Positions 1-64,000 of a stretch of 64,000 bases of DNA are shown here, one piece after another. This stretch comes from Chaetoceros tenuissimus. Lineage: Eukaryota; Bacillariophyta; Thalassiosirophyceae; Chaetocerotales; Chaetocerotaceae. The notes beneath the pieces are model-generated. The model searched no databases. It saw nothing but the letters and a program-made list of their open reading frames with translations, and was not told the DNA's origin. A program made the position numbers and the translations under genes. The stretch spans positions 2,108,001 through 2,172,000 of the forward strand of contig BLLK01000022.1 in NCBI GenBank assembly GCA_021927905.1. The letters run 5' to 3'. Numbering within the stretch: the stretch's first letter is position 1; each line of letters opens with the position of its first letter.

Positions 1-104
1 GACGGGACTCTACCATTGCGACCCATCACTTTGCCACTAGGTGTGATGGGTGCGATGAATCCTTGTACCGCAAGCGCCAGTTGAGTCAGTAGTATTAGCT
101 TCAT
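1..104 (-). CDS. 5' end of a plastid-targeted protein (cut by window edge)
   Basis: The ATG is at 104-102 and the frame stays open to the window edge, giving 34 residues beginning MKLILLTQLALAVQGFIAP. This is a hydrophobic signal peptide followed by an AVQG|FIAP junction with Phe at +1 and Pro at +4, the layout of the ASAFAP-type bipartite signal that sends diatom proteins through the ER into the complex plastid. The residues after it are Ser/Gly/Arg-rich, as expected of a transit peptide. The mature protein lies outside the window, so its function cannot be given. Confidence 0.72.
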   Translation of the reverse strand, partial: MKLILLTQLALAVQGFIAPITPSGKVMGRNGRVP

Positions 105-1146
105 TTTGAAAATTACTATAAATAATGGAAGTGAAATTTTGATGAAAGTTCTGACAGCATTCTTCGAGGGTATGTGGCGAGGATAGGTCTGTATTTGTTT
201 TGTTTGAGGTGAGTGGTCAAAAAAGTACGTTTTGTGTTTTTGCAAAATTGTGACGAGAAATTTGCGTCATACCTGTACTTTAGCGTCTTAGGCCATTTTG
301 CAATAAGTAAGTGGTCGTGGTTTTGACGTCATATGTATGTCATGGTATGCATTTTTTCAGGATTTATTTTCATTGGCTACGAGACGCTTCTGATTCCAAT
401 GAAATTTTCGCGGAATTCTTATTTGACCGTGTCCACATCGGGTAAATTGAATGAAAATAGAAAATAGAAAATAGATAGTATTCACTGACCAATAAAAAAG
501 CAAGCACCAACAAATTCAAAAAAACAAACCATTGAAAAAGCAAGTTGCACTACTTTGGAACTTGCCAGATCACCTGATTCTCAACATAGCTAGGTGTTTC
601 AAATGTTCTAGATGTCAAACAACTTATTCGGCCCCTATGTAGAACGTGTGTGACATGTTATGTGACCAACTTCCTGGTCACACGAAACAAATTACGGAGA
701 TCAAACTTGTTCATAGGAGATGCGAACATGCTTATAAAAAATATTCATATTCATCAACATTTGTCTACTTTATGAAAACAAAGTGTGGTATGGCAACGAG
801 AGAATAAAAATCCTTTCATATTTTTTTAATTAGAAGGAGGAAACCCATATTGTGAGTCTTATGTTTGATTGACACCAAATTTGAGACAAAATTACTTCTC
901 AATCTTACTTTATTTTAGTAAATTAGCCTTTCCCACTTGCAATTCCAGTCCAGGATAGCAGAAGATTGCCTTCAGTTTCCTTGTGTGAATTAAAAAGTTC
1001 GCGAGCTTATTTACCTTCACTGCAAATAGAGAACACTTCCATGGAATAACCAAGAAGCGTGTTGAGTTAATTTGTTCGGACTTAAAAACGATCGAAGCGT
1101 ACCGCAGATCCTACTATTTTACGACTCGTCTTCTCATAAACAAAGA
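105..1146. other. intergenic, divergent promoter region
   Basis: About 1 kb between two divergently transcribed genes. It holds a short tandem run of AAAATAG (three units, 454-474) and one perfect TGACGTCA palindrome (324-331). I see no coding frame or RNA gene. Confidence 0.6.
324..331. promoter_or_regulatory. TGACGTCA palindrome, possible bZIP site
   Basis: A perfect 8-bp CRE-like palindrome about 220 bp upstream of the ATG of the left-edge plastid gene. bZIP factors, including aureochromes (reported core TGACGT), bind such sites. One chance occurrence per window of this size is expected, so function is only a guess. Confidence 0.3.
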
Positions 1147-1866
1147 ATGCTTTCACAAACCTCCATGATGATGAACCAACAACAACTAAGAATGAAGACA
1201 CCACTACAACAAGAAGCACCACGACACAAACAGACGAGAGTATTTTGTATTGGAGAGAGCATGCACTGCCTTCCTACGACTCATGCTACAGAGCAGCTCA
1301 AGTATCCAGCTGTTCTGCAAAACATTATATCCAAAGCAGTCAGTGATAAAGTCACGATTCAAACACTATATATGAATGATTTATCTTTGTACAACGTGTG
1401 TCAGGCATTTGGAGAAAGGTCGACACTTTTGGATCGAATGGCTCAAACGGAGAACCCTGTCTTGATTCCTTTGGTTGGTCTTCGGGAAGTACGCATGGGC
1501 TTGAAGAATGATGCGATTGTCGATGCTATATTGTACATACATCGAAGTGCACATATGAGGAATATCAGGACTTTGCTCATGCTACTGCCAGAGAATGAAG
1601 CAACGTGTCCTCCGCAATTTGTGGTGATTGCAAGAGAAGTGAACTTGAAACTAATGATTTGGGCCGAGAACAGTGATATGGTAGATGTTGTTACGTGTCC
1701 TTTTGAGAATGTAAATCCTCGAGATGAAAATAAGAAAAAATGGTTAGCTGATCATGAGGGAGATATTTTAGCTTCCAAATTTGCTCCATTCATTGCAAAA
1801 TGTGCAAATGCAGGTACTATCTATGCTCCTCAACCACCAACGACGCTTCCTACCACTGCAATGTAA
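1147..1866 (+). CDS. hypothetical protein, 239 aa
   Basis: I use the first ATG (1147); the frame extends upstream to a TTG at 1072, which is not a likely eukaryotic start. The first 35 residues are Met/Gln-rich and low complexity, followed by a compact globular-looking region (about residues 40-220) with alternating hydrophobic strands, such as VLIPLVGLREVRMGL and LLMLLPENEATCPPQFVVIA. There is no signal peptide, no membrane segment and no motif I recognise. The tail is Pro/Thr-rich. An unseen upstream exon is possible. It ends about 170 bp before the stop of the convergent transporter gene. Confidence 0.6.
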   Translation: MLSQTSMMMNQQQLRMKTPLQQEAPRHKQTRVFCIGESMHCLPTTHATEQLKYPAVLQNIISKAVSDKVTIQTLYMNDLSLYNVCQAFGERSTLLDRMAQTENPVLIPLVGLREVRMGLKNDAIVDAILYIHRSAHMRNIRTLLMLLPENEATCPPQFVVIAREVNLKLMIWAENSDMVDVVTCPFENVNPRDENKKKWLADHEGDILASKFAPFIAKCANAGTIYAPQPPTTLPTTAM

Positions 1867-2032
1867 CCAAAGGACGATAGTGGCCGAAGAACTACCTAAA
1901 TTATGAGCTCTGAATGGGGGTATGTATATAGACTTCATGATTCTTGTTTGCAATACACTAATACATTTGTGTAAAAATGTATAAAAATCAACTATATAAA
2001 ACACGATTTAAAAATAGTGGTCACAAACTACT

Positions 2033-3612
2033 CTATGTCATACGATCGTAGTCTGTTCCAAGCTCTTGTGACTTGGTCATTTCCAAAGTTTTGGAATGTT
2101 CAATCTGCACCGCCTGGCCAAGTTTCACCCCCTTGGTCTCAGGCAATGATGCTGCCGTCGATGCTGAAAAGAAATTGACTCCCAAGAAAATCACTCCCAC
2201 ACACCAAAATGGTACTTCTTCAGTAACATAAGGCGAAAGGAAAGCCCCTGCTCTAGCTAATGAATTCATCATGGAATGCCCAGTTGCCAACAATTCCGTC
2301 GATAGTAATTCTGCAGTGACAGTCCATACTACACATGCAACAGCCATCATGGCTGCTCTCGATATAGTAGCCATACCAATCAAGAAATCTCTTGGTGCGA
2401 CAGATGATGACAAACATAAGATGAAAAGACTCATACCTGCACATACAAATCCTCCGACCAGAGTTTTAACTCTACCAATGCGATCAATCAACATGATTGC
2501 CGAAAATGTCCCGAGTAGTTCTGCCGCATTGGAAACAAAAATAGCAACGTAATCAAAATCAGGCGAATTATCATCATCCGTTTCATCAAAGATTCTAGCT
2601 ACAATCATGATTGCTCCAAAAAAGCAAAAGCAATATAGCATCCACAGTGATCCTAATTTCATTACTGTCTTTTTCCACATTGGCTATAAGATGATGGTAT
2701 ATTTGTGTAAGTAATTGATTGTAAATGTACAGAAAGAGAATAGACAGTAGCATCAGCAATGACGTCTTTGATTCCTAATGTGTGGCAACAAAACTCATAA
2801 CAACTTACACTAAAGAGTTCTTTAAATTCTGCATGTTCCTGCTCTTCATCTGCAAGAACCATTCCGATTGGAAAAACTTCATAAGGATCTTTTCCATTTC
2901 TTTCAGCAGCTTTTCTTAAAATTTTCAAAGCCTTTTCCTTTTTACCCCGTTGTACTAGCCATCTTGGACTTTCAGGTACAAATAAAACTCCAAAGACGAG
3001 ACTCAAAAGCACAGGAATGATACACACCGCTGCAAATAATCTCCATGAATAGAACAATTCCAGAGTGACATATGCAAGGATTGGCACCAACATGGAACCC
3101 GCAGTCCAGTAATACTTTATAAAAAGCAAATAATAACCTCTAGGTTCCATAGGTAAGAACTCCGCCATGATATCAAATGGCACAGTCAAACCACCAATGC
3201 CAAAGCCTACCGAAAATATAATCGGATAGAGCATTTCATACCTCGTAATAAAACTCGTCATGAGTCCAAAGCATGAAATGATACTTGCAGCAGCTACAAG
3301 AATAGGCTTTCTTCCAATCCGATCTCCCAATGGTCCCAAAAACAAGGTGCCCACTGATGCCCCTAGGAACAAACATGAATTAATGACTGAAATGTATGCA
3401 TCTTCAAATTCCCATTCTGATTGTAATTTACGAGTAAGGATCGATAAGAGCATAACTTGGACACTGTCTGCCATGAAACAAGTTCCTGTAGCAAACAGTA
3501 CCAAGTTTTGGAACCTCCCCATTCCAATCCTTTCGACAGCTTCATCGACAGTGATTTCTTGATGAGGGCCTGTCCTTTGGTTATATTTTAGCTTCGATGA
3601 TCTACCTCCCAT
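2033..3612 (-). CDS. MFS transporter, SV2/organic-ion/sugar-porter like
   Basis: Two exons, 3612-2809 and 2683-2033, joined across a 125-bp GTAAGT...TATAG intron in phase 0, give about 484 aa. The join restores ELFS-PMWKKTV, the usual LF-S-P-x-W loop of this family. The protein shows about 12 hydrophobic segments. The cytosolic loop 2-3 signature GPLGDRIGRKP and the repeat-2 equivalent LIDRIGRVKT are present, as are PESPRWLV after TM6 and PETKG near the C-terminus, all standard major facilitator signatures. It starts near an MGGRSSK stretch, a possible N-myristoylation site. The substrate cannot be read from the sequence; the overall look is of the SV2/inorganic-phosphate/sugar branch. It is divergent from the HECT ligase gene. 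Confidence 0.88.
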
Positions 3613-3952
3613 TGTTTATTTGTAATAGCATATTCCAGAACAGAATTGCTCACAACAAGAAGAAGTTTTGTTTTTGGTGGGAAGCTAACCGCACTTCGAC
3701 CGTTGCGGACCAATTCACTTTTATTAGCTCATACCCACTAAAAAGATTTTTTCGGAGAAATCAATTTCTCCGCATCCAATGACTTGTGTTCTTTCATGGT
3801 ATACTGTATCATATATTTTGACAAAATATTCATGAATAAATATTTCATATGCGATAGAACCGCATTCATATCTCATATCTATTTGATACGTTGTATACTA
3901 CTACCAGAATTCCTCCTAGATCTTGTTGCTCTCAGTTCCTAAAAATCTCTTG
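3613..3952. other. intergenic, divergent promoter
   Basis: 340 bp between the divergent transporter and HECT genes. AT-rich, with a run of TATT/ATAT-rich sequence at 3795-3850. I see no gene. Confidence 0.5.
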
Positions 3953-6375
3953 ATGGTGTCCATCAATCTATTCAAACGAAAGCCAAAAGCAACCACAGAA
4001 GAAGATGCGGCAAGTACTGCATCGGCTAATAAGAACTCGAGCGAAACCAAGAAAACAAAGGGAAAAGGAAAACTTCAAAAGGAACAAATAGAAACGACAA
4101 CACTCAGAGTCAAAATACCTCCAAATGTCAAACCAGGTCAACAATTTGTTGTCTACAATGGTACACGAAAGATTAAACTGACTTGTCCCAAAAATGCTCA
4201 AGCAGGCCAGTCTCTCATGATCAAAGTGCCAAAAGAAAATACAGAAAAACAAATCAATGGTGAAAATGTGATTCCGATACCTGATTCTTCTCCACCGGCT
4301 TATGATGTGATTATACCACCTAATACAAGAGGAGGAACGAAATTTGCAGTTTTGATCAATGGTACGACAATGATGGTGACTGCACCTGCGAATGCAGTGG
4401 CAGGTATGAAATTAAGAATTGTACCGCAACAGCTTAAATTGATTGATAAGAAAGGACAAAAGGGTCAGACATTTGAAGTACGTGTTCCGGAACATATACA
4501 ACCTGGGGAATCATTTCCGTTAATGGCCAATGGAATGAGAATTATTTTGCAGTGTCCTCAGAATGCAGAGGGTGGGCAAATGGTGAGATTCAACTTGCCA
4601 TTCAGATCTAAAAATATGATTGTGAAAAAGTTAGAGTATGATGTTGATGGATGGGCTAGAACTCTACAAGTTGCGCAGATGAAGTTTCAATGGGCTAGGG
4701 TTTCGAAAAAGAGGAAATCTATGAAAAATAGTATTGCGAAACGTATGAATGAGAATGCATATGTGAGACATATTTCGAAACATGGCATGGAGTTGATTCC
4801 TGCTCAATGTGAATTAGTGGATAGTTCACTTGTTACAGACCAAGGAGAAGAGTTAGCAAATTTTGAAGATTTGATTGAAATGCAGAGAAAAAGTTTGTCG
4901 GAAAAGACGGATGCTTTTCATAAGCTCTGTAAAAGGTTAGGTAGAGAAGATTCCAAAGATCGGAGTTTTGTATGCATCAAAGTTAGACGCGAGAACTTGT
5001 TAGGTGACTCTTTGAGGGCAGTAATGTCTTTAAATCAAGAGAACCTCAGAAGAAGATGGGTAGTCCAGTTCAAGGGAGAGGAAGGAATTGATGCAGGAGG
5101 ACTCAAGAGAGAGTGGTTTGAACTCATTTCAGAAGAGTTGTTTGATTTAAATACTGGTCTCTGGATGACTAGTGGAGACAATCAAATGAATTTGCAAATT
5201 CATCCCGCATCCAGTAAGTTGTTTTCGTCATTATCTCTGTATTGATTCTTTTTTCTTCGCTAACTGGTTTGAAGATGTTCTGAATGAGGGATGTTTGCTC
5301 TACTTTAGATTCTTGGGCAGAGTATTGGGGAAGGCATTATTTGATGGAGAACTAGTCAAAGGACATATGGTGCAAACATTTTACAAGCATTTGTTGGGTT
5401 GGCCAGTAACATTCCAAGACCTTGAGAACCTAGATCCTGAGTATTACAAATCTATCAAGGCGCTAATGGAAATGGATGATGTTGAATATGCATGTCTTGA
5501 CTTTACTACGAATGAGGATATGATGGGAACTCATAAAACTATAGATTTGATTCCAGATGGTGCTAATGTGGATGTGACTAATGAGAACATAGTACGTTAC
5601 CTCGAAGCTATCTTGAACTACAGACTTGTCGGTCGCTTTAGAGAACAACTGCGAGAGTTGTCTTTAGGATTTACTGATGTCGTCCCACCCAGTCTTTTGA
5701 CTATATTTGACTATCAAGAATTGGAGTTGCTACTTTGTGGTTTGCCTACAATTGACATGAACGACTGGATGGACAACACAAGCTATACTGGTTTATTCAA
5801 AACTGAGAAAGATCTGGTAATTACTTGGTTCTGGGAAACAGTGATTGAGATGGAAGAAGAAAAGAAAGCGCGTTTATTACAGTTCGCTACTGGATCTTCG
5901 GGAGTCCCGCCGAATGGTTTCGCATTCCTGAAAGGTATGTGTTGATTGAAGTGTTTCGAACAAAAGAGACGCATGAAAGATATTGATCTGACTTATTGTT
6001 TATTTCTCTAATGTTAGGTAATGATGGTAGGATATCTACCTTCAAGATTCATGGAGTTCCAGTCGAAACTTGCATGTATCCAAGAGCACAGTAAGTACTT
6101 CCTATGACGAAAGATACTAGTCTCTGTTACTATAACTCTAACTTCTATCTACCAATCATTTTGCTATTGATTTCACCCGAAATAGTACTTGGTAAGTTTA
6201 CTCGTCTCTTTCAAAGCTATTTGCCAAACATGTACTTCCACTCATTTTGTTTTTCATTTCGATATACAAAAGTTTCAACCGCATTGACCTCCCAAAATTT
6301 GAGTCAAGAGAACAGTTGCAAGAAAGGCTTGAAGTAGCTATCACTATGGTTTCAACAGGTTTTGATTTGGAATAG
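3953..6375 (+). CDS. HECT-type E3 ubiquitin ligase with 6-nt microexon
   Basis: Five exons (3953-5213, 5275-5934, 6018-6090, 6186-6191, 6273-6375) total exactly 2103 nt and encode 700 aa. I start at ATG 3953 because the frame upstream has only a TTG. Residues 51-216 hold three copies of a roughly 43-residue beta-rich repeat (for example LRVKIPPNVKPGQQF, YDVIIPPNTRGGTKF, FEVRVPEHIQPGESF), a module frequent in stramenopile proteins. The C-terminal half is a HECT domain: GIDAGGLKREWFE, YFRFLGRVLGKALFDG, and the catalytic HTCFN loop with Cys667, 33 residues before the C-terminus GFDLE. The enzyme would accept ubiquitin from an E2 as a thioester on Cys667 and pass it to substrate. The HTC residues appear only when the 6-nt exon TACTTG is included. 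Confidence 0.92.
6186..6191 (+). other. 6-nt microexon of the HECT gene
   Basis: TACTTG is flanked by AAATAG on the left and GTAAGT on the right. With the neighbouring exons it reads CA|TACTTG|T, that is CAT ACT TGT = His-Thr-Cys, leading into Phe-Asn. Without it the frame is kept (6 nt) but Thr and the catalytic Cys codon are lost: CA joined to TTTC gives CAT TTC, His-Phe. Confidence 0.85.
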
Positions 6376-6416
6376 CCATGCTGTAATTTATAATTAATAA
6401 GATTTAACGTTGTTAA

Positions 6417-9400
6417 CTATTCTATGGAATCAAAATTGTTTTGAAAACACAAAGTCCTTGGAAGGATTATTGGAGAATTCACTTTTAATTCAGCATTTGC
6501 CCAGAGATTTTTGTACTCCTTCCGTGTTTTGTTAATCTTGACTATATCTTTCGCATTCACTTTAACACGAGCTGAAATCTGATTTGGAGTCTCATTATCA
6601 TGTGAATAATATATCATTCGGTCCTTCTGAGGCAGGATCAAATAAGACCCTTCTACTGCTTCATCATCTTCATTCACCAAAGGTATATCCTTGACATCTA
6701 TTGCTGCAATTGTATTTGCTATTGTTGCAAATGATTTGGTAAATCGTACCGAGAAATCCTCAAGAGGAAGAACAATAGGAGAATTGTTGATGCTGATTCT
6801 CGATTTAGAGCGAATGTCACTCATTTCTTGGCGCTGCTTATTGATCGCGACAATTACTTTGACATCAACTTTGAATTTCTTCGCTATTTCACGCAGTCCT
6901 TCATTTTTTTTCGCATAATAGATGATTCGCTTAAAATGCGGCTGAACCAAATATGATCCTGTCACAAAGTATTCATCTTCCTCTCTCATATGAATTTTTG
7001 AGACAATTTCGTTTGTGATCAGTTCTGAAAACTGCTGCTGCTGCTTCTTCTTCTTCTTCGGAGCTTCGCTTCGACTTGTGCATCCTGCATCTCTACTTCT
7101 CTTAGAAGTGTAGCCCCTATTTCCTCTACCACGTGATGGTGAATAAATACCTGAATCATTGAGTTGGGTTGTACTATCTCCTGTCTGACTAACCATATTG
7201 ATATTTGGATCATGATTGTCTCCAGGGAAAGAAAAGGACTCATTACTTCTCAGATGTTCAGAGTTAAATGATATTGAAGAAATGCTCACATCATCGTTGA
7301 TCGACATATTCATATCTATCGTTTCTTGAGTAACAATGTTCACGTCTTGGCTATGATCATTAGTTTGGTTTGTTTTTTGGACTACATTATCCCGCACCGC
7401 GCCACGAGTATGTGGCGACATAGCAGAAAGGAGGGACTCTTCGTCATCTGAGTGTTGTGGACTTTCTTCACTTTTACTACCATCATCTGAGACTTCGAGC
7501 AGTGGTATCTCGCCAAACTCTTCGTTCATGAATTGACGAAGGTCTCTCTGAAGCAAATACCAACCTTCCTCAACTTTTACAATCAACATATGATCACAGA
7601 AGTCTTTCAACAGTGTATTCACTTTAGTTTTGCTCAATTTTATATCTTCCATGTCTTCAAGGTCGGATGTAATAACTGTGTCGCGTATTTACAGATGTAA
7701 TATTAGAGGATAGAATAATAAGCATATACTTTGAAAAAACTGATGACTTACCGTCCGGATTCACAAGTTTTTCCCCACTTTTAAAATCCTTTCTTCTTTG
7801 CAAACGAATCAACGACCTGAATAATATTTGAGCATCTTTTACATCCCACAATTTTTCTTTAATTTTCTTTTCATTTTCATTCAACTCAGTCCTTTCTTCA
7901 AAATTTACCCCATTCCTATAATCGTGTTGTGTTGTCTTCAATGCCCCAGTTTTCCGGAAAGATTTGTCAACCCAGTTTGCGGCATACGAATGTTCCTTAT
8001 TTGATCCTGTTAAGGCATCCTTGAAACTTTCTCCATTTTTATTTCGGGAAGAAACTTCATCTAAATAGCACTGTACACTAATACCAATCTCGTAATCCAT
8101 TTGTGTAGTCAAAATAGTGACATGTTGGAACCCATTCGTTTGAAGCGTATCTTTTCCATTGTAAGTCGCCCTTCCAAGTGTTTGGATGACTGTGCTCAAG
8201 TTGTGGCCTCTGGAAAGCATCATGGTCATATGAGTAGGCACACGGTGGTCAGATCTAAATGAAATTCCTCTTCTCATTTTGGAGAAACCAAAAATGAAAA
8301 TTGGCATGTCAAGACCGTAGTTTTTATCTTCATCAATGTTTTTAATAACTTCGCCAATGAGAGAATTCTTCCATCTCTCGTGCTCCCAATTTTTCCCGGG
8401 AAATTTGACTGATATGCCCCTTCCGACAAAGGCAATCGCAATCATATCTTTCTTTTTCTGTCTGTAGAAGTGCTGAACCCGCTCTGCTTTCATGAAGACA
8501 TTCAAATCAACATTAACACGTGGATTTGTAACGTCTAATAAAAGAATTCCTTTCTTACTTCCTCCTTCATTGGAGAGAGCATCATTATACAGCGCCATCA
8601 CCTTCTCATTTGCATAGGGAATATCATATATTACCGTATTCTTGTTGATTTCATTAATCTCAAGAAACAAATTGTCTCCATTTTCATCTGTTAAAGGTTT
8701 TGTGCTTTCAATACCGACATAATTATCACTTGGCGAAAGGTTGAAGAAATCGAGGTCACAGTCAGAATTGCTAGCTAATTTGAGCATGAATGGAAGTGGT
8801 GTTGCCGAAATATAAGTCGTCAGTGCTGGGCCCAAGCTTTGCAGTTCATTCAATGCTCTCTCGAATTGCTGTACTTGTTTTTCTGTTCTCCATAACATTG
8901 CATCTGCCTCGTCAATGGTGAGTACAAATTTACCGCCAGGATTTTTTTCTCTATACTCCTTCAATGCCCGACATACTTTCGCACGAACCTGATGGGATGT
9001 ATCCGCAAGAACTACTACGCCTCCATTTTCTAGAGCATTTTTGATTTCATTGTCTTTCACTTTTATACCCTTGCCATCTTTTTTCCTTGATACAACAACA
9101 ATATAATTTTGGTCCATAGTTGTTCTGCTCGCAAAGACCTGCAGCTTTGCATGAAGATCAACACTTTCAGTTACGCCCTTTGTGACAATAATTTGTGGGA
9201 TCTCCATCAAATGACAAAGGAACATAATTACTCCTTTCACAGCAGATTTCCCAGATTGAGTGCGGCCAGCAACTACAACATTCTTTTGTAGGTATACAGA
9301 AAGCTCTTCTCCCACATGATAACCAGCACATTTAAAAAAGTGAAGCATAAAAATCGAAATGAAATCTCTGTATGCAAAATTTCCTAAATGCTTTTTCAGA

Positions 9401-9885
9401 TTGGCAGATTGCATGACAGCATTCGTGCAATATTTATATAAATCCTCACGTGAATACTCTCCACATTTAAACTTTTGGAACACTAGTTTTCCAAATTCCA
9501 TATCCTGCTTATCCTCAGCAGATAGATTACCAGAAAATGTGCGTCCCATTACTACACTCATAAACTGCTCAATTTCAACTTTTTTCTTCTCGTTTTGTAT
9601 CTGTTCTTCCTTTTTTCTCTTATCAAATTCCTCTTCATACTCCTCAAACATGTCCACTTCGAACTCTTCTAAAATATCGGCATCTTTATGTTTCTTTCTC
9701 CAGTCAATGGCTACCAATAGTCTATAATTTTGCATTTCTGTTAATTCGCCAAATTCTCGTTCTTGGAATCTCTCCTCTGCGCCAAGTAGGTGATCAAGAG
9801 TGTAGATTTCAACATTTTCCAAACGCTGGCGGGTCTTGCGCCCAATGCCTAAAACTGAACAGATGTGACGTAGATCCTCATCCAT
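6417..9885 (-). CDS. Z1-like superfamily-2 ATPase with LysM-like tail
   Basis: Two exons, 9885-7752 and 7675-6417, separated by a 76-bp GTAAGT...CACAG intron, give 1130 aa. Residues 1-65 look like a helix-hairpin-helix/SAM-type module (LGIGRKTRQRLENVEIYTL). A charged coil follows (75-105). The motor shows Walker A GRTQSGKS (207-214), a DEAD Walker B (325-328), motif III-like SATP (360-363), MRRGIS (537-542) and motif VI-like QTLGRATYNG (568-577). The last part resembles the Z1 domain found in bacterial restriction-modification ATPases. Exon 2 begins with a winged-helix-like stretch, then an acidic Ser-rich linker, a poly-Lys/Gln patch (KKKKKQQQQ), and two LysM-like modules (GSYLVQP... and GSYLILP...). 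It is head-to-head with a DNA methyltransferase 345 bp away. ATPase assignment is firm; the Z1 label and DNA role are inferred. Confidence 0.75.
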
Positions 9886-10230
9886 CTTGAAGGCCTAAGA
9901 TATGTGTTGTATCAACTTGCCTCTTAGTGATCAATGTCTTCCACTTTCCTTACAGTGAAGCATTGATAGCGAGAGCCATTGATAATACGTAGAGCTGAAC
10001 ACGATGGTATAGCATTGTGGTTTATGGTGCACGGTGCATTAAAAAGAGTCAAAAGGATTCTTGTATTGCTCATTCCCACGAAAACATATGGAAAAATGAG
10101 TGTAATCACGTAATCACAGATCAATCTCATCGTGATCATCAACAAGGCAAAATACTCGTAAATACATCTCAATCAGCATGTCTACCTTATTGTGCTAGAA
10201 CAAAAGAGGATAAAACATAAAGAGATTATA
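9886..10230. promoter_or_regulatory. shared divergent promoter of the ATPase and DNA methyltransferase
   Basis: 345 bp separate the two start codons, which point away from each other, so the pair may be co-expressed. I see no recognisable site beyond general AT-richness and no reading frame of note. Confidence 0.45.
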
Positions 10231-12718
10231 ATGTCAAGATCTAAGAATAAGGAGAAAAAGAAAGACTTGGAGAGGAAGATAAGGGAGGAAGAATTATTGA
10301 AAGAAAAACGTGTAGAAACATGGAACACTTATCTAAACAGCAAGAATCCTCGAGACAGAAAATTGGCGGTTCTGGGGAAAGCTGGTAAGTTCATAAGTTA
10401 AGAATTTAATTTACAATACTTTAGATTTACTTTCAATTTAGATTCATGGTACAAAATATTTCTCTATAGTTGCGGAGAGATATAAAGATAATAAAGTTCA
10501 AAAGTATGAGGAACAAGATGCTCGTGATAGCCTAGGAGAAAATGAAAAATCAACTAAGAGAAGGAGAATATCCCGGGTTGAGGAGAACAATATGTCTGAT
10601 AGTGATGAGTCTAAAGAACATGCAGAAAATGACGTTATTGAGATTCTAGATTCTGATTCTGAAGCTTCAGAATCATTATACACTAACTCAGAGAAAGATG
10701 CTGTTGGCATTGAGGATGCATCTTGTAGAGAAATGGCTGAAAGTAATGACGACAAATCATCGGAAGAAGAAAGTGTAAAACTTCAAGATTCTGATAATGA
10801 AGACACGTCAGAGGATGACAATGGTAGTAGTATAGATGAAGATAGACCAAATAGAAATGGTGTTGAATTTCAGGACTCTGATATTGATGACATGTCCGAT
10901 GATGGCAATGGTAGCAGTACAGATGAATACAGACAAAATGGAGATGATGTTGAATTTCAGGATTCTGATAATGAAGATATATCTGACATTGGAATAGTTG
11001 CCAGTGCAGATGAAGATAGTCAAAATGGAGCTGGTAGAATTGCATTGCAGGATTGTGATAATGAAGAAATGAATGGGGATTGCAATGACGGTCAAAACGA
11101 AGATGATGTGATCGAAAATCATGTTTCAGATAATTCTGAGAGCAGAAGCGATGTTGATGCATTTGTAGACGCAGATAGTGATGATGATGCTTACTTCTCT
11201 GACGGAGACGAGGAAATTCGTAACGAGCAAATAAACATTATCAAATCTAGCAGACTCGCTATGGAAATACAAGGGTTTAGGGCATCCTCGAGCAGCAAAA
11301 CAGTAAGAAGCGATGACAGTGAGGATGAAGCTGAACCGTCGTCAGAAAATATTACAGAAATATTCGACCCACCAAATGTTCAAATGAATGACAGATTGTT
11401 CTACAAACATCGATGTTACTCATACTTTTCAAGGGAAAACCCTGAAAAAGAGAAAATCGTTGGGATTCTCCATTTTGTGTCAAAAGAAGTAGCCAAGTGT
11501 ATTTTGGTAGTTGAAATGTCGACAACTTTTGTCAGGAGTGGCTCGGAAAGCACAAGACCAAGTGATGAAGAAGGACTTCTGAGAGAAGGCTTTCTTCAAG
11601 TTCATAAAGAAGTAATAGACATCAATCTTGTAGATATAGGCGATGAGAAACTAAATTATCTTCCCAAACTGATCTATGAGCCACAGCGTTCAGGCGGAGA
11701 TAAAAATTGGTGCCGTTTCGGGTACTTTTTGGATAGGCGAAACTTTAGAAGAGGTAAAAGGAGAAACAAAATCAGGTCTCTCGAATTTTTTGCTGGATGT
11801 GGTGGAAGTCTACAGGGATATCATAACAATCATTTCGAAACTGTCATGGCTATTGAAAAAGACGGCGACGCTGTAATAACTCTCAAAGCTAACAACGAGG
11901 ATGTACCTGTCTATCATGGTTGTATTAGAGACTTTCTCAAAGACTATGATACATTAAAGTGTGCACTTGGGAGAATTGATCACGTACACTTTAGTCCTCC
12001 CTGCAAAGGGTTCTCAACCGCAAATAGAAATCAAACAATGACAGACAAAGACAAGGAAAACAATGATTTATCCTTACTCATTATTGATATTATTCGGAAG
12101 ACATCATGTGATACAGCCATCTTCGAGAATGTTGAAGGGATGTGGAGAGATAAGAATATTGATTACGTAAAACAGATTGTGAGCGGGATTTTAAAGTTGA
12201 ACTATCAAGTTCGAGTGTGTTCCCTCAAAGCCTGTGACTATGGTAATGCTCAGAAACGGCCACGTTTCTTTATGGTGATATCAAAGTACTCCGTTCCTTT
12301 ACCAAATCTCCCCCAAAAGACACATGGGAAAGGAACATATTTGGAAGACTATGTTACTACCAGGCATACAATTGGCTTTTTATTAGATCAGAAAGATGAC
12401 CCAAATTTGAAAAACATGAATGTAAAGACCACAAGCGTGAAAGAGGGTCAACATGGATTAGTTCGCCTTGATCCGAACGGTTTGTCTCCTTCCATTAGAT
12501 CGAACTCATTGCAGCCATTACATTACTTGGAAACGGAAAATAGATGCATAAGCGTTAGGGAAGCTGCTTGTATCCAGGGGTTTCCAATGGATTACGAGTT
12601 TCATGGCAGCATCAACAGTCAATACAAACAAGTTGGGAATGCAGTCCCTATAGAACTTGGCTCTGCCATTGCATACTGTGTAAGAGATGTGCTAATGTAT
12701 GAGTACCAAGATTCATAA
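10231..12718 (+). CDS. cytosine-5 DNA methyltransferase with acidic repeats and BAH-like domain
   Basis: Two exons, 10231-10384 and 10470-12718, joined in phase 1 over an 85-bp GTAAGT...TATAG intron, give 800 aa. The N-terminus is Lys/Glu-rich with a KRRR patch. Then comes a SUMO-interacting-type motif (VIEILDSDSE) and about four imperfect 35-residue acidic repeats (VEFQDSDNED...). Around residues 355-475 a BAH-like region (NDRLFYKHRCYSYF...) is plausible. From about residue 488 the C5-MTase motifs occur in order: I FFAGCGGSLQGY, IV SPPCKGF with the catalytic Cys, VI ENVEG, VIII QKRPRFF, IX SVREAACIQGFP, X QVGNAVPI. The catalytic core is complete, so it should methylate cytosine in DNA. There is no SNF2 or RING in the gene, unlike the DNMT5 family of diatoms. 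Confidence 0.88.
10772..11075 (+). repeat. imperfect ~105-bp tandem repeats in the methyltransferase gene
   Basis: About four diverged copies encoding Asp/Glu/Ser-rich units with the core QDSDNEDxSDDGNGSSxDE. The linker is likely disordered. Confidence 0.7.
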
Positions 12719-12858
12719 AATGAAGGCTCCAGTCAAGGAAGTGTTAATGACGTTTACCTTAGTCACTTTGTATATGAATGTATTACTTCTATCTTTTAGT
12801 CGCCTATTTTGGAAGAACAAATAGAACTAAGCAAAATTACTATTGCCTTATTTTTACA

Positions 12859-14307
12859 CTACATCCATTTTACATTTCGTTCTTTACACAATGATTCCAA
12901 TTTACTCAGCTCCATTTTCAATTCCTCGTCTAGAAATTCCTTTTCTTTGTCATGGTCCATGCTTCCATACGACTGCACTGCTGCTGTGGAATTCCTATGT
13001 ACGATTTGAACATTGTTCTTTGACTCTTGGAAAGATTTGACTGCAGCGAGAAATTCTTGTCGTTGTAAATCATCCCTTCGAAGAGCAACGTTTTCTAACA
13101 CTTGGACGAGAAACGATTTGACCATGGTCATATCTTTGAGTTGCTGTAGTGGCAATATATTGACTCTATTCTGTTGTGGTAAAAGCTCATTGCTATTTTC
13201 ACGCCTTTGTTTCTGAAACACATTTTCGTATCGATTGATGTTCTCTACAAATTGCGCATTCCTCCCTATGCCGGACAATTGACCTCCTGGCCACGTCATG
13301 GCCCAATCCGGTAGAATATATCCCTTTTTTAATTCTTTATTTTCTGAAAAGAGTTTTTCAGCATTGGTATATAATGTTGATACGGCTTCACTTTGACCAT
13401 ACGCAAGCGCCTCACGGATGGTTTTCAGTGGATATTGCTCTCCTCTCAACGATTCATTGTTCTCCATCAATCCCATCCCCTCACCCCATTTTATAGCATT
13501 CCATTCATATCGAAACCAACTGATTGCTTGACTGGTAGGATCTCTCACGCATGCTATCAAGACTGGTAATGGCTGATTGGCATCTCTATAAGCCTTTGCT
13601 ATCAAATAAGGTGCAGTAGGACTCGTCAAATACTGTGCACATCCATCAAATGTCAAAAACGGCATTGGTTTCACCTCTCTCCAAAAACAAAGTCTTTTCC
13701 AAACTTTCCATTTCAATTGACTTATATATTTTGTAATTTTGAAAGGAAAACACATGGAATAGTATTTTGGATCCACTTGTTGTAAGTAATGTCCGACGAA
13801 ATAAAATGTTTCCTTGTGATCCAATTCTGGATGAGCCCATAAACAAAACGGCGTATGGATTGCAAAGGAATGATTGAGCTCTGACAATTGTTGACAAAGA
13901 GTAGTTGTTCCACATCTCACTTCTCCTAACACAAGAATGTCAGGTAGTACTCTGAATTTGTAGGTTAAAAAGCGAAATATGATTTCGAGTGGTCTTAACA
14001 TTGACAAATGTGCTATGAAAGATGGGAGCCATGTCGATGGAACTTGCTTATTGAAGATGTGTTGAACAGAATGCTTGTAAAGTTTGATAAGAAGCACGTA
14101 GCCAGCAATAGTAACGATAAGATTTAACACCAAGAGGCTACATGATATTGTCAGCATACTCTTTTTTGATTGATATTTTTGTTGGAAAAGAAGAAAGCAA
14201 TGAAGCCCCAACTGAAGAAAAATGAGGAGTGTCAAGAAAGGCAACTTTTGGCCCTGACGGGCCGATTGAACTATGCCTTTCAAAAGACCCAGCAATACAT
14301 TCAACAT
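12859..14307 (-). CDS. Golgi-type sulfotransferase, membrane anchored
   Basis: The frame opens upstream with a TTG, but the first ATG is at 14307, giving 482 aa (MLNVLLGLL...). Two hydrophobic segments lie in the first 90 residues (FLTLLIFLQLGLHCFLLF and a longer one ending in GYVLLIKLY). The catalytic region begins with VLGEVRCGTTTLCQQL, the 5'-phosphosulfate (PAPS) binding loop, and continues with FLTFDGCAQYL and CVRDPTSQAISWFRYEW, the 3'-phosphate motif of carbohydrate sulfotransferases. It probably moves sulfate from PAPS to a glycan in the Golgi lumen. The C-terminal 100 residues are charged and helical with no clear domain. The acceptor is unknown. Confidence 0.82.
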   Translation of the reverse strand: MLNVLLGLLKGIVQSARQGQKLPFLTLLIFLQLGLHCFLLFQQKYQSKKSMLTISCSLLVLNLIVTIAGYVLLIKLYKHSVQHIFNKQVPSTWLPSFIAHLSMLRPLEIIFRFLTYKFRVLPDILVLGEVRCGTTTLCQQLSELNHSFAIHTPFCLWAHPELDHKETFYFVGHYLQQVDPKYYSMCFPFKITKYISQLKWKVWKRLCFWREVKPMPFLTFDGCAQYLTSPTAPYLIAKAYRDANQPLPVLIACVRDPTSQAISWFRYEWNAIKWGEGMGLMENNESLRGEQYPLKTIREALAYGQSEAVSTLYTNAEKLFSENKELKKGYILPDWAMTWPGGQLSGIGRNAQFVENINRYENVFQKQRRENSNELLPQQNRVNILPLQQLKDMTMVKSFLVQVLENVALRRDDLQRQEFLAAVKSFQESKNNVQIVHRNSTAAVQSYGSMDHDKEKEFLDEELKMELSKLESLCKERNVKWM

Positions 14308-15150
14308 TTGCACTTCTCTCAATAATGTATGCGAGCGGGGTCTGTAATAGTAGTATCACACACTAGATACACAACAGCAGCAACAATGGAACAACACAGA
14401 AGCAGACAAAAAGATCAAATTGAAAATTTTCTTCTTTGTGATGTGTTTCCAAAAGAGAAAGAAAGGGAAGAGAGAAAGAGAGGGTCATTTCCAGCCATTA
14501 ATTTCAATTTCGTTTTCTCATCTCCTCATTTTACAATTCATATCTATTATTACGCTATCACATCCACAATCTACTCATAATAAGATGTAAAGCGCACTAT
14601 TCAATAGTTATGATGGGTTCTGACGGTCTCTGATGTCCCTCCTGTTGAGGCATTTGAAATTCGTTTTTAATGACACTGTATTTCAAAAGCATTATCCTGA
14701 ACAAAGATGCACAATGAACTTCATCTATGTTTGCGTATGATGCCTTTGAAGATCTTATGCTCTATATTTAGCTCTGTATCTGTGTTGTTTGAATATTCTG
14801 TGTGTTACTTTTCCCAATGACGACAAAATTATTAGCTCTATCGGAATGTATCCAATAAAAGGTGACGAGCAAGCATGTATTACCCGAGGGATAAAAAACA
14901 CAATCACTTGTTTGTTTGATTTGAATCGTTTTGTTTTATGTGTGTTTGTTTCATCTCAATGACGAATTTATTTTCAATCATCCTGAATAACTGTGATGAT
15001 ACATTTTATTCGGTTTGTATTCTCCGAGAGAAGAAAACATTCACCTGATTATATTTTGCTGGTGCAATCTGAACCACATTGCTACTAGCTAAGTAAACAA
15101 TATTTGTAATATAGTAGCTTTTCTTATAATTAGTACTTTCACATGTAATT
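14308..15150. other. intergenic, no gene seen
   Basis: About 840 bp holding the sulfotransferase promoter and the 3' flank of the MORN gene. A purine-rich run lies at 14440-14485 (GAGAAAGAAAGGGAAG...). The longest frame (14329-14580) is low complexity and unconvincing. Confidence 0.5.
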
Positions 15151-17207
15151 TTATTTGACAAAATAATCAGAATCATCACTGCTACTCTTGTTGAGAGCCA
15201 ACATGGCCAGTGTTGCACTGCTTCCCTTGTTCGATACAGATTTTACTTGGTGCATATCAGAATGTTGAGAACGTTTGCTATGCAGACTTTCAACGTATGA
15301 ATTGTAATCGTTGTACTGTTTCTCTAGACTATCATGTCGGCTAGTGGATCTTTGACTACCACTTCGACTTGAATCCCGTTGCCGAGGTGCTGAGTTACTT
15401 CGATTGCGTCGACTCGAACTTGCTCTACTACTTCTTGATTGAGATCTTGGAATCATTGGTGATTGATTGCTCCTATTTGAAGATCGCCCTTGATGGGAGA
15501 CTCCTTTTCTTGAATCATGCCGTGGTGGCATTTGCATATTTCTAGTACTAGGATGCGGTGAGTTGGACCTTGTATTCATAGATGTGGATGATTTCTTTTG
15601 ATAAAACTGTGGAGGTGTCAGGCCGGACGCTTCTTCTAGATCAATAGCTGGATTTGGATTTGGGTCATTGTTGAAAGTAAACATGCTAGGAGTGTTTTTC
15701 TCACTTTCCTGAATGAAAAGATCTTCACTTGGAGCTTGCTTTGAACCTCTCCTCGATCTGGAACTCGACCTGTCCCTACGAAAGAAACTAAACCCTGACT
15801 TCTTCGAGCCTGTATCTTCATCTCCCTTCTTTTGACGTGAGCGTTGGCGTGATATTTGACGGTCCATTGTGTTTCCTGCAAACTTTTGTAGACATTGGCC
15901 ATTCTTCAATTGTCGCAAATGCATCAATTTGGCTTCGGCAGGATCCATGCCTGCATCTAATTTCGATACAAATGTGGTTCTAGACTGACGACTACCAGCC
16001 TCACTACCAACTTTACTCTTCGAACCACGGGAGAAGAATCCAAAAGAATTCTTCTTCTTCATTTGAGAGGGAGCTGCTGGTGCTATTTGATGTTCTACGC
16101 CTACAACCCCAGAGTCGTCGCTAAATGTAATATCGTTCTTGTTTCTTGATTGGAAACTAATTGTTCTAGGAATTTCCCCTGTACTTTCTCCAAACAATAA
16201 GTTATCATATGGAGTTTCAGTCTTTGGCTGTTGAGTTTGCATTACATAAGTAAGAGACCGAAAAATATTAAGTAACAAAAGAATATGATTGCTAAAGTGT
16301 CTTACCTGCTGCTGTTCATGGCTTCCTGACATTCTGGACTTTCTTGACTCCGATCTCATATTTTCATTTTGCATTCTATTGGAGGGTGGTCTAGGAATAT
16401 TATTTGAAGTTCTTGGTCGACTGTTTGCTCGAGACGGCTCTCTTGGTCGACTTTGAGATCTCGTTCTGGATTGAGATCTACTGTAATCATTGCCTTCATC
16501 TCTCGAGTCAAATATTTGTGCTCTTGATGATCGGCCTCTACTGGTACTTCTCATACTTTTTTTATCATTTCTTTGTAATCCCTTTGTTACCTTCTGCTCC
16601 AAATCGCGGCTACGAATAGGATTTAAATCTATCGACTCTTGATCACTTCCGAAAATAACTGAGAATTCTTCTCTCTCTGTGCCATCTTTCACTGGTTTAT
16701 CTAAACAATGCGGTCAGTCTTTTTCTCTCACTTGGATCTGTATTTACATAACCGAATTCACTTACCATCTTTGAAAGTTCCTTTGAATACGTATCCGTCG
16801 GGATATGACTGCACTCCTTTACCACATCTTTGGCCATCTTTCCACATACCCTTGTAGATAGCTCCATTGTATTGGATCAGCTTACCACGTCCATGTCTCT
16901 TCCAATGGTTGAAACCTCCTTCGTAGATATCACCATTGTCCGATACCATCCTAGCTTTACCCTTTTTCACAGCTGTTAATTTTCCATGCGCCCATAATCC
17001 CTCATACACTCCGTCTCTATTACCATCCATCATTTCCTTTTTGATGTACTTTCCTGATCCATGAGGTTCACCATGCTCAAAGTCTCCTTGGTACACATCT
17101 CCTGTGTCAGCGTAGAGTAGCATTCCTTTCCCATGCCGCTTGCCATGTAGCACATCTCCTTTGTACACATTTCCCAATGCGTCTATTTCTTTGAATGTTG
17201 ATTCCAT
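15151..17207 (-). CDS. MORN-repeat protein with long Arg/Ser-rich tail
   Basis: Three exons, 17207-16766, 16700-16306 and 16227-15151, with introns of 65 and 78 bp; the total of 1914 nt encodes 637 aa. Residues 1-147 are about six MORN repeats (GNVYKGDVLHGKRHGKG, GDVYQGDFEHGEPHGSG, GDIYEGGFNHWKRHGRG, GAIYKGMWKDGQRCGKG), which usually bind membranes or scaffold proteins. The remaining ~490 residues are disordered and rich in RS, SR and RSxS (SRSQSRTRSQSRPREPS), with a few Phe/Gly spots such as NSFGFFSRGSKS. That resembles a dense set of phosphorylation sites. No enzymatic domain is present. The join of MORN exon to RS exon is supported by canonical splice sites and frame. Confidence 0.82.
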
Positions 17208-17473
17208 CAGATTTCGTTATTATAAGTGATGTCCATTTATTTCATCGAGCGTTAAGATTGTACAGTGTAAAAGGTAATATTTGGGCTGGGAAAGAAAAAA
17301 TGTAAGTAAGAATTTGTGAGGGAAAATGTCTTCAGTACGAGCCGTTGGAAGCTAAATTACACTTTTATTCTACTAATTGACAGAAGGGAATCGTTGAGAA
17401 ATAAAACCTACAACAATTAGTTTTGTAAGTATCCAACTCCATTAACGTCATTAGACGTCTTTTTTAGCGCCGC

Positions 17474-17509
17474 CCGTCACCGTGGGCGATATTTTTTATT
17501 TTTTATTTT
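17474..17509 (+). repeat. left 36-bp terminal inverted repeat
   Basis: Starts CCGTCACCGTGGGCGATA and is followed by a T-rich tract. It is the exact reverse complement of 18341-18376. Confidence 0.85.
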
Positions 17510-17605
17510 CAAAAATGTCCTCCCCAGCAAAACGATTTCTTCTGAATGACAAAATGTATATTTTGCAAACCGTTTGCTGAGGAGCACATTTTCATCACCA
17601 ACAAC

Positions 17606-17681
17606 AAAAATATGGCACCCCCCTCGCCTCGTCGTATTTTTTCCAAAAATACGACAGCAAGAAGGGGGGTGCCATATTTTT
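17606..17681. repeat. near-perfect hairpin inside the element
   Basis: An outer stem of 18 bp (AAAAATATGGCACCCCCC at 17606-17623 against 17664-17681) is perfect. An inner stem of 11 bp (GTCGTATTTTT at 17631-17641 against 17645-17655) closes on a 3-nt loop. Only the short region between the two stems is mismatched. Confidence 0.9.
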
Positions 17682-18340
17682 TCCAAGCCGAGCGTACGTA
17701 TCTTACATACTAAGTTTGCAACACATCTTTTCATTTTTCATCAAACAACATCAATACATTGTTCATATCCATCTTGTTTTTTAATATATAAATGTGCATT
17801 GCAACTGCTTATCTTGAGTTCTAATCGGCTCCTTGAACATTCAATCGATGGTGGGGCTTTCCAAGTGTTTCAATTGGAGAAAGTAGAAAAACTAGAGAAA
17901 GAAACAAAGCTGTCGTTCAACTTGTTCTTGTTCGCTCAACAAGAAGTCGCTTTTTCAGCAAATAGAAATATTATATCACTACCTCTAAATCATGTCTTCA
18001 GTTTATCTATACACTAGGATATCTGAAGAATAAAGAATCGTTCCTGGATCCACTTTTAGTACCAAATTTCTAAGCAAATACATCCCAACATACCATTGAA
18101 AATTGAACGTCGGCTTGACTTATGATGATTTACTACGAAGAATACTATCAAAACTATTCATTCTAAATTGATGTTTATTGACAAACAAATTCAATATACC
18201 TTACTATGTGTATGTCTAGTGTTATTGCATGTGATTATTTCAATATCAACCAACGGTCATCAGATGGGTGAAATAAAAAAAGAAAAAATATCGGCCACGG
18301 TGTCGAGGACGGTTTTGAGGAGGGGAATATATTTTTTTTA

Positions 18341-18376
18341 AAAATAAAAAATAAAAAATATCGCCCACGGTGACGG
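18341..18376 (-). repeat. right 36-bp terminal inverted repeat
   Basis: Exact reverse complement of 17474-17509. It ends about 25 bp beyond the stop codon of the SET gene. Confidence 0.85.
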
Positions 18377-18400
18377 TCGGCCTCAGTCAGTCTAAACATT

Positions 18401-20656
18401 TCAAGATTTTAGCTGAGCAAATACGTCAACAGGAGTAGTATTCATGTTGGATTTTACTTTCGGTTTCTTTGCCTTTTCTTCCTTCTTCAAAAGTCTACTT
18501 GCAAAATCAGATCCTTGAATGACATTTCGAGTAAGGCATAGTCCAGTCCAGAAAAATTCCGTAGTTGGCATCGCAGCTACTGGTCTAGCTCCTTCCCCTA
18601 CTTCTCCGGGCACCGCTGCTCCAACTTGGTTCAGTCTGGTCTTTCGATCTTTTTCCAAGTCCTCCAAGAACTGCTTATCTTTCTCCAATTTGGACTTCAT
18701 ATCAGCCCATATGTCCTTCTTGGTCTTTTTCTTATCATTTTCTTCGTTATCTTTGAGACCACCATTCATGGTTCCTCTACATTCTGGTGCTCCACATCTA
18801 CAAACAAACTTATCGCTACCTCTCGTGTCAAATTTATAGTCATAACATAAAAACTCCCCTGGTTTGATGTCACGAAGTGCAAAGATTCCAACTCTGATTT
18901 GTCCCCCTACATTCATTGGAATCAATTTACAATTAGGACCACAAGAGTGGTTAATAAACCTACTTAGTCCACCCTTGACACGAGCATCGATATACCAACC
19001 TGGTTCTAAAGACATGATGTAAAAGTTTGGATCGTTTGGATGGTCCTTGGCCCATGCTTCCAGTCTTTTCTTTTTAGTCTCTTCGTCGATAATTTCTCCG
19101 ACATATTCTTGAATCAGGTCACCTTTCTTCGCCCCTCTCACAGGAACTAATCCCCATCCCTTTCCACGTTCACGTTTTGGTTTGCACTTTGTAAACTGTC
19201 TGCGACCCAATGCTCTATTCCCACAGTCTACTCCATTACTGCAATTGTAGTATGAGTTGCTTTTAATCGTTTCTTCTTTCCCGATGCATTCTAAGCCAAG
19301 TATACGATTCATACAAGTTTCATCGCATATTTTCGATCCATCCTCCTTTGGTTTGCACTGACAGCATTCATTACTAGGAGGGTGCCTTTTTGGTCTCAAC
19401 TTTGGATCATACTGATTGGAATGCACGGCAGTATACTTTGGCGGCTTTGAATGAACTTCTTTTTGAATTGAACACGGTGCACAAAATCCCAGTGATTTCA
19501 AATGATTTCCAGCCATATTTGTAAAGGATCCATTTTCTTGAATTAATTTGGATAGCTGTCGATCATACTTTGTAATGGAATCTCCCTTGAGCCCAAACAA
19601 CCATTTGTTTGACTCGTCACTTACATCCTTTATGATTTTCTTCCCAGCCTTTTCAGGTTGTTTGTATAATTTCTGCATGATTTTCTCGGTTTCCTTTTCT
19701 ACTTGTGCCTGTAAGGAATCCTGTTGATCGAGGAATGGCAACTTCGACGTCAGGGCATGTTCTCCGCATAAAAGTGCCAACTCATGAAACTTTGCATTAG
19801 GTGGAATACAAGATATATGGAATGTTGTTGGACATTCTAAACATCTCTGTAATGTGATAATGAGTGAGCTATGGAAGATATCCCTAAAAGTATAATCATA
19901 GATATGAAAACTTACAAATAGAATTTCATTCCTTTTTTCTCCAAAAGTATTTTCTTTTTTCTTGGCCTTTTTCTTTTTGCCGCCTTTCTGTACCTCTGTT
20001 GGGATCTCATCCTTTTCTTTATTCATTTCCTCCTCCTTAGGGGGAGGGCCACCTGAACATGTTGCACAAAAATGAGCAGGACAAGTAAATTTCGGCACTG
20101 TCAGCGTCTTTGAAATACTTGATTCTTCATTTTCATCTTCTACATTGTCTTTATAATTTGGATGGGGTACTTCCTTCAATACAATATCAACATCGTACAT
20201 ATCTAAACAACTTTCATGAAAAAATAAACCACAGTCCTTCTTCTCACATTTATGAACCTCTGTCAACTCTTCGCCATACTCTTGACAAACAGCACATATA
20301 TATTTATTATCTTGACAATCTTTACATACCCAGGATTCATTTTCAGGTGGGAGAGAAGCAAGACCTGCACATGGATAATGAAATGGCCGACCGCATTTTC
20401 CCTCGCATAGGAGGAGAGGCGAATCTGTATTTGTTGCACATTCTGCTTCACGACATTCTGTACAGATCCATATGGTATCAATTTGAGTAGTCTTTGCTTG
20501 AGGCTTTCTCTTTTTCTTTGGTTTTGGTTTTTCTTCTTCTGCTGTTTCTACAGGGACTGGAGTCGATGTTTCTGCATTGGCGGCATTGATCTCTTCCAAT
20601 GCTCGCTTTTTAGATTCTAATGAATCAGAAAGGACGGTCTTGCTGCCGTAGTTCAT
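18401..20656 (-). CDS. PHD/AWS/SET histone lysine methyltransferase (SET2/NSD/ASH1 class)
   Basis: Exons 20656-19916 and 19846-18401 give 728 aa; the 69-bp intron (GTAAGT...TACAG) has no stop and keeps frame, so the unspliced frame of 751 aa is also open. Removing it restores EILF-RCLECPTTFH, a canonical PHD core. Order: Lys-rich N-terminus; PHD-type Cys/His clusters (CTECREAECA..., CAVCQEY..., CATCSGG...RCLECPTTFHISC) around residues 65-300; AWS-type Cys cluster (CCQCKPKEDGSK...C); SET (GWGLVPVRGAKKGDLIQEYVGEI, FINHSCGPNC, LCYDYKF); and post-SET CRCGAPECRG. The AWS-SET-post-SET order is that of H3K36/H3K4 methylases. The catalytic NHSC and Tyr residues are intact. It would act on nucleosomes in the nucleus. 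Confidence 0.92.
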   Translation of the reverse strand: MNYGSKTVLSDSLESKKRALEEINAANAETSTPVPVETAEEEKPKPKKKRKPQAKTTQIDTIWICTECREAECATNTDSPLLLCEGKCGRPFHYPCAGLASLPPENESWVCKDCQDNKYICAVCQEYGEELTEVHKCEKKDCGLFFHESCLDMYDVDIVLKEVPHPNYKDNVEDENEESSISKTLTVPKFTCPAHFCATCSGGPPPKEEEMNKEKDEIPTEVQKGGKKKKAKKKENTFGEKRNEILFVSFHIYDYTFRDIFHSSLIITLQRCLECPTTFHISCIPPNAKFHELALLCGEHALTSKLPFLDQQDSLQAQVEKETEKIMQKLYKQPEKAGKKIIKDVSDESNKWLFGLKGDSITKYDRQLSKLIQENGSFTNMAGNHLKSLGFCAPCSIQKEVHSKPPKYTAVHSNQYDPKLRPKRHPPSNECCQCKPKEDGSKICDETCMNRILGLECIGKEETIKSNSYYNCSNGVDCGNRALGRRQFTKCKPKRERGKGWGLVPVRGAKKGDLIQEYVGEIIDEETKKKRLEAWAKDHPNDPNFYIMSLEPGWYIDARVKGGLSRFINHSCGPNCKLIPMNVGGQIRVGIFALRDIKPGEFLCYDYKFDTRGSDKFVCRCGAPECRGTMNGGLKDNEENDKKKTKKDIWADMKSKLEKDKQFLEDLEKDRKTRLNQVGAAVPGEVGEGARPVAAMPTTEFFWTGLCLTRNVIQGSDFASRLLKKEEKAKKPKVKSNMNTTPVDVFAQLKS

Positions 20657-30947: not shown

Positions 30948-32320
30948 ATGAGTGAAACAAACGATGTGAAGCAAGAGGAGGTTGCGGCACCTGCTGCAAC
31001 TGGAATGTCTTCGGCTGCATCTTCGAGCAGTCTGCCAATGTTTATCTCATCTTCCGATGCCAATGTGAGTAGTTTCATTAAAACTTGCAAGTTCTTGTCA
31101 TATCAACCAATCATCAGCGTACTTTGACGACAACATGAAACATATATCATGTTTGGCACAAGTTCAACTCTTATGCTTCGCGTCCAAGTCACGCAACAAA
31201 GAAATGTCTAGACACACCTGGTATCTAGAATTGTTTCTCATTGCACATGATATCATGTCACGTATTTTATTCATGTACATAAACTCAATTTCTTCTTTTC
31301 CCGTTTTCACAGCAAGGAGAAAACGATGAATCAAATCTTGACCTCGACGAACTCTTTCGTGATTGCTACTTTGGTGATTTCCCAATGAACGGTCAACCTG
31401 TACCAACAACAGCTGGAGCTGCTCAGCCTCCCCCGCCACCTGTACCTCTTGTATCCAATAACGATTTCTATACTGGAAATGCTGCTTCTGTACCACAAGC
31501 AGTTCCTTCAACTCATCCAGCTACATCTGCTGCTAAGCGAAAGGCAGAAGAAGCACTCGATAATGCAGTGCCTACTCCAGTCACTTCCACCTCTACAGAC
31601 AAAAAGAGTAGTGATCCAAAGGCTTTGACTGACCAACAAAAGGTTGAACGTAGAGAACGTAACCGTAAACACGCTAAACGATCAAGGTTACGAAAGAAAT
31701 TCTTGCTTGAATCTCTTCAGGAACAAATCACTGGCCTGCAGTCCGAAATTGAGGGATTAAAAGATATCATCAAGAAAGAGTGTCCTGATACAGCTGAGAA
31801 ACTGTTGGAGGGTGTCAGTGGGCCAAAGGGGAAATTTACACCATTGCCTATGCCATCGGGTTTTGGACCTGTAAAGACTCTCATGGAACCAGATTTTCGT
31901 CTCATGTCTGCTCTTTCTGGTTCACAACAGAATTTTGCCATCTCGGATCCTTCCTTGCCAGATAATCCGATTGTATATGTAAGTCAAGGATTCTTGGATT
32001 TGACAGGATATACCCTTGATCAAGTACTGGGGAGAAACTGCCGTTTCTTACAGGGGCCGGGAACGGATCAATCTGCTGTGGATATAATCAGAAAAGGAGT
32101 CCGGGAGGGTGTCGATACCTCTGTCTGTCTCTTGAATTACAAAGCAGATGGAACTCCATTCTGGAATCAGTTTTTTGTGGCTGCGCTTAGAGATGCGGAG
32201 AATAATGTTGTCAATTTCGTTGGTGTTCAGTGCGAAGTTAGTAAGGCAGTTGTGGAGAAGCAGATGAAGGAGAAAGCAGAAGTGGATTCACAAATAAATG
32301 CCAAGCCTGGTGCAAAGTAA
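30948..32320 (+). CDS. AUREO: aureochrome: bZIP-LOV blue-light transcription factor
   Basis: Two exons, 30948-31064 and 31313-32320, joined in phase 0 over a 248-bp GTGAGT...CACAG intron, give 374 aa. The N-terminus is Ser/Ala-rich and then acidic (ESNLDLDELFRDCYFGDF), a likely activation region. The bZIP region (about residues 145-195) has the basic part RRERNRKHAKRSRLRKK and a leucine-zipper helix (LLESLQEQITGLQSEIEGL). The LOV domain (about 245-350) has GRNCRFLQGPGTD with the flavin-adduct Cys282, then LLNYKADGTPFWNQFFVA. The N-terminal bZIP with C-terminal LOV order is unique to photosynthetic stramenopiles. It would bind DNA in the nucleus and switch on blue light by FMN-Cys adduct formation. 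All photoactive residues are present. Confidence 0.97.
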
Positions 32321-32613
32321 ACTAGTGTTTACCATGGGTATTAGAATCTATTTAAGTTAAGTAACATAGAGATTCCATAATGCGATCCATGTTAGATTGT
32401 AAATAATTGATATAAAGTCAAATTAGCGCATACTTATGCTCAAAGATGAGATGATCTGTCACTTTACCTCCCAGCCAGCCGAACTCAAACACAGAGTAAT
32501 GAAACTAGGGACTTGAAAATTTAATAGCCTTTCTTACTAAGAAAATATTATCGAAATGTAAACATGTATAGCTAACTTATAAGTTACCCCAAAGTTCTTG
32601 GAAGGCAAATTTC

Positions 32614-34430
32614 TTACTTTCCACAAGCAACATTCACAAGAGCGTCAGCGAATGCAGGAATGGAGACAAGAGTGGTTGCCGCAACAGCGGTCAATACCAT
32701 ACTCAAAGCTGCAAATGGGAACGCTTCCTTTTCATGCATGATACTTGCAACTCCAAGTCCCTGTCCAGAAGCACCAATTCCCATTCCTCTGGAGACAGGA
32801 TCAGTAACTCCGCAAGCATCCATGAATGATGCCCCAAAAGTTGCACCGTAGATTCCAGTCAATACTACAACAGCACAAGCTTGTGAAACATTTCCCTTGA
32901 TAATTTGTGTAATAGCAATTGCAAGAGGAGTAGTTACATTACGAGGAAGCATTGACTTTCTCAACACGGATCCGGTAGCTCCTCCCAAGTTCAACAAACG
33001 AACAAAGAACGCAGTTCCGAACAAACCTCCAGCAGATCCGATAAACATACTTGTCATTACAGTCAGGAAATTCTGTGCAATTTGATCCTTACGAGAGTAT
33101 ACAGCGATTGCAAAGGACACAACCGATGGTCCAAGTAGATACAAGAGAATATCTCCTGCTCCAGCCTTCATAAAGTCCATGGATCCAGATTTGTACGTTG
33201 CAAGTACATTATTAAAAGATTTTCCGGTAATCATACTCAAAATTTGAGTGACTACAAGTGTGACAGCTGTTGAGGTTACAAGCGGGTGAACAATCTTGAC
33301 AAAAGCTGCTGGTAATCTAGCTCCCCAAATGTATCCAAAGAAGGTGGTAATGGTCATGAAAATTGCTCTGAGAGGGGTTGCATACTCATTGCCGGATAAG
33401 GATGCTCCAATACTGATTGCACCAGAAAGAATGAAGGATTTCAAAAGAAAGTCAACAAGTTCTGGAGAGTATGGCTTTGCAGCTGGCGCTTTTGGTCCAG
33501 CAGAAGCAGCAGCAGTGGTAACAGTTCCTTGCATTTTACGAAGTCCAAGAACAGCAAAGGCTGTGGTTGCTGCAGAGTAGTAGAATCCAACAACAACTAC
33601 AGCAAGTACCTTGAGAATCTAATGAAGAAAACGAAAAAAATGTGAGCAAATAAATTACATGGAAAATATGATGACGAAGGAATCATGCAATGAAATCTGT
33701 GTGTATCAGACAACGGCCTAACCGTTCTTTGTAGGTCCATGCTACCAAAAAGGCTTCCTGGTGGGTTTTATCGCAATTAAGCGTTCCAGGAACAACTTAG
33801 TGGGCTACCTTTCAAAACTTTCATCATTTACACATTACTTAGATTGACTTGAATAGGCATTTCAAGCTTCTTCACTTTTGCATAAACAAGCACTGCCAAT
33901 AGTCACAGTTTTGTCGCAAATAATAACGAAAACAATTTACTCACCTCTACAGCATTTCCCATGCTTGGAGCATTAGGCAACATGGCTAATCCAGGAACGA
34001 AGAAAACAGCAATCCATCTCGCCAAGAGTCCACTTCCTGGACTCAGATACTGAAAGACAGCATCACCACTTCCCTTGACAACAACATTCATCAACAACAT
34101 CAAGGTAAAGAGAATACAACAACCTCCCAATTGTGAAGGAAAGGCAATTCCATATTTCTTAAATACAACACGGAATAAATGATCAAGTACAAGAAAGATG
34201 GCAGTACCTTTCAATTCTTGAGATGTTGGAGTAGCTGGCAATCCTCCTCCACGAATTTCTTGTGGAGAGTAAGAAGCAGATGCAATGTCAACGGAAGATG
34301 TCAGTGCGGATACATCTTTCTCGTGTAGCTTGGGTAAGAAGGATACGTTGCTTCCAATGGATTTCGAAGAGGCAAGAGTTGCTACTCCTAGTAATAGCAA
34401 TACTGCCAATCTTTTATGAGATGAGAGCAT
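32614..34430 (-). CDS. PLGG1: LrgA-LrgB fusion, plastidic glycolate/glycerate translocator (PLGG1) like
   Basis: Two exons, 34430-33945 and 33618-32614, joined in phase 0 over a 326-bp intron, give 496 aa. Exon 1 carries a signal peptide (KRLAVLLLLGVATLASS) and an LrgA-type membrane domain (FPSQLGGCCILFTLMLL, ARWIAVFFVPGLAMLP). Exon 2 carries an LrgB-type domain (LLYLLGPSVVSFAIAVY, RKSMLPRNVTTPLAIAI, GIGASGQGLGVASI). The intron thus separates the two halves that are distinct genes in bacteria. In plants this fusion exports glycolate and imports glycerate across the inner envelope during photorespiration. The N-terminus lacks a clear Phe after the signal peptide, so the exact membrane is uncertain. 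This intron is one of the longest in the window. Confidence 0.9.
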
Positions 34431-34822
34431 GATTGTTTGTGGTCAGGAGGGCACACTGCTATTGCATTAGGTACTCTCTGAATCATTCTTTTGGATTTCG
34501 TTTTTCATCGATGGTCGGTGGTGGACAGCAAAAGAGAGAGGAAATCAAACTTGTGTCAACACAAGATACTCATTGTTGGGTTGGGAGTGTTATTTACGGG
34601 TAGGATCCTACACGTCGATCGCTAAAGTGAAAGTAGGACAAAAAAGCCACAAAATGAAAAAGGGGAGCAAAAATTGAAAAAACACAGAAGAATCTAATGA
34701 ATTAATACTATAATTAAAACTTCATTGAAAAGAAGTACTTATACACCATAGAGACTTCTTCTCCCATCTGTACACAAATATAAAAGAGAAAACTCCGCTG
34801 ACAGTTCTATATTCAAGTCATT
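34431..34822. other. divergent intergenic region
   Basis: 392 bp between the starts of the LrgAB-like and PIG-O genes. It is AT-rich with A-runs near 34640-34690; no gene is seen. Confidence 0.5.
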
Positions 34823-37788
34823 ATGAATTCAGAATCCATTCGTCCCCTTCTCCAGTCCAAACGAATACAAATCTTCAATCTATTATTGACCCTGTTTGGC
34901 ATATACAAATTCACGTCGGCTTTTTTCCTTGCCAAAAAGTCTATGCCACATGTATCTTCCTGTGATCCTAATTCTGCATCAGACCTATTAAAGAACGTCC
35001 TTGGTTTTTCTGACACACATGTGGATAAACTACGTACATTGGGAATACTCTCTACTCACAATCAAGATGATAATCAAGCCAATGGATGCTGGATGCCACG
35101 AAGGGTAGATTCTATAGCCATCATTGTAGTAGATGCACTTAGATTTGATTTCGCATTGGAGCATTTACCCCTTTCCATTGGTTCGAGAATTGACAAGGAA
35201 TTGAAACTTGAATCTAAATTTGAAGACGAGGAAAAAGCTTTGAATGGTACTGTCAATGACAAGCAAAAGAATGAATCATCCATGACTTTTAATATTGACA
35301 GAGGGCAGTCGCAATTGTTTCAATTTCTAGCTGACCCCCCGACTGTTACTATGCAGCGATTAAAAGGATTGACTACTGGAGGACTACCTACATTTGCAGA
35401 TATTTCAGGGTCGTTCGGAGGGGCTAATGTCGATGAAGATTCATGGGTGCAGCAAATGTACAATGTAGATTATCATAAACGGGGACTTGCACAACATGGT
35501 AAAATGGCTTTTGTAGGGGATGATACTTGGGTAGATTTATTTCCTCATGAATTTCATGAAGCACACCCATATCCGTCCTTTAATACACGAGATTTGGATA
35601 CAGTAGATAATGGATGTTTGAAGCATTTGCCTCGTTTGTTGCATCATTTTGGGAGTAATTCTTTGATGGAAAATGGTGCAGATGTTCAAAACAATACTTA
35701 TTTTGAATTATTAGTGACACACTTTTTAGGAGTAGATCATGTTGGACATACATATGGGCCGCATAACAGTCATATGGATACCAAGTTGGAACAAATGGAT
35801 GACGCATTGCAAACTATTTTAGGGAAAATAGATGAAGCAAAAGATGTTTGTCAAGTTGCATTTATTTTCGGTGACCATGGAATGACTGAAGATGGGAATC
35901 ATGGTGGTGGATCTGATGAAGAGACTCATGCCGCATTGTTTGCTCATTATTCACCAGGATGTGGTGATTTAGGTCCATCTCTGGATTTAAATGGATCTGA
36001 AGTGGGGAAACATTCAGAAGAGGCTTTCAAATCAATCAACCAAATTGATCTAGTCCCTACTATTGCATTACTGCTGGGATTGCCTATTCCATTCGCAAAT
36101 TTAGGTGGAGCTGTACCAGCTCTCTTACCCCCTTTGATTAGGAATGAAACTCACACAATACCTCAAGTCATCGAGGCTCCCTTTGTTGCCACTGCTTTGG
36201 CTTTGAATGCTGCACAAGTGTGGGATTATCTTTCTACATATTCTAGTTCTGCCAACAGATTACCAGATGATAGTATGATGGAACTGAAAGCAATTTTGGA
36301 TGATGCTACGAATCGTTTGAAGTCAGCTCTTGATCAGAATGGAGGTTTTGATTCAGTTGTCTACAGAGAGGCATGTGGATTATATCGATACTTTCTCTTT
36401 TCAGCTACAGACCTAGGCAAAAAGGTTTGGACTAAATTTGATACATTTGGGATGAATTTGGGCATAGTTATTCTACTGCTAGCTTTGTTCATTCAATTGA
36501 TACTCATCTTTCTTGTTGGAATGAAGACTAACCAAAAAGAAATGAAATCAGATGCCTTGTCTTCTTTGGACAGAAAACAAAAGTTTGTTGAATATTTCGT
36601 GCTTGGAGGAACTATTGTGATGCACTGTGTCCTCCTGACCTTTAGCAATAGCTATATTTCCGCAGAAGGATCAATTGTAATGTATCTTCTTGGAATAATA
36701 TGCATAATGATTGCCTTGTTTACATACCTTAAAGAAGAGACAGATGACGGTAGTCTTGTTCAAAATATCTCTGCACCACTTATGATCGCGGCCTGTGCAA
36801 GGTTGAACGAGCTATTCATTAGTGGTCATGGTATGGATCCAAGCATAAGAGCTCATTGGGCACATAGGCATTCAGTTTTCTTGACCTCACTCATAATCAT
36901 GGCGTTGATAAGGATCATGTATTTCAATAGAAGAAGGACTGAAGATGGAAAGCTACATGCTGCTATGGATATTTTGACTTCCTCACTCTTGGCATTTAGT
37001 TGGCACGAAAAACGATCCGAAGAAGTTCATAGACAAGGTTATTTGACAACTAGGTTTGCGATGCTACTTTGTGTAGTTGGTTTCTTTATGGAATTGTATA
37101 AAATGCGATTGCATTCGACTTCGCAGGGTGGGTACGCGACTTTCCATAGACAAAATAGATTACTTGGCAAGGTTATTTTATTCGTTGTAACTGTGACAGG
37201 CCCATCTGCAGCAGCCTCATCGGTACTTTTTGTAATACAATATGCCGTCTTTTCTCTTTTAATACAGAAACAGAGCAAGGTGAGTTTCAATATATGTTTT
37301 CTTTCAGATTTAATGTAAGTTCAAAACTAATAGACCTTGTACTAAAGATTCAACCTCCCATGATTGCGATGATGTGGAGACTTTGCGTTCGACATTCCTT
37401 TTTCGCCACTGGACATGCATGTTCTTTCAACAGACTTCAATATTCAGCAGCTTTTGTTGCTTTCGAGACTTTCAAATACGGACCTGCAGGTATCTCTCTA
37501 TTCCTCAACACTTTTGGGTGGGATATTATTGGTATATTTGCCCTAGCCAACATTTGTCAAGCCACTGAGAACAAAATCGTATTGTATTATTTTTTCATTT
37601 ATCAGCAGCTCGAAACTGTTATTGCATGTATATCTGTTAGCATACTAAAGAGGCATCTCATGGTATGGGCTGTCTTTGCACCAAGATTTGTCTTCAGTGC
37701 AATTGTCTTATGCCTTTGTAGTATACACTTCATCTTCTCAACATATAACGACGAAAAAGCTCATGAGCAGAAACGTCATCAGAAGTAA
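34823..37788 (+). CDS. PIGO: GPI ethanolamine phosphate transferase 3 (PIG-O)
   Basis: Two exons, 34823-37279 and 37348-37788, joined in phase 0 over a 68-bp intron, give 965 aa. An N-terminal anchor helix precedes a lumenal alkaline-phosphatase-like domain: IIVVDALRFDF with its metal Asp, TTGGLPTFADI with the nucleophile Thr, VTHFLGVDHVGHTYG and FIFGDHGMTEDGNHGG supply the zinc ligands. About ten membrane helices follow, ending with RHSFFATGHACSFNRLQYSAAF, a hallmark of PIG-O near the C-terminus, which appears only after splicing. The enzyme adds ethanolamine phosphate to the third mannose of the GPI anchor in the ER, where protein is later attached. Confidence 0.92.
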
Positions 37789-37865
37789 TTCTTCCAACCA
37801 TTTTTAAAAATAGAAATTATTTTTACTTCTGAAAAGGTTTTATTTTTAAAGATAATACAAAAGTT

Positions 37866-40148
37866 CTATTCTCGTGCAAATTCTCCGGTATTTGTGCTTT
37901 TGCGCACCAAATAAGACAGAACATCAAGGCAACAATTAGATGTTGCTGCAATCTGCAATGCTGTTAGCATTGAATATTTATTTTCCATTCTATAAGGTAC
38001 TAGGGTATTCAAACAATCTTCGCTTTTGGAGCCAACTTTTCTAAAGAAGTTGTAAGGAACTTCTGGGTTCATTGAGCATAAATGTAGAGGGAGAAAGCCA
38101 AAATTATCAACTTGTTGAAAGAGTCCCGAATCCAAATCATCCAGGATGATGGAGCCAATTTTATCATCAAGGGTAGCAATTGAACACAATATATGCGCGG
38201 CATTACGACCTAAAACATTTAATTGATTTTTAGAATCGCAGCCATAGAGGAAGTATATTGTTTTCCAAGTGAACTCCTTTGGACGTGAGACTATTGCTCC
38301 GTGTAACGGCAAGAATGGTGTAACCTCTTCGGACAAATGTGGAGAAGGTACAAATCTTTTGTAGAGGATAGATGAAAGCAATATTTCGATGCACTCAATA
38401 TAAGGCTTTTGTGATAACATGGCTTCTCTTCTGGTAGACGAAGATCCAAAGTTCGCTTCATCAACTTCAAGGTTTAGTGAGTCAATGGCGATGTCTAGGG
38501 CAGATAATCTCTCAGTTTCGTCTCTGACATGTACCAAGTCATAATCCAAAGCAAGAATAGTTCGAATCCCTGCTGAAAAACCACTTGATGCAGCAATGTG
38601 GATAGGAAATTGACCCTCATTGTTGGTGACATAAAGAGCAGGCTTGAAAGCAGTCAAGAGACAGATCACAATTTGAGCCATATCTTCAAAATTATTTCCA
38701 AGCTCAAGAGCATTGTGCAGGGGGAGGTCCCCAAAATCATTCTTGATTTTTGCACATTGCGAGACTGTTTCCGTCAGCAAAACTACAGTTGGAAGGTGGC
38801 CATTTTCGACCGAAATGTGTAATGGCGTTTGTCCAACAGAATTCCTCACCAAAGCCGAACCAGCATCTACACTCAATAGAAACTTCATTACACGGGCTGA
38901 TCCCTTCATGGCAGCTGTGAATAAAAATCTCAGAGTAAGTAAAACAAGTGCAATTTATCATGTGACAAGATATTGAAAATACTCACCTTCGTGCATTGCT
39001 ACGTTCCCAATGGAATCATTTGTACAAGTCCACCGGGTACATGATGGGTACTTAATAAGAAAATCTTTCACCTGATTTAAGTTGTCTTTTCTACTTGCTT
39101 CATGAAGTTTCTTTGTTACCTCAATTTGATGCTGTTGAGTTTGACCAATTGAATTAAAGAGTCGGTATTCATGGGATAGAGTTTCTGATAGTATATTCGT
39201 CATGGAAGGCTGGCCGAAAAGGCCTCGACCGGGGTAAGAATGTGTTGTATGCAAAGCCAAATTCATCCTGTTAAAGTCAGGCAGAATTGGCAATGAGGAA
39301 TCAGAGTATGGCTTATATAAATGAGCTTCATATGACACAGAAGAACATGAGTCGGAATGAGCTCGTTTAGTACTTCTATCCGAGAATCTCTCTGATTTCG
39401 AGCAAGGGTCTCTGATCAACTCGAAATAATCTCGTTTGAAGGATGATTCCCTATACTCTTTTAAATTTTGTTTCACCTGTGAGGGAGGGGGAGAAGGGGA
39501 TTCAGATGACGAAGATGGTTTGTAATGAGTATTGCTTTTGCTCAGCAGTCCATTATTTTCTTCTTTGTCTGCTACGGATGAGGGGATGTAAATTTCCTTA
39601 TTGATCAGACAGTCATCAGCCTCCTTCGTGTCATGGGACATTGTCTCAGCTCCAGTGATATGCTCACATTTAAGATTTCCACGACGATCTTTAGACGATA
39701 CAAAAGATTCATCATATGTCTTGAATGTTCTTTCGCTCTGCTGCTTACTCTTGAGAAGACCAAGGTTCCACGCTCTCCTTTTCTCCGCAATCTTTGATCC
39801 ACAAGATTTAGCAGGAAGGGTAGAATCGTAAGAGTTCTCGCTGTTCCTCAAATCGCTTGATAGAGAACTTGATCTCTTAGACTCTGGACTCATTGACGAA
39901 GCCATCGCTTCTTTCCTCATCTTTCGACGAAGACTTCCTTTCACATGGGTCCTCTCGGAGATGGATGATCTAAAGGAGAAGCCACTACATCTGCTACTAA
40001 ATCTTCGAATAATCGACCTCAATAAAGGAGTTCGACCTTCGTCTCTTGAAGATCGACGGCGATGCAGTGTGGAATCTCGATCAACTCCATCTCCTGACAA
40101 TACAGAAACATTATCGCTCTGCAGCGATCTATCATCGATATCATTCAT
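37866..40148 (-). CDS. ankyrin-repeat protein with Ser/Arg-rich N-terminus
   Basis: Two exons, 40148-38987 and 38914-37866, joined in phase 1 over a 72-bp intron, give 736 aa. The first ~300 residues are disordered and rich in Ser, Arg and Lys (RRFSSRCSGFSFRSSISER, SSSSESPSPPPSQ). From about residue 345 ankyrin-type units appear: LHEASRKDNLNQVKDFLI, GQTPLHISVENGHLPTVVLL, GDLPLHNALELGNN, GQFPIHIAASSGFSAGI, FLPLHGAIVSR and GFLPLHLCSMNP, with spacing looser than canonical 33 residues. This build is common in diatom genes of unknown role. A protein-interaction role is all that can be inferred. Confidence 0.85.
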
Positions 40149-40962
40149 CTTTCTCCTAAGCTGAAAAGTTTATCTCTTGTGTAATGAAGGAACTGTACAA
40201 GTCGAGTGGTAATCGATTAATATGTTATGTGGATAGTTTGGAGAGAACACCTATCAACAGAGAACCATTTGAGCTTCTCAAAAAAATCAATCAGATTTGG
40301 AATGATTGATTTCTACATAGGCTTCTGAAAAGTACCAATCATTTTCGAGTATATGTCAAACTTCTGACTCATTGAGATATATTCATGGAAAATTAATACA
40401 TTACAGACACTTTCTCAAACCAGATGTGTCTACATTCTTTCGTGAAACGATTGATTTCTAATGCGACTTCGTAACAAGAGAAGGTCAAATATGGGAAAAA
40501 GTTATTATGATTGGCTGTTGTAGGAAGGTACTCTCACTGAGAAGCTCAGCCTTTCCTTTGGTGGGAAGTTTGGGAAGAAGCCCAACATGACAGAGGATAA
40601 AGAGCAAACTATCTGATGTATATGCACATTTCAACCATGCCCAATCATACAAGGTGATCATTATGCAATTCCTTTGTTTTATAATTTCAAGGGCAAGAAG
40701 TCAAAAGTAGGTCTACGAAAAAAAATGGAATGAGGACCAAGGAGTTTAGGCGATTTTTACAGTTAGATCAGGTGATTTACCACGACTAACACATCTTATA
40801 TGTATTTTGAAATTAGCGCTTCTTCCCTTCCTCCTCCACCACAACAAACAGAAAAGGCCAAATTCACAATTGTTGCATAAACAAATGGAATAAGACTATC
40901 AACATTGTAACTGAAGGATCATTTTCAACTACAATCGTTTAGGTGCGCAGGTAGATTGTAAA
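40149..40962. other. divergent intergenic region, no gene seen
   Basis: About 810 bp between two start codons pointing apart. A short imperfect inverted stretch (ACTGAGAAGCTCAG near 40540) is the only structure noticed. Confidence 0.45.
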
Positions 40963-42285
40963 ATGAAAACGGGGGTGAAATTATTTCTGATAGCGGCCAT
41001 CGTTTTAAATGTATATGTGGCACGAACTCAACTGAATTCTCCATCACTATTTGAACCATATGATAGTAGACATGCCATCCTTCAAAGCTCAGAGGACGAT
41101 ATACAGGGCCTAGTCAGAGAATCTACTATCGGCTCTACTTTGCTTCGATCGACATTAAAGGTTCCGGAAGATACTCACACCTCTGCACAATTGCCATCGA
41201 CGGAGAAGTTGTCCTCGTTAACGCACATCTTGGACGAAACAAAGGCTCTAAGAGACCTATGGCTTGGTGAATACATCAGCCCGAAAGATGTCGTAGAGAA
41301 CACACCTACAGTTGTTGAAATTGTAGTTACATATTGTCGGTCTGACTTTACAAGGTACATGGATCATTTTGGGACAGTATTGCCAAAGTCTATCAAAACA
41401 TTTAAATTTGTCATCATGTCAAAATGTGGAAATGAAGCAGTCATAGAAAAGGAGATTAAGGATAAGCTCAACTCTCATCCTCGATTTCAATATGAGATTC
41501 ATCCCCTACGTAATAAAGGCGGCTGTGATCTCGGAGCTGCGCACTACATGAATTTATTTTTCAAGAATGAGACTGAAGAGAGTGTCAGAAATAAGGTAGT
41601 ATTCTTCCTCAAGGATGGTCCAAGAACATTGAAACACTTCCACATGACAAAAGTTGAAGGTTTCAAGAAGAGCCACTGGAGAGATTTGAGAAATATGTGG
41701 GATATAGCTTCTAAAGGCCGCTTCATTTGCGGTACGGAATACAAACAGAGTCGCTGGTCTAAACGATGGGGCCATTACTCACCTTCCATGTATCACGATC
41801 CAAAGCTTCTCAAAAATTTCATGATGAAAAAGTATACTAGATTTAATGACCCTGACAATGTGTCAAATGGCAAAGAGTTCACAAGAGGTTACAATAACCT
41901 CGGTGATTTTGTAGAGAAAGAGCTATCATGGTCCTTCCCAAACAACCAAGCAGTTGAAGTTTGTTATGGAGGCTCTTGGGCTATCCATGCACAAGCCCTT
42001 TTTGAAAGAAAAGAGGAACTGCAAAAGGATGTTGCTCACGCTGAGCAACTTCTACTTGCGGGTGCAGATATCAGTATTGTAGAGCATTTTCTAGAGAGAC
42101 TTTGGGCAGCAATGTTGTCAAAGCCATTGAATGACCATCAGCTTGAAGTTTTTATGGAACTTCAAACAGAACCATGGGATGATAATCCAGTCAATGGGGT
42201 ATATGTGACGGACAAATTCAATATTAATAACTGGAGCTCTTCTACGAATAGTAGGCTGCATCTGAATTTTACAAGCACAGTGTAA
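40963..42285 (+). CDS. type II membrane or secreted protein, DUF3431-like
   Basis: A single exon of 440 aa. An N-terminal signal or anchor (LFLIAAIVLNVYVA) is followed by a Ser-rich stem, then a conserved-looking domain from about residue 115: EIVVTYCRSDFTRYMDHF, FKFVIMSKCGNE, GGCDLGAAHYMNLFF, KVVFFLKDGPRT, SHWRDLRNMWDIASKGRFICG and CYGGSWAIHAQ. The pattern of an early strand with a query such as VVTY, then VVFFLKD, and a late CYGGSW resembles DUF3431-type glycosyltransferase-like proteins of the secretory pathway. Several N-glycosylation sites (NET, NVS, NFT) agree with lumenal location. The reaction is unknown. Confidence 0.7.
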   Translation: MKTGVKLFLIAAIVLNVYVARTQLNSPSLFEPYDSRHAILQSSEDDIQGLVRESTIGSTLLRSTLKVPEDTHTSAQLPSTEKLSSLTHILDETKALRDLWLGEYISPKDVVENTPTVVEIVVTYCRSDFTRYMDHFGTVLPKSIKTFKFVIMSKCGNEAVIEKEIKDKLNSHPRFQYEIHPLRNKGGCDLGAAHYMNLFFKNETEESVRNKVVFFLKDGPRTLKHFHMTKVEGFKKSHWRDLRNMWDIASKGRFICGTEYKQSRWSKRWGHYSPSMYHDPKLLKNFMMKKYTRFNDPDNVSNGKEFTRGYNNLGDFVEKELSWSFPNNQAVEVCYGGSWAIHAQALFERKEELQKDVAHAEQLLLAGADISIVEHFLERLWAAMLSKPLNDHQLEVFMELQTEPWDDNPVNGVYVTDKFNINNWSSSTNSRLHLNFTSTV

Positions 42286-42394
42286 TTGTCTAAAGTAGAA
42301 AAGAATTTTTGGGTTCAGTTTGCGAAGTTTGATTGAATATTTTGAAAGATCAGTTTAAAAATTATATCCAGACATATGTTGTATGGATGGAAAC

Positions 42395-43159
42395 TTATGA
42401 GCCAAGATTTTCCTTCGTTTTTGCTTTCTTTTTTTGAATTGTCTCATCATCATCATTCGCGTAAAGAATCTTTTTTGATTTGGCATATACGACCTTTTCA
42501 ATGTAGCGAAGAGGTAGCATACCATCAATACCAGAGGAAAGAATAACTCCATTATCACTTTTGTAAAATGTTATCGCATCTTCAGAGCATGAAGCCCCAT
42601 CAACGTAGATATAAATTTCGCAATTTTTTCTCATACCGGAAATGACTCCAGATTCACCCGGCAGACCTGATGCAAAGTGAATGTGATTTCTTTTCATTCT
42701 GCTCAAACCTTGCTTGGATATATGCTGTTTCCAAGCTTCCGCATTAGTTCCGTGCATTATTGTCAAATCTTTCAACTCTTCAGGTGGAATTTCAGTCAGC
42801 AGTTCTTCGCATCTAATATTTGGAATTGAATGACCTTGATTTGCACGTATACAAAGTACCTCTTCTGCATCTCCATCTTTCTCAGAGTCATTCTCTACAA
42901 ATCGGTAGCTTAATGGTTTCTTATTTTTGTACAAAACTTTCTTCTTGGTCAATTTGAATCTCTGCTTTTCATTTGTTTCCACCACTCGGAAAACATCTTG
43001 CTCCAAGTATGTGTTAAGGTTTCTATCTCGTAGGGATAGTATTGCATCCACAGGGACATATCCATCGCTGCTCATATTTAGCTTCAATTGTGGAGCTTGG
43101 TGTCGTAAAACTTTACTGAGGGCCCTCGATAGGGCTGTATCTCGTTTCTGTTGCGACAT
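42395..43159 (-). CDS. TPT1: tRNA 2'-phosphotransferase (KptA/TPT1 family)
   Basis: A single exon of 254 aa with an in-frame stop at 42395. The N-terminal KptA half has SRALSKVLRHQAPQLKL and DGYVPVDAIL; the C-terminal half has CIRANQGHS, IMHGTNAEAW and MKRNHIHFASG, then IYIYVDGASCSEDAITFYKSDN. These carry the conserved Arg-His-Arg-Arg residues (R in LRHQ, RANQGHS, HGT and the RNHIHF strand). The enzyme removes the splice-junction 2'-phosphate of tRNA, using NAD+ and yielding ADP-ribose 1",2"-cyclic phosphate. Its presence fits tRNA splicing by a 5'-3' ligation route. Length is close to the eukaryotic family. Confidence 0.95.
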   Translation of the reverse strand: MSQQKRDTALSRALSKVLRHQAPQLKLNMSSDGYVPVDAILSLRDRNLNTYLEQDVFRVVETNEKQRFKLTKKKVLYKNKKPLSYRFVENDSEKDGDAEEVLCIRANQGHSIPNIRCEELLTEIPPEELKDLTIMHGTNAEAWKQHISKQGLSRMKRNHIHFASGLPGESGVISGMRKNCEIYIYVDGASCSEDAITFYKSDNGVILSSGIDGMLPLRYIEKVVYAKSKKILYANDDDETIQKKKAKTKENLGS

Positions 43160-43783
43160 GACGTATTGAATTTTATAACCTAGATCTCTTTTCTATTTTC
43201 ATGAGAATGGAAAAGTCTTTCTATTGAAATATATACTCCCTTCTTTATGCTCTCGAGAAGAATCAAAAAGTAGATGAGGATATTCCAAGTTGTTCTCTGA
43301 TGTTCTTTCAAAAGATTTACAATTCTGTTCTCAAAGGTTCTCAGGCAACAATTTAGCTCAACTAGAAAATTTCAAGTCTAGCACAAAGCTTTGCTTTATG
43401 AGTGAGGTGCATCCTGTTCGTAGTACGTATATCATTTGTCTTCTTGTACCATATTACAGCTTTTGTGTTTTATTGTAATGTGTGGTCATTATTCGTCCGA
43501 GATCATCCATGCAAAAAAGTCATGGAGAGACATTGTAAACATGGATCAAGTCATAAATGTTCAAATCACCATTTCTCTCAATCAATCTGAACTTCATATT
43601 CAACCTCAGCATATTATTTACTCCTCTTCGGATTGAAAATAGGTACCACTTTGCAGGTACATATTCTTATCTAAACATGCATTTATAAAATTAAAAATAT
43701 ACCGATAATATTGTGCAATGCTGCATTTATTGCGACAAGTTTCACATTTTCAAATATACGCACTAGCAAGTAAAAATCTGAAT
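43160..43783. other. intergenic, no gene seen
   Basis: About 620 bp between two minus-strand genes. Overlapping 60-66 codon frames at 43290-43636 are hydrophobic and low complexity; none is convincing. Confidence 0.45.
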
Positions 43784-45544
43784 CTACCGCATTGCAACTC
43801 GCAACAGATGCTGGATATCAATAGGATAAGTCTCATCATATTTCTCATCTGGACAAGCTTCGTAGATATATAAATCTTTCAATTTCCTAGGGTCAAACTT
43901 AGTCTTGTGGATTTTTTCCCAAATTTCACAATATTGCTTGCTTATAATGACCTCTTCACAGTCTTTCAATTTTGTAAATTTATTGAACCTCCGATCACTT
44001 GCTCCACGTAGCTTATGTAAAAGCCATTCATTGAAATCAATAGCTTGAAAATGCATCAATACCAAACTAGACTTGACTTCTTCTTGTAAATAGTAATTGT
44101 GGCCTTCGCAGTAATCTACCAACTCATCCTTGGTCCAAGTATGTGTTTGACCAACATGGTTCCCAGTATCAGTGGCATTGAACTCATGTCCTCGAAAGAA
44201 TGCCTTATCCCAGCATTGAGTATCTCGTTTTTGACGACGCTGGAAGTAGCGAACGGCTTCTATCCCAGTATTCTGGAAGGACAAAGGAGATTCTTGAGTT
44301 TGTTTCATCTTTTTTTCAGAGAGTGTCATGGGGCAGTCAATTGGTTGAATTGTTCCTCGTTCAAATTTGAAAGGCAGTCCAGTGTCCTTTGGAAGTTTAT
44401 CGAGAGCCTCATGAAAATCCCTCTCGTTCCAAGCCAATGTCTCATTCTTTTGCGCATTATCTTTCACAATGGTGATGAACTCATCAATATCAAGAGGGAA
44501 AATGTAATCACTCTTTCGTGCATATTGGTTGGCAACATGTGACCACATTTCTGCTTTATATTCAAAACTTCCTTTGCACTTCCACACATCTGCTCCTAGC
44601 TTTTTGTATTGTCTCAACAAATTTTGAGTATCCGATATATCTGTATAATCATCAGAGACATCTGTATGATGGTCTATGATGACAATATCTCTGACCGGTA
44701 AAACTTTGGAATGATATGTAACAAAATTTTGCAGTTGATGACCTCCATTCTGCTGGAATAAAACGATGCGTGCAAATGATTGAGACGTTTCCAGGGACTG
44801 ACCCTCTCCTAAAGCAAACTTACAATCAACTTCCCATTCTTCGTCTTCGTAGTTCGTTTTTATGAGCGGTCCCTTAATCTTTGCAGTTGTGCTCTCTTCA
44901 CTCTTTCCAAGTTCATCTTTTTGCTTCTCCACAGAGACTTTTGAATTAGCAGACAGATCTTTCTCAAGAAAGATCTCCTCGTCGTCCTCTTTACCTACAC
45001 CCTGTTTTTTCGCACTGTTCACTTCACTCTCTTTCTTTTCAATTTCATTATTAGCCGACTCGATCTTTTCATTCTTAGTCTCTGAATAAATCTTTTGTAC
45101 CTTCTCGTTCTTGTCTTTTGCCAAACTAGTGCCCACAGAGTCAACTTTCACAGAACTTTTTTCTTGCACCTGGCCTATATTTTTTACAGTATTCTTCTCA
45201 ATAGACACCTGCTGCTTCTCTACTTTAATTTCTTGAACCTTTCTATCTGCATGAATTTGCTCCACATTCTTCATATCCTTATTTACTCTTCTCATATGAT
45301 GGCGAACATCAGTTTGAACTTCCCCTATCGGATCAATGCTGAAGAACTGTATGATGCTAAGGAATATAAGAATGGAACAAACCATAGCAATGAGAAAGCT
45401 AGCATGTGTAGACCTAGACCTATATCTCCTGATCAAAAAGGATTTGAATGAAGAAGTATCATTTGCACGGAGCTTAGATGGAGACGTAATGCCTCTAAAC
45501 GATACCACTTCCTCGGTTGACATATGCACTTTATGGCGATGCAT
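43784..45544 (-). CDS. GT92-like glycosyltransferase, type II membrane protein
   Basis: A single exon of 586 aa. A short basic cytosolic tail (RRYRSRST) precedes one membrane anchor (ASFLIAMVCSILIFLSIIQFF) at about residues 48-70. A stem of about 160 residues is Lys/Glu-rich, with repeated VEK and KxEK motifs, probably coiled coil. The catalytic part shows ARIVLFQQNGGHQLQNFVTYHSKV, DIVIIDHHTDVSDD, and DYIFPLDIDEFITI with the metal-binding DxD, then FFRGHEFNATDTGNHVGQTHTW. This pattern matches the DUF23/GT92-like and related GT2 proteins that are numerous in diatoms. It should act in the Golgi; donor and acceptor are unknown. Confidence 0.8.
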   Translation of the reverse strand: MHRHKVHMSTEEVVSFRGITSPSKLRANDTSSFKSFLIRRYRSRSTHASFLIAMVCSILIFLSIIQFFSIDPIGEVQTDVRHHMRRVNKDMKNVEQIHADRKVQEIKVEKQQVSIEKNTVKNIGQVQEKSSVKVDSVGTSLAKDKNEKVQKIYSETKNEKIESANNEIEKKESEVNSAKKQGVGKEDDEEIFLEKDLSANSKVSVEKQKDELGKSEESTTAKIKGPLIKTNYEDEEWEVDCKFALGEGQSLETSQSFARIVLFQQNGGHQLQNFVTYHSKVLPVRDIVIIDHHTDVSDDYTDISDTQNLLRQYKKLGADVWKCKGSFEYKAEMWSHVANQYARKSDYIFPLDIDEFITIVKDNAQKNETLAWNERDFHEALDKLPKDTGLPFKFERGTIQPIDCPMTLSEKKMKQTQESPLSFQNTGIEAVRYFQRRQKRDTQCWDKAFFRGHEFNATDTGNHVGQTHTWTKDELVDYCEGHNYYLQEEVKSSLVLMHFQAIDFNEWLLHKLRGASDRRFNKFTKLKDCEEVIISKQYCEIWEKIHKTKFDPRKLKDLYIYEACPDEKYDETYPIDIQHLLRVAMR

Positions 45545-45877
45545 AGTCTAAATACGAAAACTTGGAAAGCTGCTGATGGCACAGTAGTAGAATGTGCAGA
45601 GTAAGTAGATGAAGAATCATAAACTGTAAACTGTGAACTGTGAACTGATTGAACATCGATTTTGAAAATGTGACGGTTTTTTTACTTGTTTTGGAAATTT
45701 CTCACTTATTTAGCAAGAACAACGCAAGCAAGAGGGTCAATTAGCTCAGACAAAATTCTGCGCAACAACCGTTTTCGAAAGAGAAGAACGAATAAAGCAT
45801 CAAGAAGAACATTACTCATATATCTACAACACATCTTCAATTGTTCTACATATCCATCTCCGTTTCCAATCATAGCG
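45545..45877. other. divergent promoter region
   Basis: 333 bp between two start codons pointing apart, with a short tandem CTGTGAA run near 45625-45645. The frame of the downstream gene is open through most of it (from 45686), but its first ATG before a signal peptide is at 45878. Confidence 0.5.
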
Positions 45878-48622
45878 ATGCAGCTAAAACTGTCTCTAGT
45901 TCTGCTTCTCGCAGATCTTTCAAGAGGAGTCGATGCCTTCTTGCCATCTGGAGAACGACTCAGTAAGGCAACCTATAACAACCTAGTAGAAACAGCTGTT
46001 GATGTAACCCGTCTTCAAGTAGAAGGTCGGGTTCCATCTGGGCTTAAGCCTCAGACAAAATTGTACATGTCTAGTGAAGGAAATTATGAAGACGAGAACC
46101 CCTACACATCTCCTGAATTTTTACGTGAGAATGGTTTTGGTGAAGTCAGTGGGTATAACGATGGAAGCAATTCTGGAAATAATTCTAGTGGAGATAGAGA
46201 GAGACTTTTGAAAAAGTGGATAGGCAAAAAGTTGAATGAACTTACAAAGAAAAACAGTGGTGTAAGTGAAAACACGTATACCCAAGGTACAAGTTCACAG
46301 AGTTACAATACTGCAGATCCGTATCAGCAAGGTGTTGGCCAGGTGCAAGATACATCGAATTATAATTCTATGAATTCATATCAGCAAGATATGAGCCAAG
46401 CCACAGGGTCATATTATAATAGCAATAATTCAGATCCTTCTCAACCAACTATGACTCAATCAGCAGATGCATCTTATCACACTTCGAACCAGCAAGATAT
46501 GAGCCAAGCTACAGGAGCATTATATTCTAGTGGAAATAATTCAGATCCTTATCAGCAAACTTTTAACACGAGCACTTCAGATCCTTATCAACCAACTATG
46601 ACTCAATCAGCAGATGCATCTTATTATACCTCGAACCAGCAAGATATGAGCCAAGCTACAGGAGCATCATATTATAGCGGCGATAATTCAGGTCAGCAAG
46701 GTATTACTCAAGCATCAGGTGTGTCATCGTATTACAATCCTAATCCAGCAGCAGATACTTATCAACAAGATACAACTCAACAATCGGCGACAGAATCTCA
46801 ATCTACCCAACAATTTGTTGCATATAATCCTAATGATCCTAGTCATCGTGAGAAGGTGGGGCAGCAACAGGAAGAAGTCAAGAAGGTCAAGAAAGGCGTT
46901 GCATACGATCCAAAGAACCCTGAGCATATCAAGAAAGGTATACGTACTCCATTAAATGAAAATGTTCGTTCAACTCCATATCAACATGCTACTCTACCTG
47001 TAGATCCTACGAAAAAGCGAAATAAAGAGAACGAAAAAGAAAAGACTTGGGTCGCATATGATCCAAAAAATCCTGAGCATATCGAAAAGGGAAGGAGAAA
47101 ACTTCCTGAGAATGAAGTTCGTGGAACTACTTATAAACCTTCTGCAATCCCATACAATGACACAACTGAATCAAAACAATCCAAAAACGATAATGTATCA
47201 GAAAAGACTTGGGTCGCGTATGACCCTTCGAATCCTGTTCATGTTGAAAAGGGAAGGAGAAAAACACCTGACAATGAAGTCCGTGGCAAGACTTACAAAC
47301 CTTCCACAATCCCCTACAATCATGCTGACAAAGAGAGGGGAGGAAGACCATATGTACCGACGAAAAAGAAGGATGACGATAAAAAACCAAAGAAGAAGTA
47401 CGTAGCTTACGATCCAAGTAATCCTGCTCATGTGGAGAGAGGAACTAGAAAACTTCCAGAGAATCAAACACGCGGGGCATCGTTCAAGAAGGCCAGGAAA
47501 GATGATACCAGTTTCAAGCCAAACAACACATCCCAGTCACAATCTTTTGAGGGTATGAGACAGCAGTTGCAAACAGAGTGGAATAATCAATTGAACGCTG
47601 CAAACCGTAGAACAACCAAACTTAGTGGCGTTTCCGATTACACTACTCCTAATAGTGATCGTGTTGGTGGACATGGAACTTTTCAGCCTAAAAAAGGAGG
47701 AGTTCTTTACAATCCAAAGGACAATACCCTTCGAGAGAAAGCTGGATTACCACCATTAGAAGAAAAGCCGAAGAGCAAAGGTATTCCATACAAGGCAATT
47801 GTAGAAGGGCAGGTAGGGGATAAAAGTGCTCTAGGTCTTGATAAAGAACAAATGCAAAACAAATGGAATAAGAAAATTTTGAACTCAGATGACGAGAAAA
47901 GAAACAAGATATCAGTTGTTTCGGATTACACCACTCCAAATGAAGACCGTGTAAGTGGATATGCACCTCAAGAAAAGAAGAAAAGCGGTGTACTTTATAA
48001 TCCTCAAGATCCTGTTCTTAGAGAAAAGGCTGGATTACCACCATTGGAAGGTCCTAAGAAGAAAAGCGGTGTACTTTATAATCCTCAAGATCCTGAACTT
48101 CGAAAGAAAGCCGGACTACCTCCTGTAGAAGAGGGTCCTAAGAAGAAAAGCGGTGTACTTTATAATCCTCAAGATCCTACACTGAGAGAAAAGGCTGGAT
48201 TACCACCTGTAGAAGAAGGGCCCAAGAAGAATCTGATTCCTTACAATCCCCAAGATCCTGAACTTCGTAAGAAAGCCGGACTACCTCCTGTAGAAGAGGG
48301 TCCTAAGAAGAATCTGATTCCTTACAATCCGCAAGATCCTACACTGAGAGAAAAGGCTGGACTACCTCCTGTGGAAGAGGGTCCTAAGAAGAATCTGATT
48401 CCTTACAACCCACAAGATCCTACACTGAGAGAAAAGGCTGGACTACCACCATTAGCACCAAAGCAACAATCGAGAGGAGTACCATATAATCCAAAGATTC
48501 ACAAAGACTTTGCAGGACGGGAACTAGGCCCTAGCCCTGACCCACACAGACAAATAATCGACTTTGACAACAAAAACAAGCAAAATCAGTTTAAGTGGCC
48601 ATCACAGAAAAAAAATAATTAA
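45878..48622 (+). CDS. plastid-targeted multivalent repeat protein, unknown function
   Basis: 914 aa from ATG 45878, chosen because a signal peptide starts there (MQLKLSLVLLLADLSRG) and leads to VDA|FLPSG, an ASAFAP-like plastid signal. The mature protein is almost all repeats. About residues 130-310 are Gln/Ser/Tyr/Asn-rich with units like SNQQDMSQATGASYYS, prion-like in composition. About 315-545 hold five VAYDPxNPxHxEKGxR units. Two copies of a W-containing unit with SDYTTPNxDRV follow. About 695-870 hold six tandem 27-residue units (YNPQDPxLREKAGLPPVEEG), with one earlier copy near 615. The YxPxxP...KxG core is common to both arrays, about twelve copies in all. No enzyme domain or membrane segment is present, and Lys/Glu alternation is dense. 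The C-terminus is QFKWPSQKKNN. Confidence 0.85.
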   Translation: MQLKLSLVLLLADLSRGVDAFLPSGERLSKATYNNLVETAVDVTRLQVEGRVPSGLKPQTKLYMSSEGNYEDENPYTSPEFLRENGFGEVSGYNDGSNSGNNSSGDRERLLKKWIGKKLNELTKKNSGVSENTYTQGTSSQSYNTADPYQQGVGQVQDTSNYNSMNSYQQDMSQATGSYYNSNNSDPSQPTMTQSADASYHTSNQQDMSQATGALYSSGNNSDPYQQTFNTSTSDPYQPTMTQSADASYYTSNQQDMSQATGASYYSGDNSGQQGITQASGVSSYYNPNPAADTYQQDTTQQSATESQSTQQFVAYNPNDPSHREKVGQQQEEVKKVKKGVAYDPKNPEHIKKGIRTPLNENVRSTPYQHATLPVDPTKKRNKENEKEKTWVAYDPKNPEHIEKGRRKLPENEVRGTTYKPSAIPYNDTTESKQSKNDNVSEKTWVAYDPSNPVHVEKGRRKTPDNEVRGKTYKPSTIPYNHADKERGGRPYVPTKKKDDDKKPKKKYVAYDPSNPAHVERGTRKLPENQTRGASFKKARKDDTSFKPNNTSQSQSFEGMRQQLQTEWNNQLNAANRRTTKLSGVSDYTTPNSDRVGGHGTFQPKKGGVLYNPKDNTLREKAGLPPLEEKPKSKGIPYKAIVEGQVGDKSALGLDKEQMQNKWNKKILNSDDEKRNKISVVSDYTTPNEDRVSGYAPQEKKKSGVLYNPQDPVLREKAGLPPLEGPKKKSGVLYNPQDPELRKKAGLPPVEEGPKKKSGVLYNPQDPTLREKAGLPPVEEGPKKNLIPYNPQDPELRKKAGLPPVEEGPKKNLIPYNPQDPTLREKAGLPPVEEGPKKNLIPYNPQDPTLREKAGLPPLAPKQQSRGVPYNPKIHKDFAGRELGPSPDPHRQIIDFDNKNKQNQFKWPSQKKNN
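47981..48459 (+). repeat. 81-84-bp tandem repeats, six copies
   Basis: Six near-identical copies of the GVLYNPQDP/IPYNPQDP ... REKAGLPP unit. The last four are especially alike in DNA, which points to recent amplification or homogenisation. Confidence 0.9.
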
Positions 48623-48811
48623 TCATCGGGACTGCAAAGTTCACAGTACTTTCATTGGATAACAACAACATCTGAGCTAAATTTGAATTAAATTTTGAAG
48701 AACCATCGTAAGATGCAAAAAAGTGTGAAATGCATACATAATCAATAGGGGTAACTAAAAATATAAGCGATTTACATTTCAATAATTAAAATGTTTTGTT
48801 TGTTACCAAGT

Positions 48812-50221
48812 TTACGGAGAGCAAAAGTTTTCATGCTGTTTCAGTGCTCGGAGATCCTTGAAACATTTTCTACACGTTGAACATTCAAACACTACATCCT
48901 TCGCTTTCTGATCTTCTTTTTCTACTATTGAGAATTTAGGTATGAAATCATTGTAATGCCTTGTTTTGCACATGTCAGTTTTGAATTCCAAGTCACATAT
49001 GCCACATTTTCCGATTACTTTCACTTCCTTTACTACTTGCTTGGATGTGTCAACAGCTTGTGGTGTAAGAGACACACAAGCTGCCCATTCCGGTTTGATA
49101 GAAGTATGTGGTCCACTATGTTTTGCTTTCTGATGAGCCTCAAGTGCTTCTTTATTCCAAAATGTTCTGTCTACTTCACACAAGGTACAAGTGAAAGTTT
49201 CTATATTCGCCTTGGACTCTGCATCATGCACACACTTGATATGATTTTTCCTAGCCCTTTCATCCCTAAAGGACTTGTTACAAATCTGACAGAGAAAAGT
49301 ATCTTCATCCTCTTCCAAATCTAGCACTTGCCATGGTAAATGCTTTTCTCCTAATGGACTCAAGTTCGCATCTTTTATTCTTCGAAAAGAAATGGTCTCA
49401 CTACCATCCTTTGCTCGATTAGCAAAGCTTTTACCCGACTGATGTCGTCTGAGCTGGTATTTACACTTTTTATCATGCTTGGACTGAAAATGTTCCAATT
49501 TTGCTTCAATCTTTTGCTTTCTGCAAATGTATTGTATATATTTGTAAGGTGCTGGGGGAGCTTTAAATGAGTCTCGATATACAACTTCCAATCCATTTCT
49601 CTTTGCAGCTTGAGCAGTGTTCCATCGTTCAAATTGTCCCTTTACTAATGTCAAGAATAAAGTTCCACCTGTGGCCAACCAATGCTGATCTACTGAATGA
49701 AAGAAATGAAACAGGAATCTCGAATGAAGTTGAGCATCTTCATTTCCTATATGGGGATGATTGAAAATCACATTTTTATATCTACAGTTGGGCAGCTTGG
49801 GAGATGGTACTAATTCTGGATCTGTTTGATCAGCGGACCATGGTAATATTGCATTGACAGAGTGATGAATAGATATCCTCAATTCTATCGGAGGAGCATC
49901 ATTTTCAATCTTTGGTTTCTTTGATAAATGTTCATCACTTGACGTATGTGAAGGTAATGTTTGGAATACCATTGGAACATTTCCACTGAGACGATTCATC
50001 TTCCTGAGTAGAGAGTCCACATCTTTGTATTTATTCTGCAGTTCCAAGAGGGGATCTATACCACTGCAAGTCACATTGATAACTTTTCCTTTTGAAGTGG
50101 AAGATTGTTGTCCAAGCGATGAGGCGAGAGAAGTTTGAGCTTGAATAAATCGGCAAAGGTCGTAGGAGTAAGTGAAGTCACCATCACCAAGTGTAAGGTA
50201 GTCTTGAACTTTCTCATCCAT
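48812..50221 (-). CDS. BMT5-like (DUF2431) rRNA methyltransferase with C2H2 zinc fingers
   Basis: A single exon of 469 aa. The N-terminal Rossmann-like region has LTLGDGDFTYSYDLCRF (the AdoMet-binding Gly loop), ISIHHSVNAI, FNHPHIGNEDAQLHSRFLFHFF, and ATGGTLFLTLVKGQFERWN, which together are the DUF2431 signature of yeast Bmt5, a 25S rRNA uridine-N3 methyltransferase. The C-terminal 170 residues add C2H2-type fingers: CQICNKSFRDERARKNHIKCVH, CTLCEVDRTFW...AHQKAKH, CGICDLEFKT...RHYND and CSTCRKCFKDLRALKQHENFC. The methylase plus zinc-finger fusion occurs in other eukaryotes. It should act in the nucleolus; the exact target is inferred by family. Confidence 0.87.
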   Translation of the reverse strand: MDEKVQDYLTLGDGDFTYSYDLCRFIQAQTSLASSLGQQSSTSKGKVINVTCSGIDPLLELQNKYKDVDSLLRKMNRLSGNVPMVFQTLPSHTSSDEHLSKKPKIENDAPPIELRISIHHSVNAILPWSADQTDPELVPSPKLPNCRYKNVIFNHPHIGNEDAQLHSRFLFHFFHSVDQHWLATGGTLFLTLVKGQFERWNTAQAAKRNGLEVVYRDSFKAPPAPYKYIQYICRKQKIEAKLEHFQSKHDKKCKYQLRRHQSGKSFANRAKDGSETISFRRIKDANLSPLGEKHLPWQVLDLEEDEDTFLCQICNKSFRDERARKNHIKCVHDAESKANIETFTCTLCEVDRTFWNKEALEAHQKAKHSGPHTSIKPEWAACVSLTPQAVDTSKQVVKEVKVIGKCGICDLEFKTDMCKTRHYNDFIPKFSIVEKEDQKAKDVVFECSTCRKCFKDLRALKQHENFCSP

Positions 50222-50711
50222 ACTTTGATAACATCATTCACTCATGCACTAATGACTTATCTACGAGTATTAGATAATGATAGACTGATTTACCATACCT
50301 TACACCTACGTACGTAGGTACGGACACCACAAAGAATTTGAGTGGATGCAAATTCTGGACGAGTGCCACAATAGCCATGAGTCATAACCTTATAGCAACT
50401 GTGACCTATTTATACACTAATTATCAACATGATAGCCGTCATTGGATTACTTTGATTAATAATAATAATAATACTCAATGATTAAGTTACTCTATAATAA
50501 TAAAGCACTGCAAAAGCGTAAGTCTGTAAGAACGACTAAAGATGAGATTAAGATGGACTTATCTCCTATTATGGTACCTTACTATAACAATCAACACTCA
50601 TCACGTCATTTCATATTTCATATTTGCAACTTAGTTTTAAAACTACTAATTATGATAATACGTTTTTGTTTGATTTTGTCTTTCTAAAACCCCAAGCAGA
50701 AATATAAACAA
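50222..50711. other. intergenic, contains a decayed gene-start copy
   Basis: 490 bp between two minus-strand genes. The right part (about 50570-50690) is a diverged copy of the promoter and first exon of the 2OG oxygenase gene at 53.8 kb. The rest is AT-rich, including a TAATAATAATAATA run at 50457-50471. Confidence 0.7.
50570..50690 (+). pseudogene. decayed copy of the 2OG-oxygenase 5' end
   Basis: TTTCATATTTCATATTTGCA and CGTTTTTGTTTGATTTTGTC are shared with 53800-53875 in the same order and spacing. The copied start reads MIIRFCLILSF and then meets a stop, where the intact gene reads MIFRFCLILSFCILLACAQ. Nothing downstream matches the rest of the gene. Confidence 0.8.
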
Positions 50712-52094
50712 TTACAATTCTTCAGAGTTAATGTCTCCAGCGATAATCAATTTTCCATCTGCTTTGCGTCTAAACTGAATGAAAAAATCCCAAATGTATT
50801 CATTATTGACTTTATCATTCCAACATTGTCCAACTGGATTACCAATAATGTCATCCGAGAAGAATTCTTCCAGTAGCTTGAACTTGTCCTTGATACTTAG
50901 GAAAAAGGATCTAGCGAGCTTTGCGAGGATTTCTCTTGGTAAATCTGCCCAGTCTAAATGTTTGCCTGGCCAGCAATGACCACTACCGAACGGATGCGGA
51001 CTATCAATCACACACAGTTTTACTGGCGCGAAGTTGTCTTTTGATTTCTTCTCTGGCTTTGCCCATGTCTTGCATACAGTGCTTCTATCCACCTTCTCAC
51101 TAACAAAGGAATTGCCACCTTTCACTTTATTAATTTTGCACCACTTTTTCATAGACTCATGAACAGAGGGAAAATCTGTATCTACAGCTAGAGCAAGAGC
51201 AGAACTCAAAGAATCAATGAATGGACTAGCGAAATCAGGGAAACTTGGTTTTAAAGCTTCATCAATTCCTTCAACACCTTCGAAAGGGACAACTAAGTCT
51301 TTGGAAGAATGTATATGCAAAATTGGTACACGATTCTTAGGTTTGCACTTGAAAGGATCCGCATTCCAACCAAAAGGATGCTTATCACCCTTATAATCTT
51401 CCATCAATGGACCAGCAACCGGTGCAGCTGCTGCAATGATGTCTGACATTTCACAGGCAACTCTGTTTGTCATGAAACCACCATTTGACATTCCAGTAAC
51501 ATAGACTCTCTCCTCATCAATACTGTATTCTACAACATGCACGAAACAGAGACAAATATTTTGATGTTGTTAGCGACAAAAGCTACAAAGGTCGATTTTA
51601 CATGCGCAGTACTTACTTGACTTCATATACTCAACAACCTTTCGCAAGAAAAAGACATCATCAATCTTTGGGTTTTCTGGAGTATTTGGAGAGCAGCATC
51701 CACCAGCATTCCAAGAATACATTGCTTCATTGCGGCTTGGATCCTGCTTAGTGTAACCTTCAGGATAAACAACAATGAATCTTTTTTCATCAGCGATTTC
51801 ATCAAAGTTTGTAAGCTTCTGATGCATTTCTGCATTAGCTCCAAGTGCATGTAGATTCATTACAAGTGGAGAACCTTCCTTGATATTATCTGGTACATGA
51901 ATCAAAACTGACCGAGTATAATGCGTCAAATCACATTCAGATTTTCCTTCTGGTAAAGAATTTGCAGGTTGAACGTCGTCCACTTTACTGATGCAAAGAT
52001 ATGTCCTATTGTCTGAAGCACTGACGGTAGAGCATTGGAGGAGTTTAACAGCAAGGGCTGCTAGGATCATGAAATAGGAGCGACTAAAGTTCAT
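50712..52094 (-). CDS. secreted PHB-depolymerase/feruloyl-esterase-like hydrolase
   Basis: Two exons, 52094-51617 and 51529-50712, joined in phase 1 over an 87-bp intron, give 431 aa. I start at the second Met (52094) because it opens a normal signal peptide (MNFSRSYFMILAALAVKLL); an in-frame ATG lies 11 codons upstream. The alpha/beta-hydrolase shows PLVMNLHALGANAEMHQKL (oxyanion region), FIVVYPEGY, WNAGGCCS, and after splicing VYVTGMSNGGFMT with the nucleophile Ser in GMSNGG. PILHIHSSKDLVVPFEGVEG follows, then GSGHCWPG with the catalytic His. This is the LpqC/esterase-PHB pattern. It probably cleaves an ester polymer or wall ester outside the cell; the substrate is not known. Confidence 0.87.
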
Positions 52095-52368
52095 TTTGAA
52101 TGTCAAAAAAGTTTGTTGCTGTAGCATTTATATGTAACAAATGTATGTATCCTTTCGTTCCTTTTTGAGTATCACAACTTTTAAGATCTGATCAGCTGTC
52201 TCCGACTACCGACTACTCGTAAAGATTACAACTAGGTATTCGTCCAGTGTTCCGTGAGGGTGGCCCGATTGTTCCGGTTAGTGTTCCGGTTCATAACCCA
52301 CTACAAATATGACACCATTTTACCTAGTATACACCACTTACTAGAGTTCACTCTATTTTGATTTAGAA

Positions 52369-52888
52369 TGTTGTTGATAATTGCAAAAAACAAAGAAACA
52401 ACCTCCGTGATTTCAAAGGAAATTTTCAAGAACAATTGAAAGCTGAGATACCTAGAATTATAGAGAGAGCAAATAATCCAATGGTATTTGACTGGGAAGG
52501 TTTTGATAAGTCAAAACTTTTCCAAACTCGTTTAGAAAGAAGGAAGCGCCGACTAGGTGAGGACGAGGTTGACGAAGACTGGAAGAAAGACTTGGGAGAA
52601 GTTGCCACCAGGATTTGGGAGTGGTGGCGACCTATTGTTGCAGAAGGAAATAAAGAATTCCCTGCATTTAAATTTGCTCTCAAAAGAATTGCTCTTCTTC
52701 AGGTTTCAAGTTGTGATGTTGAAAGAATATTTTCTCAACTCAAGCTTGTTCGTGACAGATGCAATGATAATTTGTTGGAAGATATGCTTGAAGTTAGATT
52801 GTTTGCATTATGTAATGGTAATTTGAAAAGCCTTTTAATTAAAGCTTGGGAGTTTCCATTAGTGGATGTGGATGAAGACGACGAATGA
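52369..52888 (+). mobile_element. hAT-type DNA transposon remnant, C-terminal transposase part
   Basis: An open frame of about 172 codons (NVVDNCKKQRNN... to ...DVDEDDE) ends in the hAT dimerisation domain: FPAFKFALKRIALLQVSSCDVERIFSQL, then LVRDRCNDNLLEDMLEVRL. The N-terminal BED finger and the RNase H-like catalytic core are missing, so it cannot move by itself. Both flanks have clustered TGTTCC motifs in direct orientation (about 52250-52290 and 52940-52976), like subterminal repeats of hAT elements. Clean terminal repeats were not found. Domestication is possible but the fragment has no proper start. Confidence 0.8.
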
Positions 52889-52979
52889 GTACCTGAGAAT
52901 AATAAATAAATGACTATAAGAATAACCGTTATTTTGACCGTTGTTCCAATTGTTCCTGTTCCGATTGTTCCGATTTTTG

Positions 52980-53034
52980 AGCTAGAGTCGTTACCATCTC
53001 ATTTCGCGAGTGCCGGTTCATTACCATCTCATTT
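52980..53034 (+). repeat. left 55-bp inverted repeat
   Basis: Perfect reverse complement of 53586-53640, with an internal direct repeat of TTACCATCTCATTT. Confidence 0.92.
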
Positions 53035-53585
53035 ACATGGCTAGGGAAAATGCATGACCCGCGCACTTTTTCTCTGAATATGTACGGTGGTATGTACGTA
53101 AAGTAAGTTTGGAAAATCATCTGAGCTCAGACTTCTAATCCAAGTTTGGCTCCTTACTTTTTGGTAGGTTTGCAATGTACTTTCAATCATCTACCTTGCT
53201 TTCAATTTCAGCTTAGCTCAAATATAAACCTACTGGGAAATAATAATATAATCTATTTAGCCTAGTAAAAGAGTGAAAATTCAACTTCTTCCCTTTTCTC
53301 TCCCTTCAGAAGTAAGTCAATGTTAATTTTTATAAGAATATTGAATATACTCAAGGGAGAGTAATAAATATATAGTAGTTCTGAAAACACCGATTTTTTG
53401 TTAAAAATATGTATGATAAGATTTTTGATAAAGTATATAAATAATGAGATTCTTCCTTGATGTAGATTAAAAATATTGGGGATGATTCGATTGACTCAGA
53501 TACAATGACGCATTTTCTATTTGTGGGAATGAATTTATTGTGACATTTTGTTTTGTCTAGGTCATTTGTCGCACATGCCAGTTAA

Positions 53586-53640
53586 AAATGAGATGGTAAT
53601 GAACCGGCACTCGCGAAATGAGATGGTAACGACTCTAGCT
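53586..53640 (-). repeat. right 55-bp inverted repeat
   Basis: Perfect partner of 52980-53034; lies 200 bp upstream of the next gene start. Confidence 0.92.
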
Positions 53641-53840
53641 CCAACTTCTTGGGCATCTCATACTAACACGATCTTTTTGGTCTGTCCGTCTTTATGAGAA
53701 CCCCAAAATCACAACAGATAACAGATAGTAACTATTCTCAGTACCTTATCGTACATGTATCAACCTTTCTCCTACAATCATCAACACTATCACATCGTTT
53801 CATATTTCATATTTGCAACTTAGTATTTAAAACACGAGTT

Positions 53841-55036
53841 ATGATTTTCCGTTTTTGTTTGATTTTGTCTTTCTGCATCCTACTAGCATGTGCTCAGCTG
53901 TTGGAAAATGAACGAATGGATGAGTTCCATAGGTGAGAACTATTTCGCTAGCTATTATTACAGTTTCAGCAACAAGTCATAATGAATTTCTGAAATATTG
54001 AAGGAAAACTCATGTTTCGTATTTCTGTTATAGAAGGGGCAATGAATGGCCGCCAAAAGATAGTCAATACACACCATCTACAGAAGGTTGGATAAAACTG
54101 AACAAACGGCGATTTCATCAAATGGACTACGTCCAAGAGTCATCATCCAAGAGGTATGAAGCATACATGCAATGTGTTTATTCTGCATTGATTGTCAAAA
54201 ATTTCACTGAATATGGCTGGGCTGTGACCAAGGCTCCGAAAAGCATTGTAGACAAATTGCAGAAAAGATTACACAAAGGTGTAGCAGATGAAAAAGTAAG
54301 AACTGAATCTCAAATTGATTGTGTAGAAACAGATAATAGACCATTCTTTTTAAAGGATGATGAGATGAATACTGAGATTTTAAATGCATTATTACCTTTT
54401 CATGAAGCTTGGAGTGGAGTTGAATTGATTCCTAATAATGCTTATGGATTGAGAGTGTATAGAAATGAGACAAATCTCAACATGCATCTCGATAAACGAG
54501 AAACGCATGTTATTAGCTCAATTTTACACGTAGATCATGGAATAAATGATGAACCTTGGCCTTTGGTGATTGAGGATTTTCACGGAAATACAAATGAAGT
54601 TATTTTGGAACCTGGAGACATGCTATTCTACGAATCAAGTAAACTTGTACATGGACGTCCAACAATAATGAACGGAGAATATTATTCAAGTTTGTTTTCT
54701 CATTACTATCCAAAAAATTGGGCAGAAACTCTTGAAACTATAGTTTTGGATACTCATTATAGTATTGGTGGACTAGATGTTTGGAGAGAAGCGAAGGAGA
54801 AGATTGAAGGGGAAGATAATATTGACGAACTGACTTTTGTCGGTTTATCATTGAAAGAACCAAACTGCAAAGATGCTTGGTGTGGTCTACAAAATAGTAT
54901 CAAATGGGATAATATCAGTCCTAATTATGGAGAAATTATAAGTGGAGACGGCATTGTTCGTAAACTTCACAATATACCTCTTCAAGAGTTCTTTGAAACT
55001 GAGTCATCAACAGCATCTACAAAAGATGAGCTTTAA
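53841..55036 (+). CDS. secreted 2OG-Fe(II) oxygenase, prolyl-4-hydroxylase-like
   Basis: Two exons, 53841-53932 and 54034-55036, joined in phase 2 over a 101-bp GTGAGA...TATAG intron, give 364 aa. A signal peptide (FRFCLILSFCILLACAQ) starts the protein. The core has GLRVYRNETNLNMHLDKRETH, with the iron ligands His182 and Asp184, and LEPGDMLFYESSKLVHGRP with the third ligand His237 and Arg239 for 2-oxoglutarate. YYSSLFSHYYP closes the barrel. Such proteins in diatoms are related to prolyl 4-hydroxylases and act in the ER or outside the cell. Its substrate is unknown. The promoter and exon 1 have a decayed copy 3.2 kb upstream. Confidence 0.85.
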
Positions 55037-55944
55037 AGTTTCAGTTTGGATTGGCAGAAAATGTCAAAGTGCAAATCGTTTGTACATATGGCAACCTTGC
55101 CTATTCTTATCAAAATGTTGGATTTGATAGTTAGATACCTTTTGTAGTAATGATCTTTTAATCTAGCCTTGTTTCCTTCTTGATCTAAGCGATGCGAGAG
55201 GTTAAAAATTCATTGAAATAGTTTCATTTTAGGACAAAAATATGTTGTATCCATATATCCATTCATATTCATACTCAAGGAATGAAAATTATTAAAGTCT
55301 CAAGTTTAGAATGAAGTCTGTGTGCCTTCTGAGTCCATTTTTAAGGATTGAAAACTTTTCTTTTTGTAATTCCTCAAGAATTCTTTCAATCATTTTTCTA
55401 CTCATTGAAAGAACAAATTATAATTTCAAACTTATTCTCTCCGCATTTATACGAAAATGAGTTGGCATACATGCCACATACATGGCTTCTTCACATAACT
55501 AGCTAGTTTTTCATGTTGAGAATTTCCGTATCTAACCAAAATTTTCAGCCTACTCTCCCCTCATCTTAGCTCAATCTTCCAACACATTAACATAGTAGTA
55601 GTTGAAGTGGTATCTTTATTCTTCTTTTTGGAGCTGGAAGTTTAGGTTTGAAGAACTGGGAGGATCGCTACTTTTTGCAACAATATCTCGTCGTATCGCC
55701 AATTTCATTTTCATTCGTACATAAAAGTCTGTGCCATAGCACAAATAGAACAGATTTAGTCACGATTTAAAACAATTTCCTATAACTTTTTATGCAAGAC
55801 TGACTGTGCCAGATTTTTTGGCGATAGATGTAGCTGCTTTTTCGGGTTCAACCACTTCACTTTTCCTTCATTTTCTCATAAAATTGAAATTACGGAAACG
55901 AAACCAATCATATCCCGAAAAGGTTAAAATTATATTCACATACA
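55037..55944. other. intergenic, no gene seen
   Basis: About 900 bp, AT-rich, upstream of the silaffin-like gene. Only short frames; no RNA gene recognised. Confidence 0.45.
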
Positions 55945-56850
55945 ATGAAACTATCTATTGCAAACTCCATCCTTTTTCTTGTAGCTCTTGCTGTATCCTC
56001 TACTGCAGCCCTTGCTCGCGAAGAGACTGTTGACGTCCAAGTCACTGCTTCAGGTGCAACTTATGGAGTACAACATGACAGAAAACTCAAGACGGGGAAG
56101 GCAACATCAGCTCCAGTTGAAAAGGTAACAGAAGCTCCTGTTCCTAAGATGACCAAGGCTCCAAAAGCAACAGAAGCTCCTGTTACTAAGATGACCAAGT
56201 CTCCAAAGGCAACAGAAGGTCCTGCTAAGATGACCAAGTCTCCAAAGGCAGAAGCTCCTGAGGCAAAGGTGAAGGTAACCAAGTCTCCGAAGGCAACTGC
56301 TAAGAGTCCGAAGACAAGCAAGAGTCCGAAGGCCAAGACTCCAAAGACAACCAAGGCTCCAAAGAATGGAGCAACAGTGAAACCCAAACCAGCAACACTA
56401 GCACCCAAACCAGCAACACTAGCACCCAAGACAGTAGCAAACACAGAGGCTACTTCCACCGCGGAACTAAGCATGTCTTTTGTATTGACTGATTCTTCCG
56501 ACAAGGATGAGTTGTTGGATGCTGTTGAAAAGTTTGTAGTGGAAGCATTTGGAGTTACTGACCCATCAAGCATCGAGATTACATTAGTTGAGGCAAAGAG
56601 AAGAAAACTAGCTGAAACTATTCAAGTCATTGTCTCATTCCCAACATCAGAATCAGTTGAAGATGTTCAGAACATTGTTAATACCAAACTAGAAGATGCA
56701 GTGAAGAAGGCAGTGCCTACTATTACAGTAAATCCTGTCAAGGTCAAGGTTGAAAGCAAGACTACTACCCTAGAAAGTTCTACCAAGGCACCAGGGTCTT
56801 CTACTAAGGCACCAGGATCTAGCAAGGCACCTGCTGATAGAAGAGCTTAG
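55945..56850 (+). CDS. secreted Lys/Ser/Thr/Pro-rich protein, silaffin-like candidate
   Basis: A single exon of 301 aa. The signal peptide ends near residue 24 (SSTAALA|REE). An RKL tripeptide at 46-48 fits the RXL processing site of silaffin-type precursors. Residues 49-165 are repeats of KMTKSPKATEAP, KSPKTSKSPK and KPKPATLAP type, giving regularly spaced lysines among Ser, Thr and Pro. Residues about 173-275 form a small folded domain (SMSFVLTDSSDKDELLDAVE, IEITLVEAKRRKLAET, VIVSFPTSES), SEA-like in outline and seen in other diatom secreted proteins; a second RKL lies inside it. The tail repeats STKAPGS. Lysine modification and phosphorylation would make it a polycation for silica or wall matrix. 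This is composition-based inference. Confidence 0.7.
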   Translation: MKLSIANSILFLVALAVSSTAALAREETVDVQVTASGATYGVQHDRKLKTGKATSAPVEKVTEAPVPKMTKAPKATEAPVTKMTKSPKATEGPAKMTKSPKAEAPEAKVKVTKSPKATAKSPKTSKSPKAKTPKTTKAPKNGATVKPKPATLAPKPATLAPKTVANTEATSTAELSMSFVLTDSSDKDELLDAVEKFVVEAFGVTDPSSIEITLVEAKRRKLAETIQVIVSFPTSESVEDVQNIVNTKLEDAVKKAVPTITVNPVKVKVESKTTTLESSTKAPGSSTKAPGSSKAPADRRA

Positions 56851-57834
56851 AATCACAACCCATCGCATATTCATATGTTCCTAGTGTTCATGTAATTTCA
56901 TAATAATTCTCTTAGATTTTTCGATTTTTCCTTCTCGCTTTCCTCCTCTCGTTTCACTTTATTAAAAGGTTTCAGGTTTTGCTAGACCTTGAGAAAATAC
57001 ACGAATGCCAGAGAACTGAAGCTAAAAAAATATTAAATTTGAAGTAGGATTTACTAGGTGGGTTTCCAAAAGATTTCCAAGACGAGGAAGAACCTCTCAA
57101 TTTTCAAAAAAAAACAAAAAGAGATCCTGGTCCCTGCAGTTAGTGGCAGTTAAAACGAGAAACATCTTTGTACTGCAAGAATGTACGTACGAGCCTAACA
57201 CTCACAAACAGCAAAACCAATCATCAACCCACCAAACCTCCTACTCGTAAGGTAAACTTAACTTCTTGCAACTCTTGCAGCAATTCTTCATAGGAATCAT
57301 ATACCGAATTATATCTGTATTTACCGACATAGAGGTGAGAAAAGAATAGATGTGCTCAGAAGTCTAGATGTAGATGTCTGGAAGAAAGTAAAATAACTAA
57401 ATCGACAAAGGAAAAATTCTCTCGGAGAATCGGACACTATGGTTGTACACTATTTTTCAATAAGCACGTGGATGAGGAAATTATTGATACTTGTTGTTTG
57501 GAGAAAATTTAAGGATGGGAAATAAATACACCGTAGAGAATTATCACCGCAATAGTAAAATAGTGATGAGCTCCTACCTCAGCGGATTGAAGGAACTTGT
57601 GTCTGGTGTCGGACTACTTCCCTAGTTTCATCGGTTGTTGTGGAAGTGAGGTTTGCGGTGGTTTCCAAGTTGAGTTCAATGCAATATGACACAATCTCTG
57701 GTTAAAGTAGTTCAGTGGAAAGAATATCGAGCTTGGTTAAAGAATCAACGGGTTCTTTCGGCAGGTGCCGATGCTGTCGTTTGCTATTTTACAATATTCA
57801 TATCTAACACTTTTTTCTAATCTTTAGCATAAAT
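56851..57834. other. intergenic, no gene seen
   Basis: About 980 bp. A CTAATCTTTAG acceptor just before 57829 suggests a 5' UTR intron for the following small gene. Nothing else is recognised. Confidence 0.45.
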
Positions 57835-58008
57835 ATGAATTTCAGAGGACAAGACGCTTGGCGCCGCCACCCACTTTTCTTAAACTTATGGAAGAGCCCT
57901 TTCCCAGGACTCAAACCGGCTGTAGTTGTTTTCACCGCAATGGTTGGAGCTGAATATGCATTTAAATACATTACTCTTGGACCACCTCCAAAGAAGGCAG
58001 CACATTAA
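57835..58008 (+). CDS. NDUFB3: mitochondrial complex I subunit NDUFB3/B12, 57 aa
   Basis: ATG 57835 to TAA 58008. The short protein reads MNFRGQDAWRRHPLFLNLW, then SPFPGLKPAVVVFTAMVGAEYAFKYI and a Pro/Lys tail. WRRHPLF, the FPGL turn and one membrane helix ending in an acidic-aromatic pair (AEYAF) are the pattern of the NDUFB3 (B12) accessory subunit in the membrane arm of NADH:ubiquinone oxidoreductase. The length matches compact B12 proteins of protists. It is too short to be found by long-frame searches. A leading CTTTAG suggests that the upstream exon is untranslated. Confidence 0.8.
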   Translation: MNFRGQDAWRRHPLFLNLWKSPFPGLKPAVVVFTAMVGAEYAFKYITLGPPPKKAAH

Positions 58009-58550
58009 ATATAACAAGACCAAGTTGGAAATAGGGCTATTTCAATTTGAGTTTATTTCGGTTTGAAATTGTCTGTGTTGATAAAAAGATACATCTTTTT
58101 GATTTATTTTATTCATGTAAAAAAAATAAAATAGCATGGACAAAATGAAAAATGAAAACTTTATACCTCTAGAAATCTTTAAAACAAACTATACATCGGA
58201 AATAAAAGCCAAAACTTCCGATGTGCAAGGAGATCAGTACAAGAGTGATCGAAATCAATTTTTTTGTACCTTTTCAACGAGAATACTTTTTAAAATAGCT
58301 AGTTTCCTAGCTAAGAGACGCACCGGAATGTGAATGACGAAATTACACAGATTTAGTCGCGTTTTCATCATGCGTTGAACTCTCACTTTTTTCATTGGAA
58401 GAAGTGTTCTCAACTGAACTGGCTAGACTACTAACACCCAGAGGTAAATGAAAAGGACAAGTGATCCATCCGCCTTACTACACGTCCTCAAACCATCAAT
58501 GAATTCGTTGAGATCTTCAGTATAAGTAGAAAGAGCAACTTGGTTTAATA
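58009..58550. other. intergenic, no gene supported
   Basis: About 540 bp. It contains a 65-codon plus frame (58136-58333) and Ser/Thr-rich minus-strand frames without good starts; none is supported. Confidence 0.4.
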
Positions 58551-61500
58551 ATGTCTTACCGTAGGGAAATCTACTCCTCTCCCTATCGCAGAAAAGAAAG
58601 CTATGCGCCGTCTGTATCAAGTACAAATAGATATACTTCATCCTTCTCTGGAAGTAAATATACCAGTTATGACTCTAGACAGGCACAATCATCACATGCA
58701 GCTTATGGTACAACAGAATCAAGGTATCCAAGTCCCAGTGTATCTTCTCTTGCAACACGAGAAACGAATGGAATGATTGATAGTGCAATGAACAGACCGC
58801 CAACACACGAAGAAATTCCACCTACATATTCGTCAAACAGAGACTATCATACTTCACCAAGACGGCGAATGCCTACTCAGTATGATCCTTACGATAGAAA
58901 ATCATACTCAAGGCTAGATGCAGATCGAAGTAATAGTACTTATCATAGACCTGCAGATAATATATCATCAAAAGGATTTGTAGATCAACATCGCGATTCA
59001 AATGTTTTACCAAGATACGATGGACGCTCAGTATATGGTGATGAAAGGTCGGCTTATCCCTCAGAGGATCGAAGAAGATATGAGAATGAGAGAGATGAAT
59101 ATCGTAGACATGAAAGGCGTGAGTGGAGAGAGGATCCTAGATTCGATCGTAGGAGAGACGAGAGGAGATATGAAGGTAGTGCATATTATGATAGACCTAG
59201 AGATCCACAATACGATGACAGATCGTATGGTTATGGGCGAAACCATTACGAAGATGACTCCAGAGCAGCAGATCATTATCGTGAAAGAGATTACAAATAC
59301 AGCGATATGCCAGCAAGGCGCGAATATGCTTCAGTCAGTGATTACCCTCCTCGTCAAAGAGAAGACGAAAGATATGGACAAAGACGTTATGAAGCAGATT
59401 CTCCATCTGCGTACTCTTCAAAGCCTCAATATCCTCCTTCTAGTAACCATCCTCAGACCGAACCGCCATCTATTCATGATGATTCGTCTCCCAAACATGC
59501 ACTGGAAACTAGTACCCAGAGATGGCAAAATGAAGATATCATAACAGTTTTGAAAGAACAAAAATCTCCAGTAATCGGAATTTCGATACTAGCAGCTGCG
59601 TCATTGATTTTAGATCCAGTCAAAATTGTTTCAGGATTCAAAACAGCAGCGAAAGTCATAAATGATATGATAGAAATAAATACAGCAGATGCAATGTATA
59701 GCAAAATCATGAAACCTGCAATCCAAAGAAAATCTGGTTTCATGCAGACACATGTAGCATACTCATTTGTGGCAGTGAAAAATCATATGAAACTGGAGTT
59801 GGCAAAAGAATTTTCCAGACAAAGTGTTGAAAAGAATGTCGAAAATGATACTCCATTGGAGATGAAGCAATTCTATGCAAGATGTGGTCTTTTAGTTGCA
59901 ACTGCTATGTTGAAATCAGCACCGACTTGTATTCAGCTTACACTCGAAGCTACTGAGGTTATTCTGAACCATGGATTCAATATTGCACCTGATGAAGATT
60001 GGTTGAATACTTCTCAAAGTGTCTTATATGTTGTTTCTGATGAAGTGAGGGATGTAATCCTTAATTCTCCTGACGGTACTGATAAGTTGGCTTCAGTCGC
60101 AACAGTAGCATTGATGAGTGAAGGGAGTAAATGTCTTGCCTTGGAGAGAATTAGAATAAATGAAAGGAAATTAGAGACGATGAAAATAGGTGGGCATAAC
60201 GAGAAACGTCCATCTTTAAAAGACGAAGAAGAGAGAAATGTCATTCGAAGAAAAGGTAGTTTAATGGATGGCGTATCAAAATCCGACGATGATGACAATG
60301 ATGAAAAAATGAAATATGCAAAGAGTGGCTATCATCGCTCTAGTTACGTACCAATGCAGAAAAGTCCAAGTACGGTTGCCAAGAACAAAGATATGGCTAG
60401 AATGGTAAACAAGATTCTAGCTGAAAGCAAAGATGGAGACGATAGGTTGACAAGAAGAGACAAATACGTACAAAGGAGGAAAGATCTCAGGAAACAAATA
60501 GCGGCTTCAAAAAGTGATGACACTACTCTTAGTGGTGGTGACCACAGAAACGATGGTGCGAAAAGTAAAGACATTGAAGTCGCTAAGAGTGAAGACATTG
60601 AAGTCGCTAAGAGTGAAGACATTGAAGTCATTAAAAGTGAAGATACTAACGAGACAGGCATTAAAAGTGAAGATACTAACGAAACAGGCGCTAAAAGTGA
60701 AGATACCAATGAGACAGGCACCTCAATGTTTCAACGAATCAAAAGTAAACTCTGGAAATCATCTTCGGACAAAAATCTTGGTAAAACTACAAAATCAACT
60801 ATGAGAGATACAAGCATGCCTCCTTCATCGAAGCCAAATACAAGGATAGAGAATGAAGCTTCAAGTGTAAGAAGAAAAAGTAATAGCGGGAACAGAAATG
60901 GAGCTAATACAGGGAACAAAAGCAAGATTGCAAGTCTTCCACCTAAGTCAAGTCGAAAGGAGGAGGAAGAACCTCTCAGGGAAGAGAGAAGCAAAACTGT
61001 AAAAGGGAAGGGAAAAGATTCTAATCATGTGAGAAATGTGTCCAAAGAAGTTGATGTACCGAGAAAAGAAGAACAAGCAATCCAGAAAAGCAAAGATAAG
61101 AAGAAAGTAAGGGAAACTAGTAGACCCGTGGTAATCAAAGACGAGAGTAGTGTTTTTGATTTCAATCCACCTGCTGCGGTGAGACAAGAGAGTGCAGTGC
61201 AAAGAAGAAAACGATTGAAGAATAGGGAGTTGGAGAAAAGAAGAGAAGAAATCACAATGAGAATATCTCGCATTCAGGGTAGAGCTCATGCAGAACGTGA
61301 TATGCCTTCCATACTTGGACAAGTGTCTCAAATGGAAGACGGCATCACTCAAGATCAATATCCAAATACAACTAGTAGACAAATCAATCGTCCGAATTTA
61401 GTTCCAAATGAACAAAGGCAGCACCCCTCATTGATTGAAACAATAGTCCAAACACTGGGTTGCGCCGTGAGCGACTTGGATGGGGATTTCGAGGAATACA

Positions 61501-61997
61501 TTAGCGACGATGAAGAGGGATTCGAATTTAGACCGACACCAGTAAGAGCATATCAAGAAAGCAAAACCTCTCCGACCAAAGAAACTGTGAATAATGAACA
61601 AAGTGTTGACGATGAATGGAAAAAGTTTTGTCAATCTGAAATGTCTCATTCAAACCCTGTAGTACCAAATCCAACTTCGCAGGAACAGACATGGGAGAAT
61701 TTGGGAGAAGAACAAATCAATGAGTTACCAATCACACATTCATTTGACATGAGAAGTAATCCTCAACCTCAGACAATACAAAAACTACAAGACAGTCAAA
61801 ATACCCCAAAAACAACCTCTGCAGGTTCAACTTTGCCATATCAGATAGCACCACCACTCGTGAATTCAGCAAGCAATGTTAGTGCAGGTGGTTTTGCTGC
61901 TGCTTTCGAAGATGCATCTCGCACTGGATCGCCTCCTCGACGTGCCAAACTTGCTACAACTTCGGCAAAATATCAAAGGAGTAGACGTGAATTTTAA
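58551..61997 (+). CDS. large, mostly disordered protein with helical core, unknown function
   Basis: A single exon of 1148 aa. Residues 1-320 are rich in Tyr, Arg, Ser and Asp (ERDEYRRHERREWREDPRFD). Residues about 325-545 form a helical, folded-looking core: ILAAASLILDPVKIVSGFKTA, MQTHVAYSFVAVKNHMKLEL, YARCGLLVATAMLKSAP and ASVATVALMSEGSKCLALERI. The rest is charged and low complexity, with a tandem array (KSEDIEV then KSEDTNETG, 60560-60721), Lys/Arg-rich tracts and a coil (RRKRLKNRELEKRREEITMRI). It starts at ATG 58551 and has no signal peptide. The core has no family I can name. Confidence 0.8.
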   Translation: MSYRREIYSSPYRRKESYAPSVSSTNRYTSSFSGSKYTSYDSRQAQSSHAAYGTTESRYPSPSVSSLATRETNGMIDSAMNRPPTHEEIPPTYSSNRDYHTSPRRRMPTQYDPYDRKSYSRLDADRSNSTYHRPADNISSKGFVDQHRDSNVLPRYDGRSVYGDERSAYPSEDRRRYENERDEYRRHERREWREDPRFDRRRDERRYEGSAYYDRPRDPQYDDRSYGYGRNHYEDDSRAADHYRERDYKYSDMPARREYASVSDYPPRQREDERYGQRRYEADSPSAYSSKPQYPPSSNHPQTEPPSIHDDSSPKHALETSTQRWQNEDIITVLKEQKSPVIGISILAAASLILDPVKIVSGFKTAAKVINDMIEINTADAMYSKIMKPAIQRKSGFMQTHVAYSFVAVKNHMKLELAKEFSRQSVEKNVENDTPLEMKQFYARCGLLVATAMLKSAPTCIQLTLEATEVILNHGFNIAPDEDWLNTSQSVLYVVSDEVRDVILNSPDGTDKLASVATVALMSEGSKCLALERIRINERKLETMKIGGHNEKRPSLKDEEERNVIRRKGSLMDGVSKSDDDDNDEKMKYAKSGYHRSSYVPMQKSPSTVAKNKDMARMVNKILAESKDGDDRLTRRDKYVQRRKDLRKQIAASKSDDTTLSGGDHRNDGAKSKDIEVAKSEDIEVAKSEDIEVIKSEDTNETGIKSEDTNETGAKSEDTNETGTSMFQRIKSKLWKSSSDKNLGKTTKSTMRDTSMPPSSKPNTRIENEASSVRRKSNSGNRNGANTGNKSKIASLPPKSSRKEEEEPLREERSKTVKGKGKDSNHVRNVSKEVDVPRKEEQAIQKSKDKKKVRETSRPVVIKDESSVFDFNPPAAVRQESAVQRRKRLKNRELEKRREEITMRISRIQGRAHAERDMPSILGQVSQMEDGITQDQYPNTTSRQINRPNLVPNEQRQHPSLIETIVQTLGCAVSDLDGDFEEYISDDEEGFEFRPTPVRAYQESKTSPTKETVNNEQSVDDEWKKFCQSEMSHSNPVVPNPTSQEQTWENLGEEQINELPITHSFDMRSNPQPQTIQKLQDSQNTPKTTSAGSTLPYQIAPPLVNSASNVSAGGFAAAFEDASRTGSPPRRAKLATTSAKYQRSRREF
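60560..60721 (+). repeat. tandem repeats, 24-bp units switching to 30-bp units
   Basis: About three copies encode (A/V)KSEDIEV, then three copies encode KSEDTNETG with one extra residue. All share AGTGAAGA(C/T)A as core and stay in frame. Confidence 0.85.
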
Positions 61998-62068
61998 ATT
62001 AATGATATTAACTTTCATCAAAGTATCTCATAGCTTCACATTTGTATCAGTTTCTATCATGAATCACT

Positions 62069-62716
62069 TCACCTACTCAATCTCCCACTGCCACGTTTCC
62101 GCCTCCTTGCTCCATTGAACTCTCCTCCACCAATTGCCAATTTCTTTCTTTTCCTCACCATTGGGGCTAGTCCACCATGTGACATGAAGAATCTATTCCA
62201 TGTGAATGCTGCATCAGTCTTTCCTTTCAACCAATCGCGAAATAAAACACATTTCTTACTTTCCTCGACAGTCTCTGCGTCTAAACCAAGACATTCCATA
62301 CAAGCATCTCTATACATTTGTTCCTCCGACTTGGAAATAATGTTACTAAAATCAATTTCTTCCTCTTTCTCGCTAGATTTATTCTTTTGTAAGAATTCAT
62401 ATGCTTCTGTTATTTTCAAAAATTTATCTGTGAGTTCATCTTCACTTTTTGTTTTATTCAGATCGGGATGACACAGTTTAGCTGCTGTAAAGTAGGCATC
62501 ACGTAATTGCTTTGGTGTGAAGTCTCGCTGCAGTTTCAGAACTCTGGTTGCAGAGTTGAAGCTACCACTATAGTATCTGTGGCCAAATCTAGCACGTAAT
62601 TGCTTTGGTGTGAAGTCTTGCTGCAGTTTCAGAACTCTGGTTGCAGAGTTGAAGCTACCACTATAGTATCTGTGGCCAAATCTAGCACAGTTTCTTTGTA
62701 TTGTTGTAGATAACAT
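62069..62716 (-). CDS. J-domain (DnaJ-like) protein, probably mitochondrial, with duplicated N-terminus
   Basis: A single exon of 215 aa. The N-terminus is basic with few acidic residues (MLSTTIQRNCARFGHRYYSG), like a mitochondrial presequence. Residues 11-41 and 42-72 are near-identical 31-residue copies (RFGHRYYSGSFNSATRVLKL...FTPKQLR). The second copy leads into the J domain: QLRDAYFTAAKLCHPDLNK with the HPD motif, then FLKITEAYEFLQK. The C-terminus is basic (RRRKRGSGRLSR). It would stimulate an Hsp70 ATPase. The duplication repeats the presequence end and J-helix I, so the first J helix is present twice. Confidence 0.82.
   Translation of the reverse strand: MLSTTIQRNCARFGHRYYSGSFNSATRVLKLQQDFTPKQLRARFGHRYYSGSFNSATRVLKLQRDFTPKQLRDAYFTAAKLCHPDLNKTKSEDELTDKFLKITEAYEFLQKNKSSEKEEEIDFSNIISKSEEQMYRDACMECLGLDAETVEESKKCVLFRDWLKGKTDAAFTWNRFFMSHGGLAPMVRKRKKLAIGGGEFNGARRRKRGSGRLSR
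62502..62687. repeat. 93-bp tandem duplication inside the J-domain gene
   Basis: Units 62502-62594 and 62595-62687 differ by a single base (GTCTCGC versus GTCTTGC). The unit is 31 codons, so the frame is kept. Confidence 0.93.
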
Positions 62717-63083
62717 TGTAGAGATTGTAATACAAGTTGTAATTGTGCGTCATCAAGAAAAGGTTTTTGTTTTGTTCATGTTCTTTTTCCTCGTCTGTTT
62801 TGTTTGATTATGTACGTACTTTTGATACGACTAAAATGTATGAGACATGCACTAAAGAACTCAATTAGCCACCCCGCAGTCTTATAAAACTGCCTTCACA
62901 TTTTCTTCTTGTTTTCCACGATCCACGAATGAGAATGAGCGCACGCCATTATTATGTTCTCGACCAAGATGAGTATACGCCCTGTTCTGTATATAGTAAT
63001 AAAACCACAACCCACATCTCTAGTAACAGTAGCAAAAGTATATTGCCAAAAAGGGACTATAAAAAAGAATATCATACTTGAAC
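62717..63083. other. divergent promoter region
   Basis: 367 bp between the J-domain gene and the right-edge gene. No gene is seen. Confidence 0.45.
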
Positions 63084-64000
63084 ATGAGCAGATTTCTTAG
63101 TCTTGCAGCTATAGTAGCATCTGCTACAAACTTAACAAGTGCACAGACGTGTACAGACAACACAAATCCCTTTTACGTAACGACAGATGATGGAACACAA
63201 AAATTGAAATCATGTAGAATTGCGAGTAAGAACCCATGGGGTCAGTGTGAAAAACCTGAAGTTAAAGAAAATTGTCCTAAACTCTGTGCTCTCTGCCCAG
63301 ATGACATCATGTGTAAAGTTCGAGTTGATTTGCAGTTTCCACCGGAAGCGGATACGTTCCAGGGATACCATGCAGATTTCATGTCCATTACAAAAGAAGG
63401 AGAGACAGAACCTTGTTACTCTAGCAATAGCAAAACATTTTGGGGTTGCACTTTCTTCGGTAATGATGCATCCATTAATACAATGGGATCTACATTGGAA
63501 AAGACTAGGTCTGTTATCCGAGTATATGATGCTCGTCAATCCAGTTTAAGAATTGGTGTCAGTCATCGTTTCAATGAAAAAGAGGTCATGGAAGACTTTG
63601 ATGAAACAGTGAGATCAAACTTGGTCATCAAAGTGAATGGGCAGATGCTAAGCAAATCCTTTCGACACTCCAAAAATTTGGGGAGATTGACTCATAGTGG
63701 TTTTGATCAGGTATCTACCGTCAATAAGAATGTAGGCTTTGTCAATCCAGAATACAATGGTGATTACTTTGTGGACATTGACTGCGATCAGCAGTGCAAT
63801 TGTAACATTGTGCAAAAGGACGCTACTTGTCGTCTGAAGGCTCAGCTCAAATTTGATCCTATTGTTGATGAGAATTATGGTTTCCGAAGAGATTTTGTGG
63901 AAGCATCAAACGACAAGGGGGAAATCTGCTCAAAGGACAGTGAATTGCATTGGTGCACAGTGTACGGAGACGCGTTGATCCTTAACTTTGAAAATCAAGA
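63084..64000 (+). CDS. secreted Cys-rich protein, ShK-like N-terminus (runs off window)
   Basis: ATG 63084 opens a frame still open at 64000 (305 residues visible). A signal peptide (MSRFLSLAAIVASATNLTSA|Q) is followed by a Cys module, CTDNTNPFYV...KSCRIASKNPWGQCEKP...CPKLCALC, which fits the diatom ShK-like spacing of six cysteines. The rest is an extracellular, beta-rich-looking region built of two similar halves: MCKVRVDLQFPPEADTFQGYH...CYSSNSKTFWGCTFFGND, and TCRLKAQLKFDPIVDENYGF...CSKDSELHWCTVYGDAL. The repeated CxVxxxLxFxP start and WxCTxxG end show an internal duplication of about 190 residues. The function is unknown; binding in wall or matrix is a guess. Confidence 0.8.
   Translation, partial: MSRFLSLAAIVASATNLTSAQTCTDNTNPFYVTTDDGTQKLKSCRIASKNPWGQCEKPEVKENCPKLCALCPDDIMCKVRVDLQFPPEADTFQGYHADFMSITKEGETEPCYSSNSKTFWGCTFFGNDASINTMGSTLEKTRSVIRVYDARQSSLRIGVSHRFNEKEVMEDFDETVRSNLVIKVNGQMLSKSFRHSKNLGRLTHSGFDQVSTVNKNVGFVNPEYNGDYFVDIDCDQQCNCNIVQKDATCRLKAQLKFDPIVDENYGFRRDFVEASNDKGEICSKDSELHWCTVYGDALILNFENQ

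Follow-up and report, generated by a model that had tools for sequence, protein, structure and literature searches.

Structure of the locus and the predicted protein

The window analysed here is a stretch of 64,000 nucleotides of the Chaetoceros tenuissimus genome (G000:C16:2108001-2172000) with a G+C content of 38.9%. On its plus strand, positions 3953-6375 hold a five-exon gene that appears, from its reading frame, to encode a HECT ubiquitin ligase whose active-site loop, PRAHTCFNR, is divided among three exons, the middle one being 6 nt long. Exon 1 (3953-5213) begins with the ATG at 3953 and is defined by an open frame and the gene model, exon 2 (5275-5934) by these two sources and by a HECT match, and the gene model also places intron 1 (5214-5274) and intron 2 (5935-6017). 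Exon 3 (6018-6090) ends with AGAGCACA in phase 2, leaving the CA of the His665 codon at its edge. Intron 3 (6091-6185) is followed by the microexon TACTTG (6186-6191), by intron 4 (6192-6272) and by exon 5 (6273-6375), which opens with TTTCAACC (first bases TTTCAAC) and runs to the stop codon. The microexon completes His665, codes for Thr666 and supplies the TG of the codon for the catalytic Cys667. The boundaries can be read directly, with GTAAGTAC from 6091, AAATAG up to 6185, GTAAGT from 6192 and AG at 6271-6272; intron 3 therefore has the form GTAAGT...AAATAG and intron 4 the form GTAAGT...AAAAG, and all four introns (61, 83, 95 and 81 nt) are of the GT-AG type. The five exons sum to 2103 nt, i.e., 700 amino acids and a stop, in agreement with the 701 codons counted in the earlier note, which had also described the CA end of exon 3 and the AAATAG and GTAAGT flanks of TACTTG as we read them.

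In the 700-residue protein, HECT is the only Pfam match at an E-value of 0.001, covering residues 391-699 at 283.6 bits (cut-off 23.9). The top matches among solved structures are the HECT domains of NEDD4 and NEDD4-like ligases, in which PRAHTCFNR is aligned identically. The catalytic cysteine, residue 667 in an HTCFN-type loop, is present only when the microexon is included; the remaining HECT domain is intact, as is the C-terminal end, which reads GFDLE here and GFHLE in the paralogue L001 (see below). The protein thus resembles NEDD4-type ligases in its strong HECT match and identical loop, and is unlike them in that an intron splits the catalytic codon and in that nothing in its N-terminal half matches Pfam at an E-value of 0.001. 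By eye, the region encoded by 4100-4610 (plus strand) within this half contains about three repeats resembling PPxxxPGxxFxVxxNGxxxxxxCPxNAxxGxxxxxxxP, a module without a Pfam match that is shared in part with L001.

Two further loci lie downstream. On the minus strand, 6417-9894 carries two open frames of 745 and 423 amino acids, possibly belonging to one gene, which stops about 41 nt past the HECT stop codon in a tail-to-tail arrangement and adjoins a methylase gene at its other side. The 745-aa part has no Pfam match at an E-value of 0.01 and contains the sequence GRTQSGKS, which we take to be Walker-A-like, together with what are presumably DEAD-like and SATP motifs; the 423-aa part has weak LysM-like matches near its end. 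The methylase gene (10442-12718, plus strand) encodes, after a long acidic region, a domain of the C-5 cytosine DNA methylase type (PF00145; residues 445-744, 150.7 bits); its top matches among the PADLOC models carry the name type II methyltransferase.

Evidence for the six-nucleotide exon

The earlier note had proposed that TACTTG completes the HECT active-site loop HTCFN. With the outer sites 6090 and 6273 fixed, a mechanical list of in-frame inserts of at most 80 nt bounded by AG and GT contains 11 rows, and TACTTG is the sole one that restores HTCFN, and with it AHTCFNR, which upholds this proposal. Stop codons occur in five of the other ten inserts, and some inserts are ruled out by size, because the upstream intron would measure 5 nt or the downstream intron would have no space. 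With the microexon, the protein scores 285.9 bits against the HECT profile; skipping costs about 20 bits (265.8 bits), and two other listed inserts reach 266.1 and 261.8 bits, the former being physically impossible. Two further claims of the same note also hold on translation, namely that the catalytic codon is split by the microexon boundary as TG|T and that skipping stays in frame and removes Thr-Cys, which yields a protein of 698 aa reading AHFNR.

The pattern AGTACNTGGT occurred in 6 of 20,000 dinucleotide shuffles of 6091-6272, a chance of about 3 in 10,000, and together with a full GTAAGT donor it occurred in none of 20,000. With a donor matrix, the site at 6192 scored 10.5 bits and that at 6091 scored 8.0 bits, and the remaining 9 of the 11 GT dinucleotides in 6091-6272 scored below zero; these values are partly circular, since the matrix was seeded with GTAAGT and trained on 21 predicted, unverified introns of this genome (20 distinct sequences, with one identical pair). 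The acceptors of introns 2, 3 and 4 scored 1.1, 2.2 and 1.7 bits, all below the minimum of 3.9 among the 21 training acceptors, which counts against the predicted exon. The RNA structure predicted for 6060-6300 does not stand out (z = -0.87).

The training introns came from a third, GTAAGT-seeded intron finder that returned 39 candidates, 21 of which, at most 130 nt long, were kept for the matrix; the other 18 (one of 152 nt and 17 of 189-288 nt) were left out for length alone. The lengths of introns 3 and 4 (95 and 81 nt) lie within the training range of 69-129 nt, which is no independent test because only introns of at most 130 nt had been kept, and intron lengths in this genome are uncertain because several of the 18 dropped candidates have good donors. 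The lists of two automatic intron finders were discarded as mostly false, including, for example, an 'intron' within exon 2. All intron statistics derive from 264 kb of sequence with 21-23 predicted introns. On the minus strand of another locus, L014, two predicted 88-nt introns at about 1548 and 6004 have the same printed ends and lie about 4.5 kb apart, suggesting a local gene duplication there.

As predicted, TACTTG would be an internal exon of 6 nt between two GT-AG introns, as is characteristic of spliceosomal microexons, and it is very probably a real exon.

Similarity of the flanking introns

Introns 3 and 4 resemble each other, an observation that is new here and absent from the earlier note. 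Segments of intron 3 reappear in intron 4, spaced by 84 and 86, and one 8-nt segment does so at a spacing of 137. In the best local alignment, the core of the upstream copy (6115-6174, plus strand) matches that of the downstream copy (6199-6260, plus strand) with 44/59 identities and a score of 46, which none of 5000 shuffles reached (mean 18.3, standard deviation 3.35). For control, we compared 23 distinct intron sequences, comprising the candidates of at most 160 nt without a duplicate and introns 1 and 2, and none of the 253 pairs reached 46, the best scoring 32. After removal of the splice ends, none of 3000 shuffles reached the observed score in each of four scoring schemes, and none of the 253 control pairs reached it in three of them, with one tie in the fourth, strict scheme.

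Among adjacent windows of the genome spaced in the same way, 14 of 1376 (about 1%) score as high as introns 3 and 4, so that local tandem similarity is not rare in this genome. Searched against the whole assembly (41,027,912 bases in 68 contigs), each of the two introns matches only itself at E-values up to 10, and the region 6080-6290 has no match besides itself; within the sensitivity of this search, a dispersed element is therefore disfavoured. A local tandem duplication is the most likely source of introns 3 and 4, which would then be copies of one another. Among four geometries of the duplication, B scored 33.5, C 42.5, C2 40.5 and D 46.0; they differ in length, and their scores do not settle the breakpoints.

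The heptamer AGTACTT at 6094-6100 (plus strand) exactly repeats 6184-6190, that is, the acceptor AG and the first five bases of the microexon. It could be either a part of the duplication or a chance repeat. Its interpretation as an insertion footprint was set aside, since a 7-nt repeat was also found in 1 of 21 control introns.

HECT paralogues in the same genome

A search for HECT domains across the assembly returned at least nine matches, which we read as seven genes, L003/L007 and L005/L008 being pieces of one gene each and L004 being the microexon gene of the window. Among the six other recovered genes, all six have an unbroken cysteine loop, which reads HTCFN in L001 and L003, STCFN in L002, STCMN in L005, STCFF in L006 and HTCVN in L009. 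Unbroken encoding of the catalytic cysteine is therefore the norm of the family, and the predicted split of the catalytic codon is unique to the microexon gene among the recovered HECT genes. No related loci were confirmed in viral contigs or prokaryotic genome contigs, where none were expected.

The nearest paralogue in architecture is L001, located on another contig (L001:346-2451), which encodes 701 aa within one uninterrupted open frame and shares 50% identity with the microexon gene across the HECT region. It lacks all four introns of the microexon gene; introns have therefore been gained or lost within the HECT family. L001 could be an old retrocopy, or it could represent the state before intron gain.

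Proposed origin and splicing of the microexon

The best explanation, to which we assign a probability of about 0.73, is that the locus encodes a HECT ligase with a constitutively included 6-nt microexon that arose when an intron was duplicated locally in tandem. In such a scenario, an ancestral intron would have adjoined the bases TACTTG; its tandem duplication, probably together with the six adjoining coding bases, would have left these bases between two intron copies; and the redundant copy of the coding bases would then have decayed, making the microexon the sole source of Thr-Cys. On this reading, the six coding bases lie where the two intron copies meet. Introns 3 and 4 would be excised sequentially, because only six bases separate the acceptor of intron 3 from the donor of intron 4. 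By translation, retention of intron 3 ends the protein at 665 aa, and retention of intron 4 ends it at 667 aa. HECT ligases act via a thioester intermediate, as stated in the available text of PMC3738095, and only the form that includes the microexon should therefore be active; this protein would form its ubiquitin thioester at Cys667 like other HECT ligases.

Constitutive inclusion is the most likely mode of splicing and a simpler reading than the on/off switch by skipping that the earlier note had suggested. The opposite view, in which the microexon is a regulated cassette whose controlled skipping switches the enzyme between an active ligase and a catalytically dead, nearly full-length form that might compete for substrates or E2, draws on the in-frame loss of nothing except Thr-Cys, on the weakly scoring acceptors of introns 3 and 4, which could permit partial skipping, and on two published parallels, the invertase mini-exon, for which alternative splicing in potato under cold is reported (PMC3340406), and the Xlr2 microexon switch of Trichoderma (PMC11121469). 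We nevertheless consider this view unlikely: such low values are not confined to the acceptors beside the microexon, since that of intron 2 is equally low, and skipping requires a 182-nt intron, although 17 of the 39 predicted introns, judged doubtful, measure 189-288 nt. It is quite unlikely that both histories apply, a tandem intron duplication having stranded the codons of the catalytic cysteine in a microexon whose inclusion later became a regulated switch between active and dead ligase.

Other explanations concern how the two introns came to stand side by side. Two independent insertions six bases apart would also have made a microexon, and the lack of all four introns in the nearest paralogue L001 is consistent with such gains, but the likeness of introns 3 and 4 exceeds that of shuffles and control introns, so we regard independent insertion as very unlikely. 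A dispersed introner-like element could yield similar introns at neighbouring sites from one element family; this is highly improbable here, as each intron matches only itself in the genome, although copies about 75% alike could escape the search, and neither resembles any of the 23 control introns, against which they score at best 24 and 22. The least probable reading takes 6091-6272 as one intron, possibly a complex, stwintron-like one, within a dying or non-catalytic HECT gene that has no cysteine and contains TACTTG by chance. A direct join of 6090 to 6273 does keep the frame, and yet the pattern around TACTTG has a chance of about 3 in 10,000 or less, a strong donor stands exactly where the six bases end, and the HECT domain is otherwise intact through its C-terminal end.

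Comparison with known systems

The aspartate of the DPN motif of invertases is catalytic. In plant invertases and fructosyltransferases (GH32), a 9-nt mini-exon encodes the DPN of WMNDPNG, the beta-fructosidase motif, according to the available text of PMC3340406 and PMC8831610. The HECT microexon is similar in that it encodes part of a family-defining motif; the GH32 mini-exon differs in being 9 nt long, in occurring in many plants and in belonging to an unrelated enzyme, and similar flanking introns are not mentioned in the portions of these sources at hand. Exons of such small size that are spliced constitutively include the 6-nt microexon of chicken cTNT and the 1-nt exon of Arabidopsis APC11 (PMC4674806), neither of which is described, in the accessible part of that paper, as bearing a catalytic residue. 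A microexon that carries key residues of an enzyme is therefore no new kind of element, because the invertase mini-exon and constitutive exons as short as 6 nt and 1 nt have been described before.

For intron gain by duplication, the neighbouring introns of the HECT gene show the expected sign of shared ancestry, with 44/59 identities, a level of similarity that 14 of 1376 genome windows also attain. A parallel is the RdRp gene of potato, which gained an intron beside its parent when a tandem genomic duplication spanned an intron-exon boundary (PMC4974935), much as proposed here; the potato case differs in being polarised by phylogeny and supported by reads, and its source, as far as available, mentions no microexon, whereas the HECT intron copies have diverged at about 25% of aligned bases. 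For some near intron pairs of Drosophila, regional tandem duplication has likewise been proposed to give rise to novel introns (PMC2891723); there the duplicated sequence is coding and becomes intronised, and no single gene has both intron positions. The stwintrons of Hypoxylaceae are complex intervening sequences built of two introns (PMC8469720), one of which sits within a splice element of its partner; in contrast, introns 3 and 4 of the HECT gene each have complete ends, and six coding bases lie between the acceptor of one and the donor of the other. The many dispersed similar introns that mark introner-like elements were not seen within the limited sensitivity of our search. Among the matches listed in the open-licence literature, we found no case of a microexon in a HECT gene, in a diatom or between intron copies, and diatom microexons look little described in that literature.

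Implications

To our knowledge, the origin of exons below the normal recognition length is poorly understood. The similarity left in the introns that flank the HECT microexon suggests a route by which such exons may arise, namely the duplication of an intron together with a few adjoining coding bases, followed by the loss of one coding copy. A gene predictor blind to exons of this size would annotate the ligase without its catalytic cysteine, and an active enzyme would probably be called dead.
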